Source: Thalassia testudinum
Lineage: Eukaryota > Streptophyta > Magnoliopsida > Alismatales > Hydrocharitaceae
Length of the DNA stretch: 64,000 nucleotides
Direction: 5' to 3'
Assembly (NCBI GenBank): GCA_037157565.1
Contig: JAZHRO010000012.1
Location: 8,706,501-8,770,500 of the forward strand
Under the pieces are notes generated by a model. That model saw nothing but the letters and a program-made list of their open reading frames with translations. It was not told the origin of the DNA and searched no databases. The translations under genes were made by a program, and so were the position numbers. Positions 1 to 64,000 of the stretch are shown here, piece after piece (the first letter of the stretch is position 1; the number at the start of each line of letters is the position of its first letter).

Positions 1-2133
1 CTCTCTTTTACAAAAACGCACTACAAACTGAACCAAGGCTAAAATATATTACAAGCACGAGTGCTTTAATCACGGAGTCCAACAAACCTTAGGATAGTTC
101 CTGTAGGCCTTAAAAACCTTCGCAGCGGACTGAGGCTAGAGCTGGTCAGGTCCGGATCTTGGTTGGTACTTGAGTACCTCTAGGCCTACTATCGGCATTC
201 TATCCTAATCAAAAAGAAAAAAAGCACTCATCATAGTTTTTGAACATCAAGGAACTCATGGTCCAGAATCGAAGTTAAAACCTTAAAATTTTGCTAAGGA
301 ACTAGCAAAAGCTGGGCATGGGGGTATGATGGGAATCCCATCATGAGCCCTAACTAGCTCATTTTAACCCATAAAAGTGAATAAAAGCTCCTACATAACC
401 AATTGGAGGTCCTAATTCACTAATAACCTTTCTGAGAGAAAAGCAAGAAACAAGGGGTAAAACTGTAATTTTACCATTGCAGTGCAACCAAAGGTTTTCT
501 TAAGGGCTAAACACAGGTCAAATGGCCTTAACAAGATAAAAAGTGGATTAGTTCAAACAGAAAAGGGTTCGTGTGAATTCTGGGAATTAAATGACTTCTT
601 GTAACCCTAAAATAAATCTGCTTGATTATAAAAAGTTCTGGTCAGGATAAAATTCACCTAAACCCTCTAAAAAATATATATAAATATTTTTTAGGGCTTA
701 GAACCTTCAATTTGACCATTAGAACCTATTTTGACCTAAAATGGGGTCTTAGACAAATATTTGCCCTAAATTATATTTTTACGTAAATTGCCCAATCAAA
801 CGTGGTCAAACCCAAAATCCAACCTCACCATTGGATTTCTTAGGTCTAAATTAGGTTTATACCAAAATTTGGACCTAAGGGGAACTCATCTTCACCCACT
901 TTGCAAATAGGTCAAATCCAATTACATTTCTACCCCTAAATTTCAAAAACCCTTACATTTGAGCCCCTATCTTCTTCTTTGTTCTTTGCAATTAGGTCCC
1001 TTCGCCATTATAGCGGAGGGAATCCTACTCTGGCGAGATTGCAAGGGCGATTTCTCCCTGATCTCTCAGAGAATCTCCTTCAAAATTGAAAGGGAGATTC
1101 TCTGAGAAATCTCTTCTAATGTGAACCTAATTTGAGGCCCTACTGGTACCCAATCTCTCTTGCGAACGCATGAGAGATTTGGGTCTCTTTCGAGCTAACA
1201 TTGCCGAACAAATTCATCCTCAAAAGCCTATTTAAGCAAACCCTGATCCATCTGCATCTCCTCAACTTGGAATTGGGTTGGTCCACCCTCAATTCGTCTC
1301 TCCTCGCCGGCCACAACATCTCCGCAGGCTTCGGCGGTTCCATCCTCTCTCTCTCGTCACCCAACCACAATAGCAGTGGTTGGGTTGCCTTCCTCTCATT
1401 CATCCACGTCAGCCGTACCAGTCTTGATGCCACCACTACCCTCATCTTCGCCTCCACCTCATCTACGGAGATCTTCATCTCCGACTTCGGTCGTACCTGC
1501 CTAGGTTCCTCTCCTGTATCCTTCCTCCTTAAGTTAGGTCAGTTAACTTCTCTCTCCCTCCTACTCCTGTTCCCCCTCTTTATTTCTCGAAAATACCCCT
1601 CGATGCCACCGATCACCCTCACCTTCTCCACCTTCAGCCAAACATTCGGTGAGGCATCCCCGTTGCTTCGCACCTCCACCCGCCTCGCCAACCACCCTAC
1701 GACCTCTACAACACTCCACTGATCATCTCCTACTACTCCAATCATTTCACCACTCACCCAAAAGTGCCCCCGAACACACCCACTCCCACGGCCACAGAGA
1801 ACCCTAGGCATGCCACCACAGCTATTCCCGCACCACACCGACCACTGCCACCTATTCGTCGTGCCTTGGCGAAGCTCTCTGAGCGTTTTAACGAGGCCGT
1901 GAGGTCGTTTTGGTGTTTTCAGGTGTTGACGTTGCTCCGCCATTAGAGCAAAGCTTGGAGCAAGCTCACGAGCTGCTCCCAACTTCACTAGCCCCAAGTT
2001 GCCATCCTAGGACGTGTGGAACATCTTCGCGCATGAATCTAGGCTGGCAATTGAAGCCACAAGCCCATGTAGCTTCGCAAATCAAAGCTAGACACCTGCT
2101 ACTGCAGTGCGCGCAAGGGGGGTTGGACATTTA

Positions 2134-2176
2134 GTCCCACCTCGGAAGTGGGCAAGCAGGCATATGCACATAAATT
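2134..2176 (+). promoter_or_regulatory. snRNA-type USE + TATA module in LTR I
   Basis: GTCCCACCTCG at 2134-2144 resembles the plant snRNA upstream sequence element RTCCCACATCG. After exactly 24 bp comes CATAAATT (2169-2176). GCCTC, the start of a conserved block, begins 30 bp after the start of the TATA-like box, at 2199. The 24-bp spacing fits the U6/U3 (Pol III) class. Confidence 0.5.
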
Positions 2177-2193
2177 GATTTTGTGCATAGGCC

Positions 2194-2437
2194 TTATCGC
2201 CTCCAACTCATAGGGTGAGGTCTCTCTCTCCCTTCTCACAGCCTCGTCTGCGGCACTGCCCACGCAGATCTAGCCACGACCCGTTTACCTGAACTGACTC
2301 ACTCCTCACTCACCACCCACACTGGTGAGCTTAGACCCGGGTCTCCATTAGGTTCGATTACCTGACCCGAATGTGGCTTTGGGAGAGCGAACCAAAATAG
2401 AGAAGAGAGGAACACTACGTAGGGGAAGGGGGGTTTT
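2194..2437 (+). ncRNA. Predicted Pol III-type transcript in LTR I
   Basis: Inferred only from position. It would start about 25 nt after the TATA-like box and end at the TTTT run 2434-2437. It opens with GCCTC...GGGTGAGGTC, whose GCCTC and GAGGT can pair, and contains a GGTTCGATTAC stretch one base off a B-box and the motif GCTTTGGGAGAGC. No known RNA family recognised. Confidence 0.25.
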
Positions 2438-2458
2438 GCTGAGGAAAGCTTGGCTCCA

Positions 2459-2840
2459 CACTTAGCCAAATCCAAGGAAGGAAAAAGAAGAAGGAAGGAG
2501 AAGGGTTAGGCGAAGAAGAAGAAAGGAGAAGAAGCTAAGGCAGAAGTTAGAAGAGAAGGAAAGAGCTGAAGAAGAAAAGAGCCATAGAGAAGCTAAGGCA
2601 AAGAAGAAGAAGAAGAAAGGAAGAAGAAGGAAAATGCCAAGGAAGAGATTGAAGGTAAAGGACAACCAAAGCTGAAGAAGAGAAAAACCAAAATTAGAAG
2701 AAGAAGGGGGGAGACGCCAGAGAACAGAGAAGAAAGAAGATAAAGAGAAAGAGAAAGAAGAATAACAGAAGAAAGAACTAAGAGAAACAGGCACTGTAGC
2801 ACTTCATTTTTAGGACGTCTGATTTTGTAATCAGACATCC
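2459..2840 (+). repeat. GAA-rich homopurine tract and hairpin in LTR I
   Basis: 2459-2795 is almost only A and G on this strand (gaagaag, aaggaag). It is followed by an inverted repeat at 2813-2840 with arms GGACGTCTGATT and AATCAGACATCC, one mismatch. The same order (tract, then CGTCTGAT hairpin) recurs in E, D and A. The long Ser/Leu/Phe-rich reading frame on the minus strand here is only the complement of the tract. Confidence 0.8.
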
Positions 2841-3106
2841 AATTCTTCATAAGTCCTCAATTATATTTTTAGCTACATTTATTCTTATTATTCATATACT
2901 TATGCTTTATATTTTTCATTAGATTTTTGATTAATATTATGTGTTCAAATTGCATTCATTGAGGTTAGTGCATGAATTCTATTTGCTCCTTGTGTTCGAC
3001 CTCGGACTTTAACATTTGAGTAATAAATTATATTTGTTTTGAATGCTTTTCGACTGTATTACAATGCGACCTTTTTAAAACTCAATCGAGCTCTCTTAAC
3101 AGTATG

Positions 3107-4755
3107 CCATAGGGATCACGCTCAAGAACAAATTATTAGTGATATTGAACAAAGTGTGAAAATTTGGTCTTAATTAAGGGTCGGCTTTGTCCTTAATGCC
3201 TTTGTATCTTAACTTGAACCTAAGAAAGTTGATGAGGCTTTAAAGGATGGGTCTTGGGTTGTAGCTATGTAGGAGAAGCTACCCCAATTTACAAGTAACA
3301 ATGTATGGGACTTGGTACCCACTCCTAAGGGTAATTCCATCATTGGAACCAAGTGGGTGTTCCAAAATAAATTGGATGAAGCTGGTGTAGTAATTAGGAA
3401 CAAGGCTAGACTCGTAGCTCAAGGCTACAATCAGTAGGAGGAAATTGATTTTGATGAGATGTTTGCTTCTGTTGCTAGCTTGGAGTCCACTCGAATGTTA
3501 CTTGCTTTTGCAAGTGCAAAGGGCTTCAAGTTATATGAAATGGATGTCAACAGCATGTTCCTTAAAGGATATATCAAGGAAGAGGTTTATGTCTATCTCC
3601 TAGGTTTGAGGACCCAACACCCCTGGAGTATGTATACCAGCTCAACAAGACATTATATACTTAAACAAGCTCCTAGGGCCTAGTATAATCGACTCAGGTC
3701 CTTCCTTCTTCGGCATGGGTATCGGACTTCGGTTGTTGAGTACACTCTATTTGTAAAGGAAGAAGGTAATGACATCCTATTGGTCCATATATATGTTGAC
3801 GATATCATATTTGGATCAACAAAAGAGTTCTTGTGTTAGAGTTTTAGTGAGATTATAAAGACTGAGTGCAAAATGTGTATGCTAGGTGAACTCAAATTTT
3901 TCCTAGGTCTCCAAATCCAACAATTGGACATAGGAATTTACGTTAGTCAAACCAAGTATGCTCTTGAACTTCTCAAGAAGTTTGACTTTGAAAATGTAAA
4001 AGGAAAAGAGTCCAATTGCTCCATCTACTTCTCTTGGTGAAGACTTGTCTGGTAAGAAAGTAGATGAAAAGAAATACCGGGGTATGATATATTCATTGTT
4101 ATATTTTACAGCCTCTAGGCCTAACATTCTTTTTGCCACATGTTTATGTGTGAGATTTCAATCCGAACCTAGGGAATCTCACTTAAATGCAATAAAAAGA
4201 ATATTTAGATATCTTAATTGCATAAGAGAACTTGGTTTCTTCTATCCTAAAGCACAAACTTTAGATCTTCCATTTTATAGTGATGTAGATTATGTTGGGA
4301 GTCAGACAGACTGAAAGAGCACTAGAGACACTAGTCATTTCATTGGAGAATCTCCTTTATCATGGTTCTCTAAGAAATAGGCATGTGTTTCACTTTCTAT
4401 GATCGAAGCGGAATATCTTGCTACTTCACTTGCTTCTCTCAGGTCATTTGGATGAGACACACCTTGTCTGATTTTGGATTGAATTTTGCTCATTCAAAAA
4501 TTCTATGTGACAATACTAGTGCGAACAATCTATGTAAAAATTTGGTACATCATTCACTTACCAAGCACATATGTTGAACATCATTTTCTTAGAGATAATG
4601 TGCTTAAAGGTGTCATTCACTTAGAATTCATAGATACTTAAAATCAATTGGTAGACATTTCCATAAAACCTCTTGTAGGAGAAAGATTCTACTTTATAAG
4701 AAGAAAATTGGGGCTTTGTACTTTAAAAGGAATTCAAAATTAATTATTTGATTAT
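3107..4755 (+). pseudogene. Ty1/copia SIRE/Maximus-type pol: RT and RNase H, decayed
   Basis: This is the C-terminal half of a copia polyprotein, the reverse transcriptase and RNase H that copy element RNA into DNA. Visible blocks are the RT start (NNVWDLVPTPKG, GTKWVFQNK), ARLVAQGYNQ, FASVASLEST, MDVNSMFLKG, and the catalytic YVDD at 3792-3803 followed by IIFGS. Next come LGELKFFLGLQI, the RNase H entry KKYRGMIYSLLYFTASRPNI and, later, CDNTSANNL. The wording matches the SIRE/Maximus lineage. Several stops (for example at 3436 and 3680) and frame changes show it is dead. Gag, protease and integrase are not in the window, because the start is cut by the insertion of copy I. The env-like ORF further on belongs to the same element. 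Confidence 0.9.
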
Positions 4756-5560
4756 TTTACAACTTGTTTGTAATTATAAAAAATTCTAAGAGTTTAATTA
4801 TAATTTACCCAATATTAACTCTAAGCGTTATACTACAGTATTTCCACTTCATTAGAAATTTCAGGTTGTTATTTACATTGTGTGTACTTAACTTTGGTGT
4901 ATGATTGAATTTTTCAAGCAACACCTAAGTTTTAAATATTCTTCTCTCAACCACTTAAGTGGTCATGTGTAAAGCACATGACCCATCCCATATAAAAGTT
5001 GGTCTTGTGAAAAAATTATCTTATTTCCAATCCCTTTATCCACTTCAAATCCCTATCCCCCTTCTCCTCTCCAAAGGCCCTCCAAGGAGATCTCTTCCTA
5101 CAATCACTCTCCTAAGGTGATTTCTTCTTCTCTTTAGGTTCTATTCATGTTTTTCCTTCTTAAGGTCGTGAGTTTTTCTTGTTTTTCCTCTTCCACGACC
5201 TATGCTGTTATAGATCTTTTTTTTTTTCAACTGGTAACAACTAGTATCGGTACCCATCATTGGTACCAATACTTGTTGGCTGTAGCATACACAGCTAATG
5301 GTAGTAGGTACTAGTACTGACAATGAGTACCGGTACTCACTTATTCATTGGTTGGATTTATATACCAACCAATACCGGTACACATGACCACTATTGGTAC
5401 AATACATGCATTGTGTGGCCAAATACAGTTAGGTGAGGTTGAGTTAAGTGCAACATGCAATGCGTGGCCAAATATGAATGTAGGAATAGAAGGACATACC
5501 TTTCCTCTAGCAATCTATCATGCAAATATGCATGCAATGCAAGGAATAAAAATCTAGAGG
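4756..5560 (+). other. SIRE spacer between pol and env-like ORF, first part
   Basis: There is no coding potential beyond short chance frames. About 5230-5420 holds a cluster of GGTACC/AGTACCGGTACT-type palindromes like those in the SIRE LTR at 20.8-21.2 kb. The stretch 5345-5410 (attggttg, tataccaac, aataccggtacacatgacc) resembles 10669-10725 on the far side of the next block, which supports both flanks belonging to one spacer. Confidence 0.5.
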
Positions 5561-8292
5561 CTGATCATTCACACCTATATGCTCGATCTAATGACATGTA
5601 ACTTTTAGAGGCAACTCGTGATCGCTTTTTTTTAAAAAAATTTAACAGTATGCACAAACAAAATAAAACCAGAAAATCACAAAAACTGCAAAAGAAAACA
5701 AAAAGTAATCGTCCTAGTGTCTAAAGAAATGAGAACATTAACTCAAAAAATTTTGCCCTCCACAACGGGCCTAAAATAAAGTGGGGAACAAACCCCACAA
5801 ATGTATCCCTAGAATAAGGGTTTTCAAATCAACTAAAAAAGAATAAAAAAAGTTTAAACTAATTTTAAGCTAATCTAACATGCTATCTATTTTATTTATT
5901 CACAGTAGCTTTGGAGGAAATAAATAATCCTCACATCCTTCTCCTCCAAGTAATGGAATCAAGGCCTACCGCACTCCGATGATAACTCCTCAGGGTCGCA
6001 ATAAGGTCCACCCGATGATAAGGTCAGTGCTTGTTCCTTCTCCACGTGATATACCTCGCATCAAAATACAAATACATATCAATGATAAAATAACCTCAAA
6101 AATAAATCAATGTAAACAAAAAATTTTCTTGTGAGCTTACTAGGTTGTGCTATTTGATCAGGAGATTTTCATTTTAATATGATATAAATAAAAATAATAT
6201 ATGGTTGTATTTTGCGTAGTGAACACTCTTCAATGAAAAGCTCTATAAAATCTAATCATGTAAGTTAGATTAGCTTCACAAGAACAAAGAAATCAATAAA
6301 CTCTCAAAAATCTACCGTACATATTCAGAAACGTAGGTAATTTGACATATAAATATTTAATTAAATACATCAAAAGACATGATAATTGTGAGATAGAAAT
6401 AGAGATGAAAAGCCACGAGAGAGTAACCAGAGAGAGAGAGAAAACATAAAATAATAACAAAAAAAAACGTGAATAGTCTCGTAATCAAACAAAACCACAA
6501 AACGACTAATTGCACAAAAATAGGGGAAACCTTTGTGGGTGCGCGGTCAGGCGAGGAGAGGGTGGTTGGCGGCCTGGTTGTCGGTGGGGGTAGTCCGGAG
6601 CGCGAGCTTTGCGTTAGTGGTGACGGGGCGGACGATGGTGCTCGGAGGCGGTCCGCTGGAGCAGAGGATGGCGACGGCGGTGGGTTCACGTGGAAGGAGG
6701 AAGAGCTGTCGGCTGGCGACGTGGACGTCGGGGAAGGCGCGGTGGTGTGTGGGCGTCGTCTTGGTGGTGTCAACGATGAGAATGGTGGCCGGTGATTGCC
6801 TCACGGAGTGGGTCCAGGCAGGTGGCTTTGCGTTCAAGAGGAGTTACAGATGTCGAAGGCGAAGAAGAAGAGGAAAAGAAAAGAAGGGAAAGGATATATA
6901 GGTCGTGGTGGAGTTCGCAGTGGTGGTTGCAAGCGTGGTTGGTGGTGCGGCACTTCACGGTGGCGGCGCGTGATGTCACCATGCATGCCTGCGGTGTGTG
7001 AACTGCGTGCCGCGGTAGAGTTGCGTGGTCGAGGCTTGCGGCGATGAAGTTCGCGGTGGCAGGTGGGGTGGTTGTTATGGTTTCACGGTGAGGAAGGTCG
7101 AACGGGCGTGGATGAGAGAGGGACTGAGGAGTCGGAATCGAGATAGCGTGGGGTCGGTCCCCGTCTCTCATGCGATGGGTGTGCATGGGTTTTGTACGTA
7201 GGTGGAGGGAAGGCATTACGCGAGTGAATGAGCCGTGAGGGTAGGGAATAAATGGTTTTCGTGGATTTCAAATGAGTGAAGGACGTTACGTACGTGCATG
7301 CCGCTGTTACGTGACCATTTAAATCGATGGTGCTGGACGTGGCTTTTAAAATGTGTGGATGCAAGTAATGTAGGATGCCATGGAACGCATTGGATGAAAA
7401 CTTGATGGTGAGGCATGACGTGGATGTTCCCTCCATGAATTGTTTAATAGAAAAAATTTGGAATTAAAAGGCAATGAATAGGGGAAATTGGGAATGGTGA
7501 AATGTAGGGATAAGCATTGGGTCATATTTTTACGAGTTAAGGGTCGACTCGATTCGAGCTTATTTAATAAATGAGTTAAAAATGTAGCCTAAGGTTAGAT
7601 CTAAAATAAATTTTCTTTGCTCAAGTTAGACCCGATCTAAAAAATAATGGGTTCGGACTGTGTTAGGTCAGTTCATTTATTCATAATCTAATTGTTTATT
7701 TCACTTATGCATGTAAAATAATATATAAGTGAAGTTTCGCATAAATAATTATTTTAAAAGTATAGAAAATAATATAATTTTGTATAAATAAGAAAAAATG
7801 ACTTGTAAAGGATAATTATCTTATTTAGTTATGTAAATGATATGGTTATTATATTTGACTTTTATGTGTATTAAAAGATCTTTAAGTTCTCATAGTACAC
7901 GTCCAACCAAAATGATCTAACCACTTGTATTATAAATATTTGACTTGAATATTCAACATATATAGCATATGACAAGCCAACTAAATATAATCAACTAGGG
8001 AAAATTACAATAAAAAATAAAAGTACTCATATGTATGTTCATACTTAGTTCAAATTTGGATGTTCACACTTAATTTCTCTATGGTAAGAAGTTAATGGTT
8101 CATATCTAGTTCGAATGAGATTGTAGCATTGTATTGCACAACTTACCGTTGTAAGGAGCATGGGGTTAAGGTTTTGTTGGTTAAATAATAACAAGATCAA
8201 TCAATGTTTATTTAGTGTTTAATTTATGATGCATATATGATGTATATTTTGATAAATAGTATGAATATATATACATATATGATATATATTAA

Positions 8293-10030
8293 TGTTGAAA
8301 CGAAAAATCTACGCAAGTGAATTTGAGTTCTAAAAATTCGTCGTAGTGAAATTTGCGAGGAAAAATCGTCAACAGATAAATTTTACTGAAACTTAAAAGG
8401 AATTCCGGGTCGAACGTAGGGAGGCGGACGTTTGATTAAAAGTCGCATTTGTTTTATTGTCATGAAGTAGATTAGCTAGTCGAATTGAATCTAAACTAGC
8501 TATCTACTTAAAGAATAATGAATAGAAGAGAGAGGGAGAATATTACAAATAAAAATAAAATAGACATAGAATGAACAAGAATTTCATAACCATAATATCA
8601 TGTCTATTACAACTAACCACTACAGTAGAAAGTAGGAAATTTACATTAGAAAGCAGTAAATCTACTCTATAAAGCGATAAAGATAAGGTGGAGAGAAGCT
8701 ATCCTCCTCGACGGTTGCTTAGAGGATGAGCTGTGTTGACAGAGTGCCTGGACGAAGGTGGTGAGATGCGGGATGAAGGAGAACGATGACAGACGACAGA
8801 GAACGGGACAGGGTGACGTCGCAGCAGGATCCGCTTCCCGAATGGTGGTGAGAGGATCACTGTAGAATGCTCCACAAACGGGATGAGGTGGAAAAATTAT
8901 ATTTTTAACTCTAGAGGAGCATCCTAGGTTTGGGACAAGCTTTTAGAGCTTTGGAGGGGGTGAGAGAAGAAAGGAAGGGATGAAGAAAGTATGGGGGTCG
9001 TAGGGCCTTTTATAGGTGTAGATTGGAGGGGGCAATTAGGTCATTTCATTGTTAAACATTAAATGAATAGGTCGTCACTAAAGCCTAAACGTGGTTAAAA
9101 CTCAACGCGCGTGCCCGCTGCTTCCTCTTCTGCGCACAAATGCCTCACGCACGATTGCGTGATCTCAGTCGTTCGATCGCGAGATCGGACATCTTAAACG
9201 CACGCATCGTCGCTTCTTCAACGCCTTCGCCCACCTGCATGTGATGGCGCATTAGATCGCGCGTCATCGCGTGCGTGCGCGATCCTCACCTATCCCTCGT
9301 GCCATGTCGCTCGCATCTGCACCGCTCACACTTCATCCAATGGTCCAATTTTGCAAACACTTATGATTTGAGGCGTGCGGAATCGAACCTGCATTGTTGG
9401 GTTCTTTGTAGCACCCTTCACCAGCGTGCTACACATGCATTTGAGGCGTGGTTACGAATTCTTCCTCCAGCGCTCTCCACTATTGGATGGCGATCTAACG
9501 GTGGAGATTTATCTTACCTTTGTGAAGAAGAAGGGCTGCGGTGATGTGGGCAGCTGGGATGGTGCCACGTGGCACCATCCTAGCCGTCCATCTTCTTTGA
9601 GTTGCAGATGGTGCCACAAATGTCGAATTGGACTGATTTTCACGTCGTTGGGGTGCGATCGTCGATTCGAACCCATCTGTGCAGTCAGATTTGCTATCTA
9701 AAGCACGAATTTACACCATCTTGTGCCCTTGACCTCTGATCTTTCTCAGACTGCATCTAATGCTACGGAAGTCCGATTGGGGCAATCTTAGAGTTGTTAA
9801 ACTACGATCGTCACCCTGATCAGATCCATACAGTTGGATCTTTAATCTAAGGCCTCGATTAAATGTCTCCCTATCACCTGACCATAAAAGGGAGAAATTA
9901 ACCTAAAATTTATACAACCTAACCTAAACGCAAAATGATGCATGTTAAAAAATATTTATAATGTATGATGCCACTGTATGCTTAAGAACACGTAAAAATA
10001 GACGGTTTATGTGATATAAATGTGTTTACA
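8293..10030 (-). repeat. Probable minus-strand LTR within the 5.6-10.6 kb insert
   Basis: The plus-strand copy starts TGTTGAAACG and ends GTTTACA, giving TG...CA termini. Read on the minus strand, the end shows the 'ctccct-nn-gttcgacccgg' motif (about 8400-8430) found near the 3' end of the other gypsy LTRs here. There is a TATA-like box CCTATAAA on the minus strand at about 9008-9015. The flanks ATTAA and TTAAT do not match as a clean duplication, so the edges are tentative. The U3 part holds a CpG-rich stretch (9100-9290) and a 24-bp perfect palindrome (9557-9580). Confidence 0.45.
9557..9580. promoter_or_regulatory. 24-bp perfect palindrome centred on a G-box
   Basis: The half-site GGATGGTGCCAC is followed directly by its reverse complement, with CCACGTGG at the centre (the G-box core CACGTG that plant bZIP and bHLH factors bind). 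A further half-site, GATGGTGCCAC, lies at about 9606. It falls in the predicted U3 of the minus-strand LTR, upstream of its TATA-like box. Confidence 0.6.
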
Positions 10031-10640
10031 TTAATTAACGTAATTGGGTCAAAAGATTAGGCCTTAAGGAGACCCCATAAATGGGCCAATGGGCTAAGTT
10101 GGGTTGGGGCCACCTTAGCCCAAGGCTCAACCCATTTAATAAATGGATCATATTTATAACCCAAGCCCAACCCAAGTTAATTTCGAACTCGGGCTTAGGT
10201 CAGCCCAATTGAGCTAGGTCATTGATTAAAAAAAGAAGAGATAATGTACTTGGGTTTCCTTGGTAGGCATGGGTGTGGATTGGTATTAATGTAGGTGGTG
10301 AAATTTTTGTAGTAATGATGTTGGAGTTAATGGGACTTATGTGGGCAGGGAGGGGGGAACTAGTAATGTAAAACAATGTAGGGGAAAGTGGTGTAAAATA
10401 ATGTGAAGGAAAGAGGTTAAAATCTGTCGTATCCTCTACACAATCATCCTCCCAACCTCTCCTGCAAAATGAAAGCAACTATTATTTATGTAACGAATAT
10501 ATTTTGCAATGCAATATGGATAAAAACACATGAAATTTATGCAAGCCTAATTTAGATGTACTAATTAACTAATAGACTAATCTAATGCAAAGATGTACAT
10601 TTTGCGACAAAACTAACATAAATTAAGCATGGATGGTATC

Positions 10641-11130
10641 AATTTATGCATGCACATCACCCTCCAATTTATTGGTTGTATACCAACTAGTACTAGTACA
10701 CATAACCAGTACCAGTACCTATACTATTTCTCTATTGGTTTGCATTGCTATTATATTTGATTATGTCTTTTGTTTTGTTTGATGTGGTTAGATGGCACCT
10801 AAATTTAAGGCGAAGGCTAAGGCACCTCAAGATGCATTTCATAAGTTTTGCAATAATGAGGATGCTAAAGCAAGATTTGATTTTTATAAAGGACTAAAGC
10901 TTCACCATTGTAGGCCTGTTGAGTGGAAGGATTTTAGTCTACATCTTATTAGTTTCATTTATCGTCTTTCTAAACAGCATCTAATGCACTTCTTTGATGA
11001 GGCATTTTTTTCCGATGTTCCTAGAGTCTACCTCGACATCAATTGCCATTTCTTCACAAACCTCCAAGAATAAGAAAATCGAGGTCATTTTATTTTAAGT
11101 TCAAAATGTATTTGGGAAACAGGTAACTAT
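10641..11130 (+). pseudogene. SIRE env-like ORF, N-terminal part
   Basis: The ATG at 10792 opens a lysine-rich start (MAPKFKAKAKAPQDAFHKF), then DAKARFDFYKGL and FFDEAFFSDVPRVYLDINCHFF, in the style of the env-like / 'putative plant transposon protein' ORF that follows pol in SIRE-type copia elements. A stop occurs at 11071-11073, but the same frame continues after it to the insertion point at 11130. Bases before the ATG (10669-10730) hold more GTACYAGTAC motifs. The role of these proteins is not established. The ORF is interrupted by solo LTR Y and resumes at 18888. Confidence 0.65.
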
Positions 11131-13320
11131 CATAATGATAGCGAAAATGCGTGATTTATAAAAATTGTGAATTAGGTCGTTGCAACATGCAATTTGGGTC
11201 GCTATTAAATTTGTAAAATCTGAGTACTTGGGAAAGTATTCAGGTCATCCCAAGGAAGGTAGGGATGCTTTTAAAAAAATTCTTGTTTGATATTAGGAAA
11301 TCAACTTTCTTTTTGGGATTTTGAAATATATACTTTTTAGGTTTTTTGAATACGGGCAAAATAAAGGCAGAGTGGAATGGGAATTTGAATTACGAGAAAA
11401 CAAAGCAACAAGTGTCTTGTTTCTCCAACTCACTCCAAGCAAGGAATGCTTGGAATAATGGGTAACAAGTCACAACAAAAGAGCAACACAAGCTATTTAG
11501 AAGAATAGTAGAGGAATGCTTCTTAAGTGAAATTATTTTACAACGGGGTTGGAGAATTTAGAAGTGAAAGGAATTCCCACTTGTAATCTCCAACAAAAAT
11601 CAAACACTAGACTACCATGCAACAAAATACAAGGAAAATGTAGAAGAAAGCTTATGAAGAAGGTGATGATGATGTTGCAGAGTTTTCGCTCCAACTCAAG
11701 TTGCCCCTCGGTTGAAGGAAGCTTGCTCATGGTGCCTGGCTTTCCCTCCTTTTGGCAAGCCCTAGATGGGTGTGCCTGGATCCTCCTAGAGTGGAAGATT
11801 TCCACTCCAAAAACTCCTCCTTAGGGTGGCGTGGACCACCCTCCTTGCTTCTCCTTTGGATGTCCTGCTTGCTTGGCCTTCCTCCTTGGTTAGGTGATGA
11901 CACAAGGAAGAAGAAGAAGAAGTTGAAGCCACCAAGGAGACAAAGTGTCTCCTTGATCTTCTTCTTCCTCTCCTTTCTTCCTTGGTCTTTGGTAATGGTG
12001 GATCTAGGTGGAGAATAATAGTAACCAAGGATGGTTTGAATGGGTGGTTAATGGCCCTTTATATAGAATGGAAGGGGGGGGGGGGTAGGTATGGTTGAAG
12101 GTGGATGGCTAGGATGGCTTATAGAGGGTGGTTATGGGATCCTATGGCTAGGGTTGGTGGTGCCAAAGTGAAGGGGCATCTAAGAGTTGGCACCAACCCT
12201 AGGTGGAGACTAGGGTTAAGGGATTGTGTGGTGTGTTGTAGGGTAAGGATGGGGTTATATGGTGGTGGTTATGAGATGGATGGTGGATATGTGTTGCCAC
12301 GATATATAGAGTTGTGAGTAGGTGTGGTTAAGGGTTAATTTAGAGTGGTTGGCACCAACTCATGGTGGGGACTAGGGTTAACAGTTGGCGAGGAGCGTTG
12401 TAGGGTTAGGATGAGCTTATAAGGTGGTGGTTATATGGTGGAGGGTTGAGGTTAATTGGCGCCACATGAAAGTGTGTAGGGTAGGTGGGTTTAGGTTAAG
12501 TTGGCTCCAATTTTGGTGTGGTTAAGGGAATTATCTTTGGCACCAACATGTGGATGGATGTTGACAAGCGAAATTGAGGTTATAAAAGCTGTGTATTAGT
12601 ATAGGTCGAAATTGCTTGAAAACAAATAAAATTTATACTCGAATGAAAGTCCAAGGTCGTTTGCTGAGAGCAAGTAGGAATTCACGCACTAATCTTGATT
12701 AACAAGTACATGAGCACAAGAAATAAGCCAATAAATTACTCAGAAATGATAATCAATGTAAAGCATGAGTTTAACAATAAATATGCATGGCAAAAAGAAT
12801 CTCAAAGCAAAAATAACGGTGATTTAGATCACCAATTATTCAATTTAAGCATATATGCATTGAGTTCAAATAATACAATAGTGCCATCAACCATTCAAAC
12901 TTAGGTACTTAAATATATCAACAGTATCAACCAGGTAAATGGCTTAACCAACAGATGCTACGGTGCTAGGGAAGCATTGTTCCTCTTCTTCCTCTTATCT
13001 TCTTTCTTTCCTTCTACTTTAGCTCTTTTTTCTCTCTTTGGCTTTTGTCAAGGCCTTCTTCCTTTCCTCCTCTTCTTTCTTCTTCATGCATAGAGGGAGG
13101 CAATCCCTCCAGTGACTAAGTGTCATAGAGAGCAAACCCCCTTGCCCCCACACTTGCTCTCTCTCCTGTTCCTCCTCTTCTCTCTCAAATCAGGCAAGTA
13201 TACGGGTAATCGGTTCAAAGCCCAGACCTTCGTGGCGTGGCTGCGGGCGAGGGCGTGCGTGGGCATGTGTGAGGGGACCTCACCCCGTGCTACTGAGGCG
13301 ATAAGGCGGTAGCAGAAAAT

Positions 13321-13364
13321 CCACTTAAGTGTCTTCGCACGCCTGTCAGCATACGAGGTGGGAC
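13321..13364 (-). promoter_or_regulatory. snRNA-type USE + TATA module in LTR B
   Basis: On the minus strand, GTCCCACCTCG (13364-13354), a 24-bp spacer, then CTTAAGTGG from 13329. GCCTC begins 30 bp after the start of the box (13299). Downstream there is only TTT at 13136-13134, so this copy lacks a T4 terminator. Confidence 0.45.
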
Positions 13365-14279
13365 TATGTCTTTACCTCTTTCTTCATGTGCAGCTACAGG
13401 TACTCCTTCCTCAATTGGAGAGTGAGTGCATCCTAGCAGCTTCAATTGGATGCCTGGGAGGCTTCTTGAAGGTGGTCTGCAGGGACTAGGTGTAATAGCA
13501 ACGAAGAACAAGGCCAGAGGAGGGCCAATTTGGCCGGAGAAGGTGGCGGCGATGGCAGAGGATGGAGAAACCTATGAATCACAAATACGACCTCACGGCC
13601 ACATTAGAATAGCTCGTAAGCATCGTTGAACCATAGTAAGTGTAGTGGCAGTGATTTTGTAGAGTTTGGTGCACAGAGGTGGTCGGTCAGTGACGGGATA
13701 GGTCAGCGAAGGTGGGTTTGTTCGGTGGGGTGTTTGGATGAGGAATTGTTGCTTGCTAGAGATCGAGTTTTAAATTGTTGCATTGCAGTATAGTTGAAAT
13801 GTCGTGAAAAAATAGATAAAATTTATACTCCAAAAATTCAAGGTCATTCACTGGGAGTAAGTAGGAATTCAGTTCTCAAGATTGCAATTTAAACAATAGA
13901 GATAAGAAATTATAATAAAAAATTGATTCAAAATAATATGGCAATAAGATCAAGTGTCCAACTGCAAAAAGAATGGAGTAAAATGGTGATTTGAATTACC
14001 AATTACTCCCTACAATAATATCAAATGGAACTCAATAGCTATGTATGAAATAAGCTTAAGTCAGCCGTCTGATTGAATGATTAGACGTCTTAAACGTCTA
14101 ATGAATAGTGCTTTTCTTTGCTTCTTCTCTTCTTCTCTTGGTTTCCTTCTCCTTCACAGACTCTTCTTCTGCAGCAGCTCTTCTTCTTTTCTTCTTCTTC
14201 TTTCTTTCTCTGCTCTTCTTTATGCAGAGGGGGAAGGATCCTCAAGTTTGGCTAAATGTCAGCCAATCCTTCTCAGATT

Positions 14280-14541
14280 AAAACCCTCCCCTACCCCGCG
14301 CAGACTCTCCTCTCTTTCTCTCCTTGGGCCACGCTCTCCTAGAGCCTTGCACAATACCAGGTAATCGGATTCGAATCTAAGTGCACCTGGGTCCAGACTC
14401 ACTGGTAATGGGTGGCGAGCGAGGAGTGGATAGCGTAGGCGGGTAGTCGGATCTGCGCCAGGTCCACGGGGTAACGGGTCATGGGCAAGGCACAGGTGAG
14501 GGCCGTGAGGGACCTCACCCCTATGTTTCTTGAGGCGATAA
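14280..14541 (-). ncRNA. Predicted Pol III-type transcript in LTR A
   Basis: Inferred from the module: start about 14541, ending at the T4 run (14283-14280 on the minus strand). It carries GATTCGAATCC (about 14366-14380), one base off the B-box consensus, and the hairpin GCTCT-AGG-AGAGC. Confidence 0.25.
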
Positions 14542-14558
14542 GCTGATGCAACTTTTTC

Positions 14559-14601
14559 CTCTTATGGCACTACATCTTCTCTTCCATATCCAAGGTGGGA
14601 C
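14559..14601 (-). promoter_or_regulatory. snRNA-type USE + TATA module in LTR A
   Basis: On the minus strand, GTCCCACCTTG (14601-14591), 24 bp, then CATAAGAG from 14566. GCCTC begins 30 bp after the box start (14536). The USE-like site sits in an inverted repeat, GGTGGGA-TTTAG-TCCCACC. Confidence 0.5.
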
Positions 14602-17600
14602 TAAATCCCACCGCCTTCTTCTTCGCGTAGCTAGCAGCAACCGGTGGAGAGGTCTTCGTCTAATTCCGTTCAAGTTGTGGTCAACCACTCCAATTGATGA
14701 TCCAAGAGCAGTCTTGGGATGTAGCCGCGTCACCTGGAGGTGGCTCCTGGAGCTACAGTTGCTGGAGAGGGCTTCAAGCAAGCTTGAAGCTTGCGTTCAT
14801 GGTGGCAGAGGAGCGAATACTTGAAAACAACAATAAGGCCTTTCAACCATGTCAGAAAGCTCAGGAATGATTGCCAGAGCACGGTGAGTGTAACAGTGGC
14901 AATGGCATGCCGTGAGAGGGCATATGGTGGTGTGTGGAGGTCGAAGGTGGTGGTGCGGCAGTGGATAGGTCGTCGGGGTGTTAGGATGAGTAATAAGAGA
15001 GGAGATGTTAGGGCTTTTGTGTGGTGGAGCATGGTGGAGCTTATGGAGGTGATAGTGGCATGATTCGTGTAGTGTGGCGGTGAGTAGGCATCGCCAGAGC
15101 GTCGTCGGAGGCGGAGAAGATGAAATGCGTTGAGGGAGAAGCGGTGGTCGTGTGTATGTGTAGAGAGTGGGAAAGCGAAATAGAAAGAGAGAGAGAGCTA
15201 GAGAGGGACTTAGCAAGATGGTAGGGAGGTAAAGGGCTCAGGTGTTGATCGACTGGAGCCGGAGAAGGAGGAAGAAGTGGCAAGGCAGCGACGATGATGC
15301 AAATGGAGGAACACCCTCCCTTTGGCTGGGGAGGGTCGCGAAGAAGAGAGGAAGAGTTTAGGCTGTCCAATTTGATGGTTGGACGACCGGAGGAAGGAGA
15401 TCCAGAGAGGTCGTCGGAGCAGGGGTTTTTGGTGGCAGGAGGAGGGGGATTGGGGTGATTTGGCTCCCAAAAACTTGCTAAAAAGCATGGTCGTGCACCA
15501 TGGAATCTTTTATAGGCCATAGGAAGCCCTTTCAAGCTTGGAAAGAAGCTTCCAAGCTCAGAAGATTTTTGCGAAATAGGATACCTGAACCTTTGAAAGG
15601 TTCGCATGATCTTTTGGGAAAGAATTGAAGCCCAAGGAATGGCTCAAATGGAAGGTAACTTCCTAAGGAATCCCCGTATTAATTTTAGGAGAGATTGATT
15701 GAGAATCAAGTGAGAAATCCTCGCTCGAAACTCAATGGTGAAATTTTAACCCTCCAAAAAATGGCGTGGGGACCTGCTTGTGAAGAATACAAAGAAGTTA
15801 GGGGGCTATTTGTAAGAGAATTCAAAAGTCAAGGGTTTGAATGAGAAAGAAAGAGTTTGATTGGACCAAAATGCAAACTTGGTTAGATGATCTCAGATTG
15901 AACCCAATTTTTGGTACAAACCTAATTTGGACCCAAGGAATCAAATGGTAAATTTAGATTTAGTTTTTGACCTCGTTTGACTGGGTAATTTATGCAAGAA
16001 CCCAAATTAGGGCAAAAGTTAGTCTGAGACTCTGTTTTGGGTCAAGATGGGTTCTGATGGTCAAATTAAGGCTACCAAACCCTAGAGAATATTTTTCTAT
16101 GAATTTTAGAGGGTTTAGGTGAATTTTATCCTGATCAAAACCTCAATTAATTAAGTGAGTCTATTTTTAGGGTTTCAGAAGTTATTTAATTATCAAAACA
16201 CACGAAAACCCTTTTCTGTCTGTTCTAACCCACTTGTTAGCCTTTTAGGATCATTTGACCCTTAATTAACCCCTTAGAAAACTTGTGGCTGTACTGCATT
16301 CAAGATATGATGGTAAAATTGCAATTTTAACTCTATTTTCTTATCTTTCCCTCAGAATGGATTTGCAGTGAATTATGGCTCTCTAGCAGTTATGTAGGAA
16401 CATTTACTGACTTAATCAGATCAAAATGAGCTAGTTATGGCTCATGATGGTGTTCCCATCAGCAATAGGGTGGAATAGGATAGGGGTTTTGTAGGGCATG
16501 AGCTGGCGGAGCTTGTGGACTAGTTGGCGAGGGGGATGGTTGTGTGTAGCGGGCGGGAACCCTCGCTGGAGTGGTAGTTGGAGATGGAGGAGATGAAGGG
16601 GTTCGGTGTTGTCGGTGGTCGGATTTGGAAAATAAAGAGTTGGAGATAGAGTAGAAGGAGAGAGAAGGGTGTTAACCTAACTAAAGGACGACGGGGATGA
16701 GGAATTGGCATCGGCTTTGATTGGCTAATGCTGGAGATGAAGGTGACTTCGGTGGGGGAGACAGCGACGAAGAAAGGGGTTTGGACGCCTTCGCTTTGGC
16801 TGGCGAGAGGCGGAGGAAGATAAGGAAGAAGACGGTCCACTCGATTTGATCATCTGAGGGCTGGAAGAACAAGGTCAAGGAAGCTTGCCGGAGCATAGGT
16901 TGGTGCCTGCTGTGGGAGAGGAAGAAGAGGGTTTTGTGGCCTTAAACCTAGCTGAAGAGCACGGCCATGCATTGGGCGTGCTTATATAGGGCTTAGGAGG
17001 GGGTTCTAAGCTTGGAAACAAGCTTGGGAACCTTGGAGCTTACGCAAAAAGAGGATACCCATTCCTTCAAAATGTTTGCACAAGCTTTTAGGAAGGAGTT
17101 GGGATCCAAGGTTGGTCCCATTGGAAAGAGGATTTCCTAAAGAGTCTTCGGTTCAATTTTGGGAAGGTTTCATCAATCAATCAAGGAGAACACTCCAAAT
17201 TAAGCTCATCGGAGTAGGATTCTTGAGTGATAATGGCGGAGAGACCGATTTGTGAAGAAGATGACAAAGCTGGGGGCTATTTGCAAGGAATTCAAAAAGC
17301 TAAGGGTCTGAATGAGATAGAAAGAGTTTGATTGAACCAAAATGCAAACTTGGTTAAGATGATCTCAGATTGGGCCCAAATTTTGGTACAAACCTAATTT
17401 AGACCCAAGGAATCCAATGATAAAGTTATATTTAGGTTTTGACCAAGTTTGACTAGGTAATTAATGCAAAAACCCAAATTAGGGCAAAAGTCTGTCTGAG
17501 GCTCTGATTTAGGTTAAGACGGGTTCCAATGGTCAAATTGAAGGTGTCAAACCCTAGAGAATATTTCATGTGAATTTTAGAGGGTTTATTTGAATTTTAT

Positions 17601-18059
17601 CTTGAACAGAACCTCAGTAGATCAAGCAGGTTTGTTTTTAGTGTTTTGGAAGTCATTCAATTCCTGAAACATGCAAAAACCCTTTTTTGTCTATTTTAAC
17701 CCACTTGCTAGACTCTTAAGACCATTTGACCCTTAATTAAGCCCTTAGAAATCCTGTGGTTGTACTGCAATTGAGATATACTGTTAAAACTGTAGTTTTA
17801 CCCCTATTTTATTATATTTCCCTCAAAATGGATTTGCAGTGAATTAAGGCTCTCTAGAGGTTATGTAGGAGTATTTAATGACTTTATCATATCAAATTGA
17901 GCTAGTTAAGGCTCATGATGGTGTTCCCATCAATGGAGGGATGGTGGCGCCAACTATAGGTGGAGGTAGGTGGTCAGTTTAGATGGTGGACTTGGAGTAT
18001 AGTTAGGGTGGAGTTAGGTTAGGGTTTAGGTAGGTGGTGGATGGCCATGTAGTGAATGT

Positions 18060-18620
18060 TTTAGCTAAGCTCACTAAGCTATCTTAGCTAGTAGATGAGT
18101 AGAGGAGGAGGTAGGAGAAATTAAGATTTTGGGAAGAGGACCTGAGGAATAGCTATCTGGGGCTGCATTGGTGTTGAATTTGCTAAAGAGGTCTTCATGA
18201 GGACTCAACTTAGCTAGCTAGTTCTTGTGCTAGCAGCTAAGCTTGGGCAGTTGAGCTAAGTTGAGCTGGTTTCAACCTAACTGAAGCTAGGTTGAGCTGG
18301 AACTGCCTCTAATGAGAACTCCCGAGCTAGCTTAGCTAATAAGTAGGTAAGTAGTAGCTAAGCTAGAGGGAATTCATCTGTTGTGAGCTAAGTAGAGCTG
18401 GGTAGAGCTGGACCTGAGTTGAACTAGACACATGTCAACTAAGTTGAGCTAGCTAAAGCTCCCAATGAATTGGTGGAGCTAGGATGAGCTAGACTCAACC
18501 AAGTTGAGCTGAATCTGGGCTGAGTTGAGGTGAGTTGAGCTACCTTGAGCTACCATCCATCTAAGATGAGCTGAATGGGTCTTAGGGGAGCTAAAACTAA
18601 CTCATGTGGGCTGATAACCA
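18060..18620. repeat. AGCT-rich degenerate repeat inside LTR Y
   Basis: Dozens of short units such as gagctagc, gttgagct, agctaagc and gagctgg spread over about 560 bp with no fixed period. It lies in the U3 part of the minus-strand LTR Y, close to its terminus at 18882. Confidence 0.7.
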
Positions 18621-18887
18621 GCTGAGATGACCTAGATCCAACTAAGGTTCAACTAAAATGCTCTTCTTCACTTTCTTCCTTTTTGAGTGCTAGGGTTTTA
18701 ATGGTTTGAACATCTACTTATCCTTAACACTCAAGTAAACATGTTAAAAACACAAAAAAAATAAATGCATGCCTAACCTAGATTATGCCTAAATGCAACC
18801 TAAAAACCCGTTTGCAGAGTTAAAAAACTAAAAGCTAGATCTGTTTTAGGGCATAAGAATGATGATAAACTGGCGTTTATCACATAC

Positions 18888-19989
18888 CGAAATTCCTATC
18901 CATTATCACCCAATGACCTAATGAGGGCCATTCATATAGCCCTCTTAAAGAGAAATTTATCGCATCCCAAATGCATGACAAGCTTCTTCAACCTCAGTTC
19001 AAGGTCAAGCTCTTGTAGCCCCCAACATGACCTTATTTTCTTGAGTTCTTTTCTGCATTTTAGCATGGAACTTAAGAGCTAAATACTTGGGATTTGTCAA
19101 AGTTTTTGTTAATATTTTACCTCTTATCTATTCCAGCATAACACAATTTCCCATGAATATGATCTTCATTCACTTTCTTCGCCCTCACTATTGTGCTTCC
19201 ATCCTATCTCTTGATATCTTAGTCTCTCATATTTTCATCAAGAGTGATGTTGATCTATCCAACTTTACCCCTCTTAGAAAAGTGGTCTACTTCAAGTGGT
19301 CCATACTTAAGAAAATAGGGGTGACGCCTTCTGTAGAAAAAGATGAATCCTCTAGTGATGAGGAAGAAGATGATCAAGTTGATCCTAATGGTCAATCTTC
19401 TTCTCATCAAGTTGCAGGGTCTTCTTCTGAGTTTGTGTCCATGACCTATCCTTTTCCAGAGGCCAAATTACCTTGGACCAACCTTTCTTATTTGCCTGAA
19501 ATTGATCCCACCATGATCAACACATTTAACTACATTGGTCAAAACCTAACAAATCTAAACTTTGGTATGCCTCAAATGGAACACATATTCCATTATCTTT
19601 CTCTTTCACTTGAGTCCTTTAGCCAAACTCAACCTACTCAACAGGCTAAACATAGGAAGCACACTCAACCAAAGGCTCCAATGGAATATGGTGGACAAAG
19701 ACAAAAGCACCCATATGAACATGCTCACCAAGTGGAGGAAGAAGAGTCTATTCTTCGTAGTGGTGAGGACAAAGATGAAGATCAAGAAATGCAAGATGAA
19801 GATATTACATATCAAGAAGATGATGTGATGAAGATGAAGAAAATGATGAACCAAATGAAGATGATGAAGATGAGGATGATGATGAAGACGATGGCGATGG
19901 CGGAGATGATGATGGTGATGGTGATGATGCGGTTGTCATCAACACTCTTCAATGTCAATACATTTGCAAGTGACGTCACTTCTCTTTGA
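18888..19989 (+). pseudogene. SIRE env-like ORF, C-terminal part
   Basis: The frame resumes directly after the Y duplication. Recognisable parts are RAIHIALLKRN, ILSLDILVSHIFIKSDVDLSNF and VVYFKWSILKKIGV, typical of the C-terminal half of this protein family (xLPYGxLxTxIFxxxxVDL). Then comes an acidic, Ser/Gln-rich linker (DESSSDEEEDDQVD). The end of the longest frame (19087-19989) is a run of Met/Lys/Asp that looks artificial. From about 19826 the next frame reads a long Asp/Glu/Gly tail (DEDEEND ... DDDGDGDD), so a single-base deletion or two-base insertion there changed an acidic tail into a Met-rich one. Several other shifts occur between 18910 and 19090. Not functional. Confidence 0.65.
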
Positions 19990-20318
19990 GTCTTTTTATC
20001 TCAGATCTTCTTAGATCAATTTTTTTCCTAGGAGCTTATGCACTTTGGTGATGTATGAACTTTTTTGATGCTTGACTGTGGGTATTGTTGCTATTTGATT
20101 TATGGCTTGAACTTTTGTTATGCTTGAACTTGGGTATTGTTGCTATTTGACTTATGGCTTGATCTTGGATGCTTGTAATGGAGCTTTCTCTCTTCTTTGC
20201 AATCTCATTTTTATTTTTCTTTCAAAAAAAAATCTCATTTTTATTTGGGTTATTCACTTTGCATGAAATAAATTCTTTTAGTTTTATCTCATTATGCTCT
20301 TTTCAATTTGTTGATTGA

Positions 20319-20487
20319 CAAAAAGGGGGAGACATTATAGAGAAAATGCACATATTTAAAGGGGGAGCACAGTTTGAGGTGGAGCTTTTACTCCTAGGGA
20401 TTTTTTTGTATTCCTTCTCTTATTTAGTCTCTATCTTTATAATATGTATAATTGCTATATTTTTGTCAACACCAAAAAGGAGAAGAT
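20319..20487 (+). promoter_or_regulatory. Multiple polypurine tracts before the SIRE 3' LTR
   Basis: CAAAAAGGGGGAGAC at 20319-20333, AAAGGGGGAGCACAG at about 20358 and AAAAAGGAGAAGA at 20474-20486. The last directly precedes the LTR. These prime plus-strand DNA synthesis; several PPT-like copies upstream of the 3' LTR are a known trait of Sireviruses. Confidence 0.75.
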
Positions 20488-20839
20488 TGTTGGAACCTAG
20501 TTCCACATTCTTCTAAGCTTTCGTGTTAACAAAACCCTTTTTGATCTAATGAGTTTTTTTTGAGTCTATTGTAAAGGAATCAAGAATGGGATGGCTTGAA
20601 TGATGAATGATGATGATGACGTAGGATGGCCATAATAGTAGGAGGATCAGCATGTGGTTATTTTTTTTAGACTTTGTATTGCCTCCTTACATAAGAAATA
20701 TTGAAAATAGGAGTTAAAATCAATTAGAAATAATTTGGTTCCATATTTGCAATGAGCAATGTTTTCCAAAATTCAAATTGTTTCATTTTGAAAGAAGAAA
20801 GGGAAAATCAAATTCAAATTGGCTTAACAAAATGTTTAA

Positions 20840-21230
20840 TAAGGTACTTGTAGCAAGTACCAGTACCAACTAGTACACGCAAGGCACATGTTTGAGTACT
20901 TAACTCAAACCATGAGAAACAAGTACTGGTACTCATGTTGAGTCTTGATACATGGTGCTTACAGTTTTGAGTTAAGGAGTTGGCCTGAACCTAACAAGTA
21001 TCGGTACGTATCATGAGTACCGGTACATGTGGGCTGCAGATTTAGACTCTAACCATAACTTGTGAGTAATAAGTACCGATTCTCAAGATGAGTACCGATA
21101 CCTATTATTTTGTTGGTACTCAACTGGGAATGCTAGGTACCAGTACCTAGAGTTCATTTGTACTAGTTGTTGATAGATAGTATTAGTACCCATACATGAG
21201 TACTGGTACTAATTACCCATTGAGTCAAAT
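20840..21230. repeat. Cluster of GTACCGGTAC-type palindromes in the SIRE LTR
   Basis: At least ten variants of AGTACYRGTACT/GGTACC occur in about 390 bp (for example AAGTACCAGTACC, AAGTACTGGTACTC, GAGTACCGGTACATG, TAGGTACCAGTACCTAG). They lie upstream of the TATA box at 24015, so in U3. Related clusters lie at 5230-5420 and 10669-10730 in the same element. Confidence 0.75.
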
Positions 21231-21836
21231 CTAAATGGCTGATTTGCTTTAATTCTCTTTTGAATCTCCCTTAATTAGCACTGACTATGGAGTGTTACTC
21301 ACTTTGAAACGGGTTTGAGAATCGTTGCATTGTAGTATAGAGTGAATCAGTGCGAAAAACAAATAATATTTATACTCTAATGGAAGTCTGAGGTCGTTCA
21401 CTGGGAGTAAGTAGGAATTCAATTGCTAATCTTAATAATAATGTAAATGAGTACAAGATTCAAGCCAAATAATACCAAGAAATGAATAATAATAACTCAG
21501 AAATGATAATCAATGTAAAGCATGAGTTTAACAATAGTTATTCATGGCAAAAAGAATCTCAAAGCAAAAACAATGGTGATTTAGATCACTAATTATTCAA
21601 TTTAAGCATATATGCATTGAGTTCAAATAATGCAATAGTGCCATCAACCATTATACTTAGGTACTCAAATATAGCAACAGTATCAACCAGAGCACTGTGC
21701 TTCTTCTTTAGCCACCTCTTCTTTCTTCTCAAGTCCTCCTTCCTTCCTTCTGCTTTCACAGTACACACAAGCCTTCTTTTCCCTTCACGCACAGGGGCTA
21801 CGCACCCTTCAAATTCAGCTAAGTGTCGTAGAGAGC

Positions 21837-22082
21837 AAAATTGCCCTGCCCCCGCATGCTCTCTATTTCCCTCTCTGGGATCCGCTCTCCCAGAGCCTCG
21901 GGTAATTGGATTCGGATCTAAGCGTACTTGGGACCAGAGTTGTAGGGGTGATATGGCAGCCGAGGAGTGAAGTCGGGTTAGGTGGGTCGGGTCAGCGCCA
22001 AGCCCACGTAAGCAGTGTCACAGGCGAGGCGTATGAGGGTGGCTTATGGGCGACATCACCCCTCTTGTGTACGAGGCAAATA
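21837..22082 (-). ncRNA. Predicted Pol III-type transcript in LTR C
   Basis: Inferred start about 22082; TTTT at 21840-21837 on the minus strand. It includes the hairpin GCTCT-GGG-AGAGC and a B-box-like GATCCGAATCC. Confidence 0.25.
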
Positions 22083-22098
22083 GCCCGTATCACAAATT

Positions 22099-22142
22099 CA
22101 ATATATGCAGCGCTGTAGCTTCACAGATTTCCAAGGTGGGAC
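22099..22142 (-). promoter_or_regulatory. snRNA-type USE + TATA module in LTR C
   Basis: On the minus strand, GTCCCACCTTG (22142-22132), 24 bp, then CATATATTG from 22107. GCCTC starts 30 bp after the start of the box (22077). This copy has a good TATATA core. Confidence 0.5.
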
Positions 22143-24562
22143 TAAATGTCCTACCTTCTTCGCGTGAGTCTGCTGATGCCTCTCCGCCTGATTACACCAG
22201 CTGTTGAGGGTATTTCCCCCAATTGGAGACCTGGGCATATGCCATGAGCAAAGTTGCAGTGCTTGGCGGGTGTGGCTTGGAGCTCCATGGCTAGAACTCA
22301 AAGAACAAAGGCGGCGATAGGCAGAGGGTGGCGGAGGTCTAGTGTATACCTGAAAGGAGAAGCACGGCCTTTCAGCCCTGTTAAAATACTTCAAGCGCTT
22401 CTCCTGAGGGCGACGAATGTAGTGGTGTGTGTGATGAGGCAAGTGCGTGCGTGTAGGTGTAGGGCAAAGTCGGAGATGGTGCGCAATGGTGGGTTTGTTC
22501 GGTGTAGCGGTTGGGTGCATAATTGGGCGAAATATGATGGGGGTTTTGTGCGGGTGGATAAGGGGAAGCTTATGAGTTGGTTGGTGAGGCGGATGGAGGG
22601 GTGTAGCGGCTGATATGCCTCGCCGGAGGTTTGGTCGGAGACGAGGAAGACGAGGATGAACGATGGCATAGAGGGTTATTTTTGGGATTTTTGAATAGGA
22701 AAATAAACTAGGAACCTAGAGAGACCTAACTACCTATTCTAAGTGGACGAAAGGGGAGAGATTCGTGCCAGTTTTGGCACGCCGACGATGGAGAAGATGA
22801 ATTCTCTGGTAGGGGACGATGAGGAAGAACGGGCAGGAACAACTCCTGATTTGGTCGTCGAGGAGTAGATGAAGGAGATGAAGATATTGATGCTCCTAAG
22901 TTGGCAGTTGGAATGTCGGAGACGACGGAAGAAGAGGCTCGTCGGAGCTTGGTTGGAGAGGGGCCAGAGGTAGGGTTAGGAAGATGATTTTGGAATAAAA
23001 ACCTTGCTAAAGAGCATGGCCATGCATTGGGCGTGCTTATATAAAGCATAGGAGGGTGTTCCAATTTTGGAAATAAACTTGGGAACCTTAGATCTTACGC
23101 AAAAATAGGATACCCATTCCTTCAAAGTGTTTGCACGAGCTTTTGAGAAGGAGTTGGGATCCAAGGTTGGTCCCATTAGAAAGAGGATTTCCTAAAGAGT
23201 CTAAGGTTCGATTTTGGGAAAGTTTCATCAATGAATCAAGGAGAACTTTCCAAATGAAGCCCGTCGGAGTAGGATTCTTGAGCGACAATGGTGGAGGGAC
23301 TCACTTGTGAAGAATATGACAAAGCTGGTGGGTTATTTGTAAGAAATTCAAAAGTTAGGGGCATGTGTGTGAGAAAAAAGACTTAGACTGGACTAAATTG
23401 CAAACTAGGTCAACATGATCTCAGATTGGGTCCAAATTTTGGTACAAGTCTAATTTGAACCAAAGGAATTTAATGGTGAAGTTAGATTTAGGTTTTGACC
23501 AAGTTTGACTGGGTAATTTATTCAAAAACCTAAATTAGGGCAAATATCTATCTAAGACTCTATTTTGGGTTAAGACGGGTTCCAATGGTTAAATCAAGGA
23601 TGCCAAACTATAGAGAATATTTTTATATGAATTTTAGAGGGTTTGTGTGAGTTTTTCCAGAGAAGAACCTTAGTTAATTAAGTGGGTCTGTTTTTAGGGT
23701 TTCGAAAGTCATTTAAATCCTGAAACGTGCGAAAACTCGTTTCTATTTGTTTTAACCTACTTGTTAGACTCTTAAGATCATTTAGCCCTTAATTAACCCA
23801 TGAGAAAACCCACGGTTATTCTACATTAATGATATGATGGTAAAATTATAGTTTTAACCTTGGTTTCTTGTATTTCTCTCAGAAAGGATTTGCAATGAAT
23901 TACAGTCCTCTGGCGGTTATGTAGGAGCATTTATTCCTTGATTATGACTAAATAAAGTTAGTTATGGCTGATGATGATGTTATCATCATGGAGCGTAGGT
24001 GGGTGCTTTCTAACCTATAAATAAACCCCTTTGGGTCCTTTTCTCAACACACAACAACACTCTTCTATCCCTTGCTCTAAAGAATTCTTTATACACTATT
24101 TTTCTAGCAATGAGCTAGACTTGTTGCCTAGTGAGCTTGCAATAGATTTTTTGATATTGTAACAAGTCCTTAGGCGTGAAGCTTTTTTCTTTTCAATTCG
24201 TTTTGTGCACCAAGTCCTTCCGTAGCTTTCATTAGTAATATGTTTATAATTCTATATTGTTGGAAGGCTTAGGATTCAAAGTTGTAAGCTTCTCATTTTT
24301 CCTTGCACCTATTCCTTTTATATTTTTCTATTCTCTTGTAATTTGGGTTGAGGTAATCCATTAATTATCTCTTGTTATAGTGAATTGATTCCCTCCAGGT
24401 TGAGGGAATTAGGTTAAAGATCGACTTAGGTAGTGGAGTACCCAAGTGAGGGGAACTACTTTATATCTTGTGTTTAATTTTGTAGTTTGTCTTTTATTGT
24501 TATATTTTTGTACCACATTATTCATCCCCCCTTTTAGTGTGCTTGCATATTTAGATCCTACA

Positions 24563-25030
24563 AAGGAGACCACTAAAACCTAATGAGGACAAATGAACCA
24601 CCATAACAAGAGTACCACACAAAGAAGAAAAAGCAATAAAAGAGCCGCACAGACAAAGAACACCTAAAGCCAGAGAAAACGATATCAACTGAGCACAACA
24701 AATACAACAAAGTAGCAGAAGTCGTAGGATTCTCTATCCATGCAACCTAGGAGTGCATAAAGGAGTGGAAGCCAGATTGTCAACCAACAGGACACGAATT
24801 GACTCCACCCTAAGAAGTAGCGGAAGAGGATTTGAAAGAATTGGAAAGAAAGTGATCTAGCTTAGATAAAAGAAAGAAAGGAAACCACAAAGATCAACCG
24901 CAAAACAAAATCGAGTAAAATATCAAAGAGGAGAGAGCTCCAGGACCAATCCACCATGGCACCTCAATGAATAGGCATCACCATAGGTGAGGGGTCCTGC
25001 AACCCCCCCACAAAGAGGGGAGAATGAGAG
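24563..25030. other. Unassigned sequence between SIRE LTR and Tekay LTR
   Basis: 468 bp, A-rich on the plus strand, with no long frame and no recognisable repeat ends. It is presumably the DNA into which one or both neighbours inserted. GAGAG at 25026-25030 would be the left target-duplication copy of the Tekay element. Confidence 0.4.
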
Positions 25031-27742
25031 TGTAATGACCCGTTACACTTTTAGCCATTTAAGATGTATGGAGTTTCAGTCAGACGTTTGACCAGACGTC
25101 TGGACCCATTCCCAGACGTCTGAAAGTGGAATTTTTGTACTGCACACTACGCTCTGCACGCAGGTGGTGCGTAGAGACCATTCCTTCCTCTCTCTCTTCC
25201 TCATCTCCCCTGAACCTTAAACCCCACACCCTCCTATATAAACCCCTCCCTTCCCCTCTCCTCTCCTCCTCACACCCCAGCCAGCAACACTTTTGGATCT
25301 CTAGTGAGGCAAGTGGAGGGCGAGCGAGGGAGAGCGGGAGAGAGGAAGGAAGAGAGCGTGGGAGGAGGAGGAGGCCCAAGGTCGGTGGAGCTTCGGTGGA
25401 AGCTCGGCGGAGCTTTGGTGGAGGCTCGGTGGGACTTAGAGGGCTCAGGGAGGCAGCTTCCGACCCTCTGCAGCCACGGGAGGGACTGCGGAAGCTCTTG
25501 TGGGCGAGCTCTCGAAGGAGACAACTCACGGGGGAGGTTTTGATATTGGGATTTTTCCAGTATCAGACATCTGGAGAGTCGATCATACGACCATGGCGGC
25601 AGTTAGACTTCGAGTCTAGGGCAAGACGTCTGAAAGTATGCGTAGTGCTGAGGTATGTGCTTTTTCGCGGTTACGGCCATGCAGGCCTCACCGTAGAAGA
25701 TTGGTCTGGCCTAATTTGGACCTGCGATTTTTGTATGCAGGTAAAGGTCCTCGGGAAGACGCGTGGAACACTTTCCTACGTAATTTTGGACGTCTGATCA
25801 CGTCACCAAGCATCCAGAGGTGCGTCTAAACGACTGGAGACATTGTCTGACGTCTAGAACTGTCGTCAGATGGTCGCAGAGAAGGTCTGGATGTCTGATC
25901 AGCCGTAGGAGACACAAGTTAAGATCTGACGCCTTTTAAGACGTCTGAGATTATTCCCAGACGTCTGGTTTTGAACAGTAGGCACGTTTTTGACCTGTTT
26001 AGGGTCCGTTTTACGCAAACGAAATACTTGTACGTTCCTTTTGAGTTCCTCTATGTACTAGAGTCTATTATACACTGTTCTGAACTCTCCTTTTTTGATG
26101 TATTCTCTGGTATAGGGTTTCAGCCTACTGTGCATTTGGGGCTCGCAGAGACGTTTGGGTCTATGGTACAAGCCCCCATTACTCCCGTGTTTCTTGGTAG
26201 AGTGGTTTAATTCAATTATTAACATTTAAATAAGAATGTGCTTGGTTGAAATAGCCGAATGGAACTCTAGGATGTGGAATGAACCCTAGGGTAGAGAAAT
26301 GAATAAACCTGTTTGTACTGTATGGTTTACTTGCATGCGTAATTAAGATAAATTGCTAACAAATGCCTGTATTATAATTACGATTTTCCTGTTAAAATAT
26401 GAGCTGCCTATATTTAATGAAACTACCTGTGAAAACACCAGTTGCATGTTATTGAGAATTTGAACTATGGAAACACGAGCTGCCTGTATATGGATGATGA
26501 ATGAATTATGAAACATGAGATCTAGATCTAGATAATAAGGTGAACACGAGCATGAACCCTATGCGGAATTAGGAGTAGAACTCCTGTGGATAAATAGGAT
26601 CTGGAATGTAGACGGGAAGTGTGCTGGCCCTTGAATACGTGGTACCAAGGGGAGCAACTATTCCCTTTTAGTGTAGAGCAGAGCTAGCCTCGGGTTGAGA
26701 CGCGGGATTAGGATTGGCCACTCTACACCGACTACTATTGGCCCTCGCGTACGTGGTACTGAGTTATGCTACTAGTGTAGGGAGGGAGCTAGCCACCCCA
26801 TGGGGCCCGGGGTTTAGCTAGCCACCCTACGCCGACTTTGTTAGGCCCTCTGGGCAAATCAGGGTAGTCAGACGAGGGTGCGCGGACTGTGGAGGGGCGA
26901 GACCCCTGTTTGGTTCTAAGGGGGGAGACCCTTGTTCTAAGTGGGCAAGGCCTTATACTGTTCCATGCTGTACTTTGGGCGTACCTGCTAACGGAAACGA
27001 CTAACTGCATGTCAGTGCAGGGCAGCTACCCATGCGCTTATCACGCGTGTCGTAGTCACCGCTACGTCTTGGCAGTGACCTCAGGGTGGTTGATTGGGTG
27101 TAGGACTACCCCGAGGGACTCTCCCGACTAGGAGAGCACCACGTGTACCTTCTACTCTACGGAAAAGACTACAATCAAGATCGTTCCCACGAGGAACAGG
27201 AAAGATCAAGAAATATCTGGATACTTGAGAAAACAGGTGAAACAGAATCATATAAAACAGACAAATAGAAATGAGAATTAAACCTGCTGTTTTTACTGTT
27301 TTGTACTTAGATAATATAGACACCACTCTACTCAGCGTTCGCTGACTCTGTCTTTTCATAATACTATTCAGGACCAGGAGATGAGTAGCCTTAGTTTCCG
27401 GCTGCGGTGGGTGCTGGGCCCAGTTGAGTCTAGCCGTAGTTTTTCTTTAGCACTTCCTTTCTTTTTCTATACTGTTGTAGTAAGTAATGGACTCTTAGTT
27501 ACTGTTCTGCTACTACTGTTTCCTTTTCGCTTTCCGTTGTTGTTGTTGTGGTGGCATGTACTGAGACAGCTGTTCTATTTCTTTTACTGCTTTGTACGTT
27601 TCTTCTGCTTAGTCATATTGCCTGTGTGAATATGATTTATTTTCCTGCTTTTGGTTATTTCTTGTTGGATGACTAGGTCTTGGGATTAGTCGAGGCTAGC
27701 CGGTCTTGGGTCCTGTAGGGATTCGGGAATCGGGTCGTAACA
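25031..27742 (+). repeat. 5' LTR of the Tekay-like element
   Basis: 2712 bp from TGTAATGACCCG to ...GGGTCGTAACA. The ends are confirmed by the primer site 3 bp beyond and by the reversed copy starting at 50251 (TGTAACGACCCG). The TATA box CTATATAAA is at 25234-25242. It contains several CAGACGTCTG-type palindromes (25093, 25113, 25623, 25938, 25958) and two diverged tandem units around 26620-26830 ('ggccct-n-tacgtggtac ... gtgtaggg ... gctagcc'). Confidence 0.85.
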
Positions 27743-27745
27743 AGA

Positions 27746-27756
27746 TGGTATCAGAG
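27746..27756 (+). promoter_or_regulatory. Primer-binding site, tRNA-iMet type
   Basis: TGGTATCAGAG, the standard complement to the 3' end of plant initiator methionine tRNA, 3 bp after the LTR. Confidence 0.85.
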
Positions 27757-27879
27757 GAAGATCATCCCGAGAAATGAACCAATTGGCTTGAGAATAATCG
27801 CTCACGTGCATATAACTAGGATAGCCACCACAACGTATCGTTTGATATTCGTTTCGAGCCTATTCTCGACGTAATTCGG

Positions 27880-28500
27880 TATTGTTGACCCTCTTGTTCT
27901 ATCTTTCGTGTCTCCTTGCAGGGGATGCCTCGTTGAGGAGAGAGCCAATGTGGGACCAGTTCGTGACTCTCTTCTGCAGGCAATACTTTCCGCAGACCTG
28001 GCAGGACCAGAGGAGGTGGGAGTTCCACACTCTTTGCCAGGGGACAATGACTGTTAGCGCGTACTGCACATGTCTTTTGGAGCTATCACGTTTTGCCTTG
28101 ACAGCTATGTCTACGGAGGAGGAGCGCCTGTGGAGGTTTACTGACGGGGTATGTCAAACCCCTGAAGCTGCCCTCTTTCTCTCATGTGGTTGAGGCAGCC
28201 ATGACCTACGAGGAGACCAACTTGGCTGCGTGAGATACTAATAGCAGATGGAAGAGGCCCTACTAGCCAGAGTACTCTTAGGGCCGTCGAGAGAGGAGGC
28301 ACACAACACCCCGTATTGTTTTGCAGGGCCATTAGTGGCCTTTGGGGGCCCCAGGCAGGGGCCAGTTGCCAGCATCGGACCCCTGCCCAGCCTCCAGCAG
28401 GGACCTACTGATGGAGGAGGTCGTGTCCCCCTCTGCTACCAGTGTGGCCAGCCGGCCCACATCAAGAGGGACTGCCTATCTAGGGCTGGAGCACAGTAGA
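27880..28500 (+). pseudogene. Tekay-like gag, decayed
   Basis: Capsid-type blocks (MWDQFVTLFCRQYFPQTWQDQ, then SAYCTCLLELSRFA and EEERLWRFTDGV) match the Retrotrans_gag domain, which packages element RNA into virus-like particles. A CCHC zinc knuckle, CYQCGQPAHIKRDC (28434-28475), is intact. The two halves lie in different frames, and stops and a shift near 28190-28240 break it. Confidence 0.8.
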
Positions 28501-28592
28501 TGCTCCCTACACCGAGCGCTAGAGGCTGAGTTGGTGGTTGTAGTCACCAAGCGCGTCGGGGAGGGCAGCAGTCACGAGGAGGGTACCGGCTA

Positions 28593-31115
28593 GTGGCTGC
28601 ATACCCGACCCAAAGTGTAGCTGCTTCGTCTACACCGAGGACTGAGGGGCGTATCAACGCCCTGACACACAGAGATGCCAGGGCTTCAAGTTCAGTGGTG
28701 GCAGGTATGGTTACTGTCTCTGGTAGATTAGTTTACGTACTTTTCGATTCCGGTGCCACGAACTCTTTCGTCGCTATGAGTTTTGCTGTCAGTTTGGCTC
28801 AGGGCAGTGTACTGTTAGAGGATCCATTTGTGATCAGAGGCCCAGGTGGCCAGTTGTTTGTAGCCGAGGAGGTCTACACGGACTGCGAGGTCAACATAGG
28901 GGGACACAGCCTCCCCGCTGATCTGATTGTGATACAGATGGAGGATTCTGGAATGATTCTAGGGATGGACTGGTTGTCCGCCTATCACGCCCTAGTGTAC
29001 TGTTTCAGGAGGAAAATCGTCTTCTCCATACTGGAGTTGCCTCCCTTTTAGTTTCACGGACAACTGGTGGATGGAGGTTTCAGATGCATCTCCGCACTTC
29101 AGGCAGTGAGGCTTTTGAGCCAGGGGTGTGAAGGCTTTCTGGCCTGTGCAGTGGTAAAGCCTAGCACCATGGCTGACTTTCAAAGTATCCCGGTGGTTTG
29201 TGAGTACCTCGACGTTTTTCTAGAGGAGCTTCCAGGACTACAGTCTGAGCGTGAGATCGAGTTTGAGATCTCACTAGTACCGGGGACCAGCCCAATTTCT
29301 ACTGCACCGTACCGGATGGCACCACTTGAGCTGTGAGAGCTCAAGTCATAGCTACAGGACCTATTGGAGAAGTGCTTTGTGAGACCTAGTGCATCCCCGT
29401 GGGGAGCCCCTGTGCTGTTTGTGAAGAAGAAGGATGGTACCCTGCGACTTTGTGTCGACTACTGACAGTTGAATAGGGTCACCATCAAGAACAAGTATTC
29501 GCTGCCGAGGATTGAACACCTCTTCGACCAATTGTGAGACGCCACAGTGTTCTCCAAGATAGATCTGTGGTCGGGCTACCACCAGTTGAGGATCAGGGAG
29601 ACGGACGTCTCCAAGACAGCTTTCCATACCCGGTACGGGCACTACGAGTTCTTGGTCAAGCCGTTTGGGTTGATCAATGCCTCTGTTGCTTTTAGGGATT
29701 TGATGAACCGGGTTCTCAGGCCATACTTGGACCAGTTTGTGGTGGTGTTTATCGATGACATGCTCGTTTACTAGTAGGATCAGGCGTAGCATGGACAGCA
29801 TTTACGCATGATCCTGGACACTTTGAGGCGACGCAGGCTGTATGCCAAGTACAAGTGCAAGTTTTGGTTAAGGTAGGTGACTTTCTTGGGCCACGTGATA
29901 TCAGGGGATGATTTGGTTGTGGATTTAGCCAAGGTTGAGGCCATACTCAAGTGGGAGAGGCCACATACAGTGACAGAGATACGCAGCTTTTTGGGACTGG
30001 CAGGTTATTATCGGCGGTTTATCAGAGGATTCTCTCATATTGCACATCCTATGACTCAGCTGACTTGGAAGGACATACCCTTTGCTTGGACAGATGAGTG
30101 CAAGGCATGTTTTTAGGAGTTGAAGGAGAGACTGGCTTCAGCTACTATGCTTACCATCCCAGACAGTAGTGGCGGTTTTGTGGTTTATGCCAACGCTTCA
30201 TTGTAGGGGTTAGGGGGTTTGCTCATGCAGTGGGGTCATGTTGTCGCTTATACTTCGTGGCAACTGAAGTCCCATGAGCATAGCTACCCTACCCATGACT
30301 TAGAGCTGGCAGCTGTTGTCTTCGCGCTAAAGATATGGAGGCACTAACTTTATGGTGAGACTTTTGAGATTTTTACGGATCATGAGAGCCTCAGGTACCT
30401 GTTTGACCAGAAGGAGCTTAACATGAGACAGAGACATTGGTTAGAGCTCCTGAAGGACTACAACTGCAGCATCTCCTACCATCCAAGGAAGGCCAATGTG
30501 ATGGCTGATGCCTTGAGCTGGAAGGCACCTACCCACTTGGCCAGTCTACAAGCGCAAAGTTAGAGACTTATGGAGGATTTGGGCAGTTGGCAACCCAGGG
30601 AGTTACAGAGGTATTGTGGGACAGTGACAGTGACGCGGCAGACGCAACCAGAGCTGATAGACCGCATCATCGCAGGATAGATGACAGATCCGTACTTATA
30701 GACGCTGCAACACAGGGTCTTGACAGGGGACGCAGGAGACTTTTCCTTTACAGACGAGATACTATGAATGAGGGGACGCTTATGCGTTCCTAGGGACGAG
30801 GAGTTGCTGAGAGAGCTCCTGGCTGAGACGCACGGGTCCAGGTTCACCATACATCCCGAGAACACAAAGATGTATCATGATCTGAGATGCGACTTTTGGT
30901 GGAGAGGGATGAAGTAGGATGTTGGTGAGTTTGTGCAGCAGTGTTTGGCATGCCAGCAGGTGAAGGCCGAACATCAGAGGCCTGTAGGGTTGTTGCAACT
31001 GCTTCCTGTGCCAGAGTGGAAGTGGGAGAGCATCACCATGGACTTGGTGGTGGGTCTACTAGTTACCCAGTGGGAACACGACGCAATCTAGGTGATAGTA
31101 GACAGGTTGACAAAG
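28593..31115 (+). pseudogene. Tekay-like pol: protease, RT, RNase H, partial integrase
   Basis: Aspartic protease with DSGATNSF at about 28746; stop at 29049. RT from about 29380: [28 protein letters not shown], and catalytic FIDD ending near 29759, so key residues survive. RNase H follows at about 30130-30540 (after [19 protein letters not shown]). The integrase zinc region ([29 protein letters not shown]) and the start of the catalytic core (ITMDLVVGL) end at the junction near 31115. At least ten in-frame stops, many where CAG, CAA or CGA would be expected, point to old C-to-T decay. Confidence 0.85.
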
Positions 31116-31121
31116 ACTGGC
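31105..31121 (+). other. Junction of Tekay integrase and Athila RT
   Basis: The left side reads integrase (VIVDRLTKT). One frame over, the same bases lead into Athila RT (RLAGNKYLCFLEGYSGYN). The switch falls within about 15 bp around 'caaagactggcagg', with no LTR end and no target duplication, which suggests illegitimate recombination or deletion at a short shared sequence. Confidence 0.65.
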
Positions 31122-33485
31122 AGGGAACAAGTATTTATGTTTCCTTGAAGGGTACTCTGGGTATAATAAGATAACTGTCTTCCTTGACGATTAGGAGCGT
31201 ACCACCATCACAAGTTCGTCTGGCAGATTTGCATTCCGTCGAATGCCATTCGGGTTATGTAATGCTCCTGCCACATTCCAACAATGTATGATGGCCATCT
31301 TTTCTAACATAATCGATGAGTTTGTAGAGATCTTCATGGATGATTTCTCCATTTATGGCTCGTCATTTGACCTATGCCTCTCGCATCTTGATAAAGTCTT
31401 AACCCATTGCGAAGAGGCAAAGCTGGTTCTTAGCTAGGAGAAGAGCCTCTTTATGGTCCAGCAAGGAATTGTTTTGGGGCATGTAGTTTCCGAGAGAGGA
31501 TTAGAGGTGGATAAAGTCAAAATTGAATCCATCTCTAAACTTCCATCACCCACTAATGTTCGTCAAGTTCGATCTTCTCTTGGCCATGTTGGATTCTATA
31601 GGCGCTTCATTAGAGATTTCAGTAAAATCTCTAAACCACTCTACGACCTGTTAGCGAAGGATGTTTCCTTTGGTTTTGATGAGAGATGTGGTAAGGCTTT
31701 CCAAGTCATGAAGAAAGCCCTTATTACTACGCTGATTCTCCAAGCACCAGATTGGGTGCTCCCATTTGAGCTGATGTGTGATGATTCTGATTTTGCAGTG
31801 GGAGTGATCTTAGGTCAAAGGGTTGATAACAAACCTCATGTTTTGCATTATGCCAACAAGACCCTTACGGATTCTCAGCAAAACTACACGGTCATAGAAA
31901 ATAAACTTCTTGCTGCGATATTTGCTTTGGAAAAGTTTCGATCTTATTTATTGGGGTCTAAGGCTGTAGTGTTCATTGATCATTTGCTTTAAAGCACTTT
32001 CTTGCTAAGAAGGACACCAAATGCCATTTGATTCATTGGATTCTGCTACTCTAGGAGTTTGACCTGGAAATTAAAGATAAGAAAGGAGTTGAGAATGTGG
32101 TAGCAGATCATCTATCTAGGATCCCTACTCAGGCATCAACCCCTGCTGGCGGAATTCAAGAGACTTTTCCTGGTGAGTCTCTGTTGGCCGTGGAGGCCAA
32201 AACTCTTTGGTTTGCTGATACAGTGAACTATCTGGTCACGAGCATTACCCCCAGTACATGGGACAAGCAAAAGCGAGACAGGTTTCTTGCCGAAGCTAAA
32301 TTTTATCATTGGGAGGAACCTGAGCTATTTAGAATAGGCCCTGACCAGTTATTCTGTCGTTGCATCCCTGACGAAGAGCAAAGGAGTGTTCTGAGTTTCT
32401 TCCATGACCTCCATTGTGGAGGGCATTTTAGTGGGACATAGACTGCCCATAAGGTTCTTCAGTTTGGCTTTTGGTGGCTCACATTATTCAAAGATGCACA
32501 TACATATGTGGGTGCATGTATATGTTGCCAGCAGATGGGAACCATCGGAAAAAGGGATGAGATGCCTCAGCAACCTATTCTCCCCGTTGAAATCTTTGAT
32601 ATTTGGGGTATCGACTTCATGGGACCCTTTCCAGTGTCCTTCGGATATGAGTACATCCTTATGGCCGTGTACCATGTATCGAAATGGATAGAAGCCATAC
32701 CCACGTAGACCAATTCCATGGTCTTGAATTTTGTTAGGGCTAATATCATTTATCGGTACGGGTGCTAAAGGACTATCATAAGTGATGGAGGACCTCACTT
32801 TAAGAATGTACACTTCACAAGACTACTCCAAAATTTGGGAGTCAACCACATAATAGCCACACCTTACCATCCCCAAATGAGTGGTCAAGTTGAAGTGTCC
32901 AATAGGGAAATTAAGTGGATTTTGGAAAAAACTGTTAGGCCTAACCAAAAGGATTGGTTAAAAAATTTGAATGATGCTCTTTCGGCCTATAGAATAGCGT
33001 ATAAGATTCCCTTGGGCATGTCTCCTTTCCTTCTTGTCTACAGAAAAGCATGTCACCTTCCTGTTGAAATCCAATGCAAAGCTTATTGGGCTATTAAAAA
33101 CGTCAACTTAAACTTAGACAAAGCGGGTAAGGCATGCATGCTGGAGTTAAGTAAGCTTGAGGAGCTTCGCAATGAAGCATACGAAACCTCCCAAGCTTAC
33201 AAGCAACATATAAAGGTCCTCCATGATAAGCACATCATTAGGAAGACCTTTGAGCCCAACCAATGGGTCTGGGTTTTCAATCCCAGACTTAAATTGTTTC
33301 CTGGAAAGCTTAAGTCTTGCTGGGATGGGTTGTATGTTATTATTAATGCCTTCCCTCATGGAGTAGTGGAAATTCGAAACCTTAATTTTGGTGAGAGTTT
33401 TAGGGTAAATGGCCAACGACTAAAACCTTATGTTACTTTTTCAGATGGCCAGGTTTTGGACGGACTTCAGCTTGAGGAGCCTTAG
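31116..33485 (+). pseudogene. Athila-like pol: RT (second half), RNase H, integrase
   Basis: Starts inside RT: CFLEGYSGYN, then MPFGLCNAPATFQQCMM and the catalytic FMDD (EIFMDDFSIYG, about 31330), then the thumb and the RNase H linker (FYRRFIRDFSKI). RNase H is at about 31700-31995 (FELMCDDSDFAVGVILGQ). Integrase zinc end: FFHDLHCGGHFSG. Core: IDFMGPFPVS ... ISDGGPHFKN and the last long frame (32835-33485) beginning GVNHIIATPYHPQMSGQVE, with SNREIK carrying the catalytic Glu. Wording is of the Athila lineage. Stops at 31435, 31990 and 32440 plus shifts inactivate it. Gag, protease and the first half of RT are missing because of the junction at 31.1 kb. Confidence 0.88.
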
Positions 33486-35079
33486 CTCCTTCCACTCTCC
33501 TCCTTAGGTGATATTCTTCTATCTTTTTATTTTTTCCAATGAGGACATTGCCTATTTTAGGCATGGCAGGTAATAACCTGAGGATGTTTATTGCATTTAT
33601 AAATAGTTACATGCATTTAGGATAGGTGCATTAGAAAAAAAAAAGATTCTTGAGCTGAATTGGTTAGTCCTCAGTAAAAGATCTTTATCAAGGAGGTTTC
33701 TTTAAAGATTTTCTTCTTAAATTGTTTCTTAGTTTAGAATCTAGTGCATTTACTTCACTTGCATGTAGATTGGGTAATGGATTTTTAAGAAAATTAATAA
33801 ACATTTTTTGTTTGTTGAATCCTTGGATAGTTAGTAAGGGAGTCAGGCAAATTATCTTCTATAAGATCCACTTAACATTTGTGAGGTGAAAGTAGAGTGA
33901 CTACTGGTGCACTAAGTCTAGTGCAAGGACTCTTAAGTTCTAGATAATTGGATAATTGATACCTCAGAGTTAGGCATAGTTTTCGCTCTCAGTTCTTGTG
34001 TCCGAATATTGTGTGTGAAGTCTTAAGAGTCATCAAATAAGGCAGATACATAGAGATTATGTTCTAATAAAACTATGACTATTGTGGATGGTTACTATCA
34101 TCCATCATAGAATCCTCGGCTGAAGGAGGATATTAGTGCCAAAGGTCAAAAATATGCTTGTCCTATCCATCCCTTCCTGGTGCCGACAGTAGGCGCTTCC
34201 ACCAAATAAGCCACACAATAGCCTCTTGAACATCATTATCCCCAATAATGTCTCATAAATAAAAGTTTGCATCATGTTGTGTTGTTAGTAACAAAAAAAA
34301 AGAAAAGAGAAGAAAGAATATAGAAAAAGAAAAAAAATGATGAAAAAAAGAGAGAAAAAGAGAATTTTTTTTTCGAGTTTATAGCTTTGTCTTCATGTCG
34401 TTTTCATCATGTGTTGATGTCATTGAGGCAACAAAAACACCCATTACGATCCACCTAATATGACCTATACCTATTTTTCAGTATTTCTGATTGCCCGAAT
34501 GCTAGTTGAGGACTTTTAACTTAGTTATAGGGTTATTATGACTTTAATTAAAGTGTGAATGCCATGTGAGGCCACCAAACATTGAGTACATTTACAAAAT
34601 CTGGTGAGATTTGTGATCTTAGAAAAGAAAGAAGGAAAAAGAGTGAGTGCAATGGAATGCTAAGGGAGCACAGTTTTTAGTCTCTCTCTGGGTTGATATA
34701 TTTGATAGTCTAGAGATCTAGAATCCGTAGTACTAGACTACATGTAACACTAGATGAGTATGAGCCACCAAGTATGAATCCATTTGACTCAGTATCTCTT
34801 ACCTAAGCCAAAAAGCTAGGGTCGAATTACAGATTATTCTCTACTTTATCCCCGAGGGAAGAAGCTTCCTATCCTAATAGAATTTTTACCAAGGGTTATG
34901 TATGAACTTTAAATGTAAGTTGGTTTTTCAGTTAGATTTGTTGCTTAAGCTACTATCACTTCTTTTATACATTTGCCTGGATCTCTAAATTTTTGAAATA
35001 AGAAAAGGTGAAATCTTTGGTCACTTCCATCATCTTTCACTTTTTCTCAGAACTAGCAAAACTTAGGCATAAGAGTATT
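33486..35079 (+). other. 3' noncoding region of the Athila-like element
   Basis: No coding frame. Holds 'gaggacattg' and 'ttaggcatgg' motifs (33541-33570) like those after pol in H and D, an A/G-rich run (34290-34370), and ends in 'actagcaaaacttaggcataagagta', the same layout as before LTR I, though the purine tract is degraded. Confidence 0.6.
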
Positions 35080-36620
35080 TGATGAGTCCAATTTATTGGA
35101 CAATTAATTAGCTTAAGTACATTTCAAACATGCCTCATTAGATTGCAATCAGAACTAAGTGTTAGTTTATCTTAATTAGAAGATATTTTGTTAAAACTTG
35201 ATACATCTATGTTTATTTAGGGTCATATGTGCAAAATTTTCAATACTAACCGCCTCTCCACCGCCAATAGGGCACTAATCCTCGTCGACCTCAACTAACC
35301 GCCTCTTCACCGCCAACCCAAGGCGACTGTGCTTCTCGCAACAATCCTCCCCTGAGGTTCACGACTGCTTCCCGCAATATCTTCAAGTTGTTGGAGAAAG
35401 CTTCGGGAGGGAATGGATCGGCGAAACGTCTATAAAAAAAGGAAGACACCCGCGTGCAAGGGGGATGGAGCGACCATCTTCTTCCACGCATCCACACTGT
35501 GGCTTGGGCGCACCCTGTGCTTCAAGCGAGCACCGTGGATCGAAGCAAATCCTTGTCGCTCCTTTGGTCACCTCCAACGTGGTGGTGCTCGGTGACAAAG
35601 ACCACCACCACCACTAGACGACACCATGCACTGTTCACCATCTTCCTCAAAACAACCCAACTCCATCTGGCTCTTCTCCGATCCTCACCGCATACCACTG
35701 CAAACTCCTCGCCACCACTACCATCTCCTCGCAACCACCCATCGCCGCCCCCCCTTCTCCTTCTCCATCTTCATCTTCCACTCTTCTCCCCTATCCTTCA
35801 CAAAAGAACCCAAAGTAGCATCTCACATAGCCACTCCATCGAGCCTCCTCCAACTTCCAACCTCGGTCCCAAGATCACTCCGGCGATCTCAAGCACTGCT
35901 AAGCATCCTCGTTGACCGCAAGCACCACCCGATGCCTTCATGCTTCACTGTAGCTACCCATCGATGCTGGCATCGTGCCCTCCGGCTGGTGACCTTCAGC
36001 CACCACTCGCTAGTGCACTGTCACCTTTACGACGCTCGACCACTGACGCACCACCACCGGAGTTCATGCCATCAGCCATCACCTCCCCCTCGCGTGCAAG
36101 CTCCTCCACTAAATCCTCTATTTCTTAATAGTAATGCCCTTATTAATATTTAAAAATTTTTCCATTGTGAGACACACTATTTATTTATTTGATGAATTAA
36201 TATATTGAGGTGAATTTGCATAGATATCCTTCTACTCAATTAGAATTATTGGTGGTTGAATGCCTCTTATGAATGATATAGAACATGACATATTGATTAT
36301 ATTGAACAAGCTCTGTTTTATTAGAGGTTAATATTTATGATGATTTCCATTACCAAGATCACTATTCAATGTTTACAGGATATTATATTATGGTGATTTT
36401 GCATGTGAACACCTACATTTTTAATTAATTGCTTAGAATGAAAATTAATGTTGGAAATGAGTGCACTAGTTAGTATGCACACCTATTGATATTTCTAAAT
36501 AAACAAGCCACCACTCACAAGTTTAATAGGTAGTTCCTCCCTGTGGAGATGACTTAACTATTTTCGTGGTTAGATTTTTGGTATTAGATGTTTTAAAAAG
36601 CGATTTTCTACCATGCAACA
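35080..36620 (+). repeat. 3' LTR of the Athila-like fragment (end approximate)
   Basis: Starts TGATGAGTCC directly after the polypurine region; arms GTCCAA/TTGGAC form an inverted repeat just inside. TATA-like CTATAAAAAA at 35430-35439, a GC-rich segment (35450-36110), then an AT-rich end with 'ctccctgtggagatgactta' near 36538, analogous to the LTR-end motif of the other elements. The right end is uncertain (a CA at 36620 or 36638). The USE/TATA module is not seen here. Confidence 0.55.
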
Positions 36621-36639
36621 AACTATAACGACGCGGCAT

Positions 36640-37095
36640 TTTATGTGCAAAAATTAATCGAAAATGAGAATCGCTCTTTCAATTATTCCCACCTTGCCAC
36701 TTGAACTGTGGCACCCAAATTTAAGAGCTTTGCACCATATCACACATTCCATGGGCAATTTGGATATCAATAAGAAAGATGATGGTCTTGATAAAGTCCA
36801 CTTTGTTAATGGCCAAGGTGCGGGTATATCTAATATTGGTTCTTCCTTAATTACTCTTCCCTACACACAGTTCATGCATCTCAATGATATTCTATACATT
36901 CCTGATGCCAAGAAGAATTTATTGTCCATTCAAAAGTTTACTTTAGACAATAATTGCTCTATAACTTTTGATTTTGATGTTGTTGTAAAGGAGCGTGCAA
37001 CAAAGCAAACGATACTACAAGGCAAAGTTAAGAATGGCTGGTATCAGTTGTGGATTGATGGTAACACCATCATCTGCATAACTGGCCTAATGTAG
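36640..37095 (+). pseudogene. Ty1/copia protease/GAG-pre-integrase fragment
   Basis: HHITHSMGNLDINKK, GLDKVHFVNGQGAGISNIGS, LNDILYIPDAKKNLLSIQKF and GKVKNGWYQLWIDGN match the copia aspartic protease and pre-integrase region. The catalytic Asp-Ser-Gly stretch before HHIT has been lost (PNLRALHH). Only this island of a copia element is present; it is not SIRE-like in wording. It ends at the TAG at 37093-37095 and sits between two Athila-like elements, so it is a remnant of the DNA they landed in or a truncated insert. Confidence 0.75.
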
Positions 37096-38300
37096 CTCAA
37101 TTCCAAGGATAAAATCTCCTTAATAATCATCAGAAGAGCATAATTCAATTCTGAGTTGAATTTGAAAAGAGAAATCAAGTCAATTCTACTATTTTAACGC
37201 ATAATCACAAATGCAGATTAACTAAGGGGTTAATCAGTGCTTAATCTAAGGTAAAATGAACTTAAATTTTCAAGAAGTAGGCTTGAACTGATTGAATCAG
37301 GGTTTTCTAAGAATTGAAGATATAATTTAATAATAAAAATCCTAATTACAACCTCACTTCAATTGAAAGGGTTCTACTGGAAATAAATGTAATATAAGCC
37401 TCCTAAAAATCATTTAAAAATATTCTATGAGGTTTAGAACTTTCACTTGGACTAAATGAACCTATTTTGACAAAAAATAGAGACTAAGAGAGAAATTACT
37501 TTATTTTGAGCTATAGTGTAAATTACTTTGACTAAATGAACCTATTTTGACAAAAAATAGAGACTAAGAGAGAAATTACTTTATTTTGAGCTATAGTGTA
37601 AATTACCCAATCAAAATTCACCAAAACCTAAATTTGAGGTCACCACTAGATTCTTTGGGTCTAAATTATGCTACTCCTAAATTTTGAGCACAATCAGAGC
37701 TCATCTTGACCTAATTTGCATTTTAGCTCGTTTGACTCTATTTGTTGCACAGATGCCCCTACATTTCGAAATTCCTAACATTTGAGCCCTTGGTTGACGT
37801 TACAATGATGTCATCCTTCTTCTTCATTACCAAAAATATAGTAGCATGAAAAGAGAGAAACCCAACATACGTTGAGTTTCAATCAAAGCATTGATTGATT
37901 AAATCTCAACCAATTCTTATCAAACTTGGTGGGATTGTCAATCAGATCGTGCCCGATATGTTGAGCCCAATCTCGAGCTCCAATTTGTATTATATCTTCT
38001 TCGGCAAACCAAAGATTGTGGAATCTAAAGTCTCCAAATTTTCAAGTTGAACTTGCGAATTTGGGGTCAACTAGCTCCAATTCCTCTTCTATATAAAGGA
38101 ATCAACATCTACAAGTCAAACTCGTGCTCAATTGGCCGATTCTTCCCCTCTTTCTTCCTCCTCGCTGACAGATTCTGATGCACTTCGAAGCTCCTTCTCC
38201 CCATGTCGTCACCCTCTACCATGTACAATAGCCAGAGGGGTTTTCTTCCCCTTGCTTCCACAAAGCTTCACGTGAAGCTTGGGACCTCAATTCACGTCCT
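37096..38300 (+). repeat. Truncated 5' LTR of element H
   Basis: 37400-37740 is collinear with U3 of I, E and D ('gaacctattttgac', 'aattacccaatcaaa', 'ggtctaaatta', 'catcttgacctaatttgca'). TATA box TATATAAA at 38090-38097. Compared with LTR D, about 1.4 kb that would hold the USE/TATA module, GAA tract, LTR end and primer site is missing between here and the leader. Left edge not defined. Confidence 0.55.
37451..37606 (+). repeat. 80-bp tandem duplication in the LTR of H
   Basis: Two copies, period 80; 37451-37526 and 37531-37606 are identical over 76 bp, each starting 'actaaatgaacc' and ending 'gtgtaaattac'. Sister LTRs have one copy. Confidence 0.9.
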
Positions 38301-39361
38301 CTAGCTCCGACAACCTCCACCTTCTTCCCTACTGGTGGCACCATTCTCAGGAGCAATGCACATTTTACCACTATTCATATCATCTTCTTCTAATTTGATT
38401 TTAACTTGTCTTTGTTTGATTGTTTTCAGGTAAACCAAACTCTCACGATCATCAGCTCGGAGTAACTACACCAAAGGTAGGTTAGTCATCTTCCCTTTCT
38501 TCCCTAATCTCCACTCTTTCTTGGGAAGATAAAAAAGGAAAGAATAAGAAATTAGGAATCCAACCATGCCTTATTTTTCTAGAGATATCAATCAAGGTAA
38601 GAGTTTCTTGATTTACTCGATTTGATTGTGATCAAGATTTGATTTGATTCAATTTGATTCAGAACTCCCAATCCTTGCTACCTGCACTTATTAGGGACTT
38701 GCAGTACCTTAGACTACTCACCTTCTTGTTTGAGTCCAAGGTGACATATTTGGAATCAAATTGAACTTAGAAATAGAGCTAATTAGGATTTTCACATTAA
38801 GGGTTGAAGTGCTAGTACACACTTGCCATTTATAAAGAAAACAAATCTTCCCGCATTTGAGTGCTGCCTAAGCCCTTGGTTGAATTGATCTTATCATCAA
38901 ACCCTAAAATCAAGGCTTTAAGTTCACTTGAATCATAAAAATTGGGACCTAATAACCTGCTTGAGAACCAAAATAGGATGATTCAGGTGATTTGACTCAA
39001 ATTTCATCCTCAACTTTAGGGCAGGTCAGGTGAAGTTGGTCACTTTGTAAATCAACCAACCTTAAATTAGGTCAGAATTTGAATCAATCTCTTATTCAAG
39101 TGATAATTCAAAGAACAATTAGGCCTAAAATTGGTAGACTTAGGGCTCAATTCACGCATTCCAATCTACTTGGACCCATGGTGACAAGGAAAATCAGGTA
39201 GGGGAAACCTTGTAACCCATTGGGACGCTCTACCTTGTAGGGGTCTTTGCAGGGCTCTCCCTTCCTGGCTGCCCAAGTAATTCTTGGGTGTGTGAATTTT
39301 TGATCTAGAGGTCCATTTACCTCGAACTACCATAGTCATCCAATTCTTTTGGGTGCCTTGA
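38301..39361 (+). other. Leader region of element H
   Basis: Noncoding, AT-rich, with no long frame. From about 39180 it matches the D leader (57780-58000): shared 'ggggaaaccttgtaaccc', 'gctctaccttgtaggggtct' and 'ttgattgggtcca' blocks. Confidence 0.6.
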
Positions 39362-42012
39362 TTGGGTCCAAAACATTTTCAGTCCCTCATCTCTTCTGTA
39401 ATGCATGTATGGGAGGGGGTCTTTAAGACCAATCTTGAGACCTCCATTAGAAAGACCACCTATCAGGGTCAGACCTTGACTCGCTTGTTTGGGTCTCCTT
39501 CTGATCTATTCGATATCTCTTCTGATGCATCTATATCTGATCCTGGTTCTCCATCCGCTACTTCTATGGAGAATCCAAAATAAGAAGGGGGTGATATTCA
39601 ACACCTGCGGAACCATTTGCAGACTCTCACTAACTTGATTCATGCACTGGCCAACCCCCAACTGCGTCCACAGATGCAGGATCACTATAATCCCGCAGCT
39701 TTGCCTATCGAACCCAGGGTGCAGATTCTGGCTGGGAGACCTGATACAGAGTTGAAGCCGAATATTATCAACTTGATCCCCCACTTTCATGGATTGGGCT
39801 TTGATGACCCTTTCCAACATATTCAGGAATTGAAACATTTAGCCTAAACTCTCGGGCCAAATGTTTAGAACCGGAACACCCTGCTCATGAAAATGTTTCC
39901 CTTCTCATTGAAGGACAAGGCTGCCCATTGGTGTCAGTCTCTGACTCAATCGATCAATGCCTCGGAGGAGTTACAAGCTGAATTCCTTAAGAAATTTTTC
40001 CCAGTAGGGTGCACTAATGCGCTGAGGCACCAAATCACGCATTTCATGCAAAATGCGGGGAAACCTCTTCATGAGGCATGGGATCACTTTTTGGATGTAA
40101 TGCAGAAATGCCCTCATCACGGAGTTCCTAAATGGGAAAAAATCCAATCTTATTACCGGGGACTCCGTGAAGACATCCAATTATTTGTCAATGTAGCCTG
40201 TGGAGGTAACTTCATGGGTAAAGATGAAGACACCATTTAGGAGATTCTCGAGAACATGTGCAAGAACTCCATAAACAATGAGTCTGTGGGTAAGTTCGAC
40301 TGAATGACTACCCATGTGTTGACAAACACATGAGGGACACATGAAACACGAGACTTATCCGCATCCGTCGATCTAGAGTTAGTGGCCATTCGATTGGTTA
40401 ACGTCTTTATCATTGAGAAGTTGGACGATTTGACTCGCCAACTCCAAAGAGCTACTTCTTCTCAGCAAAGCACATGTGTGCATCCGCCCACAGGGTGGGT
40501 GGCTGTGTATAATGTTCACCACCACCCATATCCGGGGATGGATGCTTATCCACCCTCATCTGATCCAGGTTTCGGAGAGAACTTTGAACCTTCCTACTCT
40601 AGTTGGGGGATCTTTGAAACCCCGTATCCTGATTACTTTGGAGCTACTCAACCCTGCGAGGAACTCTACACCATCCAGAATGACCCATTCTCTAACCCAT
40701 ATAACCCTGAATGGCGCAATCATCCGAATTTCTCCTAGTCGGGAAATAATCAGAACCCAGACCTCAATTCCAACCCCGACCACAAAATCCACGATTATAT
40801 CATCTCGCTCATCCTAAGCCCTACCTGAACCTTCAAATTGGGCTTAGTAACGAAGATCAAATGAGCTTGATTCTATAGATCCTGGATGATATGCAGAAGA
40901 CCAATGCTGCCATGCAGAGGCAGCACAATGTGGAGATTACAGAGGTTCGTAACCAACTCTTACAGATGGTTGGGACTTGGTAGCTTGGTACACTTCCTTC
41001 ACAACCTCTGCCAAACCCAAACAACATGCTGCACCAGAGGCACATTATGAGCCCAAATCAGGGCCAAGCACATTACATTTATCAGGCCCCTTCTGCAGCT
41101 CCACTTGATGGGTTGGAGGTTTCTACTTTGTACACGGGGCATTATTAGCAACCTCCTATCCTGCCAACTCCAAGTGCAAACCAGGCAGGCTTAAACTCCA
41201 TCATTACTTATAGTGGCAAAGCTACTCAGGACCTACCTTATCCTAGTCAATCTAGTCCGAGTAGTTCAAGACCTACATCCAGGACAGATATTAAGGACAA
41301 AACCACCCCAGACCTAGAGCTTGAACCAATCCTGGAAAAGCCTAAAGATGTTCCCTTTCCTAAGGCTTTGACAAAAGGAAATAGGAAATCCAAACCCGTG
41401 GCACCTAAGGAGGACTTGGTTAAACTCTTTGAGCAAGTTTAGATAAGCATTCCCTTGATGAGTGAGATTTGCCATATACCGGCTTACGCATGATTTCTGA
41501 AGGATTTATGCACACCAAAGCATAAGCTACGAAACAAAGATGGGAGTCCAATTGTATTGTCAGAGCAAGCTAGCTCTATAATCTTGAGCAAACACCCACA
41601 GAAAGTAAAGGATCTTGGCATTCCTTTGATCTCCTACAAGATCGGGAACTTAGAGTTCAATCAAGCTTTATTGGATTTAGGAGCATCCATAAACCTGATT
41701 CCCACCTCCCTACTAGATCACTTTGAGGAAACTGAAGCTAAACCGACTGAGGTGACTCTATAATTGGTTGATGGATCGATTAAGTCACTAAGAGGAATTC
41801 TCGAGGATGTACTAGTTAGGGTGAGAGATTTCTATTTCTCAGTGGATTTCATAGTGTTGGACATGGATACTCCTGATAATCTAAAAGATACGCCGATCAT
41901 CTTGGGGAGATCATTCCTAGTGACTGCTAAGGTGAATCTCAACTGTGAAGAGGGTCAAATCGAATTAAAACTTGGGGATATGACATTAAGGATTGATCTT
42001 TTTAAGGCCTAG
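39362..42012 (+). pseudogene. Athila-like gag and protease of element H
   Basis: One frame runs from 39362 to 40738 with only point stops (39581, 39845, about 39866, 40238, near 40300). The gag core holds FHGLGFDDPFQHIQE, MFPFSLKDKAAHWCQSL, EFLKKFFPVG, EAWDHFLDVMQKCPHHGVP and YRGL, standard Athila gag motifs. After a linker (PKEDLVKLFEQV near 41400) comes the protease: MSEQASSIILSKHPQKVKD, ALLDLGASINLIP, IVLDMDTPDN and TPIILGRSF. LDLGAS is the usual Athila form, not a mutation. The stop at 41761 (TAA where CAA is expected) splits the protease. Most stops fit C-to-T change of Gln or Arg codons. No zinc knuckle seen. Confidence 0.85.
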
Positions 42013-42179
42013 AAAGGAATAAGTTGTGGGGTAATTGAGGAAGTATGTGATATAGGGTCTTTGGTTGAGGATTTGATTCTCAAGGTGAACCCAATTTCCT
42101 AAGGACCTTAACCACAAGAAGATCTTGACCCACATATTAGGGAGCCTGAATCTGATTTAGACCTATCTCTAGCTTCCAC

Positions 42180-45093
42180 CATGTCTTCTAAGGCCAACCC
42201 CGAACCCCCACCTGTTGCTGATAATCCGATCCTGGAGCTGAAACCACTCCCAAACCATTTGAAGTATGTGTTTTTGGGTTCAAATCAGACATTTCTAGTG
42301 ATTATCAATTCCAGACTTACTCCTAATTAGGAAAGAAAGATGATTTCTATCCTCTAGCAACATCGTAGAGCCATTGGTTGGACTTAAGATGACTTGATTA
42401 GAAAAAGTCCCTCTTATTGTACTCATCGTAATTATGTTGAAGAGGGCTCACGACCTTCTTGCGAGATGCAGAGATGGCTTAACCCGAATCTCCAGGAGGT
42501 CATGAAAAATGAGATCATTAAGTGGCTAGATGTAGGAATCATATACCCCATCTTCAATAGCCGCTAGGTGCATCACATTTAGGTTATGCCTAAAAAGGCG
42601 GGACTCACCGTGATTAGTACTAAATCTGGAGAAACCATCCCGACTTGGATTGAGAATTCATGGAGAGTCTACATAGACTATCAGAAACTAAATACCTCCA
42701 TGAAGAATGACCATTTCCCTTTCTCATTATTGACCAGATCCTTGAGATGAGGAATCAATTTTTCTATTTTCTAGATGGGTACTTTGGATTTAACCAAGTG
42801 GCAATTCATCCTGAAGATAAGGAGAAGAACACCTCTACCTACCCCTATAGGACTTATGCATTCCATAGGATGCCATTTAGGCTATGCAATGCACCTGCCA
42901 CTTTTCAGTGGTGCATGCTGGCCATATTTTCTGATATGGTCCATAGGTAAATACCTTGAAGTCTTCATGGATGACTTTTCGGTATTCGGTCAGACATTCG
43001 ATGATTGCCTTTTGCACTTGGTTCACATCCTTCGACAATGCATTGAAGTGAACCTGGTTCTCTCCTGGGAAAAGAGCCATTTCGTGGTCTTGAGGGCATC
43101 GTACTTGGACACCTTATCTATGAGAAAGGTATCCAAGTTGACCAAGCTAAGGTGAATTTGATTTCCAAACTTCTTGTGCCTTCCTCAGTTAAAGACATTC
43201 GATCATTTTTTGGGCACGTCAATTTTTATCAACTTTTTATATCTAATTTTCCCAAAATTGCATGCCCCTTGACTAATCTACTCTCAAAGGACACTCCCTT
43301 TGAGATGATAAGTGAGTGTGTTCATGCATTCGAAATCCTGCCAACCAAGTAACCTAAGCTCTAATCCTACAATCTCTTGACTGGTCTCAGTTGTTTGAGA
43401 TCATGTGTGATGCGTCTGATTACATAATAGGTGTGGTACTTGGGCAAAAGATCAATGGGAAACCAGTGGTAATATATTACATTAGCAAGACATTGGACGA
43501 GGCTTAGCATAACTATACGATTACGAAGAAAGAGCTGTAAGCTGTAGTATTTGGTCTAGAGAAATTCAGATCATGCCTTTTAAGGTCCCATGTCATTATC
43601 TACTCTGATCACATTGCTATGAGTCACTTTCGAAGAAGGATGCTAAACCGAGGTTGATTCGATGGATCTTACTCTTGCAAGAATTTGACCTCAAGATCCG
43701 CGATAAGGTGGGAAAATAGAACGTGGTTGCTCACCATTTGTCTCGTCATCCTTCTTCGATAATTGACCCTCTCGGATCTATTACTGAATAGTTTCCAGAT
43801 GAGCACGTTTTAAGCATTGACGCTGGACTTTCCTGATATGCCAATGTTGTCAATTACTTAGCATCAAACCAGATCCCGCTTGATTGGCTAAAATTCAAGA
43901 AAGGCAAATTGATTTCAGATGCCAAGTATTATGTCTGGGAAGATCCATATCTCTTTCTCATCGGTGCTAATTAAATCATCTGGAGATGCATTCCCAACAC
44001 CGAGGTCAATGATATATTATCTTTCTACATGACCAGGCCTGTGGTGGCCATTTCTCTGGGCACAAAACCACAACGAAAATCCTCCAGTGCAGCTTCTATT
44101 GGTCCATACTCTTCAAGGACGCACATAATTATCATAGGGCATGCGATCATTGCAGGACCTTAGGCAACATGAGACACCACTACACGATGCCCTTGAACTT
44201 GATTCTCGTGTGTGAGATTTTCGACATTTGGAGGATTGATTTCATGGGCCCTTTCCTGAATTTGAACGGCTTCGAATACATCCTCCTAATTGTGGACTAC
44301 GTGTCCAAATGGATTGAAGCCATTCTAACCTGAACCAATGATCACAAAGCAGTAGTCAAATTCATTCATGAGCACATCTTTTCTCGCTTTGGTGTCCTGC
44401 GCACAATCATCTCTGACGGGGGGACCCACTTCGTAAATGTGCACTTCGAGTCCTTGTTGAAAAAATATGGAGTGTCGATCGTATTTTGACTCCATACCAT
44501 CCCCAGACTAATGGATTGGCTGACCTCTCCAATAGGGAAATCAAGAAAATTCTTTAGGTCACTGTTTGACTTGAAAGAAAAGATTGGTTGATAGGATCGC
44601 CCATAAGACCCAGCTAAGGATGTCTCCGTTCAGATTAGTTTATGGGAAGGCATGTCACCTTCTTGTAGAGATGGAGCACAAGGCCTACTAGGCAGTATGA
44701 AAGTACAATTTAGATCTCGGGAAGGTTGGAATTTGCCATAGTTTGCAAATGAGTGAGATCGATGAACTATGCAATGATGCGTATGAGAACTCGCATATCT
44801 ACAAGGAACAGATTAAGGCCCTTCATGACAAGCACATTTCACGAAAAATTTTCTATCTTGGTCAGAAAGTGCTTCTCTTTGCTGCTCAACTCAAGCTCTT
44901 CCCAGGGAAGCTAAGATCGAAGTTGCCCAAACCTTTCCTAGTCTGGAGGATCTCTGGAAATAGTGCTAGTGAAATCAGTGAACTCAATCATGACTTGAAC
45001 CCTTTTGTAATGCATGGTCAAAGACTAAAACCATTCCTCGAGCTCACTGATTTGAATCTAGCTGCTAAATCTTTTGATCTCCATTCCTCTTGA
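42180..45093 (+). pseudogene. Athila-like RT, RNase H and integrase of element H
   Basis: RT begins with a conserved lead (LPNHLKYVFLGSN), then RVYIDYQKLN, YFLDGYFGFNQVAIHPEDKE, MPFRLCNAPATFQWCM and catalytic FMDD (EVFMDDFSVFG, about 42966). RNase H: FEIMCDASDYIIGVVLGQ at about 43390. Integrase: HQACGGHFSGHKTT, CDHCRTLGNM, IDFMGPFLNL, ISDGGTHFVN and SNREIKKIL; its C-terminal part is the last long frame (44743-45093: ALHDKHISRK, LKLFPGKLRS, MHGQRLKPF). Numerous stops and several frame shifts. Catalytic residues are mostly still readable, so decay is moderate. The reading frame ends at TGA 45091-45093. Confidence 0.87.
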
Positions 45094-46299
45094 TTTGCAT
45101 TGTGCTTAGCTGATGGCGTTAAACTTAGCACTTAACGGGAGGCAACTTGTCATTTGAAAACTCGAGACCTTTCTTATCCTTCTTGAGCTGCATTCCTATT
45201 GCACTTTAGGCTTCGTACTTTAAAACAACAGACTTCACCTCTGATACTCATATTGGAACTTGAAATCGTTTGCAACAATCATCCCGACTTGATTACCCAC
45301 CCTTATGAACCTGTTCTGAACTATGAACTAAGCTAAATTCGAACCCACTTGGTTTGCAATGAGGGCATTGCAAAACTTAGGCATAGGGGGATATTAAAGT
45401 GTAAGACGATTGAAATTTCAATTCTTTTGAAGGGTTCTCACAAAAAAAAAAAGAAGGATGAAAAAGGGAGGACATCTTTTAGAGCTGAATTCCAAATCTG
45501 TGTTGAGGAGGAAAAAGAGGAGAAAACACAGAAAGAAAAGGAGCAAAGTAAAAATTATTGTAGTCCAAGTAGTTGAGTATGGAATAGTACCTAAGTTCTA
45601 AGCGGGATCGAATGATGAATTAAGACCTGAAGTGCTAAACCTTAGGAGATAACTGAGGGATATTGATCTTAGGCCTCTAAGACTTACTTGGGCTTAAAAA
45701 ATCAAGTATTTGGTAAGATATAGACTATTCCTCAAGAGGTTGAGGGAGTTGCGAGGCTAATGTATTAAGTCTAAGGCTTAGGGATTATTCATCCTCTTTG
45801 TCTATCTTTTTGTTTGCGAGACTTGATAACTTAGGCATCCACATCTCACACACTAGTCTGGTTCAGTGAGCTTAATGAAGAATAATTGACAAAAAGTGTT
45901 CGATTATGAAAAAAATGGTTTCTTGAAGATTTGACTTAGGAGCGGCTTGAAAACATAAGTTGATTAGAGGAGTTCCCATTGTTGAGAGGAGTAAATACTC
46001 CCCTTGAAGACACATTATAACATATCATCTCCTCGGCGCTTATCTCCTAGGATATGTAAATATCCTATCAGGGGCATGTAAGTACCTTGTGCTGGTTTAG
46101 GTGCCATGGGCGGCATTATCCCGAGATTGCCAGGGCCTGGATTAAATACAGAATGCCATGGGCGGCACTATTATGAAGTGTCGATTGCCAAGGTTCTAGG
46201 AGTTGCCATAGGCGGTATTATCCAAAAGCATCGATTGCTAGGGACCCTTCAAGAATTGATGATGGGGATGAGGAATCAGATATAGACCATGTTGAGGGT
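45094..46299 (+). other. 3' noncoding region of element H
   Basis: Begins with 'ggcgttaaacttagcac' and 'aacgggaggcaac', a block that usually follows pol in Athila elements. A purine-rich site, 'aggcataggggg', lies at about 45381. 46080-46250 has three near-repeats of 'gccatgggcggcatta ... gattgcca'. All of it has a counterpart after the D coding region (60079-61210). Confidence 0.7.
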
Positions 46300-49079
46300 T
46301 GATGGGTGTGGATCATCATAGCTAAAATATCTAAATTAAGCTAGAAGCAAGGTTAAATACTATTTTATTAACACAATAGATAGATTAAGTGTGGAAATTA
46401 ACGAAAATGACCTAAAACATCAAATTTGGGTTAAAAATGCATAATTAGGTCAATTTATGAGATATTCTATTCACAAATACAAATTGATGATCCAATTACC
46501 AATTAAACACATTTCTAAGCTCAAAAGTTCAAATAAAGGGTGAAATTAACTTCTAACATGTTTAATTAAGCTCCAATGAAAATTTCATGGCATTTGGACA
46601 TCAATAGGGCCTTACATTCATGACATTACATTTAGGTCCTTATATGATAACATTTCTTTACATTCAAAACATGCACGGGTGTGTTTGCAAGCATTCAGGG
46701 ATTATTTTGGATTGATTTTCCTAATGGGCCACCTTACAATTTTTATATCCCTTCACTTTAATCCCTTGCGTGCAAATTTCCCAAAAGACCTGCAGCCTCT
46801 CTTTCTCCTCTCGTGCACTGCTCACGAGCAAGAACTCTCCAAGCAGCAGCTGTCCATTTGATGTGCCTTCCATCCAACAGCTGATCCATCACCAATCTTC
46901 TTGCACCTTTGCGCGCAGCACCGCTACCTCCCTCAGATCCCATCTAATAGTGGGATTTCATCTTGATCTTTCCCACACATACTTCCTCCTCATCCCACTA
47001 TCCATGCCATAATCGCCTATTCTCACTCTCCGATGACCTGATCACTCCCTCGCTTACTTAAGCAACTCCCTTGAGTTTGCGCGCTCCTGATGAGTGCCCC
47101 TCCTACTTCCTTGGGCTCTCTATCCTTCCTCTCATGCTCCTCTTCTCTTCTTCACTTGGCTACACCTATGACAGAGGTGGAGCTTCTTCCCTCTTGATCA
47201 TCCATATTGAGTTGGATCACATAACACTAGGGGACGTTCCAGGAACTCCTCTAGTGGGCTCTTCAAGCACTGGAGATCCTCCCTCCATTCTTCCTCTCCA
47301 CCATTGGTTGGAGATCCATAGGTCCCATTCTTACTGTTATATTAGGTTTTACTGCTTTCTTAGTGCAGTTTAATGCTTTATAAATTAGTTAGGAGTAGAT
47401 TAGTTAGTGAATTCACGGATTTGTTAGCTTAGGTTAGGAGTAGAGTAGAATAGATCTGATCTCGCCCTCTCCGATCAATTCAGATCAGAGAGGTGTTTTT
47501 CCACTCTTGTTGCGATTCATTGTTCTTCCTCTATGCCTCATAAACCATTTCTACTGATTTTCCTTACTTTTTGATTCGCAATTCACCTCGTCCATTCAAG
47601 CATATAGATCTGAAGTTCTTGGACTTCATGATCTAGATAGTGCTTAAATCCACCTGGGGGTCTTCTCATTCACTTCATAAGTTCACAAAGAACCCCTGAT
47701 CTAGATTTAATTGCACCGATTCACTCGATTCTTTCAGATTTGAATTTTATGTCCAATCTCGTGATTTGAAGTTAATTTGAGTTTAAACAGATTTAATCGA
47801 GTGATTTGAGTTTGAATTTGCTTAATTGGGTGTATTGCGATGAGTTTGATGTGATTTGATTGAAGTTTTATTCTCAAATGAGCAAATGCCCAATTCAAGC
47901 CTTATATTGGGTAGTTTAGCCAAGGATAATCAATGGTACTATTTGAGGCTAAACGAGGACCCAACGGATTCTGATATAATCACTAAATTGCCTTGAATAT
48001 CAATCAATGGTGTTCAAGAAAATCAAGTGATCAGATCAGTAATAGATCTAAAGTAAATGCCCAAAATAGGGCAACATTGTTCTAAACTCAAAACGAGATT
48101 CAATCTGATGATTTATGGATATCTGATGACAAAAAGGTTTCTAAAAAACTTTCAGATCTTGTTTGAGAGATTTGCACAGGCCAAGTAAATTTTCAATGAT
48201 TAAATCCCATTTGATTTGGATTTGATTAGCGACATCAATTACTCTATTTTATTTTGATTTGGAAGTTTGGCATGGCATTTGATCTTTGATTTTCAAATGT
48301 TTTATGAATTTGATGTGAATTTGAAGGTTTGAATGAGTATTCATGTGGCTTAAATCAAACTTCTCAGGTCTGATTTGGGCTAATTTTAGTGAAATATCAG
48401 CTATCAGCTGCTGGAAGCAAGTGGTAGCAATAGTGTTAGGCTACTAATATAGTAGTAGAATAGCAACAACAGTAGCAGTAGCTGCTGGTTTGATGAGTAG
48501 CAATTTGGCTGCTATTATACAGTAGCAATAGGGTTTGGAACACATTGTCAAAGGAGATTTGAGTTGGATTTAGGGGTTTCAAGAAACTGAATCTATGTAT
48601 ATATGTATAATGACATAGAACAAACATTCATGTAAACTAGATTGACTTAAATTTGATTTGAGTGGCAGTTAAACCATGTTTTCATTCATTGTCAGGTCAT
48701 ATGAAATGCATTAACTGTCTAACTTGTGTTTTGACCTGAAATCTAAATGAAAATCATGTTTAAATGATGAAACATCTTCCTTATGATGTGTTTTATGTTC
48801 TTGGATGCTTACACCCCTTTTCCAGCCCTTTGAATGCATCTTAAAGCCTTAGGTTCATATTTCGAACTCCATTCAAGGCTCTTTTATATTAGACTTATAA
48901 ATAACTAAAAATTATTAAAAAAAGTCATAAAAAATAAAATAAATGTGTTTTGAGTAGGATTATGTATTTGGTTAAGCATATGTAAAGTTTCAAAGTATTC
49001 CGAATCTTCTAGCTAGTAGAACATACCAGCCGACGGTTTAGTATACTCTAAAACTTAATAAAAGAAACACATATGAAAA

Positions 49080-49830
49080 ACCCAAAAAGAAATTATTCTT
49101 CTATTATCTCACCTTCTCTGTCTCTTCTCCATAAAAACTAAAAAATACCCAAAAATATATAAAATACCTTGTATATAGTATTTATACTTGTAAATATGAA
49201 TAAATTAATAAGTTATATGTAAATAATGTAATGTGTGTATATATTGTACATAAATAACTTATATATGTGTTATATATATTTAAATAAGTATTTAGGTTGA
49301 GTTATTGTATATATAACTTAATTATGTAATTATATATTAATTTAGAATAGATTATATGTATTTAAATTAAGATAATTATAAATAAATATGTAAACTTGTA
49401 TAATAGGATCTGGAACTGTACATATGTAGTTAAGTATTTATTATATACCTAATTATACTTGTACATTGATTTATTTAAGTATTTATTGTATATAATTAAG
49501 TTAATAAATTAATTAGGTAAGTATTAAGTTAAAAATAAAATAAATTAGTAATTTAACTTATTACTAAAGTAACTTATATTGTATACTTGTACAAAATAAT
49601 TTTAAATATTTTCAACCTATTTATAATATATTTATACTATATAATAATATTTATAACTAAATTATGTATATATCTATTAATAATGTGTATATAAATGTAC
49701 ATAAATTAAAATAAATGTTATAAAATAAATTAAAAATGTATAATAGATACCTTGTTATGTATATTAACTAATTATTAGGTTAATTGAATAATTAAATTAT
49801 TAATTGATGCATTAATTAAGGATTTAAGCT
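49080..49830. repeat. AT-rich low-complexity tract
   Basis: About 750 bp almost free of G and C, made of tata, taata, aataa and gtata runs. No frame, no fixed period. Confidence 0.8.
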
Positions 49831-50045
49831 CTGAATTAGCATGTACAAAGTACTAACTTTAGACAACTTTTAAATATAACCAAATAAGTTATTATTCTAA
49901 ATTAACTTCGTAATTATGTAGCCCTATATAAAGGCTTTAAAATGATATAATTTATTTTGAAATTGGACTTAAAATCAACACTCAAATTGAGGTCCAAAGT
50001 TGGCCTCAACACATGCTAAATCGCACCAAATCAGCCCCCGTGATA

Positions 50046-50089
50046 GTCCCACCTCGTTCCATAACGGGCAGGCGTGGTCGTATTTAATG
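50046..50089 (+). promoter_or_regulatory. snRNA-type USE + TATA module, eighth site
   Basis: GTCCCACCTCG (50046-50056), 24 bp, TATTTAATG (50081-50089). GCCTC follows 22 bp after the start of the box rather than 30. The surroundings differ from the I/A/B/C/D/E family, so this is the most independent occurrence. Confidence 0.45.
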
Positions 50090-52729
50090 ATCCGCACTCA
50101 ATGCCTCGGTAGTCATTAGTGCTGGGCCCGGATAAAAACCTTTACCCCATAAGCATACATTAATATATTCTGAACATAGATGTGGTGTGGGATGGGAGCC
50201 CAGTCTGGCCCGATCTGGTTGAGTTGGATTTGGGTCAAAAGAATGCACTCTGTAACGACCCGATTCCCGAATCCCTACCAGACACGAGAATCGGACCGAC
50301 TCGACTGATCCCAAGACCCAGTCGTCCAACGAGAAAGTAACCAAAAGAGCAGTAAAATAAACCACATTCAACATGTATATAACTAGCAGTAACAAAATAC
50401 AGCAGTAGAGAAAAGAAATACTACAGTATACACCACCACAACAGTAAAGAAATAAACATATACATAAACATGAAGCTTACAATAAAGAGAGTACAGGGGG
50501 TAACAGAAACTACTCACTACAACGGAAAGAAAAGTACAGTGGGTACTACTAGTAACACTACTGGGCTCTACTAGGCCCAGCGCCCTCTGCAGCTGCCGAC
50601 TCTGGCTGCCCAACGCCTGGTCCTGAAAAGTAACAAGGGTGACACGTCAACGAAATGCTGAGTAGAGTGTCAACTAAAAGCTAGAAAAAGCAGTAGAGTG
50701 GACAATAGCTGTTATATTTTCACTTTCTTTATATTTTTTCCATTTATTCACTATTGATTTATTTCTCAGATCCTTCTCTTGATCTTGAATGTTCCTCGTG
50801 GGAACGATCTTGATTGTAGTCTTTTCTGAAAAGTAGAAGTAACACGTGGTGCTCTCCTGGCCGGGAGAGTCCCCCGTGGTGGTCCTACTGATGAGAGCCT
50901 CATCATGAGCCATAACTAGTTCATTTTGACCCAATAAAGAAGATAAAAGCTCCTACATAACCTAGAAGAAGGCTTAACTGAAGGAACAAGTGCTTTGAGA
51001 AGAAAACATGAAATAAAGGTTAAAACTGTAATTTTACCGCTGCAGTACATAAACGGGATTTCTCAGAAGCAAAACATAGGTCAAATGGTCCAAATAAGAT
51101 AAAAAGAGGGTTGAGTCAATCAGAAATGGGTTTATGCACAATCTAAGAATTAAATGACACTTGGTAACCCTAAAACAGACCCGCTTAAATTAACAAGGTT
51201 CCGGTCAGGATAAAAATCGAGTAAACCATCTAAAAATCATGGAAAAACATCCTCTAGGGTTTAGAACACTTAATTTGGCCTTTGGAACCTAGTCTGACCT
51301 AGATTAGGGTCCTAGCTCCTCAATTAACCAAATTTGGATTTTTACGCAAAATATCCAATCAAACAAGGTCAAACCTGAAATCCAACTTCGCCATTGGATT
51401 CCTTAGGTTCAAATTAGGGTCATACCAAAATTCGGACCTAAGGGGAGGTCATCTTGACCTACTTTGCAATTTAGTACACCTAAATCGCAAATAGGTCCCT
51501 ATCTTTTGAATATCCTTGCAAAGAGCCCCCCAAGTTCTTTGCCCCCTTTGCAATCCGGTCCTGCCGCCATTGTTAGGGCAGAACCGAGCTCCGGCGAGGT
51601 TCAGAGAGGGATTGCTCTCTAATCCCTCAGAGATTCCCTCCCAGAAATGGAAGGGGGATTCTCTGAGGAATTCCCTTCCTTATAAAGCCAATTACAATCG
51701 CTAGTGTGAACCCAATCTCTCGTGCGAACGCACGAGAGATTTGGGTATCCACCTTCCTTCCAACTCCGGCAAGCTGGCAGACCTAATTGCGCGCTCTTCA
51801 CGCGCTGATAAGAGCAGCCAGCACCTATAAAACACCCCCCAGACCCTGCCGCAGGACCGAAGCTTGATTTTGACGGAGATCCCCTCCCAATTTCCTCTCT
51901 CCCATCTCCAGCCAAACGACCCGCAAGCTCCGGCGACCTCCTCCCCTCCGTCTCGTCGCTCTGCTGCCATACCAGCAGCAGAGTCCTCTCCACCTCTTCC
52001 TCCCGCGTCGCACTATACCCCGTGCGCGTGCTCCTGACCTCATCTTCGTCGCCGCTTCCTCCCTCAGGGTCTTTCTTCCCCGACGACGGCAGTTACGAGC
52101 CGTCCTCTCCACCGCCTCCCTTCCTTCCCGACAAACCCAGATACATTCTCCATCCTCTCCTCTCTCTTTTCCCCGTACTATTTTACTTGATTACCCCTCG
52201 ACAGTACCTAACCACCTCCATCGTTCTCGCCTCCGACCGTCCTCCGGCGAGCTGCCCACACCACTCCGCCCCTCCACACGGCTCGCCAACCCCCTCGTGA
52301 GCTTCGCCTCACCACCAGGAACCCATTCCACCCCATCATTGCCACTCCAGACCTCCACAAGCACCCCCCGACCAACCCACCATCTCCGGCCACAGGTTGA
52401 CCTAGGCACGCACGCTTAGGCCGACCTGCAACCTACAGCATCGCCCACCGCCTTCGCCGTGCTACGGCGAAGGTTTCCAGCTATTCTGATTGGGCCAATA
52501 GGCCGTTCTGTTGGATGTCAGGTGTACGCCCCAGCTGCCATTAACAGCCGAAGCAGCAAGGAGCTTGGAGTAGCTTCGGGCATCAGGCTTCCCAGGCTGC
52601 AGGTGTAGCAGACTCTCGCGAAGGTCGCGAAATGAACGAGGCCAGCCAGTCGCACAGAGGAGCCATCAGCTTGGGCAATCGAGTGACGAAATCTCTGCGG
52701 GCGCGCGTGAAGGCAAGACCTACCAGATA

Positions 52730-52772
52730 GTCCCACATCGTGGGATTGCAAAACTCAGGTATCCTATAAGTT
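52730..52772 (+). promoter_or_regulatory. snRNA-type USE + TATA module in LTR E (best match)
   Basis: GTCCCACATCG (52730-52740) is a perfect match to the plant snRNA upstream sequence element. 24 bp later comes TATAAGTT (52765-52772). GCCTC begins at 52794, 29 bp after the start of the box. USE and the next bases form TCCCAC-ATC-GTGGGA. Confidence 0.6.
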
Positions 52773-52789
52773 GTTTTTGTGTTTTCTTC

Positions 52790-53042
52790 TTAGTGCCTCC
52801 GTAAGCACAGGGGTGAGGTCCCTCACTGCCCCCATACGCCTCGTCCGCGGCTTGATCTCGCGGATCTGGCGGATCCGACCCGACCTAAACCTACGCACTC
52901 CTCGTGCATCACCACTTGCCGGTGCGCCTGGTCCCGGGTGCGAATCCGACCCGACTACCCGTGTGGCTTTGGGAGAGCGTGCTTGAGTGAACTGCTTGAG
53001 AAAAAGAGAGACGCTTGGGTAGAGGGATGGGGGTAGGTTTTT
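52790..53042 (+). ncRNA. Predicted Pol III-type transcript in LTR E
   Basis: Inferred start about 52790; ends at TTTTT 53038-53042. It contains GCCTC ... GGGGTGAGGTC at the start and GGTGCGAATCC (about 52939), one base off a B-box. Not a known RNA. Confidence 0.3.
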
Positions 53043-56000
53043 GCTACTGTGTGGTGTGTAGGAAGGAAGAAGTGACCGAGGCAGCGAACACTTAGCAGCT
53101 GAAGAACAAAAAGAGAAGAAAGAAGAGGCTGTGTAGCAGTGAAAGGAGAAGTCTTCGCCGAGAAGAAGAAGAAGAAGAAGGAAGACAAGGCAGAAGAGAG
53201 AGAAGAACAAAGAAGAGGCCAAGTGAAGACTGCAAAGAGATCAGAACAAAAAGAAGAAAGAAGAAAGGCAAGGCAGGAGAAGAAGGAAGATATAGAAGCA
53301 GAAAGGAGAAGAAGAGAGAAAGAGAGATCACATTTAAGATGTCTGATACAGAAATCAGACGTCCAATTCTACTTCTTTTCCACAAATCCTTTTTAAAACT
53401 CTCTCTTTGAATCAATTATATTTGCATTTAACAGTTGTATTCTTTGGTTTTACAAAGTACTGAGATTGCTCCCCGTGTTCGACCTCGGATACTCTAGTTC
53501 TTCGAGTAATAAAATTCTTTATATTTGTTTAAACGTTTTGTCGGTTATACTACAATGTAATACGCTTTAAATCCGCACAAAATCGTTGAGAACACCTACC
53601 CTCAGTCAACCACCCAAGGTCGCTGACAGACGTAACGGTGACTACGGCATGTGCGATAAACGCACGGGTAGCTACCCCGCACTGGCACGCGGTCAGTCGT
53701 TTCCGTTAACGGGTGCGCCCAAAGCACAGCACGGAACCAGTATAGGGCAGAGCCCTCTTAGTAACAGGGGTCCATCCCCTCCACAGTAACCAAACAGGGG
53801 TCATGCCCCTCCACAGTCCGCGCACCCTCGCCTAACTACCCTGGTTTTCCCAGTGGGCTTAACAAGTCGGTGTAGGAAGGCCAGCAGAACCCCGAGGCCC
53901 ATGGGGTAGCTAGTGCTCTCCCTACACTAGTAGCTCTCACCGGTACGGTGTACATGAGGGCCAAGAGTCAGTACAAAATGGCCAGACCTAACCTCGGGTC
54001 CCTAGGGCGGCTGGCTCTCCTCTGCACTAAGAGGTAATAGGTGCTTTCCCTGGTACTACGTACCCAAGGGACAACAAACTTTCCCATTCACTTTTCCAAC
54101 TCCATCCCATTTATTTTCAGGATTATTTTCAGGAGCTCTACTCCTAATTCCCCATAGGGTTCATGCTCATGTTTCTCAGGCTAAGCCATACTAGGTTTCA
54201 TCATTTCAGGTTGATACGCATATAATACGTGTTGCAACATTCAACTTCCTTTTTCTTTCCAATTTGTATACAAACAGCTCGTATTTAATTTCAACCAACA
54301 GAAATTACATGCAACAGTTAGTAGTAATAGTACCCTACATTCCACAGGCAGCTGTTGATGAGAACCTCATCATAAGCCATAACTAGCTCATTTTGACCTA
54401 ATACAGAGACTAAAAGCTCCTACATAACCTTAGAAAGGCTTGGCTCAAAGAGATTCTGAGTTTGCAAAGAAAACATAAACTGAGGGGTAAAAATGCAATT
54501 TTACCAATCCAATCTGAAAACAGGGTAACTCAGGGTCCAAACATAGGTCAAAACAACCTAATAAGAAGAAAAGTGGGATGAAATCACTCAACAAGGGCTA
54601 CAACAACTCCGAAGAATTAAATGACATCCTATAACCCTAAAAATAAACCCACTTAAATACACGAGGTTCGAGGCAAAGTAAAAATAGAATAAACCCTCTA
54701 AAATTCATATAAAAATAATCTCTAGGGTTTAGAACCTTCAATTTGGCCTTAGGAACCCATTTTGACCTACATTAAGAACCATGCCCAATTAAAAACTTAA
54801 TTTGGGTTTTTGCATAAATTGACCGATCAAACAAGGTTTAATCTAGAAATAAAATTCACCATCAGAATCCTTAGGTCCTAATTAGTCATGCACAAAAACT
54901 TGAGCCTAAGAAGAAACCTTCTTGACCAACTTTACACTTTGGTCCTCATACATTTACTTTCTGGCCCTCAACTTTTGAACCCTCACATTTTGGCCCCTAA
55001 CTCTCCTTCGTTCTTTGCATTTAGGTCCCTCCTGCAAAACCTGAGCAGCACCATGCTCTGGCGCACCATGCTCCAGCGACCTTGGCGGAGCATGGCGCCG
55101 CGCAGGGTAAGGGAGGGAGCCTGCCAAGTCAAATGGGGGTGCCCTGCGTCGTCAGCCATCGCAGGAGCACCCCGCTGAGTGCTGCGACCGCCCATACCTC
55201 CCGTGCGAACGTACGGACGGTATGGGTCTCCTTCCTCCGGCGTCCTCCGGCGAGGGAGACACGTCGTCTCCCTCCGCCCTCCTCTCTGATTCTGCCCCTA
55301 TAAATACCCCCGTCGCTCCGCCGTTCTTCCGAGCTCGGATCTGATGGAGATACCCCCTCACTTTCCTCTCTTCCCACTTCAATAAATGCCCCCTTGCTCC
55401 GGCGGCTTCTCGTCCTCCTCCTCTTCGCTCTGCCGCAATACCAGCAGCAGAGACTTCTTCCTGATTCTCCTCCGCGTCGCGCAATACCGGCGCGTGCTGC
55501 CTCTGCCCCGTCGTCGCCGCCGTCCTCCCCCACTAGGCATTTCTTCTCCAACTCCGGTAGGTACGAGCCGGCAGCCCCTTCGTCACTTTAGCTAGGTTAG
55601 AATTAGTCTTCTCTATCCCCTCTTTCTTTTCCTCCTTATTTTACAGTCAATTACACCCTCGACCGTGCCTAATCACCCTCACCTTCTCCACCTCCGGCCA
55701 CACTCCGGCGACCCTCTCCCATCACTCCAGCAACCCACACGGCTCGCCGACCACCGCAGAACCTCCGCCTCCTCACCCTGATCCTCTTCCGCCCTTCCAC
55801 TTCCCACCAAACGCCCTCTGCAGATCCACCGAACACACCCACTTCTCCACCTGTAGTTTGACCTAGGGTGGCCCTCATGCTCTGCCCCGCCGCCTGCTAG
55901 ACCCCCCACCACCTTCGCCATGCCACGGCGAAGGTTCTCCGCGTATCTGATTAGGCCAAGAGGCCATTCCTCTGTGGACAGGTATCTCGACCGCTGTCGC

Positions 56001-56189
56001 CATTGCTGCGCTGAAGAAGCACCTTCAACCTGCAGCTCCAGGTGCGCTTCGCCTAGGTCCGACTCCCAGGCTGTGCGGGGCATCTCCGCGAAGAGTCCCA
56101 GGCTCGCAGCTGGGGCGAAGGCCTCACGTGAAGCCGCGATTGCCAGCTGCCTCCTCCGCTGCAGGCGCTCAATTGGGGTGGGACATTTA

Positions 56190-56232
56190 GTCCCACCTTG
56201 GAAACTTTGAGAGGCACGTGGGCGCTTAAAGG
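56190..56232 (+). promoter_or_regulatory. snRNA-type USE + TATA module in D 5' LTR
   Basis: GTCCCACCTTG (56190-56200), 24 bp, CTTAAAGG (56225-56232). GCCTC at 56255, 30 bp after the start of the box. USE is the right arm of GGTGGGAC-ATTTA-GTCCCACC. The box is weaker than in C or E. Confidence 0.45.
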
Positions 56233-56249
56233 TAAAAAGTGCCTTAGGC

Positions 56250-56497
56250 TGTTCGCCTCCTGATCACGGGGTGAGGTCCCTCTCACCCGCCCGACTACTC
56301 GGCCTCGTCCGCGCTCACGCCCCGCGGACCTGACCCGACCCGATTAACCCGACCTGCACTCCTCACCCACCACCGCACGCCGGTGGGCCTGGACTCGGGC
56401 ACGACCCGCATACCCGATTAACCGGTTGCTCTGGGAGAGCTTTCCTAAGAGTGAATTCTGAGAGAGAGAGACGCGGGGGGAGGGTAGAGTAGGTTTT
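56250..56497 (+). ncRNA. Predicted Pol III-type transcript in D 5' LTR
   Basis: Inferred start about 56250; TTTT at 56494-56497. 5' pairing GCCTC/GAGGT and hairpin GCTCT-GGG-AGAGC near 56428. Function unknown. Confidence 0.25.
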
Positions 56498-57102
56498 GCC
56501 CTCTGACAAAAACCTTGAAGTGTGCAGGCACAGGTGAAGAAGAAGAAGAAGGACTGCGGAAGAAAAAGAAGAAGAAGAGAACACAAAGAAGAAGAAGACG
56601 GAAGCTAAGGGAGACACTGTAGCAGTAGCGGTTTAAGTCGTCTGATTGCAAATTCAGACGACGTCTTGAAGGCAAGGAAGAAGAAGAAAAGAAGAAGCAG
56701 GACTGTGGCAAAGAAGAGGAAAGACAAGAAAGAAGAAAAAAGAAGAAGATCTGAAGAAAAAGAAAGAAAGAAAACAAGGAAGAGCAGAAGACAGAAAAGG
56801 AAGAGCACGAGGGGAAGATCTGAAGAATAAAGAAGAAGAAGAAGAGCACGAGAGGAAGAGAAGAGAAGATAGAGGAAGAAAGAAGAGAAAAAGGAGAAGC
56901 CAAATTTTCATCTCTCTCTCTCTCTCTCTTTATTTTTGTAATAAGAATTTGTACTTCTAAAATACGACTTGCTCCCTGAGTTCAACCTCGGGAACTCTTT
57001 TATTTCCAAGTAAAAAGATTATATATGTAATGATGGCAATAACTAGGTGTACTACAATGCTAATTTCTATAGCAAAACCTAGTCATAACGCCGTCGTCAC
57101 TT

Positions 57103-57120
57103 TGGCGCTGTTGCCGGGGA
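57103..57120 (+). promoter_or_regulatory. Primer-binding site of element D
   Basis: TGGCGCTGTTGCCGGGGA, 3 bp after the LTR. It differs by one base from TGGCGCCGTTGCCGGGGA, the site typical of Athila-type elements and attributed to tRNA-Asp. Confidence 0.8.
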
Positions 57121-58208
57121 GCAACGGCTATTCTAGAGGTAATTAAATTCCTATTTTTAAATTTCTAATAATCTCTCCTTTTTTTGTGCAGCTACAGGAA
57201 ATCAAGAAGACAAGCAACCGTGCGACAACCACTCCGAGGACAGGTAATTTTCTATCCTCTCAACCCCTAAATTCTAAAGAGGAAGAAAAGAAAAGAACAA
57301 GCAATATAGGGCTAACTTGTCTTCTATACTTAGTAAACCATAAAAAGTTGCATGTTTTCAACCCATTATTCCTGCACACTATTAAGGGTATTTAAGGGCT
57401 AACACATTCTTGCTTGAGCCCTAATTACCCAACAAGAACTAACTGGACCAAATAGAGCCAACATAAGATTCAACATTAGGGTTTTAGAGACACACTACTT
57501 AAATCAAGAATGGAGAAAATCCAAAAGAAGTGTGCCTAAACCATTGATTGAACATACTTATTCAGAGAAACCCTAAACAATTGGCTCTCTAAACACTTGA
57601 ACCCAAAAAGAAAGGACCCAAAAGCTCTCAAAAGAACAAGAGGTAAAGTTGACCCCTTGGGTCAACCAACCTTAAAATTAGGTCACTTTCTCACTCAAAA
57701 TACCTAAGAGTTTAAGTGTAACTTTAAGCACCCTGATCTTAAACTAAAATTGGTAGACTTAAGAGGTCAAGATCCCCATTCTGGTCTACCTGGAATCTCA
57801 GTGACAAGAGAGGTCGGGTGGGGGAAACCCTGTAACCCGTGGGGATGCTCTACCGTGTAGGGGTCTTCGCGGGACTCACCCTCTCTGGCTGCCCAGGTAA
57901 TTCTCAGGTGGACGATCTTTCTGATCAAGGGGTCCATCTGCCCTGCACCTCTATAGTCACCTAACAATTTTTGGGTGTCTTGATTGGGTCCAGCACCTGC
58001 TTATCTCATCCAGTCCTTTAGTATTTTGCAGGAGGTCCTTGAAACCTCCTATAGAAATTCACTCTCCCCGAGGCTAAGCCTCGGCTCCCTTGTTTTTGCA
58101 GAAATCATTCACATAGCCCCTCTTTCCTCTTATTCTGAACAAAATCCCCTTCTTCCATCTTGATTCAAACTTCGATTCTATATCTTGATTCCACCACCTG
58201 ATTCAAAG
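57121..58208 (+). other. Leader of element D
   Basis: Noncoding. 57780-58000 matches the leader of H: 'gggggaaaccctgtaaccc', 'gctctaccgtgtaggggtct', 'tggctgcccaggtaattct', 'ttgattgggtcca'. The match fades at about 58100, before the coding region. Confidence 0.7.
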
Positions 58209-60078
58209 ATGCAGCCACACCAATTAAGACTACCATTCAAAAAACCTGAATATCTGAGATCCATGAAAGATACGATGATTGAGGATGCCCTTGAATTCTA
58301 TGAAATCAAATGTAAACCCTCAACACTAATAGAAAACATTCAAGTTGATGTCCCAACAAACACAGCTTTCATCATAAACTGTGCCCAAATTCTATTGACA
58401 GAAGTTACAAAAGGATCAACCCGAGATATGCTCATGACAGGATACATTGAGATAGAAAAATTACACCAATCTGAATACCTTCAATGCTTGACAAATCCTG
58501 TACTTTGGGAACAACACCAAGATGCCCTTATAAAATGGGTAGAAATGATGAAATCAGTAGAACAAATTATCAACCAGAAATACCCGTATATACCAGAAAC
58601 AGAGGATGAACCATCTTGGAACAGTAGTAAGGAACAATCCAGTTTCCCAGATCTCGAGACTGAGGCACAAAGTGGTTGTGGAATCCCAACCCAGATAGAA
58701 GACAATGTTGAATTTGGTTGGGATATTGCAGGGAGAACACAATGATGAGCCAAACTTAGACCATGAATTGTCAAGCCTAGAATTCCAGAACTCCTGCAAT
58801 AATGAGATCAGAACTGAACCTTTTGAGGGTATAAATTCCGCCCCTTATTTTGATAAGGTGGCCCTCGAAGGTTATTCGGACTTAGGTTCTAATAATTCTA
58901 CCCACATCCTAAGCTTAGAACCTAGATCTGAAACTTATTGGGAAGATTATGAGGCCCCTTATGAGAAAGATCAAATTTTTACAGAATATGATTTCGGGCC
59001 TCTATTTGATGAATATCCCTCTCCAACATCCTCAGGAAATTTGATCGATTTTTCGAAAGTCATGCCAATTTATGATACAGAAACTGAGGAGTTGGATGAG
59101 TAAGGTTTTAATTGGGTCTATCCTACCAGCTTGGAGCTCGAGCCTAGACAGAATACCTTTTCGAGCCCAGAATTGACATATAGACTAGACCCCAGTCAGG
59201 CTGCTGATTCCACATCTGATGATTTATGCTGCGGTGGAATTCATAATCATGAATCTCATTTTCGCAAACTCTCCGACAACTTCAGATCCGACTATAATTG
59301 CGGAGAGATTCTCCTTCCTGAACACGCCAGGCCCATCTACGGCCTCAGTTCACATGACTCTGACTCCGACTCTGAGGTCCTGATTCCCGAGATCACTGAT
59401 AACACAGAATCATTCCTTTTTGATCCTCAGGAACCAAAAACAGAAAATGCCAAGAGTGATTGCAACTCAGAATTCAAATCTTTTCTCAATTCAGATTTCT
59501 TTCATCCTACAGACACTCTTCAGGCATTTGATAGTTACCCAGAGGACTCTTTACATAAAATCACCTGTCATTCCTTTCTAGATGAGCCCTCATACACAGT
59601 TGCCACCTCGTCTACACACACAGAACTAATCAAAACCTCTTCCCAACCCTGACCCGCAACCGGACTCAATTTCTATTCAGATTCACCTCTCACCGAGCCG
59701 ATTGCATTTCCACATCGGGTTTGGAACACTGATCAGACTACATATCATGCTCCATCATTCTTTGGTCACCCCTGTAGGGTTTCCGCGTCATTCATTGATT
59801 ATTCTACGGGTCCCTACTATGACCAGGCTGATTCGACTCAGCCAAACCCTGCGTTTTCACTTCCACATCCATCTGAGCTTCATAGTATATGGTGGGTTCC
59901 ACACCTTTTTATCCACATCTATCAACCCACCAGATTGATTGGGTTTGGGCTGCATCATCAGCTTGTTGATCTGAACAAGCACCTGGTTGGACTAACCAGG
60001 CTCTTAATCAAGGTGCTTGTATTACAAAACTCTGCTGATTTCACCATCCCCTCTCCATCGCATTTCCCGCTTGGCTGA
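58209..60078 (+). pseudogene. Unrecognised coding region of element D, about 620 codons, one frameshift and two stops
   Basis: The first ATG (58209) follows the leader and opens MQPHQLRLPFKKPEYL. The frame runs to 58745; from about 58730 the reading continues in the next frame (EHNDEPNLDHELSS) and stays open to TGA 60076-60078, broken only by TAA at 59101 and TGA at 59650. The open run over about 1.87 kb with so few breaks argues for real coding. The N-terminal part (about 120 residues: AFIINCAQILLTEV, EYLQCLTNPVLWEQHQDAL) looks helical and folded. The middle is very acidic and rich in Ser, Asp and Glu (SSHDSDSDSEVLIPE), probably disordered. The C-terminal part is rich in His, Pro and aromatic residues. 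No gag motif, zinc knuckle, DSG/DLG protease, RT or transmembrane signal is visible. It occupies the place of gag-pol. I do not recognise the family. Confidence 0.6.
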
Positions 60079-61628
60079 AGGCATCAAATTTAGCGCTCAA
60101 CGGGAGGCAGCTCGTCATTCTCTTTAAAAACCTGAAACTTTTTCTAAAAACTTTGTGCACTTGAAATTCACACTTTAGGACAACCGACTCCACCTCAGGT
60201 GCTTGCATCTGAGATTAAAAATCGTCCGCAACAGTCACCCCGAGCCATTCACTCATCAAAACATCTGTCCTAATGTATGAACTAAGTTGAATAAAAACCC
60301 CCTAAGTTACAATGAGGACATTGCAAATCTTAGCCATGGGGGGGTATGAAAGTGCAAAACGTGTAAGAAAAGGTTTCAAACAAAAAATTCACATATGCCA
60401 AAAACACCATAAAAATTAAAAATTTTTCGAAAAAGAATAAGAGAATAAGAGGAGAAAGGAAATTTTGTGAAGGAGAAGAAAAAAAAGAAACAAAAGGAAA
60501 AAAGGAGCACAAAATATGAGAAATAAGTGATAGTCATTAGTAAGGAACTAAGGAATTAACCTAAGTTCTAGACCTCATTCAAGAAAATAACTGAAAAGTG
60601 CATAATGAGATTAGTAAGAACGCAAACCTTAGGCATTCTTGAGTAGACTCTTAGTACCCATTAAGATCTAGACACTCCTCAAGAGGTTGAGGAAAATGAA
60701 AAGCTGAAGTATTAGGTCTAAGGCTTAGGGAGTATTTGGCCTCATTAACTAATTTTTGGTTTACGGGACTTAGTAACCTAAGCACCCTAACCTCAAACAC
60801 AGCCTGGTTCAGTAAGCGTAAAAATCAAAATCACGCAGAAGCGTTGCAAAATTATGAAAAGTACACCTAGAGTAGGAGCGGCCGATCAACACAAGTTGAT
60901 TTGGACGAGTTTCCAGCGCAGAGAGGCGGGAAATCCCCTCGAAGATGCGTAACAAAGTATCATCTCCTCGGTGCTTGTCTCTTAGGATATTTACATATCT
61001 TACTGGGGGCATGTAAGCACTCTGCTGGTTCAAATTCCATGGATGGCATTATCTTGAAGTGTCAATTGCCAGGGTCTGAATTCAGCCACGGAACACCATG
61101 GATGGGATTATCTCGAAATCTCAATAGCCAGGGTTCCGGGGGTTGCCATGGGCAGTACTATCTCGAAGCATCGATCGCCAGGAACCCTTGAGGATTGATG
61201 ATGGGAGCAATGAATCTGATACAGACCCTTGTTGAAAAGCCAATCCTAGGCTAGAACTAAAAAGAAAAAGAGAGAGAAAACTCTCTAAACAGAAAAACTT
61301 TCTATCTCTCTCTTATAAAACGTACTGCGAACTGAACCAAGGCTAAAATCATTTCAAGCACGGGTGCTTTAATCACAAAGTCCAATAGACCTTAGGATAG
61401 TTCTTGTGGGCCTTAAAAACCTTTGTTAAGGACTGAGGTTGAGGCTAGACAGATTTGGATCTTGATTGGTACTAGACTTCCTTTTAAGCCTATGGTCAGC
61501 ATTCTAACCTAATCTAAGTTTAAATGAAAAAACACTTATCTGAAGCTATTAAGAACTTCATGGTCTAGAACAAGGGTTGAAACCTTAAGTTTTTGCTAAG
61601 GGACTAGCAAAAGCTAGGCATGTGGGTA
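60079..61628 (+). other. 3' noncoding region and polypurine tract of element D
   Basis: Starts 'aggcatcaaatttagcgctc' with 'aacgggaggcag', as after pol in H. A strong purine-rich site, 'ccatgggggggtatga', is at about 60334-60349 and another, weaker site directly before the LTR ('ggcatgtgggta', about 61617-61628). 61020-61200 has near-repeats of 'ccatggatggcattatc'. Bases from about 61311 match window positions 1-326. Confidence 0.75.
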
Positions 61629-63457
61629 TGATGAGAACCTCATCATAAGCCATAACTAGCTCATTTTGACCTAATACAGAGATTAAAAGCTCCTACATAA
61701 CCTTAGAAAGGCTTGGTTCAGAGAGATTCTGAGTTTGCAAAGAAAACATAAACTGAGGGGTAAAAATGCAATTTCACCAATCCAATCTGAAAACATGGTA
61801 ACTCAGGGTCCAAACATAGGTTAAAACAACCTAATAAGAAGAAAAGTGGGATAAAATGACTCAACAAGGGCTACAGCAACTTCGAAAAATTAAATGACAT
61901 CCTGTAACCCTAAAAGCAAACCCACTTAAATACACGAGGTTCGAGGCAAATTAAAAATAGAATAAACCCTCTAAAATTCATAGAAAAATAATTTCTAGGG
62001 TTTAGAACCTTCAATTTGGCCTTAGGAACCCATTTTGACCTACATTAAGAACCATGCCCAATTAACAACTAAATTTAGGTTTTTGCGTAAATTGACCGGT
62101 CAAACAAGGTTTAATCTAGAAATAAAATTTACCATCAGAATCCTTAGGTCCTAATTAGTCATATACAAAAACTTGAGCCTAAGAAGAAACCTTCTTGACC
62201 AACTTTACACTTTGGTCCTCATACATTTACTTTCTGGCCCTCAACTTTTGAACCCTCACATTTTGGCCCATAACTCTCCTTCGTTCTTTACGTTTAGGTC
62301 CCTCCTGGAAAACCTGAGCAGCACCATGCTCCGGCGACCTTGCGCAGAGCATGGCGCCGTGCAAGGTAAGGGAGGGAGCTTGCCAAGTCAAATGGGGGTG
62401 CCCTGCGTCGTCAGCCACCGCAGGAGCACCCCCCTGAGTGCTGCGACCGCCCATACCGCCCGTGCGAACGCACGGACGGTATGGGTCACCTTCCTCCGGC
62501 ATCCTCCGGCGAGGGAGACACGTCGTCTCCCTCCGCCCTCCTCTCTGATTCTGCCCCTATAAATACCCCCGTCGCTCCGCCGTTCTTCCGAGCTCGGATC
62601 TGACAGAGATACCCCCTCACTTTCCTCTCTTCCCACTCCGACAGACGCCCCCTTGCTCCGGCGGCTTCTCCTCCTCCTCCTCTTCGCTCTGCCGCAATAC
62701 CAGCAGCAGAGACTTCTTCCTGATTCTCCTCCGCGTCGCGCAATACCGGCGCGCGCTGCCTCTGCCCCGTCGTCGCCGCCGTCGTCCCCCACTGGGCATT
62801 TCTTCTCCAGCTCTGGTAGGTACGAGCCGGCAGCCCCTTCGTCCCCTTCGTCACTTTAGCTAGGTTAGAATTAGTCTTCTCTATCCCCTCTTTCTTTTCC
62901 TCCCTATTTTACAGTCAATTACATCCTCGACCGCGCCTAATCACCCTCACCTTCCCCACCTCCGACCACACTCCGGCGACCCGCTCCCATCGCTCCAGCA
63001 ACCCACACGGCTCGCCGACCACCGTAGAACCTCCGCCTCCTCACCCTGATCCTCTTCCGCCCTTCCACTTCCCACCAAACGCCCTCTGCAGATCCACCGA
63101 ACACACCCAGTTCTCCGCCTGTAGTTTGACCTAGGGTGGCCCTCATTCTCCGCCCTGCCGCCTGCTAGACCCCCCACCACCTTCGCCGTGCCATGACGAA
63201 GGTTCTCCGCGTATCTGATTAGGCCGAGAGGCCATTCCTCTATGGACAGGTATCTCGACCGCCGTCGCCATTGCTGCGCTGAAGAAGCACCTTCAACCTG
63301 CATCTCCAGGTGCACTTCGCCCAGGTCCGACTCCCAGGCTGCGCGGGGCATCTCCGTGAAGAGTCCCAGGCTCGCAGCTGGGGTGAAGGCCTCACGTGAA
63401 GCCGCGATTGCCAACTGCCTCCTCCGCTGCAGGCGCTCAATTGGGGTGGGCCATTTA

Positions 63458-63500
63458 GTCCCACCTCGGAAACTTTGAGAGGCACGTGGGCGCTTAAAGG
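63458..63500 (+). promoter_or_regulatory. snRNA-type USE + TATA module in D 3' LTR
   Basis: GTCCCACCTCG (63458-63468), 24 bp, CTTAAAGG (63493-63500), GCCTC at 63523. The USE differs by one base from the 5' LTR copy (CTCG rather than CTTG); spacing unchanged. Confidence 0.45.
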
Positions 63501-63517
63501 CAAAAAGTGCCTTAAGC

Positions 63518-63765
63518 TGTTCGCCTCCTGATCACGGGGTGAGGTCCCTCTCACCCGCCCGACTACCCGGCCTCGTCCGCGCTCACGCTCCGCGGACCTG
63601 ACCCGACCCGATTAGCCTGACCTGCACTCCTCACCCACCACCGCACGCCGGTGGGCCTGGACCTGGGCGCGACCCGCATACCCGATTAACCGGTTGCTCT
63701 GGGAGAGCTTTCCTAAGAGTGAATTCTGAGAGAGAGAGACGCGGGGGGAGGGTAGAGTAGGTTTT
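63518..63765 (+). ncRNA. Predicted Pol III-type transcript in D 3' LTR
   Basis: Same layout as the 5' LTR copy; TTTT at 63762-63765. Inference only. Confidence 0.25.
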
Positions 63766-64000
63766 GCCCTCTGACGAAAACCTTGAAGTGTGCAGGCACA
63801 GGTGAAGAAGAAGAAGAAGGACTGCGGAAGAAAAAGAAGAAGAAGAGAACACAAAGAAGAAGAAGACGGAAGCTAAGGGAGACACTGTAGCAGCAGCGGT
63901 TTAAGTCGTCTGATTGCAAATTCAGACGACGTCTTGAAGGCAAGGAAGAAGAAGAAAAGAAGAAGCAGGACCGCGGCAAAGAAGAGGAAAGACAAGAAAG

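Follow-up and report, generated by a model that had tools for sequence, protein, structure and literature searches.

At the predicted U3/R border, the LTRs of a very abundant Ty3/gypsy retrotransposon of Thalassia testudinum carry a module with the layout of a plant snRNA-gene promoter. The module, found in a 64,000-nt stretch of genomic DNA (hereinafter the window), contains a USE matching GTCCCACMTYG and preceded by TA, a spacer of 24 bp, a box of the form YWTAAA and a predicted start at GCCTC, 65 bp past the USE start. The constancy of the box at 24 bp reaches far beyond the window. Judged by sequence and geometry, which both support the preliminary description of an snRNA-type module within gypsy-type LTRs, the module is very probably a functional snRNA-type promoter, and Pol III is rather probably its regular user. 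The full account, an snRNA-type core promoter at the U3/R border from which Pol III would initiate and produce a short leader RNA, is the one that we moderately favor.

All eight places that the preliminary description had named for GTCCCACMTYG are present (Table 1), and a ninth exact match at 27956(-) has no box (4/6 at 24 bp). The expected number of USE matches per 64 kb is about 0.1, as calculated from the genome-wide rate of a reversed-pattern control. Seven of the eight places are clear members of the family. The eighth, at 50046, has a box of 4/6, no GCCTC at +65 and a location outside the identified LTRs. GCCTC had been placed 30 bp after the box start with two exceptions; the exception of 22 bp at 50046 is correct, while in the LTR designated E (USE at 52730) the distance is 30 bp, not 29 bp. 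The USE of LTR E is indeed a perfect match to RTCCCACATCG, other copies having C for A and/or T for C. The TATA boxes are less poor than had been feared: the family box is YWTAAA, and CTTAAA, CATAAA, TTTAAA and TATAAA all occur among the sampled copies described below.

Table 1. Coordinates of LTRs, promoter modules and associated features in the window
Feature	Position	Strand	Remarks
LTR E	50889..53594	+	Begins TGATGAGAGCCTCATCAT; USE 1841 bp inside; start from common homology start with LTRs at 327, 54356, 61629 (+) and 16461, 17932, 23988 (-); 3' end approximate, inferred from a different homology block starting at 53595
USE GTCCCACATCG of LTR E	52730..52740	+	TA before
24-bp spacer of LTR E	52741..52764	+	
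TATA-like box of LTR E	52765..52770	+	TATAAG
GCCTC, predicted start of LTR E	52795..52799	+	USE start +65; inferred from U3/U6 geometry
First sense T4+ run after predicted start of LTR E	53038..53042	+	T5, +243; candidate Pol III terminator or splice-acceptor tract
5' LTR of a pair spaced 7.3 kb	54356..57098	+	About 96% identical to the LTR from 61629; 3' end approximate
PBS-like TTTGGCGCTGTTGCCGGGG	~57101	+	After the 5' LTR 54356..57098
Module	56190..56259	+	USE, 24 bp, CTTAAA at 56225, GCCTC at 56255
Leader	56255..56497	+	Predicted start to T4 (+239)
3' LTR paired with the LTR at 54356	61629..64000	+	Cut by window end
Module	63458..63527	+	USE, 24 bp, CTTAAA, GCCTC at 63523
Module in LTR starting 327	2134..2203	+	USE, 24 bp, CATAAA, GCCTC at 2199
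Module	13295..13364	-	USE at 13364 reading down, 24 bp, CTTAAG, GCCTC
Module in LTR starting 16461(-)	14532..14601	-	24 bp, CATAAG, GCCTC
Module in LTR starting 23988(-)	22073..22142	-	24 bp, CATATA, GCCTC
Exact USE, membership unsupported	50046..50056	+	TATTTAAT at 24 bp (4/6 of YWTAAA); GCCTC 22 bp after box start; poor downstream alignment

In some copies (window 56160-56215 and 63430-63480), the USE and an inverted half form the palindrome GTGGGAC-ATTTA-GTCCCAC, or nearly so. A second, divergent promoter from this palindrome was considered and rejected, as the inverted half has no box in either case read, 56184(-) and 22148(+). Between the LTRs, 58164-60078 (+) contains four open pieces, three of them in one frame and split by single stops; no Pfam match was obtained at 0.01 for any of the four, nor for the three in one frame when E was relaxed to 5.

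The LTRs are about 2.7 kb long, have the ends TGATG..CATCAT and, in 13 copies, contain the USE 1,807-1,860 bp inside. Four sampled LTR pairs are 94.5, 97.6, 99.7 and 99.9% identical, and the PBS-like motif TTTGGCGCCGTTGCCGGGG follows one LTR of each pair and is absent after its partner. A gag domain (PF03732), cut by the locus end, is located behind two LTRs (L045 and L051). Paired LTRs, PBS-like motif and gag are those of a Ty3/gypsy LTR retrotransposon, and the full module is present in copies that moved recently, as the identity of 99.7 and 99.9% in two of the pairs implies. Long LTRs, PBS-like TTTGGCGCCGTTGCCGGGG and PF03732 are shared with Athila/Tat (OTA) elements. TTTGGCGCCGTTGCCGGGG is a hallmark of Athila/Tat, to which the elements may belong, and described Athila LTRs are not known to have a USE. 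The accessible part of PMC6317226 does not present the motif as such a hallmark. Gag-like ORFs in the genome resemble plant ones. The LTR before the gag-like ORF in L043 has no PBS-like motif, so this ORF was taken as flanking DNA of another element, and a homology search with it (18 proteins) has no bearing on the main LTR family. The RT ORF behind L044 was likewise set aside as flanking DNA of another element.

A pattern search of the 4.26-Gb genome (237 contigs) returned 135,071 exact GTCCCACMTYG sites (67,434 + 67,637), versus 6,961 (3,425 + 3,536) for the reversed pattern. YWTAAA follows at exactly 24 bp at 69,032 sites (34,459 + 34,573), against one in the control, so a strict box stands at this single distance in 51% of all genomic USE matches; these copies are neither independent nor from a single family. 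Genome-wide counts for the other gaps are 2,165 at the four lengths of 20-23 bp (control 7), 346 at 25-28 bp (control 7) and 625 at 30-34 bp, the Pol II distance (control 29). An earlier, looser pattern, GTCCCACATCG N8-38 TATA, had given 20,877 sites versus 26 in its control. The reversed-pattern and box-spacing controls rule out a chance origin of the module. A spacer length varying freely among other copies, the result that would count against the preliminary description, was looked for and not found.

The 24-bp length is not universal, since the 20-23 class is mostly 23 bp, as judged on 100 of its 2,165 places. In these first 100 places, modules with a 23-bp spacer often read GTCCCACATCGTGTGGGACAAA... 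followed by CATAAA, and their spacers are diverse among themselves; the group is probably a separate element lineage with its own fixed spacing. A third module type, GTCCCACATYGGTYRGTRTGGGAY..CTATAAA-like (L110 and others), has gaps scattered over 25-32 bp, partly in the Pol II range. A tandem array (G000:C4:33301717-33312137) contains seven copies of USE + 25 bp + TTTAAA, mostly about 1.3 kb apart, its unit carrying a USE-like module.

Single copies were read in a nearly unbiased sample of 72, comprising the nine USE matches of the window and 63 of the first 64 sites on contig C1 (C1:525770 left out); many sampled copies are pairs belonging to one element. When the 12-40 bp after the USE were scanned, a full 6/6 YWTAAA was found at 24 bp alone in 47 copies, at 30 bp alone in two and at 32 bp alone in one (L110). 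A box of at least 5/6 stands at 24 bp in 61 of the 72, the 11 others being L041/2441, L046/2762, L058, L086, L098, L104, L109, L110, L111, 50046 and 27956. Fixed length goes together with free sequence, as had been claimed: the 49 distinct spacers fall into 18 clusters with a mean between-cluster identity of 8.4 of 24 positions, versus 6.3 for shuffled spacers. TA precedes the USE in 30/30 distinct LTR modules, at a position outside the search pattern.

A subset of 59 of the 72 copies was chosen independently of the box, by the downstream motif GGGTGAGGTC (at most two mismatches, between +60 and +110). The best box is at 24 bp in 56 of the 59. Two have it at 30 bp (L105 and L106, CTTATATTTAAA, each with a weaker box at 24), and the one at 26 bp is a tie at 4/6. 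[GA]CC[TC] occurs at USE+65 in 59/59, as GCCT in 55, this position being the predicted 5' end. The next gap in the same copies, from the +65 pentamer to the downstream motif, varies in length, with six values from 8 to 13 nt. The +65 and 24 counts made in the set of 30 modules are conditioned on a box at 24; the genome count, the best-box table and the 59-copy set are unconditioned.

When 13 LTR copies are aligned, gap openings are absent from the first two 25-nt bins counted from the USE start, although these bins are only 64 and 51% identical. Gap openings per 100 aligned pairs number 1.1-4.9 in the three bins just upstream of the USE and 3-5 from +75 to +249. Long parts of the upstream LTR have few or zero gaps too; approximately 250 bp from about -475 to -225 before the USE are almost gapless at 47-68% identity and have no coding periodicity. 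A coding region in U3 was rejected as the cause of the few gaps, there being no consistent three-base mismatch periodicity and no common reading frame. Because the upstream LTR is also gap-poor and has no coding signal, descent accounts for part of the constant spacing.

Descent could be carried further: GTCCCAC may be bound by an unrelated factor, for example a TCP-like protein, with the distance to the TATA box inherited and not selected. GTCCCAC is close to TCP-type sites, and the many gap-poor bins upstream would also be expected. This explanation must accommodate 69,032 sites at 24 bp versus 2,511 over the eight neighbouring lengths, and 18 spacer clusters of low mutual similarity with the same length. 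It must also accommodate a second LTR-like repeat (L041/L046 and L054/L057), which is 1.3 kb long with TG..CA ends (TGCAGG...CA), carries the module 198 bp inside and differs from the main LTR in its R start. Only a purine-rich downstream tract of this repeat matches the main LTR (E<=1e-3), and the module is thus not confined to a single LTR family. Finally, USE, TA prefix and start distance coincide with those of U3 and U6. We consider this explanation very unlikely; the 24-bp length is probably maintained by selection. Host SNAPc and TBP would form a single rigid unit on USE and box, and such rigid binding would explain the near-constant length despite changing spacer bases.

The U3, U6 and U2 genes of the same genome, located by Rfam models, calibrate the geometry. 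Their upstream sequences were read, and the RNA 5' ends given by the models were re-anchored on the 5' sequences usual for these RNAs. The comparison covers the loci that have a USE-like match, namely 8 of 30 U6 loci cut out (48 found), 5 of 7 U3 loci read (27 found, 7 above cut-off; the Plant_U3 family matches the genome) and 7 of 20 U2 loci cut out (37 found). The other loci read, probably pseudogenes, have no USE where one is expected. USE start and RNA are separated by 65-66 bp in 5/5 U3 loci (66 by raw model start), by 63-65 bp in 8/8 U6 loci (61-65) and by 75-78 bp in 7/7 U2 loci (75-79). The box is 31-35 bp from the USE in U2 versus 24 bp in the LTRs, so the LTR USE is one helical turn closer, as in Pol III genes. 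TA precedes the USE in 7/8 U6, 5/5 U3 and 3/7 U2 loci.

The resemblance to U3 extends to the sequence. Four U3 copies read TTA-GTCCGACCTCG, then CATACAGG or CATACACG at 24 bp, with the RNA 65-66 bp from the USE start; their USE carries a C, like several LTR USEs. CATACA at exactly 24 bp in these copies scores 4/6 as a box, and in two of them other offsets score equally. The fifth copy (L085) has GTACGACATCG with TATATATA at 24 bp and its RNA likewise at 65. In U6, the USE is mostly TTTA-GTNCCACATCG-like, and the best TATAAA-like stretch is 22-27 bp away, not strictly at 24. Plant U6 usually begins GTCCCTTCGGGGAC; the U6 copies L009-L012 begin GTCTCTTCGGAGAC, a paired change in the 5' stem.

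The choice between Pol II and Pol III in plants is considered to depend on the USE-TATA distance, short spacing going with Pol III, according to the available part of PMC9845283. Based on this rule and on the USE-to-start geometry of the host U3 and U6 genes, Pol III would most likely initiate at GCCTC. Alternatively, the module may be an LTR core promoter that recruits Pol II alone, the 24 bp being set by SNAPc-TBP contact and polymerase choice by another feature, for example a TYGCCTC initiator. The RNA would then have a cap and a poly(A) tail added near the LTR end, and might be spliced from a donor GGGTGAGG to an acceptor YAG after GGTTTTGCYCT. Consistent with Pol II, the predicted start has Y-G, and AATAAA, ATTAAA or AATAAT occurs 690-835 nt past it in 19 of 29 modules, a count made without a shuffled control. 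A splice-acceptor-like motif is also common to the copies. In window 56480-56540 and its homologues, a common GGTTTTGCYCTCTGAC..GTGCAG|G is downstream of GGGTGAGG and resembles an intron acceptor and donor in R.

An LTR retrotransposon requires a genome-length RNA, and T runs bear on how it could be made. The 7,268 nt from the predicted start to the 3' R of the window's element contain 36 sense runs of T4+, of which 14 are T5+ and one is T7+, with no T-run depletion beyond composition. T5 runs would halt Pol III, and genome-length Pol III transcription is therefore unlikely. These points speak for Pol II alone. Set against them, the USE-to-start distance fits U3 and U6 and is off the host's own U2 by about one helical turn, and short spacing is tied to Pol III in the accessible text of PMC9845283. 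Initiation by Pol II alone appears rather unlikely, though it is the alternative to which we give most weight. The earlier equation of short spacing with the Pol III form stands as far as the USE-to-start distance is concerned, which equals that of U3/U6 and not that of U2; transcription by Pol III is a prediction from it, the T4 at about +240 is ambiguous, and the 14 sense T5+ runs speak against.

The first T4+ run is 225-260 nt after the predicted start in 23 of 29 modules (99, 99, 182, 214, 486 and 606 nt in the other six). At about +240 it is only T4-T5, located mostly inside GGTTTTGCYCT, and a YAG, identified by eye, follows after approximately 18-31 nt; GGTTTTGCYCT..YAG may thus be a splice-acceptor tract. 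In the account with Pol III initiation, a short leader RNA would end near this first T run as a putative terminator. Genome-length RNA would be made by Pol II from the same start or by Pol III read-through, since the need for such RNA implies one or the other.

The leader has paired changes. Across 14 aligned leaders, pairing is retained through two-sided changes at 11 of 34 predicted pairs, versus a mean of 4.4 in shuffles (0/500 reach 11) and 0-3 in slid versions of the alignment; this same alignment supplied the structure, and related sequences can exceed shuffles. In window 56255-56497 and its homologues, the pair-keeping changes are mainly in two hairpins, which might serve the genomic RNA as a packaging or dimer signal, or belong to a short RNA. 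A greater stability than shuffles was rejected for the one leader calculated (z 0.15), and no known RNA family was found in the leader, six weak matches at E<=1 being below gathering scores.

In a related alternative, genome-length RNA begins elsewhere in the LTR, and the module has only the role of yielding a short Pol III RNA, decoy or regulatory, or of holding the LTR open. The position of the first T4 and the paired changes of the leader are compatible with it, as is the precedent of Cassandra, a TRIM that is described in the available part of PMC10853983 as an LTR retrotransposon with a 5S rDNA Pol III promoter in its LTR. GCCTC, however, is the obvious start of R, and we hold this alternative to be quite unlikely. 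It overlaps with the favored account at the Pol III step, so the probabilities given to the explanations do not sum to one.

Cassandra is the closest known case and, as far as the accessible text goes, indicates that carrying a host Pol III promoter is viable for an LTR element. Both systems have a host Pol III-type promoter within retrotransposon LTRs. The promoter of Cassandra, as described there, is an internal 5S promoter in a short, non-autonomous element, whereas here it is external and snRNA-type, with LTRs of about 2.7 kb and gag present. A search of window 50000-58000 for 5S gave no match at E<=1. In Cuscuta campestris, a USE occurs at most of 156 interface-induced miRNA loci of the trans-species MIRNA class (PMC10226582). 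These loci likewise represent a USE-based, U6-like promoter co-opted outside snRNA genes, but they are not LTR elements. The trypanosomatid Pr77 promoter is bound by TBP and SNAP50, according to the part of PMC8190864 available. A SNAPc-type factor on a retrotransposon promoter is common to Pr77 and, by prediction, to the LTRs here, but Pr77 is at the 5' ends of non-LTR elements.

The plant U3 and U6 type 3 promoters, represented by those of the same genome, share with the LTR module the USE sequence, the TA prefix, an AT-rich box and, by prediction for the LTRs, a start 63-66 bp past the USE start. Unlike those genes, the LTR module is located in a gag-carrying retrotransposon, with its strict matches spread over more than one repeat family, and has a T run of only T4-T5 at about +240; U6 boxes, by best match, are not fixed at 24 bp. 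Among the titles and abstract starts listed, from which subscription journals are mostly absent, there is no description of a USE/TATA snRNA-type promoter in LTRs, which is weak evidence of novelty.

The farthest-reaching interpretation, which we put forward tentatively and hold to be somewhat doubtful, is that in a gag-carrying Ty3/gypsy lineage the usual Pol II LTR promoter has been replaced by a host SNAPc type 3 promoter and the RNA is begun by Pol III. One genome would then contain tens of thousands of U3/U6-like promoters, and the fixed 24 bp would be the trace of selection for Pol III.

A very abundant LTR element with the promoter layout of an snRNA gene raises the question of which polymerase makes the element RNA. 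Tens of thousands of repeats keep the Pol III distance, among them LTR retrotransposons expected to need Pol II. Either this is a major exception to the spacing rule, or Pol III, via the snRNA machinery, starts the RNA of an LTR retrotransposon. Competing sites for SNAPc in this genome would number in the tens of thousands, and anyone looking for snRNA genes or guide-RNA promoters by a USE-TATA search in such genomes would retrieve mostly transposons.
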